Below, piece by piece: positions 1-64,000 of a stretch of 64,000 nucleotides of DNA. The notes beneath the pieces were generated by a model. That model was not told where the DNA came from. It saw nothing but the letters and a program-made list of their open reading frames with translations, and made no database searches. The translations under genes and the position numbers were made by a program. This DNA is from Lentilactobacillus curieae (GTDB lineage: Bacteria > Bacillota > Bacilli > Lactobacillales > Lactobacillaceae): NCBI RefSeq assembly GCF_000785105.2, contig NZ_CP018906.1:930001-994000 (forward strand), in the 5' to 3' direction. Position 1 is the first letter of the stretch; each line of letters begins with the position of its first letter.

Positions 1-2
1 TT

Positions 3-1385
3 CTAGCCCTCAGTTTTTTCCTTGTGTTCACGACGCATTTCCATTTCGATGTCTTCAAGAGACTTTCCACGAGTTTCTGGAACCACGTGTTGAACGAAGA
101 AGTATGATAATACAGCGAATACAGTAAATACGGCAAATGGACCACCGATATTATTGTGGAAGAAGGCTAGCATGCTAAGGAAGAATTGAGAAACAATAAA
201 GTTTCCAATCCAGTTAGCTGCTGAACCGATTGAAGCACCAATTCCCCGGACACTGAGTGGGAAGATTTCACCAATCATAACCCAGGCAATTGGACCCCAG
301 GAAACGGCAAATCCAAAGATGTAGATAGCGATTAGAATAACTGTTGGAATAGCAGCACTCTTCACGTCAATAGTGAAGTTAATGACTGATAAAATACCAA
401 TTGATAGAGCCATCACGATCGAACCGAACTTCAAAATCTTCTTACGGTCAAATTTATCCATGATTTTGTATGCGATAACTGTACATAAGAAGTTAACAAC
501 ACCAATAAATACTGAGATCCAGATAGCATTACTTTCTGGGAAGCTAAATGCTTTGATAAATACTTGTGGTAAGAAGTAAATCACTGAGTTGATACCAACT
601 AATTGTTGTAAGAACATCAACCCAACAGCAACGATAACTGCAGGGCGAGCAAAGGTGAATAATTCTTTAATTCCACCCTTTGGCTGGTTAGCAACCGCCT
701 GAATTTCAGATAACTCTTTTTCAGGATCATCATCAGGATTGTTTTTCCGCAAATTTTGTAACGTGTCTCTAGCATCGTCAATATCACCTTTTTCAACCAA
801 GAAACGTGGTGATTCGGGAAGCAAGATAGCACCGATGAATAAGATTACGGCAGGAATTAAGGCTGAACCTAACATCCACCGCCAGTCACGAACACCTAGT
901 AAGTTGTGGTGTAGAAAACCTAAGTTAGAAACGTAAGCCATCAAGATACCAAATGTCAGCATCAACTGGAACATGGTTCCTAGTGAACCACGATGTTCAG
1001 CATCTGCCAATTCTGCAAGGTATGCTGGAGTTAATGCTGAAGCAGAACCAACGGCAAGACCTAAGATGATTCTGGCAATAACCATTGAGGTGAATCCTCC
1101 GGCAACCATTGATAATCCAGAACCAACTAAGAACAAAATTGAAGCAACAATTAGTAACTTCTTTCGACCAAACTTATCTGAAAGTGGACCAATTGAAAGG
1201 GCACCAATTGATGATCCAATCAAAACAGATGAGGTAATAAATCCAGTTTGAGCAACACTCAAACTAAAGTTTGTTTCAATAAGTGGTGACGCACCGGAAA
1301 TGATACCTGTATCAAATCCAAATAGCAGTCCACCAAGTGCACCGAAGAAAAAGATTGCTCCGGTACTTAAATGACGCTTTTGCAT
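3..1385 (-). CDS. Sugar porter family MFS transporter
   Basis: A 460-residue, 12-helix major facilitator of the sugar porter family, probably a proton symporter for a hexose or pentose in the cytoplasmic membrane. The family signatures are visible: LLFGFDTGIISG in helix 1, DKFGRKK after helix 2 (about residue 70), PESPRFLVEKG at the end of helix 6 and PETRGKSLEDIE near the C-terminus. ATG at 1385 follows AGGGGAGG at good spacing. The stop lies at the left edge, so the gene is complete. A catabolite-responsive element about 195 bases upstream suggests CcpA control. The substrate cannot be read from sequence; XylE-, AraE- and GalP-like members share all these motifs. Confidence 0.93.
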   Translation of the reverse strand: MQKRHLSTGAIFFFGALGGLLFGFDTGIISGASPLIETNFSLSVAQTGFITSSVLIGSSIGALSIGPLSDKFGRKKLLIVASILFLVGSGLSMVAGGFTSMVIARIILGLAVGSASALTPAYLAELADAEHRGSLGTMFQLMLTFGILMAYVSNLGFLHHNLLGVRDWRWMLGSALIPAVILFIGAILLPESPRFLVEKGDIDDARDTLQNLRKNNPDDDPEKELSEIQAVANQPKGGIKELFTFARPAVIVAVGLMFLQQLVGINSVIYFLPQVFIKAFSFPESNAIWISVFIGVVNFLCTVIAYKIMDKFDRKKILKFGSIVMALSIGILSVINFTIDVKSAAIPTVILIAIYIFGFAVSWGPIAWVMIGEIFPLSVRGIGASIGSAANWIGNFIVSQFFLSMLAFFHNNIGGPFAVFTVFAVLSYFFVQHVVPETRGKSLEDIEMEMRREHKEKTEG

Positions 1386-1578
1386 AAGAAAATCCTCCCC
1401 TAAATAACTTAGTGTAAAAGATTACTTAGCTTTATAACCTTATGTTTCCATAATTTGCAGCAAAAAATTGTAAATTATTAAAAATAATGGCTGTTAGTAA
1501 TGAAACGTTTGAAACACAGGGGAAATAAATGTAAGCAACTTATTTACGGTACTTACAATAAACGACATCATTTAAAAA

Positions 1579-1592
1579 TGCAAGCGCTTGCA
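1579..1592 (-). promoter_or_regulatory. cre site (CcpA operator) upstream of the sugar porter
   Basis: TGCAAGCGCTTGCA is a perfect 14-bp palindrome matching the catabolite-responsive element consensus TGNAANCGNNNNCA. On the minus strand its end overlaps a possible -35 (TTGCAT), with TATTGT 16 bases downstream, so CcpA binding would be expected to repress the sugar porter when a preferred sugar is present. Confidence 0.7.
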
Positions 1593-1723
1593 ATAAAAAA
1601 GACTAACTTTTTGTAATTACTTAAAAATGGTGATTAATTTAACTCTAAAGGCTATTTTATTGACTATTTGGTTCTAATCTAAAATACTTTAGCTGTAGAA
1701 AATAAATTGTGGAGGCGAAGAAT

Positions 1724-2377
1724 ATGGCAATTAAAATTGGTGTTATCGGAGCAACGGGGATGGCCGGAAGTGCAATTACGGAGAACGCCATTGATCGTGG
1801 GTTTGAAGTTACGGCAATCGTTAGGCATGTGACGAAAGCACAAGATAAATTTGGTGAAAAAATCAATTATCTTGAAAAGGATGCCTTTGATTTAAGTTAT
1901 GAAGATATTCAAGAATTTGATGCTTTAATTGATGCATTTGCACCTGGTGACCAAAAGTTGGCAAATAAGCATATTGAACTGGCAGAAAAATTAGTCAGTT
2001 TAGTTAAGGGACACGATAGGCCCCGTTTGGGATTCATTCTCGGGGCTGCCAGTTTGAATATTGGTAATGGTAAACAACTATTAGACCGGTTGCTAGAAAT
2101 GCCCGATGCTGACAGTTGGATTGCTACACCAAAAGCGCAATTTGAGGAATATCACATGTTGCTCAATTCGGATGGCGTTGATTGGTTTGCAGTATCACCT
2201 AGCGGAAGCTTTGAACCAGGTGAGTTAACCGAGTATACGGTTGGTGGAAATGATTTACTAAAAAACAAGAACGGGAAGTCAATTGTTTATAGTAGGACAT
2301 TAGCAAAAGTTTTGGTTGATGAGGTTGAAGACCCACAACATCATAATGAGAGATTCACGGTGGTTAGTGAAATTTAA
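1724..2377 (+). CDS. NAD(P)H-binding Rossmann protein (atypical SDR)
   Basis: Cytosolic protein of about 217 residues starting MAIKIGVIGATGMAG. The GxxGxxG-type dinucleotide motif (GATGMAG) sits at the N-terminus, followed by the strand and helix pattern of atypical short-chain dehydrogenases of the NAD(P)H-binding/NmrA-like group. Substrate unknown; such proteins are often annotated as epimerases or quinone reductases. The longest ORF starts at a GTG (1709) inside the SD; I chose ATG 1724, which follows GGAGG by 8 bases. Monocistronic, closed by a strong hairpin shared with the convergent trp operon. Confidence 0.85.
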   Translation: MAIKIGVIGATGMAGSAITENAIDRGFEVTAIVRHVTKAQDKFGEKINYLEKDAFDLSYEDIQEFDALIDAFAPGDQKLANKHIELAEKLVSLVKGHDRPRLGFILGAASLNIGNGKQLLDRLLEMPDADSWIATPKAQFEEYHMLLNSDGVDWFAVSPSGSFEPGELTEYTVGGNDLLKNKNGKSIVYSRTLAKVLVDEVEDPQHHNERFTVVSEI

Positions 2378-2392
2378 TTTTTAATTTATAGA

Positions 2393-2443
2393 AAAAGGAA
2401 GCTAAGCTAATTTTCATGAATGAAAATTGTTTAGCTTCCTTTT
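2393..2443. terminator. Bidirectional terminator between the Rossmann gene and trpA
   Basis: Arms AAAAGGAAGCTAA and TTAGCTTCCTTTT pair perfectly over 13 bp, and an inner AATTTTCAT/ATGAAAATT stem continues the hairpin. A and T tracts on both sides let it serve both convergent units. Confidence 0.9.
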
Positions 2444-2455
2444 CATATGTGGTGA

Positions 2456-3256
2456 TTAGACAGCTTTAGCAGCTTTTGTTCCCTCTTGATTAATCGATTC
2501 AGAAACGGAAACTGCAAACCGATTCACTTGTTCGGGAGCTGAAATTCCATGTTTATCAATAATATCCACAATCGCACTGCCTATAATTACGCCATCTGCA
2601 ATTTCTGCCATCTGAGCGGCCTGTTCAGGGGTGTGAACACCAAACCCGATTGCTGTGGGAACGTTGGTGTACTTCCTAATTTCAGCAACCAGTTCTTGAA
2701 TTCCTGAGTAGAAACTGTCCCGTTGACCAGTGATTCCCATGGATGAAACTACGTAGATAAAACCAGTAGCAGCTTCTGCAATTTTTTTGATTCGGTTTCC
2801 CGAAGTAGGGGTTACTAAAGGAATAATGTCAATTCCATACTGGTTAGCTGTTGGTACAATTTCATCTCGACTTTCGAGTGGTAAGTCGGGGATAACTAAA
2901 CCAGAGACGTTAAGTTCTGAGCAGCGTTTCAAAAAACGGTTAAATCCATATTTGAATGGAATATTCAAGTAGGTTAGAAATACGATTGGAACATCAGTTA
3001 GCTTACGAACGGCCTCAACAATTTCAAAAACCTTATCAGTTGTAATGCCGGCCTTGAAGGCTCTTAAATCTGCGGCTTGAATCACTGGACCATCGGCGAC
3101 GGGGTCGGAAAATGGGATTCCTAATTCAACAATGTCTGCACCACCATTAGCGAGGCTGACTACGTTTTTAACCGTGGTATCAAAATCGGGATCGTCGGCA
3201 ACGACAAACGGAATGAATGCCTTCTTATTTTTAAAGATATCTGATAAATTACTCAT
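2456..3256 (-). CDS. trpA: Tryptophan synthase alpha chain
   Basis: TrpA cleaves indole-3-glycerol phosphate to indole and glyceraldehyde 3-phosphate and passes indole through the tunnel to TrpB. The 266 residues form the expected TIM barrel. The signature [15 protein letters not shown] (residues 43-57) contains the catalytic pair, Glu44 and Asp55 by alignment to the known Glu49/Asp60. Last gene of trpDCFBA: its start overlaps the end of trpB by 8 bases and is preceded by a GGGGG-type SD, so translation is probably coupled. Confidence 0.97.
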
Positions 3257-4454
3257 CTACATCTACCCCCTTGTATTTAGCGATGCTAGCCACATCTTTA
3301 TCTCCACGACCCGATAGAGTGCAGACGATAATTTGGTCCTTTCCCATTTTAGGAGCTAATTTTTTTACATAAGCAACAGCGTGGCAACTTTCAATTGCGG
3401 CAACAATTCCTTCGGTTCTGGCAATGTACTCGAATGCTTCAACTGCTTCATCATCAGTAATGCCAACATAATCAGCACGACCTTCATCCGCTAAAGCTGC
3501 ATGTTCAGGGCCAACTCCAGGGTAGTCAAGACCAGCTGAGATTGAGTAAACTTGGTCAATCTGACCGTCTTGATTTTGAAGGAACATTGATTTCATCCCG
3601 TGGAAGATTCCCACGGAGCCTTTTTCAATTGTTGCTGCAGTTTGGGAAGTGTTTACACCCTTACCAGCAGCTTCCACACCAATCAACTGAACTTCAGGAT
3701 TTTTGATGTAATCTGCAAAACTTCCAATTGCGTTGCTACCACCACCAACACAGGCAACAACTGCATCTGGTAGCCGGTTTTCTTTAGCTTGTAGTTGAGC
3801 TTTAGACTCCTTGCTAATTACGCTTTGGAAGTATTTGACCATTTCGGGGTATGGGTGAGGGCCAACGGCAGATCCCATCACGTAGAAGGTGTCCTCACAC
3901 CGAGATGCCCATTCCTGTAAAGTGGCGTTAACAGCGTCTTTTAGAACCATCGATCCTGTAGTTACCGGGTGGACTTTTGCGCCAAGAAGTTCCATTCGAT
4001 AGACGTTAAGTTTTTGCCGATCAGTGTCCATTTTGCCCATGAATATTTCACATTCCATGCCTAGTAAAGTGGCGATGGTTGCTGTTGCCACTCCGTGTTG
4101 ACCGGCTCCAGTTTCAGCAATCAATCGTTTTTTGCCCATGTGTTTTGCCATTAAGGCTTGGCCGATTACGTTGTTGATTTTGTGGGCACCTGTGTGGTTT
4201 AAATCTTCGCGCTTCAGATAAATTTTGGCTCCACCAAGGTCTTCGGTCATGTTCTTTGCGTAGTAGAGCAATGATGGCCGGTTTGCGTAGTTTACGAGCA
4301 AGTCATGAAGTTCGGCTTGAAATTCATCGTCGGTCTTGATCTTTTCAAATTCTGCGTTTACTTTTTCAAGTTCTGACATTAATGTTTCCGGAATGTATTG
4401 GCCACCAAGGCCGTTCCCATAAATACCGGGTTTAGTTTGTTTGAGTTCTTGCAT
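3249..4454 (-). CDS. trpB: Tryptophan synthase beta chain
   Basis: PLP enzyme that condenses indole with serine to give tryptophan, acting as an alpha2-beta2 complex with TrpA. The PLP lysine is in HTGAHKINN (about residue 87), and the phosphate-binding loop GGGSNAIG is present. The longest ORF begins at a GTG (4463) that overlaps the SD AGAGGAG; ATG 4454 is correctly spaced, giving 401 residues starting [10 protein letters not shown]. The start overlaps trpF by 23 bases. Confidence 0.97.
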
Positions 4455-5034
4455 ATGAATCACTCCTCTTTACTTGTTTGATAAATTCGTTAATTTTTTC
4501 TGGATCTTTTTTGCCATCGGTTTCGACTCCGGACGAAACGTCTACCGCAAATGGATGAATCTTATTTATTGCTTGGCTAACGTTAATTGGCGTTAATCCG
4601 CCAGCTAAGAAAACGGTGTGATCAACGTTTAGGTTGTCCAAGTTTAGCAGATTGCCACTACCGTAACCGGAATCAATCATTGAAAAGTTTGCGTTTAGGT
4701 TTGCGTTTATTGGTTCGTTAACAAAGACACGGATTGTTACTATTCCAGCCGTTCTAAGCTGACCAATCATTTCTTGGTTACCGTATCCATGCAACTGGGC
4801 TACAGAAATAATTCCTGCGTTAAATAGATCAATGATTTCTGATGCGGGGGTGTCTATAAAGACCCCAACCGCTTGAATTTTGTTATCAAGAATCCTTTTT
4901 AGCTTAGCTGCTTTTTGTTTATCAAGTTGATGGCGCCCGCGAGCAAAGACGAAGCCTGCGTAATCAGGTTGGGCAGAGTTGACTGCATTCACATCAGCGG
5001 CCGTCATCAGACCACAAATCTTTACTTTAGTCAT
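4432..5034 (-). CDS. trpF: Phosphoribosylanthranilate isomerase
   Basis: TrpF catalyses the Amadori rearrangement of phosphoribosylanthranilate to CdRP. The TIM barrel of 200 residues begins MTKVKICGL, carrying the catalytic Cys (residue 7), and ends with the DVSSGVE motif containing the catalytic Asp and the phosphate-binding region. Its ATG overlaps the trpC stop by one base (TAATG), and an AAGGTGG SD lies inside trpC. It is a separate gene here, not fused to trpC. Confidence 0.96.
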
Positions 5035-5810
5035 TATTCCACCTTCTTGAACTGTCGAATCAATTGTTCCTTGTTGGTTGACCGCATCAAGGTCTCGCCA
5101 ACTAAAATTGCGTTAAATCCTGCATCTCGTAACTCGTCGACATCCTTTTGTGTCTTTATGCCACTTTCAGAAATGGTCAGGATGTTATTTGGAATTAGTT
5201 TCTTTAAGTGGATGCTATTTTTAAAATTAACCGTGAAGTTTTTCAGGTTGCGATTATTGATACCAATGATTTTGGCACCGGATTTGATTGCTCTGTGCAC
5301 TTCGCTTTCATCGTGAGCTTCCACGATGGCATCCATTCCGAGTGATTCAGCAAGGTTACGATATTGCTCAAGTTGCTGGTCACTTAGGATTGCTACGATT
5401 AGTAAAATCACACTTGCTCCATTTGCTTTAGCCTCGTAAATCATGTATTCGTTAATTGTAAAATCTTTACGGAGGACGGGCGTAGGCACATGTTCGGAAA
5501 CCTCCCTAAGGTAGGTTAACTTACCGTGAAAGTAGTGTGGTTCTGTGAGTACGGAAATTGCATCAACCTTTGCGTTACGGTACTCACGAGCAATTTGTAG
5601 GTAGGGGAAGTCTTCTACGATGATCCCTTTTGAAGGTGATGCCTGTTTGATTTCAGCGATAACGTGAAGCCCAGGATTTTCGAGAGTGGTTTTAAAACCA
5701 CTTATCGTTTTTAAATTTTTGGCGGTAGTTTGTAGTTCTTTAAGCGGAATCCGACTTTCATGATCTTTAATCCTTTTATTGGTTGCATCCACAAGGTCGT
5801 CTAAAATCAT
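5034..5810 (-). CDS. trpC: Indole-3-glycerol phosphate synthase
   Basis: TrpC closes the indole ring of CdRP with loss of CO2 and water. The protein has 258 residues with the IGPS landmarks: [12 protein letters not shown] (about residues 50-62, holding catalytic Glu and Lys), VLRKDF (about 112) and GINNRNL. The start overlaps the trpD stop in an ATGA arrangement, and the SD AAAGGATG lies inside trpD, indicating translational coupling in trpDCFBA. Confidence 0.97.
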
Positions 5811-6826
5811 GCGACCACATCCTTTTTGGAAAGGTGAATTAATTCATTTAATTTAGTAATTGCCTTACCACTGTCGATGGTTTCTGTGGCGATTTTGATT
5901 CCGTTTGCGATTGAGATTTCAGGATTAGCAGTATGGATTGCCATCCCAGCATTCATGATTACGGTTTCGCGTTTAGGCCCCTTTACACCAGAGAGAATGT
6001 CTCTGGTAATTTGGGCATTTTCTGCGGGGGTTCCGCCAACTAAATCGTCCTGATCCGCTAATGGTAAACCGAAGTCTTCCGGAGTTACGGTGTATTCGGC
6101 AAGTTTGTCACCTGTAACTTCTACTACATAGGTCTTACCAGTTGTAGTAACCTCGTCGAGACCATCAGCACCGTGGACTACCAATGCATGCTTAACACCG
6201 AGTCTTGCCAAAACCTTAGCAAGTGGTTTCATCAGGTTCTTGTCATAAACACCCAGGAGTTGAGTAGTGGGCTTGGCAGGATTAGCAAGTGGTCCAAGGA
6301 TATTGAAAATGGTGCGGATTCCCAACGCTTTTCTAACAGGAGCCACATACTTCATGGATTTGTGATATTCCTGGGCAAATAGGAAACATAGGTTTGCGGT
6401 TTGTAAACTGGTGAATGACTCTGAAGGAGTTTGGTTAATGTTCAATCCTAATGCTTCTAGCACATCGGCGGCACCGCTCTTTGATGAGGCAGCTCGATTT
6501 CCGTGCTTAGCAACTTTGACTCCTGCAGCTGCAAGGACGATTGCACTTGTCGTTGAGATGTTGAACGTATTGGCATGGTCGCCACCAGTACCAACAATTT
6601 CTAACACGTTGTCTACTTTAGGGAAGGCTAGTGCGTGTGATCTCATTGATTCTGCGGCACCGGCAATTTCATCAATAGTTTCATGTTTAGATGCTAGCGC
6701 TGTGAGTAGGCTGGCAGTTTCGATTTCACTAGTTTGGCCATTCATAATTTCATCTAGAACAGCTTGGCTTTCTTTAAATGTTAGGTCGTTGTGGTTAGTA
6801 ACTTTTTCAATGGCTTCTTTAATCAT
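5807..6826 (-). CDS. trpD: Anthranilate phosphoribosyltransferase
   Basis: TrpD transfers phosphoribose from PRPP to anthranilate. The PRPP-binding GTGGD loop (about residue 81) and the [19 protein letters not shown] segment are intact. ATG 6826 (MIKEAIEKV, 339 residues) follows TAGGAGG at ideal spacing; the 18 codons upstream in the longer ORF have no SD. It is the first gene of the operon and is directly preceded by a Trp T-box. No trpE or trpG lies next to it, so anthranilate must be made from a distant locus or acquired from outside. Confidence 0.96.
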
Positions 6827-6928
6827 AATAATTCCTCCTAATGTGAGTGAGTAACGAACTATAAATGATTGGCCTGCCATCGTTTTCCAGGATTTTGTTT
6901 CATGTGAATGACCTCCGCTTTTTGAGAA

Positions 6929-7235
6929 TAAAAAAATCCGCCCATAACAAACTTTGTTGTTAAGGACGGAATTTCCGCGGTGCCACCTTAATTTGATTAC
7001 TTGGAGTTACACAAATAAACTTGCCAAATAATCACCCTTAGCGAGAGACTATCATCTCCCCGACAACTGACGTATGTCTGTACGTTTTCCCATACTCGTA
7101 ATACTTTCAGAGAAACCCTCAGTGGTCCATTTAATCATCTGCATTCGGCTGCATTCTCAGCGACGGCAACTCTCTTTACGTGCACAATGATCTTGATCTC
7201 CACATCAACGGTTTATATGGACGAATTAATTGTTG
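6929..7235 (-). ncRNA. T-box leader (tRNA-Trp sensing) of trpDCFBA
   Basis: Read on the minus strand. The T-box AAGGTGGCACCGCGGAA lies at 6973-6989, and the terminator follows (TCCGTCC...GGGCGGA then seven T, 6929-6970). The base of Stem I is the AGAGA/TCTCT pair. On its 3' side the specifier is a UGG codon (plus-strand CCA at 7127-7129) followed by A, as expected for tRNA-Trp. Uncharged tRNA-Trp would stabilise the antiterminator and switch the operon on. Confidence 0.92.
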
Positions 7236-7241
7236 CTGATA

Positions 7242-7270
7242 ATATTAAAAGCTGATTAAAGAAATGTCAA
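7242..7270 (-). promoter_or_regulatory. Promoter of the trp operon
   Basis: On the minus strand TTGACA (7265-7270) and TAATAT (7242-7247) are separated by exactly 17 bases, placing the transcript start near 7235, just upstream of T-box Stem I. Confidence 0.8.
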
Positions 7271-7359
7271 CTTTTTTCTTTAATTTTAATCTAAAGACTG
7301 TTGGTAATCGCCATCCTTTGCTGTTATACCAGCATTTGTTGGCAAATAAAACTTTTTCG

Positions 7360-7411
7360 TTGACATTAGTTAGGCACCTAAGTATACTTAAAATCAAGTT
7401 AGGCACCTAAC
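7360..7411 (+). promoter_or_regulatory. Promoter with two MarR-type operators
   Basis: TTGACA (7360-7365), 17-bp spacer, TATACT (7383-7388) is a near-consensus promoter. Two copies of TTAGGCACCTAA, an inverted repeat TTAGG-CA-CCTAA, lie at 7370-7381 (inside the spacer) and 7399-7410 (just after the -10). Their centres are 29 bp apart, about three helical turns. This layout predicts autorepression of the adjacent MarR-family gene. Confidence 0.8.
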
Positions 7412-7440
7412 TATTTTTAACACAGAAAGAGGGACTTACC

Positions 7441-8094
7441 ATGGAACTAAATTCTATGGACCTAATTAAAAAACTACAGTTTATCGGGCGAGCTAGTGTG
7501 AGCTTTGCAACTAAAAACAAGAAACGTTTCTCAGGACGCCAGAGAATTATTAACATTTTGGGTAAGGAAAATGGCATGATGCAGAGCCAATTGGCTGAAA
7601 TATTGGATGTTCGACCAAGTTCCCTAGCAGAAATGATTAAGAAAATGGAAGCGGATGGGGATGTGAAACGTGAAGCCGACGAAAGTGACGGGCGGATTAA
7701 GCGAGTTTACCTAACTGATGCAGGTAAAGAAAAAATAGTTGAAAGTAGTGATTCGGATGATGAATTTAGCAATCGGTTTTTTGCTGGGCTTTCTAATCAA
7801 GAAAAGTCTAGTCTAGGTGAATACTTAGATAAGATTGCTGCTGGTTGGTCAGACGATTTCAAAGAAAAATCAGCTAAGTTCACAGATCCGACTGAAAGGT
7901 TTGAAGAGATTCAAAGACTGAGAAGTGAAATGTTCGACCGTGATTGGCGGGATATGTCCAGAGAAGAACGCAATGAGTTGAAGCAAGAATTCAGAAAACG
8001 CGCAAAAGAAATGCACTTTGGTCCCTTTGGACATCCAGGGTTCCATCATCATGGGTTTGATTACAATGATCGCGATAAGAAGGATTGGGACTAA
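7441..8094 (+). CDS. MarR-family regulator with acidic, His-containing tail
   Basis: 217 residues. The first 100 form a winged helix-turn-helix of the MarR family: GMMQSQLAEILDVRPSSLAE is the recognition region and DGRIKRVYLTDAGK the wing and following helix. The C-terminal half is long, charged and helical, ending with a His/Gly/Phe-rich stretch (HFGPFGHPGFHHHG) and an acidic tail, unusual for MarR proteins and possibly metal- or ligand-binding. Its own promoter carries two operators. It is followed directly by a terminator, so no target gene is cotranscribed; the target is unknown. Confidence 0.85.
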   Translation: MELNSMDLIKKLQFIGRASVSFATKNKKRFSGRQRIINILGKENGMMQSQLAEILDVRPSSLAEMIKKMEADGDVKREADESDGRIKRVYLTDAGKEKIVESSDSDDEFSNRFFAGLSNQEKSSLGEYLDKIAAGWSDDFKEKSAKFTDPTERFEEIQRLRSEMFDRDWRDMSREERNELKQEFRKRAKEMHFGPFGHPGFHHHGFDYNDRDKKDWD

Positions 8095-8158
8095 GTAAAA
8101 GTTGGTCGGGAAGACTGAATAAAAATGATTGTGAGTTAGTGTATAACTAGCTACACTT

Positions 8159-8206
8159 AAAAAAGGCGTGATAATTTCAATTTTGAAATTAATCACGCCT
8201 TTTTTA
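8159..8206. terminator. Bidirectional terminator after the MarR gene
   Basis: AAAAGGCGTGAT pairs with ATCACGCCTTTT, with an inner AATTTCAA/TTGAAATT stem. T tracts on both strands let it also serve the convergent dipeptidase gene. Confidence 0.88.
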
Positions 8207-8268
8207 TCTAGGTATTTGCCACGTGAAGCAACTAGTGACGACTGGATTAAAGATTTCTGTAGAACTCC

Positions 8269-9681
8269 CTAATACAAGTCATGACTAAAAGCACCCTTAA
8301 CCTCACCAGCCGCCTTGGTAACTAGCTTGGTGAGCAACTCATTAGTAGCATTTTCAATGTGATCAGCTGTTGCTTGGTTTTCATTTGTAAGTTCTTGTGT
8401 AACCATGCTTGAGTCAGTCATGGAGCTACTAGAAATTGTTTCTACTCGATGATGTCCATATCCTAGCGTTTTTTCTTGGTAATCTTCAATGTCAGCGATT
8501 AGTGACTGATAATGATCAGCAGCGATCACCGAGATAATTCGATTAGTCCAGTAAGCACTACTAGTTGATGCAGTGGTTGTCGTGTCCCTGAAATAGGCAG
8601 GTGTGTTGTTGACGTTCGTGAAAAATGGAACCAACGTGTTGAATGGGTTAGTGGCAAGGGCTAACCATTGAATGGCTGCGATACTATCTGGGACATTGGG
8701 TCTGATTTGGATAATAGAAAGTTCTTGGTTTCTGTTAATTCCGATTGGCCTGAACTTGGTTGGCTCCATTGCGTCCTTACCAAATGGGTCATATTGGGTG
8801 TCTTGATAGTGTGACCCCAAAATGTATTTAATGTCTTCAATTGTGATTTTTCTGGGGGCGTGGCAGATAAAATCTAAGTCATCACTCATTGGTCCTTTAC
8901 CTTCAACTAGCTCAGGGTTTAAATAACGTTGAGCAAACCATGCTCTTGGAGTGTTGTAGTGATGATCTAGTTGTGAATGAGACCCGAAGATTTCGCGAAA
9001 ATTAAATCCGGTTCCTAGGTTTAAATTATGATTCTCCGCAAACTTCTTTAGGTCAGCTGAGTACATAAAGTTATCTTTATCAGCAAAATCTACTTCTTGA
9101 ATTCCGGTCTGGTTTGGGGCGATTACAAATGCATCGTCGGGCACTCGTTGGGCAACCCAGTGATGACCGCCGGCAGTTTCCATATACCAGACTTCATCTT
9201 TATCTGAAAAGATAATCCCGTTTGATTCATAAGTACCATGATTTTCCAGGATTTCACCAACCCGGAGAACACCCTCTCTTGCGGAGCTTATGTAAGGCAG
9301 TGTTACGGTTAGCAAATCCTCTTCACCAACGCCGTCAGCAACTAAGGGATCAGCACCGAGAACTCGGGGGTTTGTGGTAATGGTTTCCGTTGCGCTCATC
9401 GCAATGTTTTTGCTGTTTACGCCAGCTTCGCCCCAAACGCCGTCATCTGCAGCATCTGGAGTTGAAGTGTAGCGTAATGGGTTGTCAGGAAGGGTGATTT
9501 TAAAGCCACTTTCCTTGGCTACATAGTCACGAGGTTGATCATCCGGTTGGACAACTTCGAAGCGCTTGGGATTAACCGAGCCACCAGCATCCTCGTTACG
9601 GGCAATAATGGTTGAACCGTCAAAACTGGCTGCTTTACCAACCAGTACAGTGGTACATGAACTGTGTTTTGTAAAAGACAT
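8269..9681 (-). CDS. pepD: C69-family dipeptidase (PepD type)
   Basis: Ntn-hydrolase dipeptidase of family C69 that cleaves dipeptides in the cytosol during peptide nutrition. The start MSFTKHSSCTTVLVGKAAS carries the conserved Cys9, the nucleophile exposed after N-terminal processing in this family, followed by DGSTIIARNEDAGG. Length 470 residues is normal. ATG 9681 follows GGGAGG by 8 bases; the longer ORF start has no SD. The SD can pair with an upstream CCTCCC. Last gene of a unit with two small membrane-protein genes. Confidence 0.93.
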   Translation of the reverse strand: MSFTKHSSCTTVLVGKAASFDGSTIIARNEDAGGSVNPKRFEVVQPDDQPRDYVAKESGFKITLPDNPLRYTSTPDAADDGVWGEAGVNSKNIAMSATETITTNPRVLGADPLVADGVGEEDLLTVTLPYISSAREGVLRVGEILENHGTYESNGIIFSDKDEVWYMETAGGHHWVAQRVPDDAFVIAPNQTGIQEVDFADKDNFMYSADLKKFAENHNLNLGTGFNFREIFGSHSQLDHHYNTPRAWFAQRYLNPELVEGKGPMSDDLDFICHAPRKITIEDIKYILGSHYQDTQYDPFGKDAMEPTKFRPIGINRNQELSIIQIRPNVPDSIAAIQWLALATNPFNTLVPFFTNVNNTPAYFRDTTTTASTSSAYWTNRIISVIAADHYQSLIADIEDYQEKTLGYGHHRVETISSSSMTDSSMVTQELTNENQATADHIENATNELLTKLVTKAAGEVKGAFSHDLY

Positions 9682-9688
9682 AAGAAAA

Positions 9689-9729
9689 CCTCCCAGAAGT
9701 GTTGTTAAGCTGATTGTACACCCGGGAGG
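9689..9729 (-). promoter_or_regulatory. Possible SD-sequestering hairpin before pepD
   Basis: On the minus strand CCTCCC (complement of 9724-9729) can pair with the pepD SD GGGAGG (within 9689-9696) across a loop of about 29 bases. If formed it would hide the ribosome binding site. Hand-drawn, no covariation evidence. Confidence 0.35.
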
Positions 9730-9751
9730 AATTATAAAATTTATATTTTTA

Positions 9752-10285
9752 TTATTTCTTCTCAATCACTGAAAACACTAGTGCAGCAAAAACCGCAAAC
9801 CCAATAATTGGTTTCCACCATACTATCAGGTGCTTCTTAAACGACAAAAGCCAACGCTGCCAATGACTAGAACTTTGTTGGAATTGCGTGTCATCAACAG
9901 TAGTCAGTGCGAGGCCAAGGAGCAAGTATAGTGGAACAGCATAAATTAGAGTAAACACCAGCGAAATGATAGTAGTAAAGAAGTCTAGTTTTAACAGAGC
10001 AGTGATCATTTGAATAAAGGCAAGTACTGGAAAGATAACGAAGGGAAAGGTAATAATCCCAACGGCGAGGCGTTGGGCAAACATGGAACTTATAATAAAT
10101 AAGAATGTTTCAACAATTAAGTATTTAGCTATAAACATAAAGCTAGTCAACGAGAATCCAGAAATTGTGTAGTTGGAAATAGTAATCCCAAAATTTATTA
10201 ATGGAACGCCAACAGCTACCACAATCAAAATTGTGTATATTACTACAGAACTCTTTTTAATTGAATATGTTTCCACTACTTTCAT
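9752..10285 (-). CDS. Membrane protein of unknown function
   Basis: About 177 residues with four or five predicted transmembrane helices (about 14-36, 45-65, 70-95, 100-125, 158-173) and a Lys-rich C-terminus. I do not recognise the family. ATG 10285 is immediately after GGGAG, too close for normal initiation; GTG at codon 4 (10276) has a 9-base spacing and may be the real start. Lies between a 53-codon membrane ORF and pepD on the same strand; its C-terminal helix resembles that small protein. Confidence 0.72.
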   Translation of the reverse strand: MKVVETYSIKKSSVVIYTILIVVAVGVPLINFGITISNYTISGFSLTSFMFIAKYLIVETFLFIISSMFAQRLAVGIITFPFVIFPVLAFIQMITALLKLDFFTTIISLVFTLIYAVPLYLLLGLALTTVDDTQFQQSSSHWQRWLLSFKKHLIVWWKPIIGFAVFAALVFSVIEKK

Positions 10286-10359
10286 CTCCCAAAATCAATT
10301 GGTATCAGTATACCTTGAATTGGTTAGATGCGTAAGCAACCATTGGTTTACATCTATAT

Positions 10360-10521
10360 TTATCTCCGGTTCACATAGCGGTAAATTAGAAACAGGACAA
10401 CGGCAACTAAAATTGCCCAGCCAATGAGTGGCTGTTCTCTAAAAATCAGGTGGAAGAAAAATATCCGGTGAATTCCATGAAGTCTTGGCATTCTACGCAT
10501 TAATGTTATAAATGGGTTCAT
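10360..10521 (-). CDS. Small single-span membrane protein (53 aa)
   Basis: ATG 10521 is preceded by TAGGAG at 6 bases. The peptide starts MNPFITLMRRMPRLHGIHR, then has one hydrophobic helix (about residues 33-47) and a basic end YRYVNRR. Its second half (HLIFREQPLIGWAILVAVV) resembles the C-terminus of the downstream 177-residue protein (HLIVWWKPIIGFAVFAALV), suggesting related membrane anchors. Divergent from cls, sharing its promoter region. No function can be assigned. Confidence 0.65.
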   Translation of the reverse strand: MNPFITLMRRMPRLHGIHRIFFFHLIFREQPLIGWAILVAVVLFLIYRYVNRR

Positions 10522-10583
10522 TTTTATCTCCTATAACGAGTATACTGACAGCATACAAATATTTTAACTTTTGGGGTATTACG

Positions 10584-12044
10584 ATGGATATTGATTGGTC
10601 ATTAATTTTTCAGATTATTGTGGTGGTCAACGCCGCATTAGCTATTTTAACAGTATTCCGCGAAAAGCGGGATATTGCAGCGATTTGGGCTTGGCTATTA
10701 GTGCTGGTGTTTATACCAGTTGTTGGATTTATTGCGTACGCCTTTATCGGCCGAAAACTACCTAAGAACCGGTTATTCAAATTGCATTCACACGTTCAGA
10801 TGCAACTGGATGAACGACTTGAAGAACAACGCAGGCAACTTGGTAGTGAGCAAAAAACGGCGTCTGATGTTATTTCTAAACGTGCCATAAGTGCCGTTAA
10901 CATGTTTAGCAAAACCAGTTCGTCATTCCTGGCTCGACAAAATAAGGTCAAAATTTTTACTGATGGCAGATCTCTGTTTCACCGAGTGATTGAAGATATC
11001 GAAGGTGCTAGAAAAAGTATTCATATTGAATTTTATACCTTCTATAATGACAAACTTGGTAACGAAATTCTAGACCTGTTGGTTAAAAAAGCTCAGGAAG
11101 GTGTCGAAGTTCGTGTCATTTACGATTCTTGGGGTTCAATGGGAACAACTAGGAAATTTTTCAAACCACTAAATGATGCTGGTGGTCACGCTTACCCATT
11201 CTTAAACACTAGGTCTGTTATTTTGGACTTCCGTCTTAACTTTCGTGACCATAGAAAGATTATCGTGGTCGATGGGATGATTGGCTATACCGGTGGGTTT
11301 AACATCGGTGATCAGTACCTTGGGAGAAAAAAGAAATTTGGCAATTGGCGTGATACTCATATGAGAATCATTGGCTCCGGAGTTTTCGGACTGCAAGCCA
11401 GATTTATTTTGGATTGGAATGCCACTAGTCCTACATCACTCATTAATGAGGACAAAGTTGATCCAAAGTACTTCCCAGTTACAACGACTAAGGGCTCAGT
11501 TAACATGCAGATTGTTTCTAGTGGACCAGATTCTGACCTGCAACAAATTAAAATGGGATATATCAAGCTAATTACCCTTGCAAGGGATTACTGTTACATT
11601 CAATCGCCATATTTGATACCTGATGATAGTGTCCTGGATGCGTTGAGGATTGCTGCTTCATCAGGAGTTGACGTCCGTATCATGGTTCCATCAATGCCTG
11701 ACCACCCATTTGTGTACCGAGCAACGCAATATTATGCCCGTCAGTTAGCTGAGGAGGGCATTAAAGTCTATTACTATGACAACGGCTTTATGCACGCTAA
11801 GACAATGGTTATCGACGATAGCATGGCTTCTGTTGGGTCGGCAAACATGGATTATCGGAGTTTCAAACTTAACTTTGAAATCAATTCGTTCATTTATGAC
11901 GAGAAGGTCGCAACTGAATTAAAAAACATTTTTGTAAATGATATGGATAGAAGTACTTTACAGACTCCAGAAATGTTTAAAAAGCAGTCATCATGGCTTA
12001 AATTCAAGCAGACATTTTCCAGATTATTATCACCAATTTTATAG
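10584..12044 (+). CDS. cls: Cardiolipin synthase
   Basis: Phospholipase D superfamily enzyme that condenses two phosphatidylglycerols to cardiolipin and glycerol at the membrane. Two N-terminal helices (about 5-25 and 35-58) precede two HKD motifs: HRKIIVVDG (about residue 222) and HAKTMVIDD (about 403), the latter followed by GSANMDYRSF. From ATG 10584 (MDIDWSLIF) the length is 486 residues, normal for bacterial Cls; the longer ORF extends across the divergent small gene and is not supported. The SD is weak (GGGG). Confidence 0.95.
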   Translation: MDIDWSLIFQIIVVVNAALAILTVFREKRDIAAIWAWLLVLVFIPVVGFIAYAFIGRKLPKNRLFKLHSHVQMQLDERLEEQRRQLGSEQKTASDVISKRAISAVNMFSKTSSSFLARQNKVKIFTDGRSLFHRVIEDIEGARKSIHIEFYTFYNDKLGNEILDLLVKKAQEGVEVRVIYDSWGSMGTTRKFFKPLNDAGGHAYPFLNTRSVILDFRLNFRDHRKIIVVDGMIGYTGGFNIGDQYLGRKKKFGNWRDTHMRIIGSGVFGLQARFILDWNATSPTSLINEDKVDPKYFPVTTTKGSVNMQIVSSGPDSDLQQIKMGYIKLITLARDYCYIQSPYLIPDDSVLDALRIAASSGVDVRIMVPSMPDHPFVYRATQYYARQLAEEGIKVYYYDNGFMHAKTMVIDDSMASVGSANMDYRSFKLNFEINSFIYDEKVATELKNIFVNDMDRSTLQTPEMFKKQSSWLKFKQTFSRLLSPIL

Positions 12045-12054
12045 AGCAAAATGC

Positions 12055-12083
12055 TTGCTGTTTTAATCAAAATTTTATATTAT
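12055..12083 (+). promoter_or_regulatory. Possible promoter just downstream of cls
   Basis: TTGCTG (12055-12060) and TATTAT (12078-12083) are 17 bp apart and begin 10 bases after the cls stop. It would start a transcript near 12090 running through the structured region and repeat array to the terminator at 12440-12470. Confidence 0.45.
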
Positions 12084-12255
12084 AACGGTGAAAGGTGAAT
12101 GACTAATCACCTGTTTGACAGACGAAGGATATAGCGACTTTGTGTATTACCAAATCAACGTATTTGGATCCTCGTAGTCTGCCGGATTAAACAGAAGAAC
12201 ATGATTTATTTAATAACGACTCAACAGAGTCACTGATTGGTCAAACCTTTCATTT

Positions 12256-12424
12256 GTGCCACATGTATCACTTGTATCATGCACCACTTGTACAATGTAT
12301 CATGAGCACCAGGGTTTACAGTACCATATGTACAATTTGTTTTAAGTACCAAAGCACCATGAACCACAAGTAACATTTGTACGATGCACCATGAGTACTG
12401 AGCACCAATGCACCATTGTAGCAA
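12256..12424. repeat. Degenerate 8-bp tandem array (about 20 units)
   Basis: Units of the form G[TC]A[CT][CA]A (GTACCA, GCACCA, GTATCA, GTACAA) start at 12256, 12265, 12274, 12281, 12290, 12297, 12306, 12321, 12330, 12346, 12354, 12361, 12370, 12379, 12386, 12395, 12402, 12410 and 12418, with weaker units near 12314 and 12339. Spacing is 7, 8 or 9, often alternating 9 and 7, mean 8.1 over the array. The 64-codon minus-strand ORF across it is low-complexity with no SD. Confidence 0.75.
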
Positions 12425-12439
12425 GAATCATTTTCCAGA

Positions 12440-12470
12440 GTTCCTCGTCGTGAGACGAGGAACTTTTTTT
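12440..12470 (+). terminator. Intrinsic terminator after the repeat array
   Basis: GTTCCTCGTC-GTGA-GACGAGGAAC followed by seven T: a perfect 10-bp stem with a GTGA tetraloop on the plus strand. It ends either the cls transcript or the candidate noncoding RNA. Confidence 0.93.
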
Positions 12471-12501
12471 GTTGGAATCAGGAAATTATTTGCTCAAAGG
12501 G

Positions 12502-12530
12502 TTGATTTATTTGCCGAATAATATTAATAT
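12502..12530 (+). promoter_or_regulatory. Promoter of the leader-peptide / BacA-like unit
   Basis: TTGATT (12502-12507), 17 bases, TAATAT (12525-12530). The transcript would start near 12537, 11 bases before the AAGGAG SD of the leader peptide. Confidence 0.7.
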
Positions 12531-12562
12531 TATTCTCAACATATTCTAAGGAGTTTTTAATC

Positions 12563-12631
12563 ATGATAGCAGCCATGACAACTCAATTGAATATCAGCAA
12601 TCCAGAGTTTTGGTTTTTTTCAGAATGGTGA
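12563..12631 (+). CDS. Aromatic-rich leader peptide (22 aa)
   Basis: ATG 12563 follows AAGGAG (12548-12553) by 9 bases. The 22 residues end with F-W-F-F-S-E-W and stop, placing Trp codons at 12611 and 12626 and Phe codons between and before them. It has no membrane or secretion character. Its position between a good promoter and a hairpin/terminator series, ahead of an aromatic-pathway-like gene, is that of an attenuation leader peptide. Confidence 0.65.
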   Translation: MIAAMTTQLNISNPEFWFFSEW

Positions 12632-12637
12632 TCTGAA

Positions 12638-12755
12638 CGAACCAGGAAACTTTGTTGTGAAATGGTCCGTACAGATTGTAACCATGATTGTGCGGGCACT
12701 CTCCTATAAAATGAGAACCCTCGCATTCCAGGAACTTTTGCGAGGGTTTTATTTT
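12638..12755 (+). promoter_or_regulatory. Proposed transcription attenuator
   Basis: Five short segments pair as alternatives: A CGAACCA (12638-12644), B TGGTCCGTACA (12663-12673), C TGTGCGGG (12689-12696), D CCCTCGCA (12718-12725), E TGCGAGGG (12739-12746). A:B, C:D versus B:C, D:E are mutually exclusive; D:E is the terminator. A ribosome stalled at the first Trp or Phe codons leaves A free (A:B, C:D, read-through); one reaching the stop codon covers A (B:C, D:E, termination). Confidence 0.55.
12716..12755 (+). terminator. Terminator hairpin of the attenuator
   Basis: AACCCTCGCA pairs with TGCGAGGGTT, followed by the T-rich run TTATTTTT. It lies 122 bases before the start of the BacA-like gene on the same strand, so it must be passed for that gene to be expressed from the upstream promoter. 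Confidence 0.85.
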
Positions 12756-12876
12756 TGGACTACATAATTTGAGTTGGTTGCTAGAATATGGGGGCGTTTG
12801 TTACAGGGGTCAATTATTTGGTGATGAGTTGAACTGAGGGGCAATTCGCCAGGTGAGTAAGTAGGGAGCGATGCAG

Positions 12877-13446
12877 ATGAAGTTACATACATTAGGACCG
12901 GAAACGACTGATAGTTATAAGGCCGCTATGTATTTGCGGGAGATGTACTTGGATTTAGAGGATGCGGAGTTGGTGCTTCATGACTCTTTTGACGATATTT
13001 ATCGTAAACTGGATGACGAACAGGGAGATTTGTTTTTAGTTCCGGTGGCTTATCGAAGTGCGCAATCTAATGGTAACTGGGCGGATAATAATTTAAAATA
13101 TTGGGATACATTGAAGATTATGGACGTTTTTAAGCTACCAATTATGCCTTTAGTTTTGGTTAGAAATCCAGATGGCAAGGATGGTGAGGCAGTCCTACAT
13201 CCATCGACTAAGGAATTGATAAAGGAATATAGTCTTAATCAGGGGCGCAAGTTGCATTTGGAATTTGTGGATAGTAAGGCTGAGGCACTAAGAAAATTTG
13301 AATCAGATAAGTATGAATTTTCAATTGTGACTAAGGATGTTTATCAAAGCAACTGTGCTGACCGACAAGATGAAGTTTTGGCTGAATACGAGCCGAATAT
13401 GGTTTGGTGTTTATATCGAATCGGAATTCAGCAAAAAGCTGTATAG
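12877..13446 (+). CDS. Prephenate dehydratase/decarboxylase-like protein (BacA-like)
   Basis: 189 residues. The start MKLHTLGPETTDSYKAA, then LHDSFDD, FLVPVAY, LHPSTKELIKEY and MVWCLYRIG follow the order of blocks in the BacA-type prephenate decarboxylase branch of the prephenate-dehydratase fold (LGP-G-T-S, HD-F, VP-AY, HPS). The Thr-Arg-Phe motif of true prephenate dehydratase and an ACT domain are absent. ATG 12877 is 8 bases after GGGAG; ATG 12871 is only 2 bases away. No other bacilysin-like genes adjoin it. Activity on prephenate is an inference. Confidence 0.6.
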   Translation: MKLHTLGPETTDSYKAAMYLREMYLDLEDAELVLHDSFDDIYRKLDDEQGDLFLVPVAYRSAQSNGNWADNNLKYWDTLKIMDVFKLPIMPLVLVRNPDGKDGEAVLHPSTKELIKEYSLNQGRKLHLEFVDSKAEALRKFESDKYEFSIVTKDVYQSNCADRQDEVLAEYEPNMVWCLYRIGIQQKAV

Positions 13447-13481
13447 AAAAGGGACGCGAATTTCGCGTCCCTTTTCTATAC
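13441..13481. terminator. Perfect 41-bp bidirectional terminator
   Basis: Two 20-base arms (beginning GTATAGAAAAGGGACG and ending CGTCCCTTTTCTATAC) pair without mismatch around one central base. The left arm contains the stop codon of the BacA-like gene and the right arm abuts the queT stop, so both convergent genes end inside it. Confidence 0.93.
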
Positions 13482-14002
13482 TATTTGCTTAAGTCAACGG
13501 ACATGTTAACAAAGTACAAGATCACCGCACCGATTCCCATAGTGACAAACTCGCCAATTCCGGTAGTTAAGTATGAACTCCAGAAGGTAGGCCAAAATGC
13601 GCTACTACCAAAGAATGCGATTTCAAAGGCAATGATGAACATGTAAAAAGTTCCGATTAATACTGATATGACCAGTTTTAAAGGCAAACTGCTCATTTTC
13701 TTAGTTACAAAGTGGATCGTAACTAATGTGATAAATGTTTCGAAAGTTCCGAAAATCATATCGACCGGCCCCAAAGAAGACATCATGTTAGAGATAAAGC
13801 ATCCTAAGGTGATGGCAACGATGTACCGCTTGTTGAAGGGAACTAAGTTGTTAAGCCCTTCGGCGAAACGAAATTGGATGGGGCCAAAACTAAAGGCTGC
13901 AAAGACCGTCGTGGTTAACACGATATAGAGTGCAGCGACAACGGCAGCCTTTACGATGTCGATCAGGCTATCGATGCCGAAAAAATTGATCTTAGAATTC
14001 AT
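13481..14002 (-). CDS. queT: QueT-family ECF transporter S component
   Basis: 173 residues, about five or six transmembrane helices. The family signature FGPIQFRFAEGLNNLVPF (about residues 38-55) identifies the QueT/COG4708 group, substrate-binding S components of energy-coupling-factor transporters thought to import a queuosine precursor. The shared ECF module (EcfA, EcfA', EcfT) would be encoded elsewhere. ATG 14002 follows AAGGAAGG. I looked for preQ1-I and preQ1-II (COG4708) riboswitches in the short leader and found neither. Confidence 0.85.
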   Translation of the reverse strand: MNSKINFFGIDSLIDIVKAAVVAALYIVLTTTVFAAFSFGPIQFRFAEGLNNLVPFNKRYIVAITLGCFISNMMSSLGPVDMIFGTFETFITLVTIHFVTKKMSSLPLKLVISVLIGTFYMFIIAFEIAFFGSSAFWPTFWSSYLTTGIGEFVTMGIGAVILYFVNMSVDLSK

Positions 14003-14089
14003 TGCTAAATTCCTTCCTTTATCTATTCAGTTATTGTCTAACCAATTAACTTTACCCCAAAACATTTATGTGGTCAAAATGACATATGA

Positions 14090-15394
14090 TTAGGATTCGA
14101 GAATCCAAAGGAAGATAACGAAGATTACTGCCAATGCGTACATCATTGGACTAACTTCCTTACCACGTTTTGCTGCAATCATTGTAATTGGGTAAGTAAT
14201 AAATCCAAGAGCAATTCCGTCAGCAATACTGTAAGTGAATGGCATTCCTACTAGTGTGATAAATGCTGGTGCAGCGATTTCAAATTGATCCCAATGAACG
14301 TTTTTAAGCGCTTGAGCCATTAATACCCCAACGATAATTAATGCTGGAGCGGTAACTTGGCTAGTAATTACACCAAGCATTGGTGAGAAGAAGGCACCAA
14401 GGACGAATAAGATTCCAACGACGATGGTGGTAAATCCGGTCCGGCCACCAATAGCAATTCCGGCAGATGATTCAACGAAGGCACCCATTGGTGAAGTTCC
14501 TAACACTGAACCCACCAACATGGTTGATGAGTCAGCGACTAGGGCTTTACCAACGTTGGGAATCTTGTTGTTTTTAATAAAACCAGCTTGTTCTGCCAAA
14601 CCAACCAGGGTACCTGCAGTATCAAAGAAGGTAACCAACAAGAAGGTCAGAACAACAACTACTAACTGAACTGAGTTAATGTCGCCAATGTGAGAAATTG
14701 CCACTCCAAATGTTGGTTTAAGGCTAGGCATTGCTGAAACAATTTGGTGAGGCATTGGAATTAAACCAGTAAATAATCCCAGAATTGAGTTAAGAACCAT
14801 TCCAATAAAGATGGCACCTGGAACTTTCATACTCATTAAAATTAAGGTAACCAGTAGCCCAAAAATCGTTAACCAGGTGGTTCCGGAAAGGTGACCAAGG
14901 CCAATAATTGAGTCCTTGTTGGCAGCAACAATTCCACCTTCTGATAAACCAATTAAGGCTATGAATAATCCAATCCCACCACCGATAGCTGATTTTAAAT
15001 CAGCGGGGATGGCATCGATGATTCGTTCACGAACTTTAGTTGCAGTTAAAATAACGAAGATCAATGAAGCGGCGAAAACGCCAGCGAGGGCAGTTTCCCA
15101 AGGAACCTTCATTCCAATACAAACAGAGTATGCAAAGAATGCGTTTTGGCCCAAACTAGCAGAAATTGCAATTGGGTAATTAGCAAGAACACCCATTACA
15201 AAACAGCCAAATGCTGAGGCTAATGCGGTTGCTGTGAAGACAGCACCCTTATCGATTCCTGATGCACCCAAGATGTTTGGGTTAACAAACAAAATGTACA
15301 CCATGGAAACGAATGTGGTGATTCCGGCTAATGTTTCGGTTTTGAAATTAGTGTGGCGATTTTCAAAGTCGAAGAACTTACTAATTGATGACAT
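14090..15394 (-). CDS. NCS2 family purine permease (AzgA/PbuG type)
   Basis: 434 residues, about 12-14 membrane segments, beginning with a short cytosolic stretch and ETLAGITTFVSMVYILFVNP, typical of the AzgA-like branch of NCS2 that imports hypoxanthine, guanine or adenine with protons. Further family blocks: SLGQNAFFAYSV and FFDTAGTLVGLAEQAG. ATG 15394 follows AAAGGAG. Possible PurR boxes lie upstream. queT follows 88 bases downstream on the same strand with no clear terminator between. Confidence 0.92.
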   Translation of the reverse strand: MSSISKFFDFENRHTNFKTETLAGITTFVSMVYILFVNPNILGASGIDKGAVFTATALASAFGCFVMGVLANYPIAISASLGQNAFFAYSVCIGMKVPWETALAGVFAASLIFVILTATKVRERIIDAIPADLKSAIGGGIGLFIALIGLSEGGIVAANKDSIIGLGHLSGTTWLTIFGLLVTLILMSMKVPGAIFIGMVLNSILGLFTGLIPMPHQIVSAMPSLKPTFGVAISHIGDINSVQLVVVVLTFLLVTFFDTAGTLVGLAEQAGFIKNNKIPNVGKALVADSSTMLVGSVLGTSPMGAFVESSAGIAIGGRTGFTTIVVGILFVLGAFFSPMLGVITSQVTAPALIIVGVLMAQALKNVHWDQFEIAAPAFITLVGMPFTYSIADGIALGFITYPITMIAAKRGKEVSPMMYALAVIFVIFLWILES

Positions 15395-15413
15395 TGAAGA
15401 CAGCTCCTTTAAT

Positions 15414-15490
15414 ATAGTTCGGATAATAGCTAAAACAAGAACGTATATATATTACCATTATCCGATTGTTCGTTCAATAACCGAATTATT
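15414..15490 (-). promoter_or_regulatory. Possible PurR boxes upstream of the purine permease
   Basis: Sequences like the PurR box (A-W-W-W-CCGAAC-W-W-T) occur at 15414-15427 (TTATCCGAACTAT on the minus strand), 15457-15469 and 15476-15490 (AATAACCGAATTATT on the plus strand), plus a GTTCG/CGAAC core near 15468. The arrangement fits purine-dependent control, but the boxes are imperfect. Confidence 0.45.
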
Positions 15491-15525
15491 TACCAAGTTT
15501 TTGGATTAACGTGGCACTTTCTACA

Positions 15526-15566
15526 AATAAAAACCTTAACGTTGATTTTCATCAATGTTAAGGTTC
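15526..15566 (-). terminator. Terminator of the aldo/keto reductase gene
   Basis: AACCTTAACGTTGAT pairs with ATCAATGTTAAGGTT (one wobble) around TTTC; on the minus strand it is followed by TTTTTAT. Confidence 0.85.
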
Positions 15567-15575
15567 AGAGGTGCT

Positions 15576-16523
15576 TTAATTAAAACTCTTAAATGCATTG
15601 TCGATGGAATTATATTCTTCGTCAGATAAACTAACTGCTAACGATTTAGCGTTGCTTTTTACCTGTTCAGGGCGTTTTGCTCCTGGAATAACAACGGCAA
15701 CGTCGGGGTTCTTAATGTACCAAGCCAATACGACTTGGGCAATTGTTGCATTATGATTCTCTGCAATTGGTTTCAAGCTGTTCACTGCATCAGTGATTGC
15801 ATTGAACCGAGTACCTTGAAAATTAGGATCTTCAGCCCTAATATCACCTTCAGCAAAATCTAAAGCTTCATTACTGTATTTACCGGTTAATAGTCCCGAA
15901 GCGAGTGGAAAATAAGGTACAAAAGAAATATTGTTTTCACGAAGATATGGGAATAATTTTTGTTCCGCACTCCGTTCAACCATACTATATTGATCTTCAA
16001 CAACATCGACCTGGCCATTTTTATTGGCTTCTTTAATTTGTTCGAGTGAGAAGTTGGATACTCCAATAGCTTTGATCTTACCAGCCTGCTTTAATTCGTT
16101 CAGTGCAGCTACTGCTTCATCTTTAGGGGTGTTTTCATCTGGAAAATGAATGTAAAATATATCAATGTAATCTGTTTGGAGTCGTTCAAGACTTTCTTCA
16201 ACACTCTTTTTTAAAAATTCTGGATCATTAGAAAGAGTTTGTTTACCATCTTGGATGATTTGGGCACCCTTTGTGGCGATTGTTATTTGAGAACGGTCAT
16301 AGTCTTTGATTGCTTGGCCAATTAACTCTTCTGACCGACCTAATCCATATACGTAGGCTGTATCGAGCAACTTAATTCCGTTATCAAGCGCAGCTTTGAC
16401 AGAGTCGATTCCGGCTTGTTCATCCAAGTTCGGAAATAGGTTGTGGCCACCAACAGCATTAGTTCCCAGACCAAGCGGAGTGGTTTTTACGGTTGAGCTA
16501 CCAATATAAATTTCTTTAGTCAT
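15576..16523 (-). CDS. Aldo/keto reductase
   Basis: 315-residue TIM-barrel NADPH oxidoreductase. The tetrad is visible: Asp54 and Tyr59 in LLDTAYVYG, Lys85 in ATKG, and His near 125 in FYIHFPDE. PNVAVVIPGAKR-type residues near the C-terminus (VAVVIPGAKRPEQV) are the cofactor-binding end. Substrate unknown. ATG 16523 follows AAGGAGG. Divergent from the next gene across a 90-base region that contains the palindrome GTAACTAAAGTTAC. Confidence 0.92.
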   Translation of the reverse strand: MTKEIYIGSSTVKTTPLGLGTNAVGGHNLFPNLDEQAGIDSVKAALDNGIKLLDTAYVYGLGRSEELIGQAIKDYDRSQITIATKGAQIIQDGKQTLSNDPEFLKKSVEESLERLQTDYIDIFYIHFPDENTPKDEAVAALNELKQAGKIKAIGVSNFSLEQIKEANKNGQVDVVEDQYSMVERSAEQKLFPYLRENNISFVPYFPLASGLLTGKYSNEALDFAEGDIRAEDPNFQGTRFNAITDAVNSLKPIAENHNATIAQVVLAWYIKNPDVAVVIPGAKRPEQVKSNAKSLAVSLSDEEYNSIDNAFKSFN

Positions 16524-16549
16524 TGTAGTTCCTCCTTATGATATTCAAC

Positions 16550-16563
16550 GTAACTAAAGTTAC
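16550..16563. promoter_or_regulatory. Palindrome in a divergent promoter region
   Basis: GTAACT-AA-AGTTAC is a perfect 6-bp inverted repeat midway between two divergent redox-type genes. It is a plausible operator for an unidentified regulator. Confidence 0.35.
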
Positions 16564-16615
16564 ACCATAAATGTATGCCAATAATAAATAAAAGTCCAAA
16601 TGTTAGGGAGAAAAA

Positions 16616-17179
16616 ATGAAAAAACTACTTATTATAAGTGAAAATGATAAGGCTACTCAGGAAATCGAACGAGAAATGAAAACTTCGGATTATGAAGTTC
16701 ACGTTTTTCAGGGTGATTTTAATAGTGAGACCGATTATAATAGCCAACTCAGTGGTGTTAGTGAAATTGTGACTGTGTTGGGACCAAGTGACAGTGATTT
16801 ATACTTTGATCAACTATTTGATGCTATTTTTGATTCTGGTGTGGTTATTGACCATTTTGTAATGGTGACTTATTCTGGAATTGATAATGAAGTGGTTGGT
16901 GGTAGAGAGTACGAGGGCGTTGATGACGTTAAAGAGTTTATAAAACAACAAAGATATTCGGCAAAGATTGTTGATGAGGCCGAAATTCCGTATTCTATTA
17001 TTAGAGCTGGAAAAATGGTTGATGGATCTCAGTCAGCGTTGTCATTATTTGCTGAAGGTCAACCGATGCCAAATGGCGTGTTGACATACGCTAGTTTAGC
17101 GAACTTTATCAACGAGATTTTAGCAGACCACAGGCATATAAATGAGTCGATTGGCGTAATTAACGCAAATAGGGGGTAG
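16616..17179 (+). CDS. NAD(P)-binding-like protein with degenerate Rossmann motif
   Basis: 187 residues. The overall pattern (strand MKKLLIISEN, EVHVFQGDF, VTVLGPSDSD, FVMVTYSGID, IPYSIIRAGKMVDG) matches atypical SDR/NAD(P)H-binding proteins, but the N-terminal GxxGxxG loop is replaced by SENDKAT, so dinucleotide binding is doubtful. ATG 16616 follows AGGGAG. The next gene starts 4 bases after its stop, so the two form an operon, divergent from the aldo/keto reductase. Confidence 0.65.
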   Translation: MKKLLIISENDKATQEIEREMKTSDYEVHVFQGDFNSETDYNSQLSGVSEIVTVLGPSDSDLYFDQLFDAIFDSGVVIDHFVMVTYSGIDNEVVGGREYEGVDDVKEFIKQQRYSAKIVDEAEIPYSIIRAGKMVDGSQSALSLFAEGQPMPNGVLTYASLANFINEILADHRHINESIGVINANRG

Positions 17180-17183
17180 CAAC

Positions 17184-17534
17184 GTGACGGTAAGTTTAGA
17201 CAAGGATAAGATTGAGACTTTGCGGCAGCAACTGTTTGAAGCAAACCGAGTGTCTCATTTCGTAATAATTGAAGCCAGAGCTAAGGTATCTGGTGCTACA
17301 ACTGAAATTGTTACTGACTACAATAATTATTTGAATATGCGCCAAGAAAATGGGGCAAGTTTTGATTTTAGTATTTTACGAGATATATTGCCAATTACGG
17401 ATAATTTAGTTTACTGGGCAGTTGCTCAACAAAAACTGCACTCGATTGTGGATGAAGAGTCGCCTGAAAGAGATGAAGCAATTAATGATTTGGAAATGTA
17501 CACGCAAAAGGTAATGGAAGATAATAAATTATAA
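17184..17534 (+). CDS. Hypothetical protein (116 aa)
   Basis: GTG start preceded by AGGGGG at 7 bases. Cytosolic and mainly helical, with an acidic C-terminus (DEESPERDEAINDLEMYTQK). No motif recognised. Translationally close (4 bases) to the Rossmann-like gene upstream and followed by a strong terminator, so it belongs to a two-gene operon. Confidence 0.7.
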   Translation: MTVSLDKDKIETLRQQLFEANRVSHFVIIEARAKVSGATTEIVTDYNNYLNMRQENGASFDFSILRDILPITDNLVYWAVAQQKLHSIVDEESPERDEAINDLEMYTQKVMEDNKL

Positions 17535-17577
17535 AAAAACGAGTAGAAATTAATTTAATTTCTACTCGCTTTTTTTG
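17533..17577. terminator. Bidirectional terminator
   Basis: CGAGTAGAAATTAA pairs with TTAATTTCTACTCG, flanked by A7 on the left and T7 on the right; it serves the two-gene operon and the convergent NhaC-family gene. Confidence 0.92.
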
Positions 17578-17605
17578 ACCAAAAATATCAAGTTATTTAA
17601 CGTAA

Positions 17606-19021
17606 TTAACCTTCAGAAGCTACCGTACTTTGAGTCGCAGGCTTTTCAGCTTTGTCGATAGTCTTTAATCCGATTCCGGTAAATCCACTAATAAGTGAAA
17701 AGACAGGGCATAATAGGCTAAAGAATACGAATGGTAGGTATTGAATGGTTGGTACTCCTAATGTGTTAGCAATGAACACACCACCAACACCCCAAGGAAC
17801 TAGGTAATTGAGAACAGTTCCACCATCTTCAAGTACCCGACCAAGTGCACCACTCTTTAGGTTTCCTTGATTAAATGATTTTTTGAATGCTCGTCCAGGA
17901 AGGATGATTGATAGGAATTGTTCACCAACGAAGATGTTTACCCCGATACAAGTAGCGAGTGCTGATGCTACAAGCTTTGATGGCTTATTCAACTTAGTTG
18001 AGAGGGGATCCATTACGGCACTGATTAAACCAAAGTGGACTAACAGGCCACCTAGTGAAAGGGTTAAGACGATTAGGGCAACAGTTGGCATCATGCTAAC
18101 AATTCCACCACGTGATAGTAGCAGGTTAACTTCGCTGTTAGAAGTTTTGGCAACAAAACCGTTGGTAATAATGTCTGTGGCTTTGCTGATTGTTAAGCTT
18201 GGGTTATTGAAGAACATCATTACTGTTGAGACAAGAATGTTCAGTAGCATGGTAGGCACGGCTGCCATTTTAATTGCGGCACATGCGAAGACTAATACGA
18301 TTGGAATTAATGATAATGCGGAGATGTGGAAATCGCTTGAGAGAGCACTGACAGTGCTGTTAATTTTGCTCATGTTGGCACCGCTGTGACCGCCGCTGAG
18401 AATGGTGAATAAAATGGTGGAGATTAAAGCAGCAGGTAAGGTTGACCAAAGAATCGTTTTCATGTGATCAAATAGGTCAGTATCAACAACAGCTGCTGCT
18501 AAGTTGTTAGTTTCTGAAAGCGGTGAGAGTTTATCACCAAAGACACCACCGGCAACAATTGCGCCCGCTACGATAGCTGGGTTGAAGTTCATGGTAACGC
18601 CAATTCCAAAGAAGGCGATGCCGACTGTTGAAACAACTGTAAAGCAACTACCAACTGCTGCACCAACTAATGAACAAACTAAGAATACAGTCGGTAAGAA
18701 CCACTGAGCATTGATTGCTTTAAATCCGATTACCATCAAAGTTGGAATTGTGCCAGCGGCAATCCAGGTACTGATCATTGCCCCGATTAGAATGAAGATA
18801 ACGATGGGGATGATTCCCTTATCAATACCGTCCTTAATACCATCATTGATTGAATCCCAGGTAAAGCCAGAAAACTTGGCCCAAAAAATTGTCACGGTAA
18901 TTGCTAGTAAAACTGGCACTTGGGGAGAAAGCTTTAGCCCAATAACTCCAGTACCCATAATTGCTAAAATAATAATTAATACAATAATTGCTTGTCGTAA
19001 ACTGATTTTTGATTTTTCCAT
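17606..19021 (-). CDS. NhaC-family Na+/H+ antiporter-like transporter, probably for tyrosine
   Basis: 471 residues, about 12 membrane helices. The family region GVFGDKLSPLSETNNLAAA and the repeated glycine-rich helices place it in the NhaC antiporter group. It is preceded by a T-box leader whose best specifier is UAC, so its expression should follow uncharged tRNA-Tyr. T-box-controlled NhaC-family proteins in lactic acid bacteria have been proposed as tyrosine transporters; that is the best role here. A true Na+/H+ antiporter is the alternative. ATG 19021 follows GTGAGG. Confidence 0.85.
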   Translation of the reverse strand: MEKSKISLRQAIIVLIIILAIMGTGVIGLKLSPQVPVLLAITVTIFWAKFSGFTWDSINDGIKDGIDKGIIPIVIFILIGAMISTWIAAGTIPTLMVIGFKAINAQWFLPTVFLVCSLVGAAVGSCFTVVSTVGIAFFGIGVTMNFNPAIVAGAIVAGGVFGDKLSPLSETNNLAAAVVDTDLFDHMKTILWSTLPAALISTILFTILSGGHSGANMSKINSTVSALSSDFHISALSLIPIVLVFACAAIKMAAVPTMLLNILVSTVMMFFNNPSLTISKATDIITNGFVAKTSNSEVNLLLSRGGIVSMMPTVALIVLTLSLGGLLVHFGLISAVMDPLSTKLNKPSKLVASALATCIGVNIFVGEQFLSIILPGRAFKKSFNQGNLKSGALGRVLEDGGTVLNYLVPWGVGGVFIANTLGVPTIQYLPFVFFSLLCPVFSLISGFTGIGLKTIDKAEKPATQSTVASEG

Positions 19022-19071
19022 TGTGATAACCTCACTTTTTTAATTTAGTAGCGTGAAATAAAAGTTGAGGT

Positions 19072-19110
19072 TTAGTATCGAACAATGCCCCCATTACTTG
19101 TAAATTCCAT
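19072..19110 (-). CDS. Possible 12-codon ORF between T-box and transporter
   Basis: ATG 19110 follows AAAGGATG at 6 bases; 12 codons ending Arg-Tyr-stop. It starts 20 bases after the T-box terminator T-run. It may be a remnant of a gene once directly behind the T-box, a leader peptide, or chance. Confidence 0.3.
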   Translation of the reverse strand: MEFTSNGGIVRY

Positions 19111-19130
19111 ATCCAACATCCTTTCTCCAT

Positions 19131-19366
19131 AAAAAAAGTCCCTACTGCAAATAAATGCAATAGGGACGATTGTAAACTACCGTGGTACCACCCAGCTTGT
19201 GTACAAAAAGTACACCACTCACTAGAAGATAATGGATTCTAGTTATTAACCATTGCCGATAGTATCCGGTATTTCGTTTACCTTACCCTGATTGGTTCGC
19301 AGCAACCACCAACTTCCTGACACACAGATAAGGAACTACTTCTTAGATAACGACTTTATTTATTGG
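19131..19366 (-). ncRNA. T-box leader, probable tRNA-Tyr specificity
   Basis: On the minus strand the T-box GCTGGGTGGTACCACGG lies at 19180-19196, followed by the terminator GTCCCTATTGCA...TGCAGTAGGGAC and seven T (19131-19167). In the Stem I 3' region the sequence GAAATACCGG offers UAC (plus-strand GTA at 19269-19271) as specifier, a Tyr codon. Specifier placement is less certain than for the trp leader because Stem I was folded by hand. Confidence 0.85.
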
Positions 19367-19371
19367 TTTGA

Positions 19372-19400
19372 ATTATAAAACGATTAAAATAATATTGCAA
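19372..19400 (-). promoter_or_regulatory. Promoter of the T-box/NhaC unit
   Basis: TTGCAA (19395-19400), 17 bases, TATAAT (19372-19377) on the minus strand, placing the start just before Stem I. Confidence 0.75.
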
Positions 19401-19756
19401 CAATTTATTTGTTTCTCATGAAAGCATCCTTGAAAATGATAAAATAAAAAGTCACCAGATACGGTCTGGAAGCTTTTAAGTATAAGAGATTAATTTTTAG
19501 ATATATTGGGGGTAGATCATAAAAGCTTCGGCTTCGAATAGAGCGTCGAGAGCTGACAGTTTCAAACAAGATCAATGCAAGCATAAAGCTTTCATTTTGG
19601 TCAAATAATGTGGGTGCTCTACTAACATCCACGTTATTAATGATAACCTATTTTGAATATACTTCAACGAAAAAGCACGGCTAATTTTCACCTGGGAAAG
19701 CTAATTTCTTGTTTGCCATTATGTTAATATTAAAGCATTAACGGGGAGTGAAACGC
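19401..19756. other. Gene-free stretch before addB
   Basis: About 350 bases without a supported gene. A minus-strand frame of 75 codons (19405-19632) has no SD and a GTG start, and I do not accept it. A short CCAGA-TACGG-TCTGG hairpin lies near 19456-19470. The addB promoter presumably lies in the A/T-rich part near 19710-19735. Confidence 0.5.
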
Positions 19757-22700
19757 ATGTCATTACAATTTTTATTAAGCACTGCCAGTCAAGACAGTGT
19801 GCGCGAAGTCGTAAATATTATTAAAACAGAACAGTCGTCTCATCCGGATGACCAATTCTTTTATTTAGTCCCTAACCATATTAAGTTTGAATCAGAAGTT
19901 AGGGTAATTGAAGGGTTGAGTGAAAACGTGAAGATTGCTGCAGAAAGTAATGTTCAGGTGTTGTCGTTTTCACGGCTTGCATGGTTCTTTATGCGCAATA
20001 CTCCAGAGTATCAAAAGCAAAGGATAAGTCCTGCTGGAATTAATATGTTGCTCTACCAAATTATTACTGATAATGAAGATAAACTGGTTCTTTTTAACCA
20101 AGAGGTCCACCAACCAGGATTTTTAGATCAATTAGCTCATCAAATTACCGAGTTTCAGTCTGGCAATGTTATGCCAGAAGATTTGTTTAGAATCTATGAA
20201 AACGATTCTGCAAGTCTACCTAATGATTTACAAGATAAGATTCAAGATTTTTCAATCATCTATACCCAGTTTCAAAAAGTTATTAATGAAAATTATTTTG
20301 ATAGTCATAATGGGCTAAACTTACTAAGTGAATATTTGGATACCCAGGACATCTCTCACTTTCATTTCTACATAAACGGTTTTTCACGATTCACTGCTCA
20401 AGAATTGAAATTAGTCGAGACGTTGATAACCAAAGGTGGCTCAACGTTAGTTTCTCTAAATCTGGACAAACCATACCCAGTAGATAAACCCAACCCAATG
20501 GAATTCTTTAATGTTCCAGGAAGAGTGTTTAATCAACTGTATAAGTTTGCCAGCGAACACCAAGTTCCTTACTTACCAGTGATTAAGGCTAGCGCCTCAA
20601 GGATTAATTCTGATCTGCAAAAGCTGGAAAGATACTGGATTGAGTCTTCATCATTGAGACCAATTTCGGATGATCAACTAACCGATAAAGATTCAATTCA
20701 AATTGTTCATGCGGGAAACCGCTACTCCGAACTAGATCAAGTTGCAAACCGAATTCGCAAAATGGTAGCAAGTGGCCAGTATCGTTACTCTGATTTTTTA
20801 GTGGTAACCAGAAACTTAAGTAATTATCATAATATCTTACAACCCATTTTTGATGGCGCGGAAATTCCATACTTTGAGGATATTCAGCGTGCTATGAGTG
20901 ATCACCCATTGGTTGAACTTTTAGCCTCCCTGTTTGATATCTATCAGCCAGGTCGGAAACGGAATTATCGATATGACGATGTGATGCGGTTACTGAAATC
21001 GGAATTAGTTTTACCACAAATCGATGGCCAACCCATGGATATTGATGATTACCGTGATGCAGTTTCGCTAACTGAGAATCTAGTTTTGAAAAATGGCTAT
21101 GAGGATTATCGTTGGCTTCAACCCGAAGATTGGCAGTATAAGTGGATTGCTGACGAAGATGTCCACCAGGTTTTAAGTGATAAGGATCAAGAAATTGCTA
21201 GAAAGATCAACGTGATTCGGCATTTGATTAAGGACACATTGCCACCGTTTTTTGATCGGCTTTACCGGGCCAAGACTAATCAGGAAGCAGCAACGATTCT
21301 CTTTAATTTTTTAAGTCGTTGTGGAGCAATTTCGGAATTACAACACTGGCGTGATCAAGCTTTGAATGATGGTGATGTTAGCCGAAGTGATCAAATCGAC
21401 CAAGTGTACCGGACATTTTGTTCTCTGCTTGATGAGTGTGTTTCAATCCTTGGTGATTCAGAATTTGTTCCAGATGAGTTCTGGAATTTAATGTACTCAG
21501 GATTTTCGGGTTCTGAATATTCAATGGTTCCCAGCACTCTAGACCAGGTTGTGGTTTCTGAATCCGGAATGGTTCAAAGTGCAAACCGCAAAGTTACCTT
21601 CATAATGGGGGCAACGGATGATAATATGCCCGCAGTTTCCACTAATGCAAACCTGTTTGGGGATGACGATGTAAGTCATCTACAAGCTGTTTTACCTGAT
21701 GATAAATTTGTTAGCGATTCGGCCGAACTACAGATGGCGTTTGAACCGTTTTTGAATTATTTGGCGTACATGACACCAAGTGAAAAGCTGATATTCACGT
21801 ATGCAAATGATCAGACGGATGATACCAACATCAAAATTTCTCCATACGTTAGCCGAATTGCGGCGCACTTTGAGATTAAGGAGCAAGTCGTTAAAGCAAT
21901 TCCGGATGTTAACGCTCCCGCTGACACTTATATTGGAACGAAGAAAAGCACTCTCCATCATTTAGTTCAGGTAAGCCAAAGTGCTGCTCAGACTGGTAGT
22001 GATTTATCTGCCGAATGGCAACAAATTCTTAGAATACTAAAAATGGATCCGCAGATGACGTTTTTAGTTGGGAGAATGTTGGCTAGCTTAAACTACAAAA
22101 ATACTGTAACCCCGTTACAGCCGGAAATTGTGACGGGCCTATATGGTGACTCTTTAAATATTTCAATTTCTCAACTAGAGTCTTTTTATAAGAACCCATA
22201 TGAATACTTCTTGCAATACGGATTGAAGCTAAAAGAACGGGACGAGTTTGACTTGTCACCAGCGTCGACCGGCCAGTTCTACCACGAAGCACTTGATGAA
22301 ATTATGAAGTTAGTAAATCAACAAAAAATCGATTTAGAAACGCTTGATGATCAAGCAATCAGTGAGTTGGTAAATGAGGTCACAGCTAAAATTGTGGAAG
22401 ATCCCAATAATTTTGCTTATGTAGTCCTGCAAAGTTCTAACCGAATGAAATATATCACGAGCCAGCTGCAGAAAACTATTAAGCAGATGATTCAGGTAAC
22501 TCGCGATCAGCAAAAACGCACCCCAATGAGACCAAGAAGAACTGAATTGACGTTTGGCCAACCAGGTCAGGGTAACTTAGCCGGGCTTCACTACGATTTA
22601 AGCGACGGTAAGGATATCTTGGTGCGTGGACGAATTGACCGAATTGATTCAATGGAAATAAAGGGTAAGCAATACTTCTCAGTTATTGATTACAAATCAT

Positions 22701-23302
22701 CCGACCGTAAATTTGAAATTCCTAAGGCTTATGTTGGAGTTTCTATGCAATTGTTAACTTATCTTGATGTTGTTCGGCAAAATTTAGGGGCACTTTCTAA
22801 TGATGAACTTAATGAACTAGCGGGAGCACTGTACTTACACATTAAGAATTCCAAGTTCAAACAATCAGATTTGCAAAAAGTTAACGGGGATTTTGAAAAA
22901 CAATTGTTAAAGGATCATTCGTTTAAGGGAATTTTAGTTGAGGATATTGATTTACTTAATGAAATTGACCGAACATTCAGCAAGGGTGAGAAGAGTTCGC
23001 TGTTCCTACCAGTCAAGTTTAGAACGGATGGTACCCCTAGCAAGTTAGACTCGTTGATTGAGCCTAAGCTGTTGGACCGATTTTTAAACCAAAACGAGAA
23101 CTTGATTAGAGAAGCCGGTTCGCGAATTTTAACCGGAGATGTTTCAATGAATCCCGTAAAGATGACAGGTATGACTGCCATGCAGTTCACACCGTATAAG
23201 TCGATCATGAACTTTGATCCGCTATTGCCAGAGAATAACTATCGTAACGTTACTATTGATAAAAACGAAGTATTAAAGCGACTAAAGGAGGATAATGACT
23301 GA
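19757..23302 (+). CDS. addB: AddB/RexB subunit of the recombination helicase-nuclease
   Basis: 1181 residues. AddB partners AddA to resect double-strand breaks and recognise Chi for RecA loading. The N-terminal part is a degenerate helicase fold; the C-terminal RecB-type nuclease carries VIDYKSSDRK (about residues 977-986). At the places where iron-sulfur AddB proteins carry four Cys (the NPYEYF region near 810 and AMQFTPYKSIMNFD near 1140) no Cys is present, so no cluster is expected. ATG 19757 lies 8 bases after GGGGAG. The stop overlaps the addA start by one base. Confidence 0.96.
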   Translation: MSLQFLLSTASQDSVREVVNIIKTEQSSHPDDQFFYLVPNHIKFESEVRVIEGLSENVKIAAESNVQVLSFSRLAWFFMRNTPEYQKQRISPAGINMLLYQIITDNEDKLVLFNQEVHQPGFLDQLAHQITEFQSGNVMPEDLFRIYENDSASLPNDLQDKIQDFSIIYTQFQKVINENYFDSHNGLNLLSEYLDTQDISHFHFYINGFSRFTAQELKLVETLITKGGSTLVSLNLDKPYPVDKPNPMEFFNVPGRVFNQLYKFASEHQVPYLPVIKASASRINSDLQKLERYWIESSSLRPISDDQLTDKDSIQIVHAGNRYSELDQVANRIRKMVASGQYRYSDFLVVTRNLSNYHNILQPIFDGAEIPYFEDIQRAMSDHPLVELLASLFDIYQPGRKRNYRYDDVMRLLKSELVLPQIDGQPMDIDDYRDAVSLTENLVLKNGYEDYRWLQPEDWQYKWIADEDVHQVLSDKDQEIARKINVIRHLIKDTLPPFFDRLYRAKTNQEAATILFNFLSRCGAISELQHWRDQALNDGDVSRSDQIDQVYRTFCSLLDECVSILGDSEFVPDEFWNLMYSGFSGSEYSMVPSTLDQVVVSESGMVQSANRKVTFIMGATDDNMPAVSTNANLFGDDDVSHLQAVLPDDKFVSDSAELQMAFEPFLNYLAYMTPSEKLIFTYANDQTDDTNIKISPYVSRIAAHFEIKEQVVKAIPDVNAPADTYIGTKKSTLHHLVQVSQSAAQTGSDLSAEWQQILRILKMDPQMTFLVGRMLASLNYKNTVTPLQPEIVTGLYGDSLNISISQLESFYKNPYEYFLQYGLKLKERDEFDLSPASTGQFYHEALDEIMKLVNQQKIDLETLDDQAISELVNEVTAKIVEDPNNFAYVVLQSSNRMKYITSQLQKTIKQMIQVTRDQQKRTPMRPRRTELTFGQPGQGNLAGLHYDLSDGKDILVRGRIDRIDSMEIKGKQYFSVIDYKSSDRKFEIPKAYVGVSMQLLTYLDVVRQNLGALSNDELNELAGALYLHIKNSKFKQSDLQKVNGDFEKQLLKDHSFKGILVEDIDLLNEIDRTFSKGEKSSLFLPVKFRTDGTPSKLDSLIEPKLLDRFLNQNENLIREAGSRILTGDVSMNPVKMTGMTAMQFTPYKSIMNFDPLLPENNYRNVTIDKNEVLKRLKEDND

Positions 23303-26300
23303 TGGACTACACCCCAAATCAGGAAAAAGCGATTAACGATGAACCAAATGGTAACGTCTTGGTTTCCGCTTCAGCGGGTTCCGGTAAGACGCGGGTATTG
23401 GTTGACCGAATCATTAACCTCGTTGAAAATCGTGGCGTTGATGTTGACCGTTTGCTAGTGGTAACGTTCACCCACGCTGCTGCTAAAGAAATGAAAGAAC
23501 GACTAACTAGCTCCCTCCAAAGCCTGTACTCGAAGGAAACTAATCAAGACAAAAAGCGGCGGCTGTTACAACAGTTACAAAAGGTGAACGTTGCAGACAT
23601 TACGACGATGGACGCATACTGTCAAAAGTTGATTACTCGCTATTATTATCTGCTAGGAATTGATCCCAATTTCCGAATTTTGTCTGATGAAACGGAATTG
23701 GCTTTACTGAGAGATTCAGTTTGGTATAACCTGCGAGAAGAGCTCTATACAGATGATGAAGACGGCTCATTCGCAAACCTAACCGAAAACTTTAGTAATG
23801 ACCGCTCAGATGATGGGTTAACGGACGTTGTGTATAAGATGAACGATTTTGCTAACGTAAATGACGATCCTGAGCAATGGTTACGCAGCGCGGCTGACTT
23901 TTACGATGTTGACGCGGAAGCGGGCCTAGCTAGCAGTGAATTTTATCAACAGTACATTTTGCCAGAAATTATTAATACATTAAAAAATGCGAAGATGAGT
24001 GCTGATTTAGCAATTACATATTCGCAGACGGCAGATATTGATAAAGATGAAGCCTTTTTTGTGGAACTTGTTAGTCACTTGGATTCATTAATTGCTCTAG
24101 TAAAAGAAGCGTCGTTTGATGATTTTCGTAAGGCACTTAGTGAACTTAAAATTGCTAGTATTCCTAGGATTCAGACCAAGGCTGATGCTGAGCAGAAACG
24201 GTATCATAGATTATCAGGGGGCATTAGAAAAGACATTCACGATAGAGTGTCATCACTCAATGAAGACTATTTTATTAATGATGAGAAAACTAACATCGAG
24301 ACTATGCAATCCTCAAAGGAAAGAGTTCAAAAGTTAATTGAAGTCGTCTTTGAATTCCGGTCAGCATACGCTGAAGAAAAGCGCAAGCGCCATCTAATGG
24401 AATTTAATGATATCGAACAAGCAGCTTACGAAATGTTGACTCTCAAAAGTGAGCAGGCCAAGGAAGTTCAAAAGAAGATTCGAGACCAATATTATGAAAT
24501 TATGGTCGATGAGTATCAGGATAATAACCGGCTTCAAGATGCAATTCTTAACCAGATTGCCACAACTGACCCGCAAAATCGGTTTATGGTGGGGGATGTT
24601 AAGCAGTCAATCTACAAATTCCGTTTGGCAGACCCAACGATGTTTGTTGAGAAACAACAGGGTTACGCGGATGAGAATGACAATGAACTGATTAATTTAG
24701 CTGAAAACTTTAGATCAACTGAGAACATTGACAACTTTACTAACCTAATTTTTGAGCAAATTATGGATCCTGAATTCGGTGATATTGACTATGCTAATCA
24801 GGGAAAACTCAAGTTTGGTGCGAAATACTACCCAGATGATCTAGATTCAAAGATTGAATTACTGCTTTATAATGTTCAAGACAAAAAGGATTTTGATGGA
24901 GACGATAATAGCTTCCAAGCAGATGGAAAGGAGTCTGGTCAGTCAGAAGTGATTGCTCAAAAAATCCACAAGATGATAACTGACCAAACTGAAATCTACG
25001 ATAAGGGTACAGAGCAGATGCGTCCCGTTACCTATGGTGACTTTGCGGTAATTTCTCCCACACATAATAGTGAATTGGTGCTTGCTGATGCTTTTGGTCG
25101 TTATGGAATCCCTGCTGAAATCAACGGTGCCAAAAATTACTTTAAAACTACTGAAATTCAAGTAATGATGTCGCTTCTGACAATTGTGGACAATCCATAT
25201 CAGGATATCCCGTTGGTTTCTGTGCTCAGGTCTCCAATTGTTGGGCTGAATGAAAATGAATTGGCATTTTTGAGAATCAACCAAAAGACTGGCGATTACT
25301 ACTCAGCCTTAAAGACTTTTTACAATAATTATGATTACGAGACGCCATCTGAATATGCAAAGAAGATATATCCCAAAATTGACAAGTTGCTAAAGCAGTT
25401 GAAACAGTTTAAAGATACTGCTCAGCAAGATGGAATTGTAGCGTTGATTTGGAAAATCTATACCGAAACCGGATTTTTGGACTATGTTGGTGGAATGCCG
25501 TCTGGTTACCAACGACAAGCCAATCTACACGCATTGTATGCACGAGCAGAAGACTACGAAAGAAACGGTTTTAAGGGACTGTTTCAATTCGTTTTATTTG
25601 TTAAACGGATGCAAAATCGTGACGAAGATTTAGCAAGTACTAATCCTTCTACCACTGAGAATGCGGTTCACGTAATGACGATTCATGGTAGTAAAGGCTT
25701 GCAGTTCCCCATTGTCTTCATAAACGATGTCTCTAAAAAGTTTAATAAACAAGATTTGCGAGGCCCATACGTTCTTAACGATAAACTAGGTATTGGAATT
25801 ACGTACTTAAAAAATGACACTCGTGAATTATTTGAACCGCTCCAAAAACGGGCTTTGTATGACATAACAGATAACGCCAGTTTAGGCGAGGAAATGCGAA
25901 AGCTGTACGTAGCTCTGACCAGGGCTGAGCAACAATTATACTTAGTCGGCAATGTGTCAAAAGTTAATGATGGTGCTGACGTAGTTCAAAAGTGGCTTGC
26001 TAAAACCACTGATGATTCTATGGTGCTACCAGTAGCTTCTAGGAATGTAGTTGATACTTTTTTGGGCTGGATTGGGCCGGCAATTTCGCGTCATCCAATT
26101 GTTTCTGAAGAGTTCGGCATTGAAAAAGACAGAAAATTCTTGGCTGATGATAAATCTAAGTTTGATATTAAGTTTATTACTGATGAAGATATTTCAAAGT
26201 ATGGCAAGACGGTCAACGTTAAACCAATCGAGGATGTTTCTTGGATAACGGACACTTTGAAACAAGTTGATCAGTTACCAGAGATGGGCGTTGATGACTT

Positions 26301-27036
26301 GAAGCGGGTGTTAGATTTTGAATATCCATATGAAGCAGCTGTTAAAACTACTGCCTATCAATCTGTTTCTGAAATTAAGCGAGTATTTGAAGATCCAGAC
26401 AACCTTGAAATGATGAATAATCCAACTTTAAATGTTGATACAGTTGGCGCAAACAGAATGGTTCAAAAAGAAATGCCAACGCCTAAGTTCTTAGTGAATG
26501 AAGAAAAACCAGCACCGACAGATGTCGGAACGGCGACTCATCTATTGCTCCAACAAATCGATATTCATACTAAGCCGACCGTTGGTGATTTCTCCAATTT
26601 GTTAGATCGATTGATCGCACAAGGATCAATTGCTAGCCAAGTGGCAGCGTTAATTGATTTAAATAAAGTAACTAACTTTTTTGAATCAGATATGGGTGAG
26701 TTAGTGTTGGAAAATGCTGATGAAGTTAAACGAGAGGCACCGTTCTCCTTACTAGTAAATGCTGGAGATGTATTCCCTGGATTTGAGCAGGATGATGAAC
26801 AACGCCTTTTAATTCATGGAATTATTGATGGATATGTAGTTGTTGATGGCAAAGTATATCTATTTGACTACAAGACTGATAAAATAACCCCTAAAACCAG
26901 CGTGACAGATATTGAAGATCGTTATCGTGGTCAGATTAATCTGTATGCGATGGCTTTGGGAGAAATTTTACACTTACCGGTAGATCATAAATACTTATAC
27001 CTGTTGGACAGTAATCAGCTAGTTTCAGTTGAATAA
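23302..27036 (+). CDS. addA: AddA/RexA helicase-nuclease
   Basis: 1244 residues, UvrD-type superfamily 1 helicase plus RecB nuclease domain. Walker A ASAGSGKTRVLV (about 23-34), VDEYQD (Walker B), GDVKQSIYKFR, MTIHGSKGLQFP, YVALTRAEQ, and C-terminal nuclease IHGIIDGY and FDYKTDK. Works with AddB in homologous recombination repair and entry of linear DNA ends. The start ATG overlaps the addB stop (TGATG), with AAGGAGG inside addB, so the subunits are translationally coupled. Confidence 0.97.
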   Translation: MDYTPNQEKAINDEPNGNVLVSASAGSGKTRVLVDRIINLVENRGVDVDRLLVVTFTHAAAKEMKERLTSSLQSLYSKETNQDKKRRLLQQLQKVNVADITTMDAYCQKLITRYYYLLGIDPNFRILSDETELALLRDSVWYNLREELYTDDEDGSFANLTENFSNDRSDDGLTDVVYKMNDFANVNDDPEQWLRSAADFYDVDAEAGLASSEFYQQYILPEIINTLKNAKMSADLAITYSQTADIDKDEAFFVELVSHLDSLIALVKEASFDDFRKALSELKIASIPRIQTKADAEQKRYHRLSGGIRKDIHDRVSSLNEDYFINDEKTNIETMQSSKERVQKLIEVVFEFRSAYAEEKRKRHLMEFNDIEQAAYEMLTLKSEQAKEVQKKIRDQYYEIMVDEYQDNNRLQDAILNQIATTDPQNRFMVGDVKQSIYKFRLADPTMFVEKQQGYADENDNELINLAENFRSTENIDNFTNLIFEQIMDPEFGDIDYANQGKLKFGAKYYPDDLDSKIELLLYNVQDKKDFDGDDNSFQADGKESGQSEVIAQKIHKMITDQTEIYDKGTEQMRPVTYGDFAVISPTHNSELVLADAFGRYGIPAEINGAKNYFKTTEIQVMMSLLTIVDNPYQDIPLVSVLRSPIVGLNENELAFLRINQKTGDYYSALKTFYNNYDYETPSEYAKKIYPKIDKLLKQLKQFKDTAQQDGIVALIWKIYTETGFLDYVGGMPSGYQRQANLHALYARAEDYERNGFKGLFQFVLFVKRMQNRDEDLASTNPSTTENAVHVMTIHGSKGLQFPIVFINDVSKKFNKQDLRGPYVLNDKLGIGITYLKNDTRELFEPLQKRALYDITDNASLGEEMRKLYVALTRAEQQLYLVGNVSKVNDGADVVQKWLAKTTDDSMVLPVASRNVVDTFLGWIGPAISRHPIVSEEFGIEKDRKFLADDKSKFDIKFITDEDISKYGKTVNVKPIEDVSWITDTLKQVDQLPEMGVDDLKRVLDFEYPYEAAVKTTAYQSVSEIKRVFEDPDNLEMMNNPTLNVDTVGANRMVQKEMPTPKFLVNEEKPAPTDVGTATHLLLQQIDIHTKPTVGDFSNLLDRLIAQGSIASQVAALIDLNKVTNFFESDMGELVLENADEVKREAPFSLLVNAGDVFPGFEQDDEQRLLIHGIIDGYVVVDGKVYLFDYKTDKITPKTSVTDIEDRYRGQINLYAMALGEILHLPVDHKYLYLLDSNQLVSVE

Positions 27037-27129
27037 TTGGTAAAGCTTAGTTTACGAACCTTGTTAAGTTTGAAAATTGCTGTAAGATATTCATATATTA
27101 GCAATTAGATGTTTACGTATGGAGAAATC

Positions 27130-27702
27130 ATGAAAAAAATTGTGCAACTTTTAGTGGTTTTATTGGCCGTGGTTGGGTTGTCAGCCTGTGGTAACAATTC
27201 AGCTTCGGATAAGAAGCCCACAAATCAGACAACTGAAAAGAAAGCGAAGGCACAACCAGTTGCGATTAACTGGCGGAAGCCCTCAGAGGATAAACCTTAC
27301 CCTAAAATCACCGCTGAAAGCGGACGTTACTTACACGTTTCGATTGCAAAGCAGCGGGTCTTTATTCTTTCTCCACAAAAGAAGGTTCTATATACAATGA
27401 ACGCATCGACTGGGAAGGATGATTCTACTCCAAGAGGAGTATACGAAATCCAACCTGAACATGGTGACTTCTTTTTCAACCAGGAGTCTGGAGAAGGTGC
27501 TAAGTACTGGACATCATTTAAGGATCACGGAATTTACTTATTCCACACAGTTCCAACTGATGATAAAGGTAATTACATTCCATCTGAAGCTGAAAAGTTA
27601 GGGAAAGAAGCTAATTCGCACGGATGTGTTCGCCTTTCGATTCCTGATGCTAAGTGGATCAATCATCATGTCCCAGTTGGCACAAAAGTTGTTATCAGTT
27701 AG
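27130..27702 (+). CDS. L,D-transpeptidase (YkuD) lipoprotein
   Basis: 190 residues. The N-terminus MKKIVQLLVVLLAVVGLSAC is a lipoprotein signal with lipobox LSAC, so the enzyme is anchored outside. After a Lys/Thr-rich linker the YkuD domain ends with NSHGCVRLS (about 160-169), containing the catalytic His and Cys. Expected role: 3-3 peptidoglycan crosslinks or attachment of molecules to the wall. ATG 27130 follows GGAG. The PLP enzyme gene starts 11 bases after the stop. Confidence 0.92.
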   Translation: MKKIVQLLVVLLAVVGLSACGNNSASDKKPTNQTTEKKAKAQPVAINWRKPSEDKPYPKITAESGRYLHVSIAKQRVFILSPQKKVLYTMNASTGKDDSTPRGVYEIQPEHGDFFFNQESGEGAKYWTSFKDHGIYLFHTVPTDDKGNYIPSEAEKLGKEANSHGCVRLSIPDAKWINHHVPVGTKVVIS

Positions 27703-27713
27703 GAGAGATCTAG

Positions 27714-28859
27714 ATGACAAAATTCAATACCCTATTGGTGCGTGGAGGAGACGTTCACGACAACAATACTGGGGCAGTCAATGTTCCGGTGTATAATTCA
27801 TCAACTTATCGTTACCCTAAGCTTGGACAACAAGTTGAATATGATTACGAGCGCTCTGGAAATCCAACCAGAGCGTTAGTCGAGATGGTTTGCGTTGAGT
27901 TAGAAAAGGGTGACCGTGGGTTTGCGTTTTCAAGCGGGATGGCTGCAATTCATGCGGCACTTTCAATTTTTAAGCCCGGAGATCACATAGTGATTGGCGA
28001 TAACATTTATGGTGGGACTTTTAGACTGGTAAATGATTTCTTAAAACCGATGGGAATTGAATTTTCTGAAGTTGATACGCGAGATTTAAATGCGGTTAAG
28101 GCTGCAATTACGCCATCGACTAAGGCGATTTACTTTGAAACGCTGACTAATCCCTTATTACACGTTTCGAGTGTAAAACAAATTTCTAAGATTGCTAAGG
28201 CTCACGGAGCATTAACAATCGTGGATAATACGTTCTTATCACCGTACCTTCAGCAACCGCTTGATTTAGGGGCTGATATGGTGGTTCATTCAGCTACTAA
28301 GTATTTAGGAGGCCATTCTGATATCATGGCAGGAATGGTTGTTACTAAGGGAAAAGAACTCGGTGAAAAAGTTTATCTAACTCAAAATTCCATTGGTGCG
28401 GTTTTAGCCCCTCAAGAGGCAAGCACTTTGCGCCGAGGAATTCAGACGCTTAATTTGAGAATGGATCGGCATTTGGAAAATACAAACAAAGTAATTGATT
28501 ACTTACGTGCAAATCCAAAAGTAGCTAAAATTAACTACCCAACGCTTGATCAAGATTCAGAAGCGTACGCGATTATCAAAGACGAAACTAATGGTGCCGG
28601 TGGAGTTCTATCCTTCGAATTACAACCGGGACTGGATTCGCGAGAATTTGTAAATAATTTGAGCTTGTTCGTTTTGGCGGTCTCGTTGGGAGCTGCTGAA
28701 AGTTTAGTTGAAGTACCTGCGTTCATGTCTCACTTTGAAATTCCTAAACCAGAAAGATTAAAGATGGGAATCAAGGATGAGTTGATCAGACTATCAATCG
28801 GACTGGAAGATGCCGATGATTTGATTGCTGACCTTGATGCTGCATTTTCAAAAATATAG
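27714..28859 (+). CDS. Cystathionine gamma-synthase/lyase family PLP enzyme
   Basis: 381 residues of the Cys/Met metabolism PLP family (MetB/MetC/CGL). The PLP lysine is in VHSATKYLGGHSD (about residue 196); YERSGNPTR, SSGMAAI and DNTFLSPYLQ are the usual substrate and cofactor segments. Members differ in reaction (gamma-synthase, beta-lyase, gamma-lyase), and I cannot choose from motifs. SD AGGAGAG. No S-box or T-box precedes it; it appears cotranscribed with the L,D-transpeptidase. Confidence 0.92.
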   Translation: MTKFNTLLVRGGDVHDNNTGAVNVPVYNSSTYRYPKLGQQVEYDYERSGNPTRALVEMVCVELEKGDRGFAFSSGMAAIHAALSIFKPGDHIVIGDNIYGGTFRLVNDFLKPMGIEFSEVDTRDLNAVKAAITPSTKAIYFETLTNPLLHVSSVKQISKIAKAHGALTIVDNTFLSPYLQQPLDLGADMVVHSATKYLGGHSDIMAGMVVTKGKELGEKVYLTQNSIGAVLAPQEASTLRRGIQTLNLRMDRHLENTNKVIDYLRANPKVAKINYPTLDQDSEAYAIIKDETNGAGGVLSFELQPGLDSREFVNNLSLFVLAVSLGAAESLVEVPAFMSHFEIPKPERLKMGIKDELIRLSIGLEDADDLIADLDAAFSKI

Positions 28860-28860
28860 A

Positions 28861-28903
28861 AAAAACACGCTTCTCTGAGTTGTTTCAGGGAAGCGTGTTT
28901 TTG
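28861..28903. terminator. Bidirectional terminator
   Basis: AAAACACGCTTCTCTGA pairs with TTTCAGGGAAGCGTGTTTT (wobble and small mismatches), with A and T tracts outside, between convergent genes. Confidence 0.88.
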
Positions 28904-29701
28904 TTAATTTAAATACTTATCAAAAAATGTAAGTGTTGGTTGAATGGCGTCGTCAAGGTATGCTTTTCCATGTCGGCTACCTGTTAATGTCAATAGAGTG
29001 GATGGGATATTAAATGAGTTTAGTTGGTTGAATATGTCCATCATTCCAGACATTGGAACTAATTCATTTAGTGAATTTGCCAAAAACATGGGACCGGTTT
29101 GTGAGTCAATCCTGTATATTGGGGATGCCTTTTTTAGTAATACCGGATCACCCTTAACGTAGTTTAAAATGAACCATTTGTAGTAACCATTATCCAATCC
29201 CGTTTGGTCAATCTGATCACTGGGTGTGTTTGGATCGGGAGCATTTGAATTTGATGGTTTAACGTCCTGATTTTCGGCAATCCATTTTTCAATGTCGATG
29301 ATTCCTGACCAGGATGCGATGGGGATGTGTTTACGAATAGCTAATTCGATGGCCAAGTTACCACCAGCAGACATGCCGATTGCTCCGATTTTCTTTCTAT
29401 CAAATTCGTATTCAGATTTTCCAATCCAGTCATAAAGTTGTAGCATGTCATCAATTGCAGCTGGGAAAATGCTGTCTGGCGCCAGGCGGTAGTTGGGAAC
29501 AAATACGGTGTAACCGTGTTCTGCGAAGTACTTAGCCCAGTCCGCTTCTTTATGCTTATCGCCTTGATACCAACCGCCACCGTGAATAGCTATTACGGCA
29601 CGTTGATTAGAATCAGTACTAGAGGTTGGGTGGTAAATGTCGACTTTTAAGTTATTGTATTGGTCGTAGGTAATATCTAACTCAGTTTTAATCTCAGTCA
29701 T
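28904..29701 (-). CDS. Alpha/beta hydrolase (esterase, HSL-like)
   Basis: 265 residues. AIHGGGWYQGD is the oxyanion-hole motif of the hormone-sensitive-lipase-like esterases, GMSAGGN carries the nucleophile Ser (about residue 114), and SRHGKAY near 246 supplies the likely His. No signal peptide, so a cytosolic carboxylesterase acting on short acyl esters is likely. ATG 29701 follows GAGGTG. Confidence 0.9.
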   Translation of the reverse strand: MTEIKTELDITYDQYNNLKVDIYHPTSSTDSNQRAVIAIHGGGWYQGDKHKEADWAKYFAEHGYTVFVPNYRLAPDSIFPAAIDDMLQLYDWIGKSEYEFDRKKIGAIGMSAGGNLAIELAIRKHIPIASWSGIIDIEKWIAENQDVKPSNSNAPDPNTPSDQIDQTGLDNGYYKWFILNYVKGDPVLLKKASPIYRIDSQTGPMFLANSLNELVPMSGMMDIFNQLNSFNIPSTLLTLTGSRHGKAYLDDAIQPTLTFFDKYLN

Positions 29702-29777
29702 TATTATTCACCTCAATTTTTTAAGGCCAGTATAAACTTACGGAGATAAAAAAGCAGTGATTTTGCATTGCTGAAAA

Positions 29778-29825
29778 TAAAAGCCACAGGACTCTCAAAT
29801 ATCGAGAATAACTGTGGCTAGTTTT
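29778..29825 (-). terminator. Terminator of the small membrane-protein gene
   Basis: AAAAGCCACAG pairs with CTGTGGCT across a 24-base interior; T-rich on the minus-strand exit. Confidence 0.7.
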
Positions 29826-30015
29826 ATTTTACGTTTATTAAAAAGACGAGGATAATCGTCATAATCAGGATCACTGAGGCAATTCCTGTTGAGAAACGGG
29901 TCCACAGCTTACCATTTAAGTGATTTAAAAATAAAAATGTAGTTAGTAAGAATAATAGCCCAATAATGTACATTGTTAGTAACGCGATTTTTACCGCTTC
30001 ATCAGATTGCAACAT
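29824..30015 (-). CDS. Small two-helix membrane protein (63 aa)
   Basis: ATG 30015 follows GAGGAG at 9 bases. Two hydrophobic helices (about 9-29 and 41-61) with a short LNGKLWTR loop. Predicted inner-membrane protein, family not recognised. Encoded alone between the esterase and a GNAT gene on the same strand. Confidence 0.65.
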   Translation of the reverse strand: MLQSDEAVKIALLTMYIIGLLFLLTTFLFLNHLNGKLWTRFSTGIASVILIMTIILVFLINVK

Positions 30016-30066
30016 AGTTGTCGTCTCCTCTATTAGTTACTTGCATTGTACATCATTTTTAGTTGA

Positions 30067-30600
30067 TTACTCAATTATTAACTGGTAGGCGTAACGTGGA
30101 GATGCCTCTCCCTCTTCTTCTTCCATGTGAATGACGCCACGCTTTTCAAAACCGTTTGTTGTGATTACGTGTTGCATTCCTAGGTTTTCTGGATGTGTAT
30201 CGATTCGAATGTCCTTATATCCAAGAACACTTGAGATGGTGATTAAACCGGTCATCATTTTTTCCGAAAGGTGCTGACCACGAAAGTCTGATGACATTGC
30301 GATTCTGTGGATAGCGGTGTAGCGACCGTTAACGCCGTTAATCCATTCCCCATCATGAATCTTTAAGTAGCTAACGTCTAACCCTTGATGTAGGGCAGCG
30401 GTGGCCGCAATTTTATTGTCGATTATTAAAACATAGGTAATCCCAAATTTGATGTCTGTTTCCAGATCTTCATCAGTTGGGTAACCAGTTTGCCACTGGT
30501 CAATTCCCTGTTCATTCAAATATTTTTTTGCTTCACCAATTATCTTCTTGATTGCTGGTAAGTCTTCATTAGTTGCTTGCCGCAAGTAAGTTGCTGCCAT
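30067..30600 (-). CDS. GNAT family N-acetyltransferase
   Basis: 177 residues with the GNAT fold. RIAMSSDFRGQHLSEKMM (about 97-114) is motif A, where the R-G-x-x-L/S loop binds the pyrophosphate of acetyl-CoA. Substrate unknown. ATG 30600 follows AAAGGGGTG. Not obviously linked to its neighbours. Confidence 0.9.
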   Translation of the reverse strand: MAATYLRQATNEDLPAIKKIIGEAKKYLNEQGIDQWQTGYPTDEDLETDIKFGITYVLIIDNKIAATAALHQGLDVSYLKIHDGEWINGVNGRYTAIHRIAMSSDFRGQHLSEKMMTGLITISSVLGYKDIRIDTHPENLGMQHVITTNGFEKRGVIHMEEEEGEASPRYAYQLIIE

Positions 30601-30699
30601 GAGTGAATCACCCCTTTGTTAAAATCTAATCTAAATGATTAGTAAAAACACAAGAATGAATTATAGAGCAGTTAGTCGTTAACTTCAACAGAATTCAAT

Positions 30700-30730
30700 A
30701 AAAAATCGAAACAATTTCTTGTTTCGATTA
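30700..30730 (-). terminator. Terminator of the CsbD-like gene
   Basis: AATCGAAACAA-TTTC-TTGTTTCGATT; on the minus strand it is followed by TTTTTTATTG. Confidence 0.85.
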
Positions 30731-30767
30731 CGTAATTATATATTGATCGATAATGGAGTATCGAAGA

Positions 30768-30965
30768 TTATTTGTCCTTGTTTTTGTCCAACAAGTCGTT
30801 TGCCTTTTCAGCAACTTTATCCTTAGCATCTTCAAATGTATCCTTAGCTTTGCCGGCAGCATCTTGGAGCTTTCCTTTTAACTTCATGTCCTCATTGCCG
30901 GTTGCTTCGCCCACGCCTTCTTTTACTTTACCTTTAACTTGGTCAGTTTTGCTGTCTAAACTCAT
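30768..30965 (-). CDS. CsbD family stress protein
   Basis: 65 residues starting MSLDSKTDQVKGKVKEGVGE, the N-terminal signature of the CsbD family (KGKVKEGVGEATGN), followed by a Lys/Asp-rich helix. Small abundant cytosolic protein linked to general stress in Firmicutes; molecular role unknown. ATG 30965 follows AAGGAGG; the six-codon upstream extension lacks support. Confidence 0.9.
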   Translation of the reverse strand: MSLDSKTDQVKGKVKEGVGEATGNEDMKLKGKLQDAAGKAKDTFEDAKDKVAEKANDLLDKNKDK

Positions 30966-31107
30966 GGATAGTCCTCCTTTCATTTCTTAACTATATAGTA
31001 AAATAATTATGGTAAGACGGTCAAAAATTGAGCTTGTGAATAAAAAAGCCGTGCATAATCCAGTTAAATGGTATTATTTTAGGTAACAATACATAGAGGT
31101 ATTCGAT

Positions 31108-32586
31108 ATGGAAAGACGAAGTAGATTTGGTGATCAAGTTTTTAGGAATATTGGTATATTTACTTCTCGGATTTTTGGAGAAAATTCTTATGCGAAAAAT
31201 CGGATTTTTGATGAGCGAATAAGTCATAGCCAAGTTGTCACAGGTATTCAAAAATTAGCTGATGGGATTTCATTGGCTGACTTTAAACTGTCTAAGTCTG
31301 CACAGATAGGCTACATCATTGGGTTAACTGACTTGCAGAGGCTTGATTTGGCAAGGCTTAACTTTGTTTCAATGTGGGCGACTGGCCAACAAAGTGATGT
31401 AGTGGTTAACCGAGCTGCTGGCAGTTTGTTCAGTCAGTGGTATCAAAAAAATGAAAACCCACAAAGATTTAGGCAGGGATACCAGACGGCGTTGATTCAC
31501 TTTATGAGCGGAATCACTGGCGAAAAGGGCTTTGTTAACCAAATGATTTCTAAAATCCATTTATTATCTGATGATGATCGCAAGCAGTATATTGAGCGGT
31601 GGTTTACGAATGTCCATTTACATTTGGGTGACCTCGATCCAACAATGAGTATTAACTCCTCGAATTTGGATTTGAAGCATTCCCAAGATATTATTAATTT
31701 TTTGTTTTCAGAAATTGATTCCAGAAGTTTGGATGTTGATCAAGTTGAGGAGCTAAACATGGATGAGGGTCCGAATTTTTTACCTGAACTTAGTATTCCT
31801 ACTAACTTAATTGCAGAGCTTAATTATCAGTCACCGGTGGAGACGGCTGCTCGATTTATTAAGAATGAGCTGGTTCCAATGATTAATTTAGTTCACGTTG
31901 GTTTGATGCAGTGGTTCTCAACAAATGTAATCAGTAAAGGCAATGTCAATTTGATTGGAATTCCTAATATAAGCCTAAGTAGTGATAAAGACTATTTAGA
32001 TTTTCCAGAATCGATTGACGAGTTATTTGCAAGGTGTGGCATGTTTGATTTAAGCGAGTACAGTCACTCTAGAAGTAAGGTTAGGGATAATTATCAATTA
32101 AACTATTCCATAGTAATGGCGGGGAATGAACCGTTAATAGATAGATTTGGCGAACCAATCAGAATTAACTATGGGGTACTGAACTTACTATATAATGAGT
32201 TAGAAGATTTACTTGTAAACGAGATAATTGGAATGGTTCATAAGCGGAGAGATTTTAACCTACGAAAGACAAAGCAAGGGACTTGGTCCGCTGGTTCTGT
32301 TTTGGCACCGACTGACACTAGTCTGTCTAGCAAGACTAACTTCGTGGTCGACCGATTATTCGAACAGGTTGGCAAACTAGCCGCTGTTGGTCAGCAACAT
32401 TTTGATTCTTTAAGCTATGCTCATTCGCTAAGCTCGTTTGTTCGCTATTTAAAAGATGACCAGTGGATTGAGATTGGTGACGATTTTAGTAAAGTTAATA
32501 AAGAAACGCGGTTAACGCTTTATTGGATTTATCAAAGCCGCTTTATTGATACGTTAGATATAGAAGAGCGGGTTAAACTTCCATAA
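31108..32586 (+). CDS. Protein of unknown function (492 aa)
   Basis: I do not recognise this protein. It has no signal peptide or membrane helix and appears mostly helical with soluble composition. Recurrent features are Asn/Asp-rich loops, FVSMWATGQQSDVVVNRAAG (about 87-106) and a C-terminal QHFDSLSYAHSLSSFVRYLK segment. One Cys is visible (FARCGMF). ATG 31108 follows AGAGG. Monocistronic: divergent from the CsbD gene and closed by its own terminator. Codon use looks like its neighbours, so recent transfer is not evident. Confidence 0.8.
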   Translation: MERRSRFGDQVFRNIGIFTSRIFGENSYAKNRIFDERISHSQVVTGIQKLADGISLADFKLSKSAQIGYIIGLTDLQRLDLARLNFVSMWATGQQSDVVVNRAAGSLFSQWYQKNENPQRFRQGYQTALIHFMSGITGEKGFVNQMISKIHLLSDDDRKQYIERWFTNVHLHLGDLDPTMSINSSNLDLKHSQDIINFLFSEIDSRSLDVDQVEELNMDEGPNFLPELSIPTNLIAELNYQSPVETAARFIKNELVPMINLVHVGLMQWFSTNVISKGNVNLIGIPNISLSSDKDYLDFPESIDELFARCGMFDLSEYSHSRSKVRDNYQLNYSIVMAGNEPLIDRFGEPIRINYGVLNLLYNELEDLLVNEIIGMVHKRRDFNLRKTKQGTWSAGSVLAPTDTSLSSKTNFVVDRLFEQVGKLAAVGQQHFDSLSYAHSLSSFVRYLKDDQWIEIGDDFSKVNKETRLTLYWIYQSRFIDTLDIEERVKLP

Positions 32587-32631
32587 AAAGAGTAGTGATC
32601 TCAACGACAATTGAAATCACTACTCTTTTTA
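32586..32631. terminator. Bidirectional terminator
   Basis: AAAAAGAGTAGTGAT pairs with ATCACTACTCTTTTT, with TCA/TGA extending the stem; between convergent genes. Confidence 0.92.
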
Positions 32632-32642
32632 TAATGGAAAAA

Positions 32643-33809
32643 TTAAACTATTTTGATTGCAATGGCTGCTCCCATGCCACCGCCCATACATAGTGATGCG
32701 ATTCCGTACGTTTTTTCTGTACGAATTAGGTTATTGATGAGGGTGGTTACGATTCTGGCCCCTGAATCACCAAGTGGGTGTCCTAATGCTAAAGCGCCCC
32801 CTGAAATGTTTAGTTTGATATCAGGGATGTGCAGGTCTCGGCTAACTGCATAAGCTTGTGAGGCAAACGCCTCATTGATTTCAAACAAATCAATATCTGA
32901 CACATTCATGTGTAGCTTATCCATTAGGGTTGAAATTGCATGATATGGGGCGTATCCCATTATCTGGGGATCGATTCCCACTTCAGTGTAATCGATAATC
33001 TCTGCTAAGGGTGTAAGCCGGTTTTCTGCGACGGATTGTTCGGATGATATGAGCAGTGCGCTTGCACCATCGTTAAGTGCAGCTGCATTTCCAGCAGTTA
33101 CAGTCCCATTTTCTTTAAATACAGGGTTGAGGCTACTCAACTTTTCTAAACTGGTGTCAAATCGGATTCCCTGGTCTTGAGTAATGGGCTTGTCTTTTGG
33201 ACCGATAGGAATGATTTCCCGATTGAAGTAATGGTTGTTGACTGCCTGTTGGGCTTTTAAATGTGAGTTTAGTGCGAATTCATCTTGCTCCTCACGGCTT
33301 ACTTGAAAACGTTCCGCGATGTTTTCAGCTGTCATTCCCATTGGGAGGCCAGAAAAAGAATCGTTTAGGCCATCTCGGTTAAGCCCATCTTCTAAGACGA
33401 TGGAACCGAACTTGTTACCAGACCTAACGTGTTTATTATAAAACGGAACGTTAGTCATGCTCTCCGTTCCACCAGCAATGATATTGTTTGCTTCATTTAA
33501 TTGAATTGCTGAGTATGCTTGGTGAATTGCCTTTAAGCCAGACCCACAAACTTGATTGACTGTGAATGCGGTCTTAGTGTTGGGGATGCCGCTGTTAATT
33601 TCTATTTGTCTGGCAACATTTTGGCCGTTACCAGCCTGAATTGCGTTTCCAAAGATAACTTGATCTATTTGATCTGTTGAAATATTGGCAGCATTGATGA
33701 CTGTTTTAGTGGAAATTGTTCCAAGTTGTTCAGCACTATATGATGATAAATGACCACCAAGTTTTCCTATGGGGGTTCGTTTTGCTTGTGTGATGTACGT
33801 TTTTGTCAC
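32643..33809 (-). CDS. Acetyl-CoA C-acetyltransferase (thiolase)
   Basis: 388 residues, biosynthetic thiolase forming acetoacetyl-CoA, first step of the mevalonate pathway in lactobacilli. Catalytic Cys in [10 protein letters not shown] (about 87), His in GHPLGDSG (about 347) and second Cys in CMGGGMG (about 377). The longest ORF starts 25 codons earlier, but GTG 33809 follows AAAAGGAG at the right distance and gives the usual N-terminus [19 protein letters not shown]. The other mevalonate genes are not in the window. Confidence 0.94.
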
Positions 33810-33928
33810 GAGCCAGTACTCCTTTTTATTAATGCAACGTATAGTATACATACAATGTAGAGAAATGTGTTGATTTGCATTCATCCTTAATTAGTTTTCA
33901 ACTTTTTGAGTTTTGTTTATAAAAGTTG

Positions 33929-33957
33929 TTGACCCTCAGCGATATCCTTGATATGAT
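33929..33957 (+). promoter_or_regulatory. rRNA promoter P1
   Basis: TTGACC (33929-33934), 17 bases, TATGAT (33952-33957), about 320 bases before 16S. Confidence 0.8.
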
Positions 33958-34016
33958 ATTACCTGTTGCTGATTGAGAGCGAACGACATATACCAATTTA
34001 AAAATTAAAGTTGTTG

Positions 34017-34045
34017 TTGACAATGATTTTTGAACGTTATATAAT
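34017..34045 (+). promoter_or_regulatory. rRNA promoter P2
   Basis: TTGACA (34017-34022), 17 bases, TATAAT (34040-34045): full consensus, as expected for a strong rRNA promoter in tandem with P1. Confidence 0.9.
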
Positions 34046-34151
34046 AATCTTCGTTGCTTAATTGCAACACACAAAAGGAGTTGAGCGATTCAACGCAAGT
34101 TGGATCGCGGATGATTTCAGATGTGTCAGCAAGGTAGACCTTTGAAAACTG

Positions 34152-34181
34152 AACAAAATTTTCGACAAACAAATGTGTAGG
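34152..34181 (+). other. 5' strand of the 16S processing stem
   Basis: AACAAAATTTTCGAC and ATGTGTAGG in the leader are complementary to CCTACACAT, GTCGAA and TTTTGTT at 35868-35891 in the spacer, forming the long duplex that RNase III would cut to release pre-16S. Confidence 0.75.
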
Positions 34182-34271
34182 GTCCTTTGATCGTTAGATC
34201 AAAGACAAACATTTGCGAAGTCAATTCGCGATAAAGAACAAATATAATCATGAGCTTACAAGCTTATCATT

Positions 34272-38993
<4,722 letters not shown>

Positions 38994-39068
38994 ATAAATG
39001 GTAAGTATCGGCAGCAGAAAATTAATATTAGCTAGTTTTGAGAGAACAAAGTTCTCTAAAGTAAATAG

Positions 39069-39185
39069 TGTGGTGGCGATAGCCTGAAGGATACACCTGT
39101 TCCCATGCCGAACACAGAAGTTAAGCTTCAGCACGCCGATAGTAGTTGGGGGATCGCCCCCTGCAAGGGTAGGACGTTGCCACGC
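39069..39185 (+). rRNA. rrf: 5S ribosomal RNA
   Basis: TGTGGTGGCGAT at the 5' end pairs with GTTGCCACGC at the 3' end; CCCATGCCGAACACAGAAG is the conserved loop region. Length 117. No tRNA follows before the terminator. Confidence 0.96.
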
Positions 39186-39187
39186 AA

Positions 39188-39230
39188 ATCAAGTCTTCGA
39201 TAGTTTTACTATCGAGGGCTTTTGTTTTAT
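39188..39230 (+). terminator. rRNA operon terminator
   Basis: AAGTCTTCGATAG-TTTTA-CTATCGAGGGCTTTTGTTTT, a hairpin with a T-rich tail directly after 5S. Confidence 0.88.
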
Positions 39231-39272
39231 ATTTATATAGTATGGAATTTTTTAGATTGGATGGGAGAAATC

Positions 39273-40550
39273 ATGAAGAAGTACAAGCAGTACCGTCTGT
39301 CCTTGGGCTGGCAAATTATGATCGGGCTAGGACTAGGAATTGTATTGGGAGTCGTATTTTACGGTAACCAAGTTGCCATCACTACGATGCAGAATATTGG
39401 AACAATGTTTATCAGCTTGATTCAGATGATTGTTTTGCCAATTGTTGTATCTTGTTTAACCGTCGGAATTGCAAGCATTGGCGATATAAAAAAGCTTGGC
39501 CGCGTCGGTTTGAAAACATTAGTTTACTTTGAGCTAATGACCACAGTTGCCATTGCTTTAGGTATGATTGTTGCTAATGTATTGCATCCTGGAACCATGA
39601 TCGATATTCATTCGCTACATAGTTCAGATATTAGTCAGTATATGGCTACTGCCAAAGCTGCTAAGCATTCTGGAATTTGGGAAACACTAATGGGAATTAT
39701 TCCTACTAATATATTTAGTTCACTTTCAAACGGTGACATGATGCCAGTTATTTTCTTCTCCGTATTTTTTGGACTAGGAATTGCCGCAATCGGAGAAAAG
39801 GGAAAGATATTAATAGACGTTCTTCAGTCAGTATCCGAAGTTATGTTCAAAGTTACTAATTGGGTTATGCACGTTGCCCCAATTGGTGTCTGTGCGTTGA
39901 TTGGAGTTGCACTTGCTGAAATGGGAATTTCGGCGTTGATTCCACTTGGTTACTTTGTAATTATTACTTATGGAACGATGATTGTATTTGTTATTGTTGT
40001 CATGGGAATTGTTGCTAAAATCTTTGGATTCAATATTTTCCATTTATTGACGGTAATTAAAGATGAAATTGTGTTGGCATTTTCAACGGCCAGTTCAGAA
40101 GCTGTCTTACCTCGAATGATTGAAAAAATGGATAATTACGGTACTAATCAAGGAATTGTGTCCTTTGTTATTCCAACTGGATACACATTCAACCTTGATG
40201 GTTCAGCAATCTACCAATCAATCGCTGCGTTGTTCCTTGCACAGGCTTACCACATTCATCTGTCGCTTGGTCAACAGATTACCTTACTAGTTGTTCTAAT
40301 GGTCACTTCAAAGGGTATGGCAGGGGTTCCTGGTGCCTCATTCGTTGTGCTACTTGCAACTATCTCGACAATTGGGGTTCCAGTTACGGGATTAACTTTC
40401 ATTGCCGGAATTGATAGATTAGTTGATATGGGACGGACAGCTGTTAACGTGGTTGGTAACTCTCTAGCTACTATGGTAATCGGTAAGTCCGAGCACGAAT
40501 TTGATCAGGCACGATCGGATGCTTACCTTGCTGAGTTTAAGAAAAAATAA
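39273..40550 (+). CDS. Dicarboxylate/amino acid:cation symporter (DAACS)
   Basis: 425 residues, GltP/GltT-type transporter with eight helices and two re-entrant loops. The Ser-rich hairpin AFSTASSEAVLPRM (about 268-281), the NLDGSAIYQ motif in helix 7 (about 308) and GMAGVPGASF in the second hairpin are intact. Likely imports glutamate, aspartate or a C4-dicarboxylate with H+ or Na+. ATG 39273 follows GGGAG; the longer ORF reaches back into the rRNA terminator. Confidence 0.93.
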   Translation: MKKYKQYRLSLGWQIMIGLGLGIVLGVVFYGNQVAITTMQNIGTMFISLIQMIVLPIVVSCLTVGIASIGDIKKLGRVGLKTLVYFELMTTVAIALGMIVANVLHPGTMIDIHSLHSSDISQYMATAKAAKHSGIWETLMGIIPTNIFSSLSNGDMMPVIFFSVFFGLGIAAIGEKGKILIDVLQSVSEVMFKVTNWVMHVAPIGVCALIGVALAEMGISALIPLGYFVIITYGTMIVFVIVVMGIVAKIFGFNIFHLLTVIKDEIVLAFSTASSEAVLPRMIEKMDNYGTNQGIVSFVIPTGYTFNLDGSAIYQSIAALFLAQAYHIHLSLGQQITLLVVLMVTSKGMAGVPGASFVVLLATISTIGVPVTGLTFIAGIDRLVDMGRTAVNVVGNSLATMVIGKSEHEFDQARSDAYLAEFKKK

Positions 40551-40560
40551 ATTGCAAACA

Positions 40561-40596
40561 AAAAAACACCAACGATATTAACGTTGGTGTTTTTAT
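40561..40596. terminator. Terminator after the symporter
   Basis: AAAACACCAACG pairs with CGTTGGTGTTTT around ATATTAA; A and T tracts both sides. Confidence 0.92.
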
Positions 40597-40624
40597 AATG
40601 TTATTTTTGATAATTGGCAGTCTA

Positions 40625-41085
40625 CTTTCAATAATTAGGTTTCCACCCAATTCCTGGAGGTACGTCCCTCAAGATTACCAGTATTATCATTAAATAAAGA
40701 TTGGCAATATCCACGACTAATGGCGTTTCTCCCCAATTAGTTTCCTAAAAGGTGAAGCGTTTTTCGACTGTGTCGATTGGATACAGTTGCGTCAACAACT
40801 TAATAACCAAAACCACCGAGAAATTGCATTAATCGAATTCCCGATACTTCTTCTGGTGTCCTGGGCCAACGGATACGAGAGATTCCCTGTGATGCATTCA
40901 ACGCAAAGCCGAAAAGCAGGAAATATGAACACCCAGTGAGCTAAGAAGAAATATTAAACTGATGATGGGAAAACCGATTATCACAATTTCTCTGATAACA
41001 ATTTTAAGAGAAGGTCATGACGACCGATTCTCCCATGGTAGACTGATGCTTAGACGCTCCAGGATCAATAAATTCAGCTGTCATG
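40625..41085 (-). pseudogene. Decayed gene behind the M-box riboswitch
   Basis: On the minus strand ATG (41083-41085) follows an excellent SD (TCGGAGGTGAAAGTC) but the frame closes after 26 codons (MTAEFIDPGASKHQSTMG...). Downstream, coding-like segments appear in shifting frames: a hydrophobic IVIIGFPIISLIFLLSS, then LLFGFALNASQGISRIRW to about IRLMQFLGGFGY, then PLVVDIANLYLMIILVIL and PPGIGWKPNY. This is the pattern of one small membrane protein broken by several frameshifts and stops. The original family is not recognised; the riboswitch suggests Mg2+ homeostasis. Confidence 0.55.
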
Positions 41086-41124
41086 ACTTTCACCTCCGAT
41101 TAAAAGTTGTGGATCAAATTTTAT

Positions 41125-41347
41125 GAATGAAAAAGCGCCCGACCTAGATTGGCCCGACGCAAATAAACATTGTCAGCCAATCGTTGAGTTTTAGCACTAT
41201 ACAGCGTAGTTAATAATTAACAGCTACGTTAGTTCAAGCCTTATTTTGACTTGAACAGCTGACTCATTGGCGTTTTTCGACGTTTCTGAGCAGTAGCATT
41301 TTCTGTATAGGAGCCTCACCTAACAGCCGTATTAAGTTTTCCATTCG
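41125..41347 (-). ncRNA. M-box (ykoK) Mg2+ riboswitch
   Basis: On the minus strand GTTAGGTGAGGCTCCTATAC, GAAACGTCGAAAAACGCCAA, the TCAGC and CATAAGG-like blocks and ACTACGCTGTATAGTGCTAA match the conserved core of the M-box in order (41320 down to 41170). A terminator follows: GCGTCGGGCC and GGTCGGGCGC with one mismatch, then TTTTT (41125-41160). M-boxes terminate transcription when Mg2+ is high. The next reading frame is broken. Confidence 0.88.
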
Positions 41348-41353
41348 TCTATT

Positions 41354-41382
41354 ATCTTAGCATACTAATTTTTAACTGGCAA
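41354..41382 (-). promoter_or_regulatory. Promoter of the M-box transcript
   Basis: TTGCCA (41377-41382), 17 bases, TAAGAT (41354-41359) on the minus strand. Placed just after the stop of the multicopper oxidase, it would give the riboswitch its own transcript. Confidence 0.6.
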
Positions 41383-41391
41383 CAAAAAGAA

Positions 41392-42906
41392 TTACATATC
41401 CATTCCAGGGATGTTGAGATCCTTACGATCAACTCCGCGCTCTTTAGCAAAGGCGTTCATTAAGGTATCCATATCCATCAGCTTATACTGCTTTGGTTGA
41501 TCTGGGTCAAAAACTTCAAACTGGGCCATCATTCCGCCATCTTCATGTTCGATGATGTGGCAGTGGTTCATAAACACTCCAAGATGAGTGAACCATACTT
41601 TAAGCTTAACCACTTCTCCAGGATTTACACTAACTGTATCTTTTAGTCCCATTTCATTTGGATAAGGAGCATGGCCGTTTCTGGAAATGACTCTAAATTG
41701 GGTTCCGTGCATGTGGTAGGGGTGCAACATTCCACTATCTTTATCGTTGGTGTTAATAATGCTCCACACCTCTACGTTGCCTAGCTTTTGCCGGTCATCA
41801 ATCCGTTGCATATCAAATTTTTTCCCATTCATTTCAACCATCTCATCCATACCTGACATTGCTACTTGGTGAACAGGGGTGTCAGGGGTAATTTCTGGAT
41901 CTGGGATATCTACTAAGTGTTCAGGTAGCTTTAAATCATGATGGGCAAACTCATGAATCTTGAAAGTCATAATTGCTACGTCGTCTGTGTACAAGGTTAC
42001 TTCATCACCGGGCTTGTATTTACCAAAATCAACAATGATTTCAGCTCTCTCAGCACACGTTAACATCAAATGGGTAAAGTGGACGGGTGAAGGTAAAATA
42101 CCGCCATCAGAGGCCACTTGCGTAAATTCAAGGTCATCACTAAAATGCAGTCGCCATTCTCTCCGGTTAGCTCCGTCTAGTAACCGCAGGCGAACTTGCT
42201 GAGTGGTAACGTCAAAGTACGGGTTAACAGTTCCGTTGATCAAGGCAGTTGGCCCCTGAACGCCGTCTGGGTCATAGTCAGCCAAGTAGTCTAACTGGTT
42301 ATTTTCATGAAAGTTTCGGTCTTGTAAGATAACGGGAATATCATCAACTCCGTAATTTCTTGGTAGCGGTAATTTGGCCTCCACATCATCCTTAACAATT
42401 ACGCCAGTAGCAAGTCCCTTCCATACGTGTTCAGCAGTAGATGGGCATGGATGAGCATGAAGCCAAAGGGTAGCTGCTGGTTGGTCACAGGTAAATTCAA
42501 TTTCACTACTTTCGCCTGGATAAACTGGGGCATGGCAACCACCATCTGTGATTGGTCCTGGGACATTTAGTCCGTGCCAATGAAAAGTAGTTAATTCTGG
42601 TAGTTCATTTTTTAAAGTAACGTGAATATGTTTTCCGTTTTTAAAAACAATTGATTTGCCAAGGTAGTTGGCGTTATATCCCCAAGTCTTAGTTTTCTTT
42701 CCTGGTAAAAATTGGGTTTCACCTTCTTGAGCCACTACCGTGTAATACATATCTGTATCAGTCTCTTTATCGGGCTCCAAAATTTCTGGAACGTTTAATT
42801 TATTTTCAGCAACGTCTGGCCTAACTAATGGTATGTAGCCACCATCGTGGGTGTTAAATGCAGGTTCATCAAAAAAATAGTCAGTATAAACTTTTTCTGT
42901 AGCCAT
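41392..42906 (-). CDS. Multicopper oxidase
   Basis: 504 residues, three cupredoxin domains. All copper-site motifs are present: FHWHGLN (about 105), LWLHAHPCPS (about 150), HPYHMHGTQF (about 395) and NHCHIIEHEDGGMM (447-460), including the type 1 Cys449 between two His. No signal peptide or Tat motif, so cytosolic, as for laccase-like oxidases of lactobacilli implicated in phenolic or biogenic amine oxidation; CotA- and CueO-like roles are alternatives. ATG 42906 follows GGGGAG. Confidence 0.94.
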   Translation of the reverse strand: MATEKVYTDYFFDEPAFNTHDGGYIPLVRPDVAENKLNVPEILEPDKETDTDMYYTVVAQEGETQFLPGKKTKTWGYNANYLGKSIVFKNGKHIHVTLKNELPELTTFHWHGLNVPGPITDGGCHAPVYPGESSEIEFTCDQPAATLWLHAHPCPSTAEHVWKGLATGVIVKDDVEAKLPLPRNYGVDDIPVILQDRNFHENNQLDYLADYDPDGVQGPTALINGTVNPYFDVTTQQVRLRLLDGANRREWRLHFSDDLEFTQVASDGGILPSPVHFTHLMLTCAERAEIIVDFGKYKPGDEVTLYTDDVAIMTFKIHEFAHHDLKLPEHLVDIPDPEITPDTPVHQVAMSGMDEMVEMNGKKFDMQRIDDRQKLGNVEVWSIINTNDKDSGMLHPYHMHGTQFRVISRNGHAPYPNEMGLKDTVSVNPGEVVKLKVWFTHLGVFMNHCHIIEHEDGGMMAQFEVFDPDQPKQYKLMDMDTLMNAFAKERGVDRKDLNIPGMDM

Positions 42907-43003
42907 GAAATCTCCCCATTTCTTCAGTATCTATCCCAATTTTACTACTAAATTGTTCAATATAAAATTGCTGTGGCATAATGGAGTTGAAGGAGGTGGC
43001 ACT

Positions 43004-43348
43004 GTGGCAAAGAAAGTTAAATTTGATGAATTGAGTGACGACGCGAAAGAACAAGCAGCCTTTGACTTTATCCGTTTTTATTTAGGTCGGTACAAGGTTA
43101 ACAATTTGGAAATCTTGTCTAGCTATAAAGTCGATTACTTTTTGAATGATATCAATCACTTTATCTTTGAGAATCAGTCGCTCACCCCGAAACAGATCCA
43201 AACTGAGCTGTTCCGCAGGTGTGGTAACGAAATTAATAGTGTAATTTCAACGATTGACCCAGAGTATTATGATAGTGGTAATTTGGTTGCTGATACGTGG
43301 GATAATTGGTACGAACAAAAGTTTGAAAAGATTCCAGTACACGATTAG
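43004..43348 (+). CDS. Hypothetical protein (114 aa)
   Basis: GTG 43004 follows AAGGAGGTG, the strongest SD nearby; the longer ORF overlaps the divergent oxidase start and is rejected. Acidic, helical, cytosolic; contains AAFDFIRFYLGRYKV and WDNWYEQKF. No family recognised. The next small gene begins 67 bases after its stop. Confidence 0.72.
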   Translation: MAKKVKFDELSDDAKEQAAFDFIRFYLGRYKVNNLEILSSYKVDYFLNDINHFIFENQSLTPKQIQTELFRRCGNEINSVISTIDPEYYDSGNLVADTWDNWYEQKFEKIPVHD

Positions 43349-43415
43349 TCTTTTGATTATACTTTTTAATTTGTTTTTGCTATGATTTAGTTATCAACAG
43401 ACAGGGGGAATTGTC

Positions 43416-43622
43416 ATGGCAGACAAGAAGTTACGCTACAAGACAAAAGTTGATTTGAAGCAGTTGATGGTCAATCATTCATTAACAACTTTGAAAGTGC
43501 CGACAATTCAAGCTCGGCAACAAGCTCAGCGAATGATTACTGACAATATCGATCAAGGAATCACTCCGTACTACTTAAAAAAAGAAGCCCTCAGTCGTTT
43601 GAGCGGCACTCATTATGAATAA
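43416..43622 (+). CDS. Hypothetical protein (68 aa)
   Basis: ATG 43416 follows AGGGGG at 7 bases. Basic, helical peptide (MADKKLRYKTKVDLKQLMVN) without membrane segments. Function unknown. Ends at a bidirectional terminator shared with gnd. Confidence 0.68.
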   Translation: MADKKLRYKTKVDLKQLMVNHSLTTLKVPTIQARQQAQRMITDNIDQGITPYYLKKEALSRLSGTHYE

Positions 43623-43660
43623 TAAAAAAACCGTTGAGAATTTCTCAACGGTTTTTGTTT
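43623..43660. terminator. Bidirectional terminator at the gnd 3' end
   Basis: AAAACCGTTGAGAA-TT-TCTCAACGGTTTT, perfect stem with A/T tracts on both sides. Confidence 0.93.
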
Positions 43661-43674
43661 GGTTTAAAAATGTT

Positions 43675-45108
43675 TTATTGTTCTTCGTACCATGGGTAAT
43701 GGAAGCTACCTTCACGGTCAACACGTTCGTAAGTGTGAGCACCGAAGTAATCACGTTGTGCTTGCAATAAGTTTGCAGGAACAACTTCTGAACGATATGA
43801 ATCGTAGTATGAAACAGCAGCTGCAAGTGATGGAATTGGAATTCCAGCTTTTGCAGAAAGAGCAACAACGTCACGTGCTGATTCTTGATACTTTTCACAG
43901 ATTTCAGTGAAGTAAGGGTCAAGAAGCAAGTTTTGAAGTGCAGGGTTCTTGTCGTAAGCATCAGTGATGTTTTGCAAGAAACGAGCACGGATGATACAAC
44001 CTGCACGCCAGATCTTAGCCATTTCGCCTAACTTAAGGTCCCATTCGTATTGGTCTGAAGCGGCCTTCATTTGGGCAAATCCTTGAGCATAACTCATAAC
44101 TTTACCAAAGTAGAGTGCTTCACGAACTTTTTCAACGAGTTCCTTCTTGTCGAAGTCAACGTTGCCTTTAGGAGCAGGAAGTACTTTAGAAGCAGCAACA
44201 CGTTCGTCTTTGATCATTGAGATGAAACGAGCGTAAACTGATTCAGTGATAAGTGATTGGTCAACACCAACTTCAAGAGCATCTTGTGAACTCCACTTAC
44301 CAGTACCCTTGTTAGCACCACGGTCAAGAATCATATCAACGATAGGCTTACTCTTGTCATCACCAAGATCATCTTTACGAGTAAGGATGTCAGCAGTAAT
44401 TTCAATTAAGTAACTTTCAAGTTCGCCTTTGTTCCATTCTTTGAAGATGTCAGCAAGTTCATCAACTGAGTAACCTGCAAGGTTTCTCAAGATGTTGTAA
44501 CTTTCGTCGATCAACTCTTCATCACCGTATTCGATACCGTTATGAACCATCTTTACATAGTGACCAGCACCGTTAGGGCCGATGTAAGTAACACAAGGTT
44601 CGCCATCAGCAGGGGCCTTAGCAGCGATTTGAGTTAAGATTGGTTCAACTAAATCGTATGCTTCTTTTTGGCCACCAGGCATAAGTGAAGGACCTTGAAG
44701 GGCACCAAGTTCACCACCAGATACACCCATACCAATAAAGTTGATACCAGATTTATCTAGCTTAGCATTTCTTGCCATAGTATCGTGGAAGTTTGTGTTA
44801 CCACCATCAATTAAAACGTCACCTTTGTCTAGCAAAGGAATAAGTTCATCGATAACGGCATCAGTTGGCTTTCCAGCCTTAACCATCATAACGATACGAC
44901 GAGGAGTTTCAAGTGACTTAACGAAGTCCTTGATTGAGTAACTAGGAACTAATTTCTTTTCGCTGTGATCAGCCATTACGTTCTTAGTCTTTGATTCTGA
45001 ACGGTTATAGATACCAACAGTAAAGCCGCGGCTTTCAATGTTAAGGGCAAGGTTCTTACCCATAACGGCCATACCTACAACACCAATGTTTGCTTTTTGA
45101 TCAGCCAT
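43675..45108 (-). CDS. gnd: 6-phosphogluconate dehydrogenase, decarboxylating
   Basis: 477 residues. Converts 6-phosphogluconate to ribulose 5-phosphate and CO2 with [21 protein letters not shown] is the Rossmann motif with the family GxAxMG variant; [21 protein letters not shown] (about 125-145) and [12 protein letters not shown] carry catalytic Lys/Asn/Glu residues. ATG 45108 (MADQKANIG) follows AAAGGATGG; the upstream extension has no SD. Downstream of zwf on the same strand, separated by a terminator, so it has its own promoter. Confidence 0.97.
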
Positions 45109-45231
45109 TGTAATACCATCCTTTGCGTATAAAAAATTGTAAAGTTCGTACAAAAATAGTGTAACACTGCACAAGCGATATGTGAATGGAAAAGATTTTC
45201 AAAAAAACGGGTAAATATTTAGTAAAACTGA

Positions 45232-45259
45232 AAAAATCCCCTCAAATGGGGGATTTTTG
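45232..45259 (-). terminator. Terminator after zwf
   Basis: AAAAATCCCC and GGGGGATTTTT pair around TCAAAT; T-rich on the minus-strand exit. Confidence 0.88.
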
Positions 45260-45260
45260 A

Positions 45261-46745
45261 TTATTGATTTAATTTGTAAATCCATTCACGGTGGTCACGT
45301 GCTAATAATTCATCAGCAGCAACTGGTCCCATTGATCCAGGGATGTAGTTAGGGAACATTGGTTGTTGAATGTCCCAAACGCGACGAATTTGGTCAACAA
45401 ACTTCCATGCACTGGCAACTTCTGGCCAACTTGAGAAGTTAGTACCGTCACCCTTAAGTACGTCATGAATCAAACGTTCGTATGGTTGTGGAGTTGCTTT
45501 AGTACGTTGTGAGTTTTCGTAGAAGTCCAAGTTAACTGGTTCAGTATGGAATCCTTGTTCACCATTCTTAGCGTTAACGACAAGTGAGAATCCTTGTTCT
45601 GGTTCGATGTGGATTGTCAATACGTTAGGGCTAAGCAATGTGTTGCCATCTTGTGGGAATGAGAAAATGTCCACTAAAGGCTTCTTAAAGACAACGTCAA
45701 CTCTGGTGAACTTGTCAGCAAGTTTTTTACCAGTTCTAATGTAGAAAGGAACTCCTGACCAACGGTAGTTATCAAATAATAGCTTACCTGCAACGAATGT
45801 TTCAGTGTTTGAATCTGCTGGAACACCATCTTCTTCACGGTATTCTTTGGTCTCACCATCACCAGATGCACTGTATTGGCCGCGAACAAAGTTGGTTGAA
45901 GCTTCGGCAACGTTGTAGACACGAAGACTACGCAAAGCCTTAACTTTTTCAGAACGAATATCAGTATCCTTGAAGGCAACAGGTTGTTCCATAGCAAGCA
46001 AACTAACGATTTGCATGATGTGGTTTTGAACCATGTCACGAAGGGCACCTGAGTTATCGTAATAACCGGCACGTTCTTCAACACCAAGATTTTCAGCTAA
46101 TGTAACTTGGATGTTGTCGATGTAACGGTTGTTCCAAAGGGCTTCGAAGATTGTGTTTCCAAAACGAACAGCTTCGATGTTTTGGATCATTTCTTTACCA
46201 AGATAGTGGTCGATACGGTAGATTTGGTTTTCTTCAAATGATTCGCTAAGTGCATCATTCAATTCCTTAGCAGATTCGAAATCACGACCGAATGGTTTTT
46301 CAATTACAAGACGGTTGAAGCCTTTGCCTTCTGTAAGAAGTCCTTGATTTTTAAGGTTTTTAGCAACAGTACCAAAGAAGTTTGGTGCCATTGAGATGTA
46401 GAATACTCGGTTACCTTCTAGCTTGAACTTCTTATCAAGTTCTTCAGCCTTTTCTTTCAAGACTGAGTAATGATCTAGGTCGGTAACGTCATGGGTAACA
46501 AAGAAGAAATGCTTGATGAATGATTCAACAAGCTTCTTGTCAACACCCTTTTCAGATACAGATTTTGAAACTGTTTCTCTAAATTTTTCATCATCAAACT
46601 TGTAACGAGAAGTACCAATAACGGCAAAATGTTCCTTTAAGTTACCTTTTTTATAAAGGTTAAAGATTGCTGGGTACAACTTTCTAGTTGCTAAATCTCC
46701 GGTTGCACCGAAAAGCATAATCAACGAACGTCTTTCAGTTGGCAA
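45261..46745 (-). CDS. zwf: Glucose-6-phosphate 1-dehydrogenase
   Basis: 494 residues. Oxidises glucose 6-phosphate to phosphogluconolactone, first step of the oxidative pentose phosphate/phosphoketolase route. FGATGDLATRKLYPA near the N-terminus binds NADP, RIDHYLGKE (about 180) is the active-site signature. The longest ORF starts at a GTG (46754) overlapping the SD AGGAG; TTG at 46745 sits 8 bases after it and gives a normal N-terminus (PTERRSLIMLFGATGD). A 20-bp palindrome lies 36 bases upstream. Confidence 0.96.
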   Translation of the reverse strand: MPTERRSLIMLFGATGDLATRKLYPAIFNLYKKGNLKEHFAVIGTSRYKFDDEKFRETVSKSVSEKGVDKKLVESFIKHFFFVTHDVTDLDHYSVLKEKAEELDKKFKLEGNRVFYISMAPNFFGTVAKNLKNQGLLTEGKGFNRLVIEKPFGRDFESAKELNDALSESFEENQIYRIDHYLGKEMIQNIEAVRFGNTIFEALWNNRYIDNIQVTLAENLGVEERAGYYDNSGALRDMVQNHIMQIVSLLAMEQPVAFKDTDIRSEKVKALRSLRVYNVAEASTNFVRGQYSASGDGETKEYREEDGVPADSNTETFVAGKLLFDNYRWSGVPFYIRTGKKLADKFTRVDVVFKKPLVDIFSFPQDGNTLLSPNVLTIHIEPEQGFSLVVNAKNGEQGFHTEPVNLDFYENSQRTKATPQPYERLIHDVLKGDGTNFSSWPEVASAWKFVDQIRRVWDIQQPMFPNYIPGSMGPVAADELLARDHREWIYKLNQ

Positions 46746-46780
46746 AATGTCCACTCCTATCAGTAATTAACTAAGTAAAT

Positions 46781-46800
46781 TGGTATAAATGTCTATACCA
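46781..46800 (-). promoter_or_regulatory. Palindromic operator candidate upstream of zwf
   Basis: TGGTATA-AATGTC-TATACCA has perfect 7-bp arms. Length and TATA-rich arms recall GntR-family operators. It lies where a promoter for zwf is expected. Confidence 0.45.
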
Positions 46801-47006
46801 CTGCAAAAACATTATATAACACATAATTCACTAAAAAAAGGGGGCTAGTGGAATTAGTTCTTAGTTTACCCATAAATATGTAAATCGCTTACAAATTTTC
46901 ACTTTATTTCTTTAAGAAAAACGTAAGCTACCAAGTATTTGCAGATATTTTTGAAAAAGGTGACTATAATAAAATCTGCAATTTTAATTTGAGGAGTTAA
47001 TAACTA

Positions 47007-47786
47007 ATGAAAAGATCAAAGTTTTTGGTATTTGCTGTCGCTTTGTTTGCCCTATTGTTTGGTGCCAAAGCCGTCTCTGCCAACTCACTTACGCTAGATA
47101 TCGATGATGTTTATACAAACTCAACTAGCATCACTGGAGACGCCACAAAGGGTGCCTCAATTATTGTTAGGGATGCTAACAAAAAAGTTTTAGCTAAATC
47201 AACTGCTGATTCAGTTAATGGTAAGTTCCAAGTTAACCTAAATAGTAAGTTAAAAGCCTACCAAAAAGTGTACGTTTACGTCCGCGAAGCTAATGATTCA
47301 TACTTCTACAGAATTATGAACGTTAAGCCAGCATCAAGTAAGGTAACTACTAATCATAGTTCTTCAGCTACTACCAGCACTTCAAATAGTTCATCGAGCA
47401 AGACAAATAGTAGCAGTAAAAAGACCTCATCAAGTAAAAGTTCAAAGGTTTCAATTAACACACCAACTGGTACTTGGAAGTCAGGTAACAACGCTGGTTA
47501 CACAGTGGTAACTAAATTTAATCAATCAACTGGATTAAATCAATACCTTTACTACAACGGTAAATACACTAAGAAGTTGATTAACTACGCAACTTACAAG
47601 GTAACTGCTAAAGGTTCATTCTGGAAGATTACTTACCGTCAACGTCATCACAAGACTTACCAAAACATGTACATCAGATTTACTAGCAACAAAACTTTCT
47701 GGATCGTAAACAGCAAGAACAAGCCACTAAAGGTTAAGTTTGGTAACGCTCCGGTTCATTACTACAAGTTCGCATTACAAAAGTAA
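47007..47786 (+). CDS. Secreted protein with Ig-like domain and basic C-terminal domain
   Basis: 259 residues. Signal peptide MKRSKFLVFAVALFALLFGAKAVSA with cleavage after VSA; a bacterial Ig-like domain (about 27-105, LTLDIDDVYTNSTSITGDA); a Ser/Thr/Lys-rich linker (about 110-148); and a basic Tyr-rich C-terminal domain (WKSGNNAGYTVVTKFNQ to YYKFALQK). No LPXTG anchor. The basic C-terminus may hold it electrostatically on the wall. ATG 47007 follows GAGGAG. Function unknown. Confidence 0.82.
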   Translation: MKRSKFLVFAVALFALLFGAKAVSANSLTLDIDDVYTNSTSITGDATKGASIIVRDANKKVLAKSTADSVNGKFQVNLNSKLKAYQKVYVYVREANDSYFYRIMNVKPASSKVTTNHSSSATTSTSNSSSSKTNSSSKKTSSSKSSKVSINTPTGTWKSGNNAGYTVVTKFNQSTGLNQYLYYNGKYTKKLINYATYKVTAKGSFWKITYRQRHHKTYQNMYIRFTSNKTFWIVNSKNKPLKVKFGNAPVHYYKFALQK

Positions 47787-47798
47787 ACTAATAAACTC

Positions 47799-47842
47799 AA
47801 GCATCGATTATCTTCAATGGAAGATAGTCGATGCTTTTTTTA
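47799..47842 (+). terminator. Terminator of the Ig-like secreted protein gene
   Basis: AGCATCGA-TT-ATCTTC with GAAGAT-AG-TCGATGCT, followed by seven T. Confidence 0.9.
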
Positions 47843-47969
47843 ATAAGGATGGAAACGAACAATTTGCCAATCAGATAAAAAGTAATAGTTTCAATCAATA
47901 ATCATTTAGTTTTACAGCCTGGTATGCGAAAATATAAGGAGTGAGTTTATTAGTTAGGAGGAAACAACC

Positions 47970-49157
47970 GTGATTAAAAAAAGGTCAGAGGTTAATCTAA
48001 TCTGTGTGATTGCGTGTTCGCTGCTGCTGAATGCTGGGGCAGCCTTTATGTGGCCACTAGTAACGGTTTATATGCATAACTACTTACATAAATCGTTGAC
48101 TCTGGCTGGGACAACACTTCTTGTGATGTCGTGTTTTATGATGCTTGGGAATTATTTAGGCGGTAAGTTATTTGATAAGTGGTCGCCATACTGGGCAACT
48201 ATTTTAAGTGTATCTTCATCAACGTTAGCGATTATTATCCTAATTTTCTTTCATGATTGGCCAGTATTTGGAATTATGCTACTGTTCGTTGGCTTTGGTG
48301 ATGGGGCCTGCATGACGTTATTTAATTCGTTCGCGGCAACAATCAAAAGTCGTTCAACTCGGACGATCTTTAATGTTTTGTACATTGGAACAAACATCGG
48401 GGTCGTAATTGGCACGCTATTAGTTGGTTTTCTACTTAAATTTGGGGTAACAACCGTTTTTGCAGTTACATCGTTTTTTTATTTGGCCTTATTAATAATT
48501 ACCATTACGATGTTCAACGTCGATATTGATAAACGAGCCAGCAAAGAAACCAGTGGCGAATCTGCAGTTGTTGGGATTAAGACTAGGGGAATTGTTATCT
48601 CTATCTGTTTAGTTGTCTTGGCAGTTTACCTCTCCTACACTTTGTGGGAAAGCGTGATTTCTGTTCACATGACTTCCTTGGGGATTTCTTTTGAGAAATA
48701 CAGCTTACTTTGGACCTTAAATGGACTAATGATTGTGTTCTTGCAACCATTCGTTAACAGAATTGGTGAACGGGTCAAATTAAGCACTCAAACTTATGTA
48801 GGAACGTTTATATTCGGAATTTCATTTTTAGGACTGATATTTGCACGAGACTATCCAGCTTTTGTCGCTGTGATGGTTGTCACTACGATTGGTGAAATGA
48901 TTGGTTTCCCAGGGATTCCAGCTTGGATTGATAATTTATCATCGCCCGCTGAACGTGGTAAGTATCAGGGGATGTATAACCTGTTTATGTCTTTTGGTAG
49001 GGCAATCGGTCCGCTAATCGGTGGCTTTATTATCGACTTTGCTTCCTATAAGTCGTTATTTGGGTTTGCAGCAGGAATAATCGTTGTGGCAATTGCTGTT
49101 TTGATGGTTGTAAATGCGGTTAAACAAAGAAAGTTAAGACGGTTGGAGGGGGAATGA
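47970..49157 (+). CDS. MFS transporter (drug efflux type)
   Basis: 395 residues, 12 transmembrane helices. GNYLGGKLFDKWSPYW after helix 2 is the MFS loop motif in place of the strict G-x-x-x-D-R/K-x-G-R-R/K; SSPAERGKYQGMYNL marks the second half. Substrate unknown; similar lactobacillar proteins are annotated as multidrug exporters. GTG 47970 follows TAGGAGG. Monocistronic. Confidence 0.88.
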   Translation: MIKKRSEVNLICVIACSLLLNAGAAFMWPLVTVYMHNYLHKSLTLAGTTLLVMSCFMMLGNYLGGKLFDKWSPYWATILSVSSSTLAIIILIFFHDWPVFGIMLLFVGFGDGACMTLFNSFAATIKSRSTRTIFNVLYIGTNIGVVIGTLLVGFLLKFGVTTVFAVTSFFYLALLIITITMFNVDIDKRASKETSGESAVVGIKTRGIVISICLVVLAVYLSYTLWESVISVHMTSLGISFEKYSLLWTLNGLMIVFLQPFVNRIGERVKLSTQTYVGTFIFGISFLGLIFARDYPAFVAVMVVTTIGEMIGFPGIPAWIDNLSSPAERGKYQGMYNLFMSFGRAIGPLIGGFIIDFASYKSLFGFAAGIIVVAIAVLMVVNAVKQRKLRRLEGE

Positions 49158-49196
49158 AAAAAGGCGCCATGATGTTTAACATCATGGCGCCTTTTT
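49157..49196. terminator. Bidirectional terminator
   Basis: AAAAAAGGCGCCATGATGTT pairs with AACATCATGGCGCCTTTTT, a perfect stem touching the MFS stop codon, opposite nrdI. Confidence 0.95.
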
Positions 49197-49206
49197 CCAT
49201 TATCCC

Positions 49207-49659
49207 CTACTTGGCATCAACCAAAATCTTATAGATACGTTCAACATCCGCACCGGTTCCTCGCAACTCGTAGTCTGCTAAGAATGGGGCGTTGAACTTC
49301 TCTGCATACCGTCTGGCAGTCAAACAGTATTGTTCGTTAAAGTTACGGTTTCCACTACCAATAACTCCCTTAAGCAACCGAGCATTATTACCATAATCAA
49401 TGTACTCGCCCAAAGCGTTAGTCATCAATTCCTTAACCCCGTTGTCGATTCCGTTACCACCATTTAGGTAAGTTGGAACAAAGGTGAAGAAGGGATCGAC
49501 TTCGTTATCGAAGTCAGTTTGCTCGCTAATTTCCTTTAATTCGATGGTAGGATTGCTGTCATCCTGGGAATTCATGGATTCTGAATATTCTTTGAGGTTT
49601 TTTAAAAATGAACGGGTATTACCCTCAATTGAGATATATAAAATTTTAATTGGTTTCAC
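49207..49659 (-). CDS. nrdI: NrdI flavodoxin for class Ib ribonucleotide reductase
   Basis: 150 residues. NrdI supplies the oxidant that assembles the dimanganese-tyrosyl cofactor of NrdF. ILYISIEGNTRSFLKNL is the FMN phosphate loop (S-x-E-G-N-T), FVPTYLNGGNGIDNG and IGSGNRNFNEQYC are family blocks. GTG 49659 follows TAGGAG. nrdE, nrdF and nrdH are not here, so this is a solitary or second copy. Confidence 0.9.
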   Translation of the reverse strand: MKPIKILYISIEGNTRSFLKNLKEYSESMNSQDDSNPTIELKEISEQTDFDNEVDPFFTFVPTYLNGGNGIDNGVKELMTNALGEYIDYGNNARLLKGVIGSGNRNFNEQYCLTARRYAEKFNAPFLADYELRGTGADVERIYKILVDAK

Positions 49660-49753
49660 TGGCTTATCTCCTAATCTAATTCTGGTTACTAGTTAAATAT
49701 ACAGGTAAAAATCAATAAAAAACATCCTTTAATTTTTACCGAATTCGTGATTG

Positions 49754-52700
49754 TCATTTTCTAACCGCGTGCTTACTTCGCGGCCTTCTTGCTATGACAG
49801 CCGAAATGATGCCAATGATGATTAATATTAGTGTGCTAATAATTGAAATAAGTTTACCGAGTTTAGATCCTGGGGTTGTGTATGTCAGTGCGACATCGTG
49901 GGTACCGGTTGGTATATTAGCACCAACAAATCCCTTGTTCACAACAAATGTCTTTGCCTGCTTACCGTCAATAGTTAGCTTCCATCCAGTGGAGTAGGGG
50001 ATGGACGTAACTAAAGTTTGACTAGTAGGGACCGTAGCGGTTCCAGTAACGTGATTATTCTTAACTGTGAGGTTCTTCAACCCATTTTGCTTGAGCTTTT
50101 GCAACCGTTGATCATACTGCTTGTTAAATGGCACCGCGACTAATTTAACGGATTTGAACTTGATGTTCTTAACTTGGTTGAACAGCAACTTGATGTTTTT
50201 TCTGGCGTTCTTTGAATACCCTAAGTTAAGAACAATGTTGTTAATTTGGCGATAGTTTGAAAGGTTATCGCTATCGTATTGAGCAAATCCAGTGTGATAG
50301 CTATTAGTGTATGCATCAAAATTGTAGCCACCAAAAGGCGGATCAGTTAGATTGGTTCTCAAGTTATTGAGCTTTTGAAGCCGAGTATAGAGCTTGTTAT
50401 CCATTAGTTTTTGGTTTGATAGCCATTGCATTCGATTTTTAAGGCTACCATCTGTTTGATGGATTCCCTTAATTACCAAATACAACTCACTGTTCTTCGT
50501 AGACTTAGGATCATTGACGCTTAGCGAATATTGTAGTGGCTTGCCAGTAACATCCGTGGTCATCTCTTTTAGACCGTTACGGTTGTTGTACTCGTTGTTT
50601 TCAAGAATCATTCTGTTATCTGCTAAGAGATCCTTAGTCTTCTGGTAATTAGCACCCAGGCTAACCTGACTATGGGGCTGCTTGATCAGTTTGTCTGCGT
50701 TGGGATTATCAAGCAGATTCAGTCGGTACTTGGTAAGCTGGTCGCCAGAGTAAATTAATTGACTAGTATCGACATTAACTTGATATTTCAAGTCCTTTTT
50801 AGATGACTGATAATTTAGTGGTGATTTGTCCTCTGACTGCTTATCGACAACAGCCCCTTGAGTCATAACCTGTTCTTTGTCGATGGCATCCAACTTGTTA
50901 AATTTAGCTGGCGAGATGGTTTTGGGTTGAGTGTACATCAAAGGCAAGGCATTGTCAGATTTATAAATAATCGTTCCGTAAAGATTTTCGATGGCAGGAT
51001 CTGCATAGGTCCGAGCTTTTGCCTGAAAGACCTTCACTTTACCATTCTTATCCTTTACGGGAGTGTAGCCATAAGGAACCATTGGTTTGTGCTTTGTGTT
51101 AGCTTTCGCAAACATGTAACGGACACCCATCAGATTATTTAATGAAGTCCGGTAGTCATTTTGGCCAATGGGAGTATTCATTGAGAATTGACTATTGGCA
51201 ACTGCTCGAGAGAACTTTCCTAGGTAGCCATTTTGCAACGTTAGGTAAATTGACTCGTCATTGATTCCAGTGTTGATTGAAATGTTGGTGTTGGTATTGG
51301 TGTAGTTAGCCAGGTTTTCCAGATTCTTATTATATTGATAGCGAGGAGCCTTTGATGTTCTGAAGAATCCAGGTTGAGCCATTACATACTTCTGGGCATC
51401 GTTATAGTAATCCTTTGAAAAACGAGTAGAGAGGCCACGGGCCATCTGCTGCTTTGCCAGGTTAGTTGCATTTGGACTATAGATTCCGACAATGTTAACC
51501 GCAACGTTAAGCGAGAATACACAAACCAGTACGACTAAGTTTGTGGTTTTCGACCACTTGAAAAATAACATACATAGAATGGCAATAATCGTTAATAGCA
51601 ACATTCCGTATTCGATAAAGTCATGGCGTTTCAAGGTCAGAATCATCCCATTATTCACCCAAACAAGTGCAATTAGACCAATACTACTACCAAGTAGCCA
51701 ATAAACATCTTTTCTAGTTAAGCTATCCAGGTTGTCGATCAAAATCATTGTGGCAAAAGCAAAAAGTAAGTTTGCTAATAAAATCCACCGGTTGGATGGG
51801 GTGGATATCGCATTGATAACCGCACCAAACGCTGGAATCATCAGCCCGATAATGATTATTAACAGGTAGATATTTCCCCAAATGTACTTTTTAAAATGAA
51901 CCAGCATGTACACGATTCCAAGGTAAGACAGCCCGGTAATTCCGATAACCAGCCAGAAGCTCATTGCCCGACCGTTGAGCAAAATTGTGTTTGGCATCTT
52001 CAGATAGTATTCGAATGGAAATAATGTCAGCCCATTCGCGAATTTTTGGTGAATTCGAGTGGAGTTAGCAGCAAGTAAAATCGTTGGTAAGAAGATAATT
52101 GCTGCCATGCCTAATCCAAGAACTGCAGAACCCACTAACTTCCCAATTGATTTTATAAAATGAAACTCAGGGTTCTTTCTAACGCTAATCAGGCGAACTA
52201 GTGTATAAACCACAGCTCCAATTGCTAAAATCCATGCGAAGTAAAAGTTACCGATTAGAGTTAAAAAGACTGCGAGAACTAGGGGAACAAATGATTTATT
52301 CTTAAGAACATTATCGACTCCGTATGCCAGTAGTGGGAAGAAAATTAGTGGCAAAATGAAGAATGGGTGGTGCAGTCCGGTCGATAGAGCGTAGCCGTTA
52401 AATGCATATGCAATAGCCCCGATTACAGTACTCATTTTTTTGAAGTGATAGTTGTGAGTAAATAACAAGAATGCCAGCCCGGTTGTGTACATCCTCAAAA
52501 ATACGAGTACCGCGAATCCCGTTTCTATCTGGCTCTTCGGGAATAAAACAATTAGGTAATTGAATAGGTCCCCAGTAACGTAGTACTGAAAGTTAGTGAG
52601 GGTATCCGAACCTAACCCAATGTTCCATGCCCAATGTGTAAATCCTTGAGAAGGGTTATTTAAAAAACTGACTAACATGTGTCTGAACTGAACGATAATT

Positions 52701-52843
52701 GGGTAATGTTGGGCAAGCCCATCAAGTTCCCAAATCATTGATTTGCCGCTCATAAAGAGACAACTAACTATTACACCGACAAACAGCAAAAAGAATGCCG
52801 TGTAGATAACGAATGCCGGTGTTTTTTTCCATACAGTTTTCAA
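49754..52843 (-). CDS. YfhO family membrane protein
   Basis: 1029 residues. The N-terminal half has about 11-12 membrane helices (first at about 10-32), then a large extracytoplasmic region (about 470-990) and a final helix (about 1000-1020) with a basic end RRPRSKHAVRK. This is the YfhO architecture, GT-C-like proteins needed for glycosylation of teichoic acid polymers in Firmicutes. TTG 52843 follows GGGAGG at 7 bases. Monocistronic, downstream of a CNNM-type gene on the same strand. Confidence 0.88.
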   Translation of the reverse strand: MKTVWKKTPAFVIYTAFFLLFVGVIVSCLFMSGKSMIWELDGLAQHYPIIVQFRHMLVSFLNNPSQGFTHWAWNIGLGSDTLTNFQYYVTGDLFNYLIVLFPKSQIETGFAVLVFLRMYTTGLAFLLFTHNYHFKKMSTVIGAIAYAFNGYALSTGLHHPFFILPLIFFPLLAYGVDNVLKNKSFVPLVLAVFLTLIGNFYFAWILAIGAVVYTLVRLISVRKNPEFHFIKSIGKLVGSAVLGLGMAAIIFLPTILLAANSTRIHQKFANGLTLFPFEYYLKMPNTILLNGRAMSFWLVIGITGLSYLGIVYMLVHFKKYIWGNIYLLIIIIGLMIPAFGAVINAISTPSNRWILLANLLFAFATMILIDNLDSLTRKDVYWLLGSSIGLIALVWVNNGMILTLKRHDFIEYGMLLLTIIAILCMLFFKWSKTTNLVVLVCVFSLNVAVNIVGIYSPNATNLAKQQMARGLSTRFSKDYYNDAQKYVMAQPGFFRTSKAPRYQYNKNLENLANYTNTNTNISINTGINDESIYLTLQNGYLGKFSRAVANSQFSMNTPIGQNDYRTSLNNLMGVRYMFAKANTKHKPMVPYGYTPVKDKNGKVKVFQAKARTYADPAIENLYGTIIYKSDNALPLMYTQPKTISPAKFNKLDAIDKEQVMTQGAVVDKQSEDKSPLNYQSSKKDLKYQVNVDTSQLIYSGDQLTKYRLNLLDNPNADKLIKQPHSQVSLGANYQKTKDLLADNRMILENNEYNNRNGLKEMTTDVTGKPLQYSLSVNDPKSTKNSELYLVIKGIHQTDGSLKNRMQWLSNQKLMDNKLYTRLQKLNNLRTNLTDPPFGGYNFDAYTNSYHTGFAQYDSDNLSNYRQINNIVLNLGYSKNARKNIKLLFNQVKNIKFKSVKLVAVPFNKQYDQRLQKLKQNGLKNLTVKNNHVTGTATVPTSQTLVTSIPYSTGWKLTIDGKQAKTFVVNKGFVGANIPTGTHDVALTYTTPGSKLGKLISIISTLILIIIGIISAVIARRPRSKHAVRK

Positions 52844-52867
52844 AACAAATCCTCCCTAGATATGTAT

Positions 52868-52920
52868 CAAAAAAGAGCAGGAAGGAAGAAACAACTAATG
52901 TTCTCCATCTTCCTACTCCT
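52868..52920 (-). terminator. Terminator after the CNNM/CorC gene
   Basis: GAGTAGGAAGA with TCTTCCTTCCTGCTC (minus strand, bulged), followed by TTTTTT. Confidence 0.65.
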
Positions 52921-52952
52921 TGGTGGTGTTAGTAAGTACTAAGTAATTATCA

Positions 52953-54305
52953 CTAATCTTGCTTATCTTCTGGTTTGGCTGGTTCTCTAAGCGTAACTTC
53001 AAACCAATTGATGAATGAGTTTTCGTAATCGATAATCTTGAAATCAAAGTTATGGAATTGAATAGTGTCGCCGGCCTTTAAATCTGGATAGTTATCAATA
53101 AAGTAACCAGCTAAGGTAACCGCATCAGAATCCGTAAACTCAGGAAAATCAACGTGGAAGTAACGTTCGAAATCATGAATATTTAGCTTACCGTTAGCCT
53201 GATAAGTACCATTAGGCTGCTTAAAGATGTACTCAGTAAACGAAGGATCAATTTCATCACGAACGGTTCCGAACAGTTCTTCATAGATATCCTTATCAGT
53301 AATGATTCCTGACGTTCCACCGTACTCATCAACCACAACAACGATTGGAGTCCGTTTTTTGATCATTTGGTTCAACACTTCAGTGATTGGTGTCATTTCA
53401 GGGGTAGTTGAAATGTTTCTCAACAACCGGTCTACCTTAATGCTTGAATTAACCTGTGATTGGCGAATCAAGTCATAGTTATAAACGTAACCTAAAATTT
53501 TATCCTTATCATTATCGGCAACAACTGGAATCCGACTAAACTTCTCTTGAAGATACATCTGAATAGCCTCGTGAACGTCAGCTGTAATATCAATAACTTC
53601 AAGTTGAGTCCGGTCGATCATGATGTCCTTGGCAACCTTATCATTTAGATCAAATGCCCGTTGCATGTACAAGTAATCATTTTGCTCAAGCTCACCAGTT
53701 TTAACCGCATTTTTTGATAGGTTCAAAATTTCTGCTTGTGAAAACTGTTCTGAGTTTTCGTTTGCTACTGGAAGTCCCAACATCTTCACGATTCCGTTAG
53801 CTGATACGTTTAATAACCAAACGAATGGGTAGAAGATGACATGGAACCAGTGAAGGGGTGTAGAAATAAAGCTTAGCACCTTCAATGGCATATCAATACT
53901 GATGTTTTTAGGAACGATTTCGGTTAACACAACTTCTAAGTAGGTTAAGATAATGATTCCGAGAACAGCACCAATTGCGTGAGCTGTTGCAGGATTGATT
54001 GGGGAATTGTGGATCTCCATGATATCAACTAAGACAGTTACAACGAAAGATTCACCAACCCAACCTAAAATAATTCCTGCCAAACTGACACCCACTTGGG
54101 TCGTTGAAAGGTATTCGTTAAGATTGGTGACCATGTGAATCTCACGGTCAATCTTCTTAGTTTTCTTCCCCATTTTTTTGCGCCGTTCTTCTAGCGCACT
54201 GAGTCTAGATTGTACCAGTGCAAACTCACTGGCAACGAAAAATGCTGCAAAAATAAAAGTGATAATCACGATAATTAAATTAGTTATTATCTGGCCATCG
54301 CCCAA
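52953..54305 (-). CDS. CNNM/HlyC-CorC family transporter protein
   Basis: About 450 residues. DUF21/CNNM membrane domain (about 1-190, four helices, FVASEFALVQSRLSALEERR), two CBS domains (about 205-325, MIDRTQLEVIDI and IVVVDEYGGTSGIITDKD) and a C-terminal CorC_HlyC domain (about 345-435). Members are linked to Mg2+ or Co2+ extrusion. An ATG at 54320 overlaps the SD GAGGA; TTG 54305 is 8 bases after it and is preferred. Confidence 0.9.
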   Translation of the reverse strand: MGDGQIITNLIIVIITFIFAAFFVASEFALVQSRLSALEERRKKMGKKTKKIDREIHMVTNLNEYLSTTQVGVSLAGIILGWVGESFVVTVLVDIMEIHNSPINPATAHAIGAVLGIIILTYLEVVLTEIVPKNISIDMPLKVLSFISTPLHWFHVIFYPFVWLLNVSANGIVKMLGLPVANENSEQFSQAEILNLSKNAVKTGELEQNDYLYMQRAFDLNDKVAKDIMIDRTQLEVIDITADVHEAIQMYLQEKFSRIPVVADNDKDKILGYVYNYDLIRQSQVNSSIKVDRLLRNISTTPEMTPITEVLNQMIKKRTPIVVVVDEYGGTSGIITDKDIYEELFGTVRDEIDPSFTEYIFKQPNGTYQANGKLNIHDFERYFHVDFPEFTDSDAVTLAGYFIDNYPDLKAGDTIQFHNFDFKIIDYENSFINWFEVTLREPAKPEDKQD

Positions 54306-54478
54306 AGTAAAATTCCTCATTTCATAAAAATAAATATTTCATACTTCATTATAGTATTGATTAAGATTATACGCTTGTAAAAATTATTTTTTAAGGGTTT
54401 TGTAATCAATTCTTTCATTAAACAAAATCTAAAAAAAGTGGTAATCTCTAATTAGATAAATAGTTAGGGGATGTTGAT

Positions 54479-54799
54479 ATGGCAGAGGAAACTGCTACTA
54501 AACCAAAAATCAACTTTTCCGGCGACCAAGTTAAAAAAGCTGCCAAATTACTAGAAGGTCAAGGATACATTACTAAACTTGATTTTCCAGAGATGAAGGA
54601 CTACGAATGGACGAAGCAATTCGAACAAGCTGTAGATAAGACTTTCCAAGACAGCAAGGACGATCCATATCTTTATTACGAACGCTTTGACTTTGTCGGT
54701 GGGGACATCGACTCGATCATCTTTAATATGGACATCATCAAGTCTCGCGAGCTGGCACTAGAAAAGTTGGCTGAGGTATTGAAAGAAAAAATAGAGTAA
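54479..54799 (+). CDS. Hypothetical acidic protein (106 aa)
   Basis: ATG 54479 follows TAGGGGATG. Soluble, with helices and a short beta-rich middle (YLYYERFDFVGGDIDSIIFNMD). No recognised domain. Divergent from the CNNM gene. Confidence 0.7.
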   Translation: MAEETATKPKINFSGDQVKKAAKLLEGQGYITKLDFPEMKDYEWTKQFEQAVDKTFQDSKDDPYLYYERFDFVGGDIDSIIFNMDIIKSRELALEKLAEVLKEKIE

Positions 54800-54827
54800 T
54801 TAAGTAAGCTTAAAAATAAAGAGCAGG

Positions 54828-55000
54828 GAGTGAGACAGAAATCATTGATTTCGTCTTAGCGCCCCAGCAAGAACAACAAGTATTGAATTCTGCGAATAGC
54901 AGGATTCAGTCCTGATGTTAATTCGTGTAGCAACTATCTGAATAGAAGAAAAAGATGCCGTTATAATTTCAAAAAGTGAAATTATAACAGCATTTTTTTC
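54828..55000 (+). other. Noncoding intergenic element ending in a terminator
   Basis: Begins CAGGGAGTGAGACAGAAATC, a sequence I associate with dispersed intergenic elements of lactobacilli, and runs to a strong hairpin GATGCCGTTATAATTTC / GAAATTATAACAGCATT with T7 (54952-54999). GAAATCATTGATTTCGTC gives a small internal hairpin. No coding frame. It may be a repetitive element or a small RNA. Confidence 0.4.
54952..54999. terminator. Terminator hairpin
   Basis: GTTATAATTTC pairs perfectly with GAAATTATAAC around AAAAAGT, with outer GATGC/GCATT; T-rich on both exits, also serving the convergent secreted-protein gene. Confidence 0.9.
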
Positions 55001-55040
55001 GTTAAGCCTTGTTTTGTCGCAACCTGCTTTCTATTTTTAG

Positions 55041-56171
55041 CTACTGCTTCTTGCCTATAATAAATACATAACTGTTCTCATGAGTACTATCGCTATCTAA
55101 ACTAGGGCTCTTGATGTTATTGATAATTTGGATTCCCAGTTTATAACCTGACAATGATTTTCGCTTAGCAGCGGTATAACCCGCTTTAGCTAGTCCCTTT
55201 TTAATGATTGATAGCTTAGTAGCGTTTGATGCAGATGAATATTTGTACAAACGCTTTTGAATTGCAGAGAATGAGATGAAGTCTGAATATCCATGTGTTG
55301 AGACTGGCTCAACGTCGCCATCAATGTCAACATAGCCACCGTAATTGTAAACGGCAATCCTTGATAAACCTAAGTCTGGAGTGCTATTTGGAAATAGTTT
55401 GATGATTTCTCTAGCCAGCTTTTGGTTGACCCCAGTCTGCAGGTAATGATTAAAGTCGGTATTGTTAACGAAGTCGTTGATGTGGACAATCTTCATTTTG
55501 TCGTGGTTGGGGTTCTTTCCCGCCACGATATTGCTTGCAGGGACGTAGCCACTAACGCGCTTGTTGTTAGTGCCGTCAGCTTCTCCTGAGAGGTAATAAT
55601 ATTTTGTCTTCTTACCATTGTGTTGCATAACCACTGTTTCGCTACGGTACCAGTTGGCACCGGGATAATCCTTTAAATTAGCCCGCTTTTTGGTGTGGCT
55701 CCAGTTCCACATGTAGGTGTTCAATTTGTTGTTTTTAATGTGGAAGGTGCCTGCCTGGTTACCCCAATGCTCCTCAATAATTTGGTAGCCTTTGGGACTA
55801 AACCCTTTTTTAAGGGCACTGGTGCGGACAAACCCTCTTCTGGATCCGGTCTTATTAGCAATGTCGTAATAGTCTGCGGACTTACCTTTGTTGTAAGTGC
55901 GGACTTTTCTATTAACAAACCAAGTAGTGTCAGGATATGACTTTAGGTTAAATACTTTTTTGGTAAATGGTTTAGCCTTTTGGCCCCAATCATCGTTGTA
56001 CACCCACACACTCTTCTTGAGATTTTTTGTGTGGTAAGCATTTTCGGCGAATGATTGTGAGCTGTACTCTTTAATTACTCTAGTCTTCAAAGCCGCTGAA
56101 GCCTGTACCCCACCAAAAGCTGTGAAGGTAAACACGGCCGCAATTAAAATCCGTTTATAAATTCGATTCAT
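55041..56171 (-). CDS. Secreted protein with two SH3/SLAP-like modules
   Basis: 376 residues. Signal peptide of about 26 residues ending VQASA. Two related modules follow (about 48-115 and 140-225): each has a Trp/Tyr start (VWVYNDDWG; YMWNWSHTKK), the LK-YP-x-x-x-W core, a YYY/YYD stretch and RGFV or SGYV end. The C-terminal 150 residues (from KMKIVHINDF) are unrelated and unrecognised. ATG 56171 follows GGGGAG. The next paralogue lies directly upstream, 1 base away, so the two are an operon. Confidence 0.82.
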   Translation of the reverse strand: MNRIYKRILIAAVFTFTAFGGVQASAALKTRVIKEYSSQSFAENAYHTKNLKKSVWVYNDDWGQKAKPFTKKVFNLKSYPDTTWFVNRKVRTYNKGKSADYYDIANKTGSRRGFVRTSALKKGFSPKGYQIIEEHWGNQAGTFHIKNNKLNTYMWNWSHTKKRANLKDYPGANWYRSETVVMQHNGKKTKYYYLSGEADGTNNKRVSGYVPASNIVAGKNPNHDKMKIVHINDFVNNTDFNHYLQTGVNQKLAREIIKLFPNSTPDLGLSRIAVYNYGGYVDIDGDVEPVSTHGYSDFISFSAIQKRLYKYSSASNATKLSIIKKGLAKAGYTAAKRKSLSGYKLGIQIINNIKSPSLDSDSTHENSYVFIIGKKQ

Positions 56172-56172
56172 G

Positions 56173-57540
56173 TTAATTCTCCCCGTTAATTAAATTCTGA
56201 TAATATTCGGTCGATTTATATAAGTATGGCCGAACATCAGTGGTTGCGCTGATTGTGTCAATGGTCTTGTTTTGGTTACCGTGTGTCCAAAGTGAAACGT
56301 CCACTTCTGTGGCATCATCGCTAACTTTAGTTTGGCTCTTATCGACCTTCATGAAGCTAACGCTAAATTGATAATTCCACTTACCAGATTCATATTTATA
56401 TTGAGTAAAACCACCGGTACCGATTAACCGATAAACCTTTGACTTATTGGGATCTAATGCCTTCATAACTGCACGGCCCGCTTTGTTTCCGCTAATTGCT
56501 TGTCCAGATCCGTACCAGATTCCATTCTTCAAGATTGGCTTGGTTGGGTTAATGTACATAATGCTACTAGTAAGTACGTATTGTACCTTTGTGTAGAATT
56601 CCACCAGCGATAAATTGTGGTTTGGACCCACATTATTACTGTAAACTTTGCTAATTGTGCTACCAAAGTTAGAAGCGTACTGAGCATCTGAGTCGTTGAA
56701 GTTAAAACGAATACCATTTAAATAAACAGCGCCATCAGACGTACTGTTTTTTGCTACATAAGTCTTCACGTGCTTTCGGTTTGTGTTCATTACGTCCTTT
56801 GCAACGGCAAAGTTTGTTCGGGTATTGTACCAGTAAGAGCTGCTCTTTCCATAAGCAAACTCAACTACCGGAATTTTGATAATGTTGTTAGTGGCTGATC
56901 CGGTCCATGATTTTTCGGTAACGATTCTAGCTGCTCTTTTGGCACCTGATCTCAAAGTCCAAGGTAATGTTTTATCGCCGTCATGCTTACGGTAATAACT
57001 CAGGACTTTTTTCATTGAACTTAGACTAGGGGTCTTGGCAAACGCGCTAAGGGATGAGTTGGTTGAATAGCCATCCATAGCGGACTGACCATCATTTTGC
57101 AGATCCTTAGAATTTCTTGCCCTAGTAGTTGAGAGCAGAATATTATACTTTGGGTAGCTGAAATAGCCACCCTTGTAGGATTTACCTTGAACCATCGACT
57201 TAGCCCAAACGTATCCCTTAAGTTTGTGGTTGCTGCTAGTTACATAGTAATAATTTACTGAGTATTGGTAATGTGGAAAGCGCATGGCTACTAATTTAGA
57301 AGCGTAAAACGTGGTTTTTGAATAATTTTTAAGATTGGCTAATTTCTTGGTATGCTTGGCATTCCATAAGTAATTAGTCTTTAACGTTCGTGTAAGTAAG
57401 GCTCTTTTTGAGTCATATTTTTGAACTGTGGTGATTTTTGGATTCACCTTTTTTGCAGCTTGGGCTGGTGTTTGGGAAATAACCACTCCTGTGGTGGTCA
57501 ATGCCAGACCGGTTGCTACTTTAAATAGAAAACTTTTCAT
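56173..57540 (-). CDS. Secreted protein with one SH3/SLAP-like module
   Basis: 455 residues. Signal peptide MKSFLFKVATGLALTTTGV with cleavage near AQAA (about 29). One module (about 50-120) with NYLWNAKHTKKLANLKNYS, VNYYYV and LKGYVWAKSM, closely matching the second module of the downstream protein. The remainder (about 125-455) is a Ser/Asn/Tyr-rich extracellular region with no recognised domain. ATG 57540 follows GGAGGGG. Adhesin or wall-associated role is inferred. Confidence 0.82.
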   Translation of the reverse strand: MKSFLFKVATGLALTTTGVVISQTPAQAAKKVNPKITTVQKYDSKRALLTRTLKTNYLWNAKHTKKLANLKNYSKTTFYASKLVAMRFPHYQYSVNYYYVTSSNHKLKGYVWAKSMVQGKSYKGGYFSYPKYNILLSTTRARNSKDLQNDGQSAMDGYSTNSSLSAFAKTPSLSSMKKVLSYYRKHDGDKTLPWTLRSGAKRAARIVTEKSWTGSATNNIIKIPVVEFAYGKSSSYWYNTRTNFAVAKDVMNTNRKHVKTYVAKNSTSDGAVYLNGIRFNFNDSDAQYASNFGSTISKVYSNNVGPNHNLSLVEFYTKVQYVLTSSIMYINPTKPILKNGIWYGSGQAISGNKAGRAVMKALDPNKSKVYRLIGTGGFTQYKYESGKWNYQFSVSFMKVDKSQTKVSDDATEVDVSLWTHGNQNKTIDTISATTDVRPYLYKSTEYYQNLINGEN

Positions 57541-57694
57541 AATTAAACCCCTCCAGATGGTTACAGTATACTAACCATAATTAGCTATGTATCTGATTTA
57601 ATAAAAATGAAATAGCTTCTTAATAAATGGTGAATAACGTGATTATTTGATATCGGGCGGGGCCTTTTTTGTATGCCAGAGCAACCAAGGCAGA
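57541..57694. other. Intergenic region before the secreted two-gene operon
   Basis: About 150 bases, A/T-rich, presumably with the promoter of the 455- and 376-residue protein genes. No further gene or clear operator seen. Confidence 0.4.
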
Positions 57695-57740
57695 AAAACT
57701 CCCCACAAAGAAGTTTTTGAACAGCTTTGCAGGGAGCTCT
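57695..57740 (-). terminator. Terminator of the 285-residue secreted-protein gene
   Basis: CTCCCTGCAAAG pairs with CTTTGTGGGGAG through two wobble pairs on the minus strand, followed by TTTTTCT. Confidence 0.8.
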
Positions 57741-57800
57741 TTTCTAAGTTATAAAGTATGAGATGCTTAACTTTCACAACGGCAGCAGACATTTTTAAGG

Positions 57801-58658
57801 TTAACCTTGTCCGGTAGATGTTGTTGAGTTCTTTGGTGGATCTTCCAAGACAACAACGCCTCGACCATAGTTGGGGCTGCCTTTAGGAAAGGCATAAGCC
57901 CCTATCAAATTATTTTGAAAGGTTTTGAAACTAGTGTTGCCATTATGAGCATAAACGGCATTATTAACATAGTCCTTAAACGAAACTTTTCCGGACTTTA
58001 GTTGTTGCTGTTCCTTTTTACCATTAGTAGCACTATTACCAATGAAAAAGAAGGACATGTATTTTTGAGTAGCTTTGTAATTATTTGCGACCATTATTTG
58101 AAAGTATTCATCGCCACTGTCCGGATTACTGTACTTACTAACAAAGCTGGGGTACTGATTGGCAATTTGCTGCAACTGGTTATTTGGGACTGTATTTTCG
58201 AAAAAGCCAGCTAACTCTTGGCTCAAACTATTAGTTGGCTTACTAGTTGTGTTGTTGGCTGAGTTACCAGTGCTAGAACTATTACTTGATGCATCTCCAG
58301 CGTTGCTATTAACTGGTTTCATATATCCCTTCCAGATCCAGCCTTGTAGCCCGCTTTTACTGGTGACGTGATAGTAAATCGAGTACATCCGTAGATTTTT
58401 TAAATATAGTTTTTCATGAGCATCGGTATACCAAGTTACATCAGCCGTTTGTGGGTTATAGCCATAACAAACACCTAAATGCTTAGAAAATCTTGCCCCA
58501 GTGGGGGCTTTAAATGCGTGGGTACCCATTGAACGCCGCCAAATTAACTTGACTTCATGGGAACGTTTAGCCGAATACTGGCTGGCTGCGTTGGCGGTGA
58601 CTTGCAGGCCACATAGACTGGCCAGTAAGCCAGTGAATAAAATTAGTTGTTTTTTCAA
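57801..58658 (-). CDS. Secreted protein with SH3/SLAP-like module and Ser/Asn linker
   Basis: About 285 residues from TTG 58658 (LKKQLILFTGLLASLCGL), which follows AAAGGAGG by 8 bases; the longer ORF has no SD. Signal peptide ends near NAAS. One module (about 30-120) ends SIYYHVTSKSGLQGWIWKGYM, then a Ser/Asn/Thr linker (about 125-145) and a C-terminal domain beginning SQELAGFFENTVPNN. Third member of the secreted paralogous group. Confidence 0.8.
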   Translation of the reverse strand: MKKQLILFTGLLASLCGLQVTANAASQYSAKRSHEVKLIWRRSMGTHAFKAPTGARFSKHLGVCYGYNPQTADVTWYTDAHEKLYLKNLRMYSIYYHVTSKSGLQGWIWKGYMKPVNSNAGDASSNSSSTGNSANNTTSKPTNSLSQELAGFFENTVPNNQLQQIANQYPSFVSKYSNPDSGDEYFQIMVANNYKATQKYMSFFFIGNSATNGKKEQQQLKSGKVSFKDYVNNAVYAHNGNTSFKTFQNNLIGAYAFPKGSPNYGRGVVVLEDPPKNSTTSTGQG

Positions 58659-58687
58659 ATGATGAACCTCCTTTAAATTTGCGTTAT

Positions 58688-58720
58688 AAAAAGTCTGAAT
58701 GATAGCATTCAGACTTTTTA
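58688..58720 (-). terminator. Terminator of the S-layer-like gene
   Basis: AAAAAGTCTGAATG-ATAG-CATTCAGACTTTTT, perfect stem with T-run on the minus strand. Confidence 0.92.
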
Positions 58721-58735
58721 AAATCATCAATAAGA

Positions 58736-59968
58736 CTACTTAGCTTTGACCACGGCAACATATTGAGTACCACCAAAGACAGCGTCAGTATTGACAAAGC
58801 TCTTAAAGGTGTAGCCAGCTGGCACATGTTTCTTGGCAAAAGCGGATAGGCTTAAACCGTTAGCGTCTTGATACTTGCTGACAGCGGTGCCGGCATTAGC
58901 ATCAGCGTTGGCAGCCGTAAAGGTTTGCTCAGTTTTTTCAATTGGATTGTTATTGTTGTTGGTAGCGTCCAAATAAACCACTTTGACTTGCGCAGCTTTT
59001 TTAACTTGAACGTATTGAGTACCGCCAAAGACAGCATTGTCATTGACAAAGGAAACAAACGCATAACCAGCAGGGACGTTCTTCTTGGCAAAGTCCTGCA
59101 AGGACAAATTATCGGCGTTTACAAATGAACTGGCAGCCACTTGGCCAGCTTTGGTCGAAGTGTCAGTCGTGGTGAAGGTCTTGTTGGCTTTATCGACTGG
59201 GTTGTTGGTACTATTATCACCGTTAAGGTAAACTACCGTGACACTGTTATCAGTAGTGCTGGTATTGGCTGGCTTAGCCGGTTTAGCTTCAGCCAAGTTG
59301 TCCTTGTTTACCCATTTCCCGTTCAGGTCAGCATTGTTAGAAGCTAGTTGATACCAAGTTGTGTTATCGCGTGGATTTGTGACCGCCTTGGTAACCGTAA
59401 ACGTAGCATCCTTATAGTTTGATAGGGTGGTAATGGTTGGGGTTGCGCCAACCTTGTATTCTGTGTTGGCTGGGGCATCATAAATCACATTATTGGTAGT
59501 GGCAGCTAGGGCGGTGTCGGCTAGTTTAAATTGAGCCTTAGCATCTGGAGCTGTGGCGTCCTGTGTTGTGGCGTAAGGGGCAACTCCACCACCAAATGTA
59601 CCTGTGGAAGTACCACCATAGATCCAGCCGCGATAATTACCATCGAAGGTGACCACCTTGTAGTAAACTGAACCGCGGTCTGTAGTGGCTACTCGGTAAG
59701 CCCGAACATTGGAGCCCAGAGTGTTTGCGGCATTCAAGTTACTCAAGGTAGTAGCCGAAGCAATTACCCGAGCACCCCGCAAGGTTCCCGCCTTGGTATA
59801 AAGTGCATTATTACCGGTAAAAACAACATTACGAGTTGTTGGATCGGTGGTTAGTTGTTGATTAGATGTGACGTGGGCATACCGTTTGGCCGCATTAGTT
59901 TGCACTTGAAGGCCACCGAGAATCCCAAAACTTAAACCGGTCATTAGAACATACTTTAGATTTTTCAT
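58736..59968 (-). CDS. S-layer-like secreted protein with tandem C-terminal repeats
   Basis: 410 residues. Signal peptide of 26 residues ending QTNA. Two SH3/SLAP-like modules (about 45-120, VYYKVVTFDGNYRGWIYGG; about 155-225, WYQLASNNADLNGKWV), an Ala/Pro/Thr linker (226-243), then two repeats of about 80 residues (244-322 and 328-406) sharing VVYL, NNP, the LSL-FAKK-VPAGY core and AVFGGTQYV ends. No LPXTG motif. Uniform, favoured codons suggest high expression. ATG 59968 follows AAGGAG. A 35-codon ORF lies upstream. Confidence 0.83.
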   Translation of the reverse strand: MKNLKYVLMTGLSFGILGGLQVQTNAAKRYAHVTSNQQLTTDPTTRNVVFTGNNALYTKAGTLRGARVIASATTLSNLNAANTLGSNVRAYRVATTDRGSVYYKVVTFDGNYRGWIYGGTSTGTFGGGVAPYATTQDATAPDAKAQFKLADTALAATTNNVIYDAPANTEYKVGATPTITTLSNYKDATFTVTKAVTNPRDNTTWYQLASNNADLNGKWVNKDNLAEAKPAKPANTSTTDNSVTVVYLNGDNSTNNPVDKANKTFTTTDTSTKAGQVAASSFVNADNLSLQDFAKKNVPAGYAFVSFVNDNAVFGGTQYVQVKKAAQVKVVYLDATNNNNNPIEKTEQTFTAANADANAGTAVSKYQDANGLSLSAFAKKHVPAGYTFKSFVNTDAVFGGTQYVAVVKAK

Positions 59969-60043
59969 TAAACTGTCTCTCCTTATAGTTGATTATCAGT
60001 AAATTAGAATTAATGGTTGGAAAATTCAATAACTCGGATCAAC

Positions 60044-60151
60044 TTAAGGACTGGCGCGACCAATGCCATCGATGTTGCTTATGTAAAATAGCTTAGTTTG
60101 AACAATATGTTGGCTAACAACTAAGTTAGCTAAAAAAGTAGAGACTTGCAT
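60044..60151 (-). CDS. Small ORF (35 aa) upstream of the S-layer-like gene
   Basis: ATG 60151 follows AAAGGAG at 8 bases. The peptide starts MQVSTFLANLVVSQHIVQTK and ends DGIGRASP; almost uncharged, no signal peptide. Its stop is 76 bases before the S-layer-like start on the same strand, so both can be on one transcript. A GATTTC-GGGGG-GAAATC hairpin precedes it. May be a leader peptide or a small secreted peptide. Confidence 0.5.
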   Translation of the reverse strand: MQVSTFLANLVVSQHIVQTKLFYISNIDGIGRASP

Positions 60152-60301
60152 AGTAACGCTCCTTTAAGTAGATTTCCCCCGAAATCCCCAGAAGCAGGTA
60201 TCAATTGACCTTAATATACAACTAATCCACGATTAAGCTATGGCTTTTAACGAATGTTTACTTATTTGAATACAAAACTTAATAAACAGTGTAACTAAAA
60301 A

Positions 60302-60344
60302 AGATCTAGATAGAGGATGAAGTTAATCATCTCTATCTAGATCT
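60302..60344 (-). terminator. Terminator of the aldo/keto reductase gene
   Basis: AGATCTAGATAGAG pairs with CTCTATCTAGATCT, with ATGA/TCAT extending inward; TTTTTT on the minus-strand exit. Confidence 0.9.
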
Positions 60345-60406
60345 AAGCTTAGATTGTTTTAGTTATAGTTTCTGAAATGATAGTTATGCACGGACCGTAA
60401 AAATGT

Positions 60407-61249
60407 TTAGTATTGCTTACCCTTCTCATAAACCAGCTCTGGCTCATTACCAGTTCTTTGGTTTTTGTCGAGGATATCAATCATTGTCATTTCGTCATCG
60501 CTGAGCTCGAAGTCCAGTTGGATGTTTTCTTTGACGCGGGAAACGGTTTTTGACTTCGGAATGATTGCTACACCACGTTGCAATTGCCACCTTAAAATCA
60601 CTTGGGCAATTGAACGGTCATGATGATCAGCAATCTTTTTGATCATCGGATCTTCTAGGACCAAGCCTCTGCCGAGAGGGCTCCAGGCTTGTGTCAAAAT
60701 TGACTCTTGTTTATCAAAGTCGATCATTGGTTGTTGGGTTAAGTAGGGATGAGTTTCGATTTGGTTAAGTACCGGCATCTCATTGGCTTGAGTCTTTAAC
60801 AATTGCAAGTGAGCTTGGGTAAAGTTTGATACTCCAATGGATTTGGCTTTCCCTTGCTTTTTCAGTTCTTCAAAGGCACGCCAAGTGTCGAAAAACTTAT
60901 CTGAAATTGGCCAGTGAACCAAAAGTAAGTCAAAATAGTCAGTTCCCATCTGCTGGAGAGAATAGTCTGCACTATTGATTGTTAGATCATAACCCTGATT
61001 CATTTCGGTGATTTTGTCGGTAATGAAAATCTTGTCTCTACTGATACCTAACTTTCTAATTGCTTCACCGAGTAAACGCTCATTTTGGTATAGCTGGGCT
61101 GTATCAAACAGACGATATCCTGCTTCATAGGCCGCCTTAACCGCTGTATCCATTTTTTCAGCATCATCTAATAAGTACGTTCCGAATCCCATCATTGGGA
61201 TTGAGTTGCCATCTGCTAATTGATATGTATTGTTTGTAATTTCACTCAT
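60407..61249 (-). CDS. Aldo/keto reductase (2,5-diketogluconate reductase type)
   Basis: 280-residue NADPH-dependent TIM-barrel reductase. Tetrad: Asp49 and Tyr54 in LFDTAQLYQN, Lys79 in ITDKI, His112 in LLVHWP; IPKSKTVSRVKEN (about 238-250) is the 2'-phosphate-binding loop. The substrate is probably a small carbonyl compound. ATG 61249 follows AGGAGG. Not closely similar to the 315-residue reductase at 15.6 kb. Confidence 0.92.
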   Translation of the reverse strand: MSEITNNTYQLADGNSIPMMGFGTYLLDDAEKMDTAVKAAYEAGYRLFDTAQLYQNERLLGEAIRKLGISRDKIFITDKITEMNQGYDLTINSADYSLQQMGTDYFDLLLVHWPISDKFFDTWRAFEELKKQGKAKSIGVSNFTQAHLQLLKTQANEMPVLNQIETHPYLTQQPMIDFDKQESILTQAWSPLGRGLVLEDPMIKKIADHHDRSIAQVILRWQLQRGVAIIPKSKTVSRVKENIQLDFELSDDEMTMIDILDKNQRTGNEPELVYEKGKQY

Positions 61250-61414
61250 TTAATTGTCCTCCTTGGGTAACGCTTACATTTTATCATAAATGATTGCCTA
61301 AGACTGGTAAATCAATAAATTGCTAATTCTTAAAACTTTAATAATTGAACACTAAAAATGGGTTTTTTAAGCGGATTTTTGTACAATAGAATGTTAAAGA
61401 GAGGAGTTAAGCCA

Positions 61415-63787
61415 ATGGCCGCCATTAAATTATCAGATGTGAATGTTGAACAGGGCTTAACCACGAGTCAAGTTCATCAACAAATCGAAGCTGGAAACAA
61501 AAACATTGCAGAACAGTCGCTGACAAGAAGCGTTAAACAGATTCTGTCAGATAACATCTTCACGTTGTTCAACTTAATCAACGTGGTCCTTGGAGCTCTG
61601 GTGTTTTATACGGGTAGTTATAAGAACCTACTCTTCCTGGGAATTGCCTTTTTCAATACAGTAATCGGTATTATCCAAGAAATTCGTTCGAAGCGTCAGG
61701 TCGACAAGATGGTGCTTTTGGCCGAAGGTAAAAACGTTGTTATTAGGGATGGTAAGGAAGTTGAAGTTCTGTCTGAAGAAATTGTTTTGGGTGACATTGT
61801 TCAACTATCCCGTGGAGACCAAGTCCCTGTGGATGGCCAAGTGGTTGCGAGCCGGTCAATGCAGGTTGATGAGTCGCAAATTACTGGTGAGGCCAAGACC
61901 ATCACTAAGGAAAAGGCGGATGAACTAACTTCTGGTAGTTATCTTGTTGGTGGCTCTGGAAAAATGTTGGTAACTAAAGTTGGAAAAGATACTTTTGTTA
62001 ACCACCTTTCTGACGAAGCCAAACAGGGTAAAGATGCTCCAAGTATTTTATTGAATACTATCAACAGAATCATCAAGGTGTTAACCTTCGTCATTATTCC
62101 TTTAGGGATTATTTTGTTTATGGTTAAGCTCAATCAGGGATTGGGGATTAATCGCTCCATTTTAGGAACCGTTGCTGCGATGATTGGAATGATCCCAGAA
62201 GGATTAGTTCTATTAACCTCGATGACACTGGCAGTTTCAGCAATGGCTTTGGCTCGGAAACGGACGTTGGTTCGTGACCTTCCCGCAATTGAAGCGTTAG
62301 CTCGTGTTGACACAATTTGTTTGGATAAAACCGGAACAATCACCAGTGGTGATTTGAAATTTGAGCGCTTGATTCCGATGGCAGCTGGAATTTCAGATGA
62401 TCAGCTGAGAAAGATAGTTGCCACCATTTCGTACGGAACGGGTGACAGTAACGAAACGGCAATGGCGATTAAGTCAGAAATCGCTGATCCTAATCAAGAA
62501 GTTTCAAAAGTTGAAGCATTTTCTTCGGAACGTAAATGGAGTGGGGTCGAGGTTGCCGGTCAAGGAGCCTTTATCCTCGGAGCTCCCCAATTTATCTTTA
62601 AAAACTTAGATACAAAGGTTCAATCTCAAATCGATCAGGAAGCCAAAAACGGCTATCGGGTTTTAGCTGTAGCTAAAGCTGATCAGTTAGAGACGGAAAA
62701 ATCATTACCTACCCCAGAACTTTTGGGATTGTTGTTGATTAGTGACGTTATTCGTCCAAATGCTCAAAGCACGTTTGATTTCTTTAGAAATCAGGATGTA
62801 GATATTAAGGTGATTTCAGGGGATGATCCGGTCACTGTTTCTACCATCGCCAATAACGCTGGCATTAGCAACGCGCGTGACTATATTGATATGTCGAAGG
62901 TTAGCGATGACGATGATTTTGGCAAACTTGCTTCAGAAAACGTTGTGTTTGGTCGGGTAACTCCAGATCAGAAAAAACGGTTGATCAGTGGACTCCAAGA
63001 AGATAAACATACCGTGGCGATGACGGGTGATGGTGTTAACGATATTTTGGCACTGAGACAGGCTGACTGTGGAATTGCCATGGCATCTGGAAGTGAGAGT
63101 ACTAAAAGTATTGCGGACTTTGTTTTGATTGATTCCAATTTTGATGCCATGATTGGGGTTCTGAACGAAGGTCGGCGGGTTATTAATAACATCCAACGGG
63201 TCGCCGCAATGTATTTGATTAAGACAATGTACTCCGTTGCGTTATCGATTCTCTTCATGTTTTTCCAAAACAATTATCCATTTGAACCAATCCAGTTAAC
63301 ACCGATTACGACCTTAATGGTAGGAATCCCATCGTTTGTACTGGCATTACAGCCAAACTTTGCAAGAATCACTAACCAGTTTATGCGCCAAGTGTTGATT
63401 ATTTCCGCACCAGCGGCGGCATGTATCGTCGGGTACATCGTGATCATTCAAGGAATTGGGGTTATTTTTGGACTAAACTATCGCTTTACCTCAACGCTGT
63501 GTGTTTTGATTACAGGGGCAATTTGCTGGCTGGCGTTAGTGTTGGTATCGCGGCCATTCAACCGTTTAAAGATTGCTTTAGATGTGGCCGTACTGGCGGC
63601 ATTCTTGCTAATTGTAGTGTTCTTTAATAACTTATTCTCGCTAGTTTCACTGTTTAATCCGGTTGTCTGGTGGATTGCAATTCCACTGATTGCCACAGCA
63701 TATCCAATCTATTTATTTGCCCAGGGATTAATCAGCAAGATTATGGATGCCCGGGAGCGAAGAAGATTGAAGAAAAGCCACGTTTAA
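61415..63787 (+). CDS. P-type cation-transporting ATPase (CtpE-like)
   Basis: 790 residues. ITGEAKTITK (A domain), MIPEGLVLLTS in helix 4, phosphorylation motif CLDKTGTITSGD (Asp about 303), and MTGDGVNDILALRQAD hinge motif. About ten membrane helices. The PEGL motif is that of Ca2+-type (P2/P3-like) pumps rather than heavy-metal CPx ATPases, and no N-terminal metal-binding domain is seen; Ca2+ or Mg2+ is the likely ion. ATG 61415 follows GAGGAG; the upstream extension lacks an SD. Confidence 0.92.
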   Translation: MAAIKLSDVNVEQGLTTSQVHQQIEAGNKNIAEQSLTRSVKQILSDNIFTLFNLINVVLGALVFYTGSYKNLLFLGIAFFNTVIGIIQEIRSKRQVDKMVLLAEGKNVVIRDGKEVEVLSEEIVLGDIVQLSRGDQVPVDGQVVASRSMQVDESQITGEAKTITKEKADELTSGSYLVGGSGKMLVTKVGKDTFVNHLSDEAKQGKDAPSILLNTINRIIKVLTFVIIPLGIILFMVKLNQGLGINRSILGTVAAMIGMIPEGLVLLTSMTLAVSAMALARKRTLVRDLPAIEALARVDTICLDKTGTITSGDLKFERLIPMAAGISDDQLRKIVATISYGTGDSNETAMAIKSEIADPNQEVSKVEAFSSERKWSGVEVAGQGAFILGAPQFIFKNLDTKVQSQIDQEAKNGYRVLAVAKADQLETEKSLPTPELLGLLLISDVIRPNAQSTFDFFRNQDVDIKVISGDDPVTVSTIANNAGISNARDYIDMSKVSDDDDFGKLASENVVFGRVTPDQKKRLISGLQEDKHTVAMTGDGVNDILALRQADCGIAMASGSESTKSIADFVLIDSNFDAMIGVLNEGRRVINNIQRVAAMYLIKTMYSVALSILFMFFQNNYPFEPIQLTPITTLMVGIPSFVLALQPNFARITNQFMRQVLIISAPAAACIVGYIVIIQGIGVIFGLNYRFTSTLCVLITGAICWLALVLVSRPFNRLKIALDVAVLAAFLLIVVFFNNLFSLVSLFNPVVWWIAIPLIATAYPIYLFAQGLISKIMDARERRRLKKSHV

Positions 63788-63798
63788 TTGGAACCAGA

Positions 63799-63823
63799 AC
63801 ATCTAGTGTTGTACACTAGATGT
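63799..63823. promoter_or_regulatory. Inverted repeat before the DUF1836 gene
   Basis: ACATCTAGTGT-TGT-ACACTAGATGT, perfect 11-bp arms. No T-run follows, so a protein-binding operator is as likely as a weak terminator of the P-type ATPase gene. Confidence 0.4.
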
Positions 63824-63853
63824 AGTAATTAACTCAATCAGTAGAGGTGTGCT

Positions 63854-64000
63854 ATGACAGATAAAGAAGCTCAATATCAAAAGTGGGAACAGGACCTAAA
63901 AAAGGTAGAACTGCCCTTGTGGTCAGAACTACCAAAGTTTGATTTATACATGGATCAAGTGACGGCGTTTGTTAATGGAGTTCTTGGACAAATTGGCATC
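63854..64000 (+). CDS. DUF1836 domain protein (partial, runs off the window)
   Basis: The first 49 codons only. ATG 63854 follows AGAGGTG. The sequence KVELPLWSELPKFDLYMDQV matches the conserved opening of DUF1836 proteins (LP-W-ELP-IDLYMDQV), putative MerR-like DNA-binding proteins of Firmicutes. A possible operator lies 31 bases upstream. Confidence 0.82.
   Translation, partial: MTDKEAQYQKWEQDLKKVELPLWSELPKFDLYMDQVTAFVNGVLGQIGI

Follow-up and report, generated by a model that had tools for sequence, protein, structure and literature searches.

What controls the small gene at 12877-13446 of the window, the 64,000-nucleotide stretch of the Lentilactobacillus curieae genome analysed here (contig NZ_CP018906.1, positions 930,001 to 994,000), is a question raised by the short ORF and the hairpins that precede it. 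A sequence-only reading of this DNA had proposed a promoter, a leader peptide ending in aromatic codons and an attenuator of five segments, A to E, before a BacA-like gene. The Shine-Dalgarno sequence, the 22-codon ORF and the alternately pairing segments are all present, as is the D:E terminator, at 12714-12756, with a U-rich tail. The five segments and their pairings stand but their count does not, as a sixth, designated segment 0 and formed by the Phe and Trp codons themselves, had been overlooked. The features of the locus, with what each rests on, are as follows.

12437-12473, + strand: terminator upstream of the leader unit (13-pair stem at 12437-12466, then a T run)
12502-12533, + strand: probable promoter, weak (TTGATT .. 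TAATAT or TATTAT; consensus)
12548-12553, + strand: Shine-Dalgarno sequence AAGGAG of the leader ORF (sequence; kept in 20 aligned leaders)
12563-12631, + strand: leader peptide ORF, ATG at 12563, 22 codons, MIAAMTTQLNISNPEFWFFSEW* (translation; homologous leaders)
12603-12616, + strand: segment 0, the aromatic (Phe/Trp) codons, pairing with 12639-12654 (fold; family covariation)
12629-12644, + strand: segment 1, the earlier A (CGAACCA, 12638-12644) extended to the stop codon (pairs with segment 2)
12663-12678, + strand: segment 2, the earlier B (TGGTCCGTACA, 12663-12673) (folding, covariation)
12683-12697, + strand: segment 3, the earlier C (TGTGCGGG, 12689-12696) (folding, covariation)
12714-12725, + strand: segment 4, the earlier D (CCCTCGCA, 12718-12725), 5' arm of the terminator (folding; terminator covariation in the family)
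12739-12756, + strand: segment 5, the earlier E (TGCGAGGG, 12739-12746), 3' arm of the terminator and U-rich tail (folding, covariation)
12877-13446, + strand: putatively regulated gene, small prephenate-dehydratase-like (PDT-like) protein, start at 12871 in the ORF list (weak Pfam PDT match, predicted fold)
13441-13481, both strands: bidirectional terminator-like hairpin at the gene end (19-pair stem)

The upstream terminator separates the leader unit from a phospholipase-D-family gene (10512-12044) in which PLD domains were found. CACCA/GTACAA-like repeats occupy 12230-12424, before this terminator, where G009, another genome of the genus, has a different repetitive stretch. Promoter-like sequences are present in the equivalent position in G009 and G023, in favour of the promoter proposed earlier, but the sequence is weak and a pattern scan lists no + strand promoter at 12502-12533. 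The intrinsic terminator at 12714-12756 (stem-loop of -19.0 kcal/mol) is absent from the pattern scan because its loop is 13 nt and the scan has a loop limit of 8. Seven of the eight positions of the C:D helix are paired, segment 1 of the family includes the sequence TGATCTG at the stop codon (12629-12635), and the leader RNA, in a fold that includes the terminator, is more stable than 199 of 200 shuffles (z -3.6). The probable start codon of the downstream gene is ATG 12877 rather than 12871, as the sequence GGGAG (12864-12868) is then better spaced and both homologues in the genus start there. With the bidirectional hairpin closing the gene, the unit looks monocistronic. A QueT-family transporter gene (13481-14002, - strand) adjoins it convergently and, elsewhere in the window, there is an M-box magnesium riboswitch (41169-41334, - strand).

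The leader is most probably a ribosome-mediated transcription attenuator that senses the supply of charged Phe and Trp tRNAs, with starvation resulting in read-through. The elements listed above, their relatives, the conserved pairing and the switch predicted for the window are results of computation; the stalling, the kinetics and the signal in vivo are inferred. A ribosome would translate the 22-codon peptide while RNA polymerase makes the leader RNA, and a stall at Phe16-Trp17-Phe18-Phe19 would cover segment 0 and free segment 1. Segments 1:2 and 3:4 would then pair, delaying the 4:5 terminator, and the PDT-like gene would be transcribed. A ribosome that reaches Trp22 or the stop codon would cover segment 1, so that 2:3 pairs, segment 4 is left free, the 4:5 terminator forms and transcription ends. 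Folding was done on the window transcript ending immediately ahead of segment 5, with an assumed footprint that reaches 13 nt past the A-site, and with the A-site moved over codons 10-23. A-site positions from codon 11 to codon 20 allow stems 1:2 and 3:4; at codon 21 the fold is mixed; and at codon 10, Trp22 or the stop, or with no ribosome, 2:3 forms and 3:4 is nearly gone. This agrees with the original proposal that an aromatic stall leaves A:B and C:D formed and that a ribosome at the stop codon gives B:C and D:E. For a stall at Trp17 read-through is predicted, as proposed, whereas a stall at Trp22 should instead favour termination. Without a ribosome the window RNA folds into 0:1 and 2:3, and termination would therefore be its default.

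The leader in the window belongs, on sequence grounds, to a family of RNA switches that are translated and occur in lactic acid bacteria. A search with the leader DNA against 24 genomes of the genus gave matches at E<=1 in all 24, many by chance, and reading the matches left 20 places with a leader ORF, the window among them; one further match (L053) had no leader and was discarded. Eighteen of the 20, in 18 genomes, precede an aminotransferase gene, 15 with CRYYFWFF near the end of the peptide and three with ..FWFFRND.. in a shorter version; of the remaining two, L035 has an EIIC-like gene downstream and the window leader the PDT-like gene. The genome of the window has a second leader copy, before an aminotransferase gene (G000:C1:752227-752374), and so gives two matches. 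Two covariance models were used: R1, with the window included, and, because R1 contained the window, R2, built from the 18 aminotransferase leaders only. The window-free R2 recovers the window with 65.9 bits (E 2e-10) and, in a search of 12 sources, found it together with eight more, the weakest being L131 (E 0.28), a second leader with a PDT-like gene downstream. R1 matches 115 of 397 genomes of the family at E<=0.01, 31 of 395 of the order (18 of those 31 in the family) and two of 398 of the class, the window's own and one weak (E 0.008); these large-scale searches use stricter filters, so that weak matches are lost. The arrangement, regarded as unusual when the locus was first read, is no lone oddity and is widespread across Lactobacillales.

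Averaged over the 20 genus leaders, the predicted folds shift in the same direction as in the window. Before segment 5 is made, 3:4 drops below half between the Trp stall and the stop in nine of the 20, including the window; the simple folding model switches little in 11, and termination is the default without a ribosome in five. Once segment 5 is included, 19 of the 20 leaders favour the terminator at equilibrium whichever of the four modelled ribosome states is imposed, and the switch, if it works, must therefore be kinetic, a race during transcription. The exception, L035, may be owed to alignment columns. When the measure is how far segment 4 is engaged by upstream pairing of whatever kind, the window is not set apart from shuffles (69/300 as good).

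The wider set comprises 152 leader places, all 139 from the family search, with the window, and 13 from the order search that lie outside the family; secondary matches (18-24 bits) in fetched loci and repeat fetches were dropped. An alignment, A3, was made from 44 of these, stronger matches chosen by score. In A3, pairing is kept at 98.1% in hairpins 0:1 and 2:3; both sides have changed in 6 of their 21 pairs (3/500 shuffles as high) and in 34 cells, against a shuffle mean of 10.0 (0/500 as high). For the antiterminator, helices 1:2 and 3:4, the paired fraction is 92.4%, and both-side changes occur in 4 of 20 pairs (3/500 shuffles) and 9 cells (0/500), but their covariation score is not above that of shuffles (156/500 as high), possibly as each segment is constrained by two partners. 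RNAalifold, applied to 20 sequences, gave both-side changes in 11 of 37 pairs, seven of the 11 in the terminator. The six segments pair as a chain, with covariation clear for the terminator-side hairpins and modest for the antiterminator; the compensatory changes that the sequence-only reading had suggested looking for in homologues are therefore there for 0:1, 2:3 and the terminator and less convincing for the antiterminator. A separate hairpin in which the Shine-Dalgarno sequence would be sequestered by the Q-L-N codons of the leader ORF is 83% paired; it scores lower for covariation than its own copy shifted by one column, and is not established.

The genes downstream provide an independent test, as the covariance models cover the leader only and are blind to what follows. 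Clustering the first downstream ORFs of the 152 places by blastp gave PLP aminotransferases (78), TrpX-type ABC substrate-binding proteins (24), transketolases (15), DAHP synthases (12), shikimate dehydrogenases (AroE; 12), EIIC-like proteins (5), D-2-hydroxyacid dehydrogenases (2) and PDT-like proteins (2, one of them in the window), with one unclustered ORF (L216) and one contig end without a gene (L135). Leaving aside the contig end, 143 of 151 places precede an aminotransferase, TrpX-type, transketolase, DAHP synthase, AroE or PDT-like gene, with all 78 aminotransferases taken to be aromatic, an assignment made from context, as the family models say only PLP-dependent aminotransferase. Outside the family, 12 of the 13 order places precede an aromatic-family gene. 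Searched with Pfam and NCBIfam, nine representatives that cover the eight clusters, one or two per cluster, matched class I/II aminotransferase, transketolase, DAHP synthase, shikimate dehydrogenase, PTS_EIIC_2 and D-2-hydroxyacid dehydrogenase families; the ABC representative is TrpX-type with 298.6 bits, under the cut-off of 390, and the PDT-like ORF of L131 (127 aa) had no Pfam or NCBIfam family match. The short ORFs picked by script have no aromatic run at L192, L195 and L197, all in the ABC cluster, and none was found at L216. Members of the family mostly lie before genes for the synthesis or import of Phe, Tyr or Trp and probably switch them on at shortage. On two contigs, a pair of leaders lies ~1.3 kb apart, each with a TrpX-type gene downstream (L123 and L198 in G323; L158 and L186 in G288). 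Four weaker matches before transketolase or aminotransferase genes (L104, L106, L119, L120) have an extra GTGTTTGCATC-type hairpin near the leader stop, a variant architecture.

The peptides themselves retain the aromatic run. After a Q-x-N-like motif, present in 97 of 139 distinct leaders, 27% of the residues are F, 19% Y and 6% W (n=1092). The conservation of aromatic codons anticipated by the sequence-only reading is therefore borne out, although partly ascertained, as the search model itself rewards that stretch. In TnaC, the nascent peptide responds to aromatic amino acids in free form, or to their products, and Q-L-N could be an arrest element of a leader that works in this way, in which case expression could follow abundance. 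Exact QLN occurs in 77 of the 139 distinct leaders and in 71 of these lies at a distance of 8-12 residues from the peptide end, with a Leu codon that varies synonymously (TTG 45, CTG 23, TTA 5, CTT 3, CTC 1), and some targets, the aminotransferase and hydroxyacid dehydrogenase, are possibly catabolic. We nevertheless consider such sensing unlikely, as biosynthesis and uptake genes (DAHP synthase, AroE, transketolase, TrpX) are frequent targets, a ribosome held at the stop codon of the window leader is predicted to favour termination, exact QLN is missing in 62 of the 139 and its conservation is subject to the same ascertainment.

Could the window copy be a decayed, non-functional paralogue of the aminotransferase leader? 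It scores lowest of the 20 aligned leaders (104 bits with R1; 65.9 with R2, compared with 93.8 for L035), and there is no leader before the PDT-like gene at the same locus in G009 and G023, the sole other members of the genus with that gene. Its ORF, Shine-Dalgarno sequence, pairings and terminator are, however, intact, and none of the other 19 is predicted to switch as cleanly (9.3 versus 0.2 pairs for 3:4), making decay very unlikely. G009 and G023 share the promoter region and the neighbours of the window gene, and either gain of the leader in the window's lineage or its loss in G009 and G023 would account for the difference. Plasmid DNA gave no match to 12440-13500, and phage DNA a single one, of 40 bases, to 12500-12870.

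T-boxes and TRAP are the usual devices in Firmicutes, and a T-box reads uncharged tRNA itself and has no leader ORF. No Rfam 15 family exceeds its gathering threshold in the window and none is found at E<=1 in seven related loci; this search, also proposed earlier, places the leader family outside Rfam 15 at the thresholds tested. Even though trpX of Streptococcus suis, the same kind of target gene as in the family, is under T-box control in the available part of PMC9382623, we reject a T-box or TRAP-type element as scarcely credible here, given this Rfam result, the failure of one T-box sequence pattern to match the + strand of 12401-12900 and just four G/U-AG triplets in 12548-12720, with no array.

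A ribosome-mediated attenuator that responds to charged tRNA supply, the reading that we prefer, is of a known kind. Amino-acid leader attenuation is textbook material for Proteobacteria, and the trp and pheA leaders of Enterobacteria also have a translated leader, regulatory codons near its end, mutually exclusive hairpins, an intrinsic terminator and the same switch parity as the Lactobacillales family. They differ in that the latter has two more pairing segments, no Rfam match, a different phylum and copies that precede several separate transcription units. Panina and colleagues reportedly analysed aromatic regulation in low-GC Gram-positives in 2003. Ribosome-mediated attenuation has been mutation-tested in a Firmicute with Rli60, the ilv-leu leader of Listeria, which, in the part of the report available, differs in having branched-chain codons, a 13-residue peptide and one operon (PMC5864092). 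Histidine leader peptides are described in Bacilli (PMC2965389) and in some groups of Firmicutes (PMC9413887); like the family here they are amino-acid leaders where T-boxes or repressors might be expected but, in the passages available, they concern histidine only, with aromatic leaders unmentioned. A 2013 survey of Rfam motifs suggested, in its accessible part, that amino-acid leader attenuators arose in gamma-proteobacteria with few transfers (PMC3766115). We found no description of an aromatic leader family in Lactobacillales in the open-licence literature, subscription papers being outside the search. Attenuation appears to recur here, in many Lactobacillales, ahead of several steps of aromatic supply where T-boxes would be expected, which predicts how genes of aromatic metabolism are controlled in food bacteria.

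The leader also points to a function for the PDT-like gene. The window protein does not reach the Pfam cut-off for PDT (21.1 bits versus 25.2) and has no significant sequence match in the PDB (best E 0.93). Its structure was predicted from three sequences, and the best of five models (pLDDT 82.5 to 40.2) was used for Foldseek, in which the nine best matches are prephenate dehydratases (best E 1.3e-8, TM 0.53) and the 497 matches at E<=0.001 include many periplasmic-binding-type, two-lobed folds. Prephenate-dehydratase-like therefore fits better than the BacA-like label given at first, and the protein likely acts as a prephenate dehydratase or at a close step. A contig scan identified only two relatives; the homologues in G009 and G023 are 74-76% identical. 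Among the 24 genomes of the genus, 15 have a PDT over cut-off and three a relative of the window protein, with none having both. Among 301 genomes of the family, the numbers are 31 and 92, again with none in both (hypergeometric P 5.8e-6, with genomes treated as independent though related, the two 301-genome draws assumed to be the same set and the overlap compared by eye).

Counting against the proposed control, 23 of 32 loci with PDT-like homologues, among which two are second copies, lack an aromatic short ORF with a Shine-Dalgarno sequence upstream, and one of the nine with such an ORF (L002) is probably due to chance. In its favour, in five of the six genomes of genus g3 the PDT-like gene is preceded by a separate Phe-coded leader ending QFNFSFFR*, with a terminator-like hairpin and T run; R2 does not match three such leaders (L012-L014) at E<=1. 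In G703, a PDT-like relative is the first gene of an operon that also contains DAHP-synthase-, AroB- and AroA-like ORFs, named from sequence alone, and that follows a leader ending ..QLNNYYFSFFR*. A wider reading, possible but doubtful, is that an ancestral, re-used leader family forms a pathway-wide aromatic regulon in Lactobacillales, controlled by tRNA charging without a protein regulator, in which the Q-L-N nascent chain is a co-sensor and each copy combines codon supply with peptide arrest.

Natural variants in codons, stop positions and targets are available for probing the six-segment switch. Measured from GATCTG, the leader stop of L047 and L057 falls ~25 nt downstream of where most of the genus has it, with the RNA segments unmoved, a natural test of the position of the stop codon.
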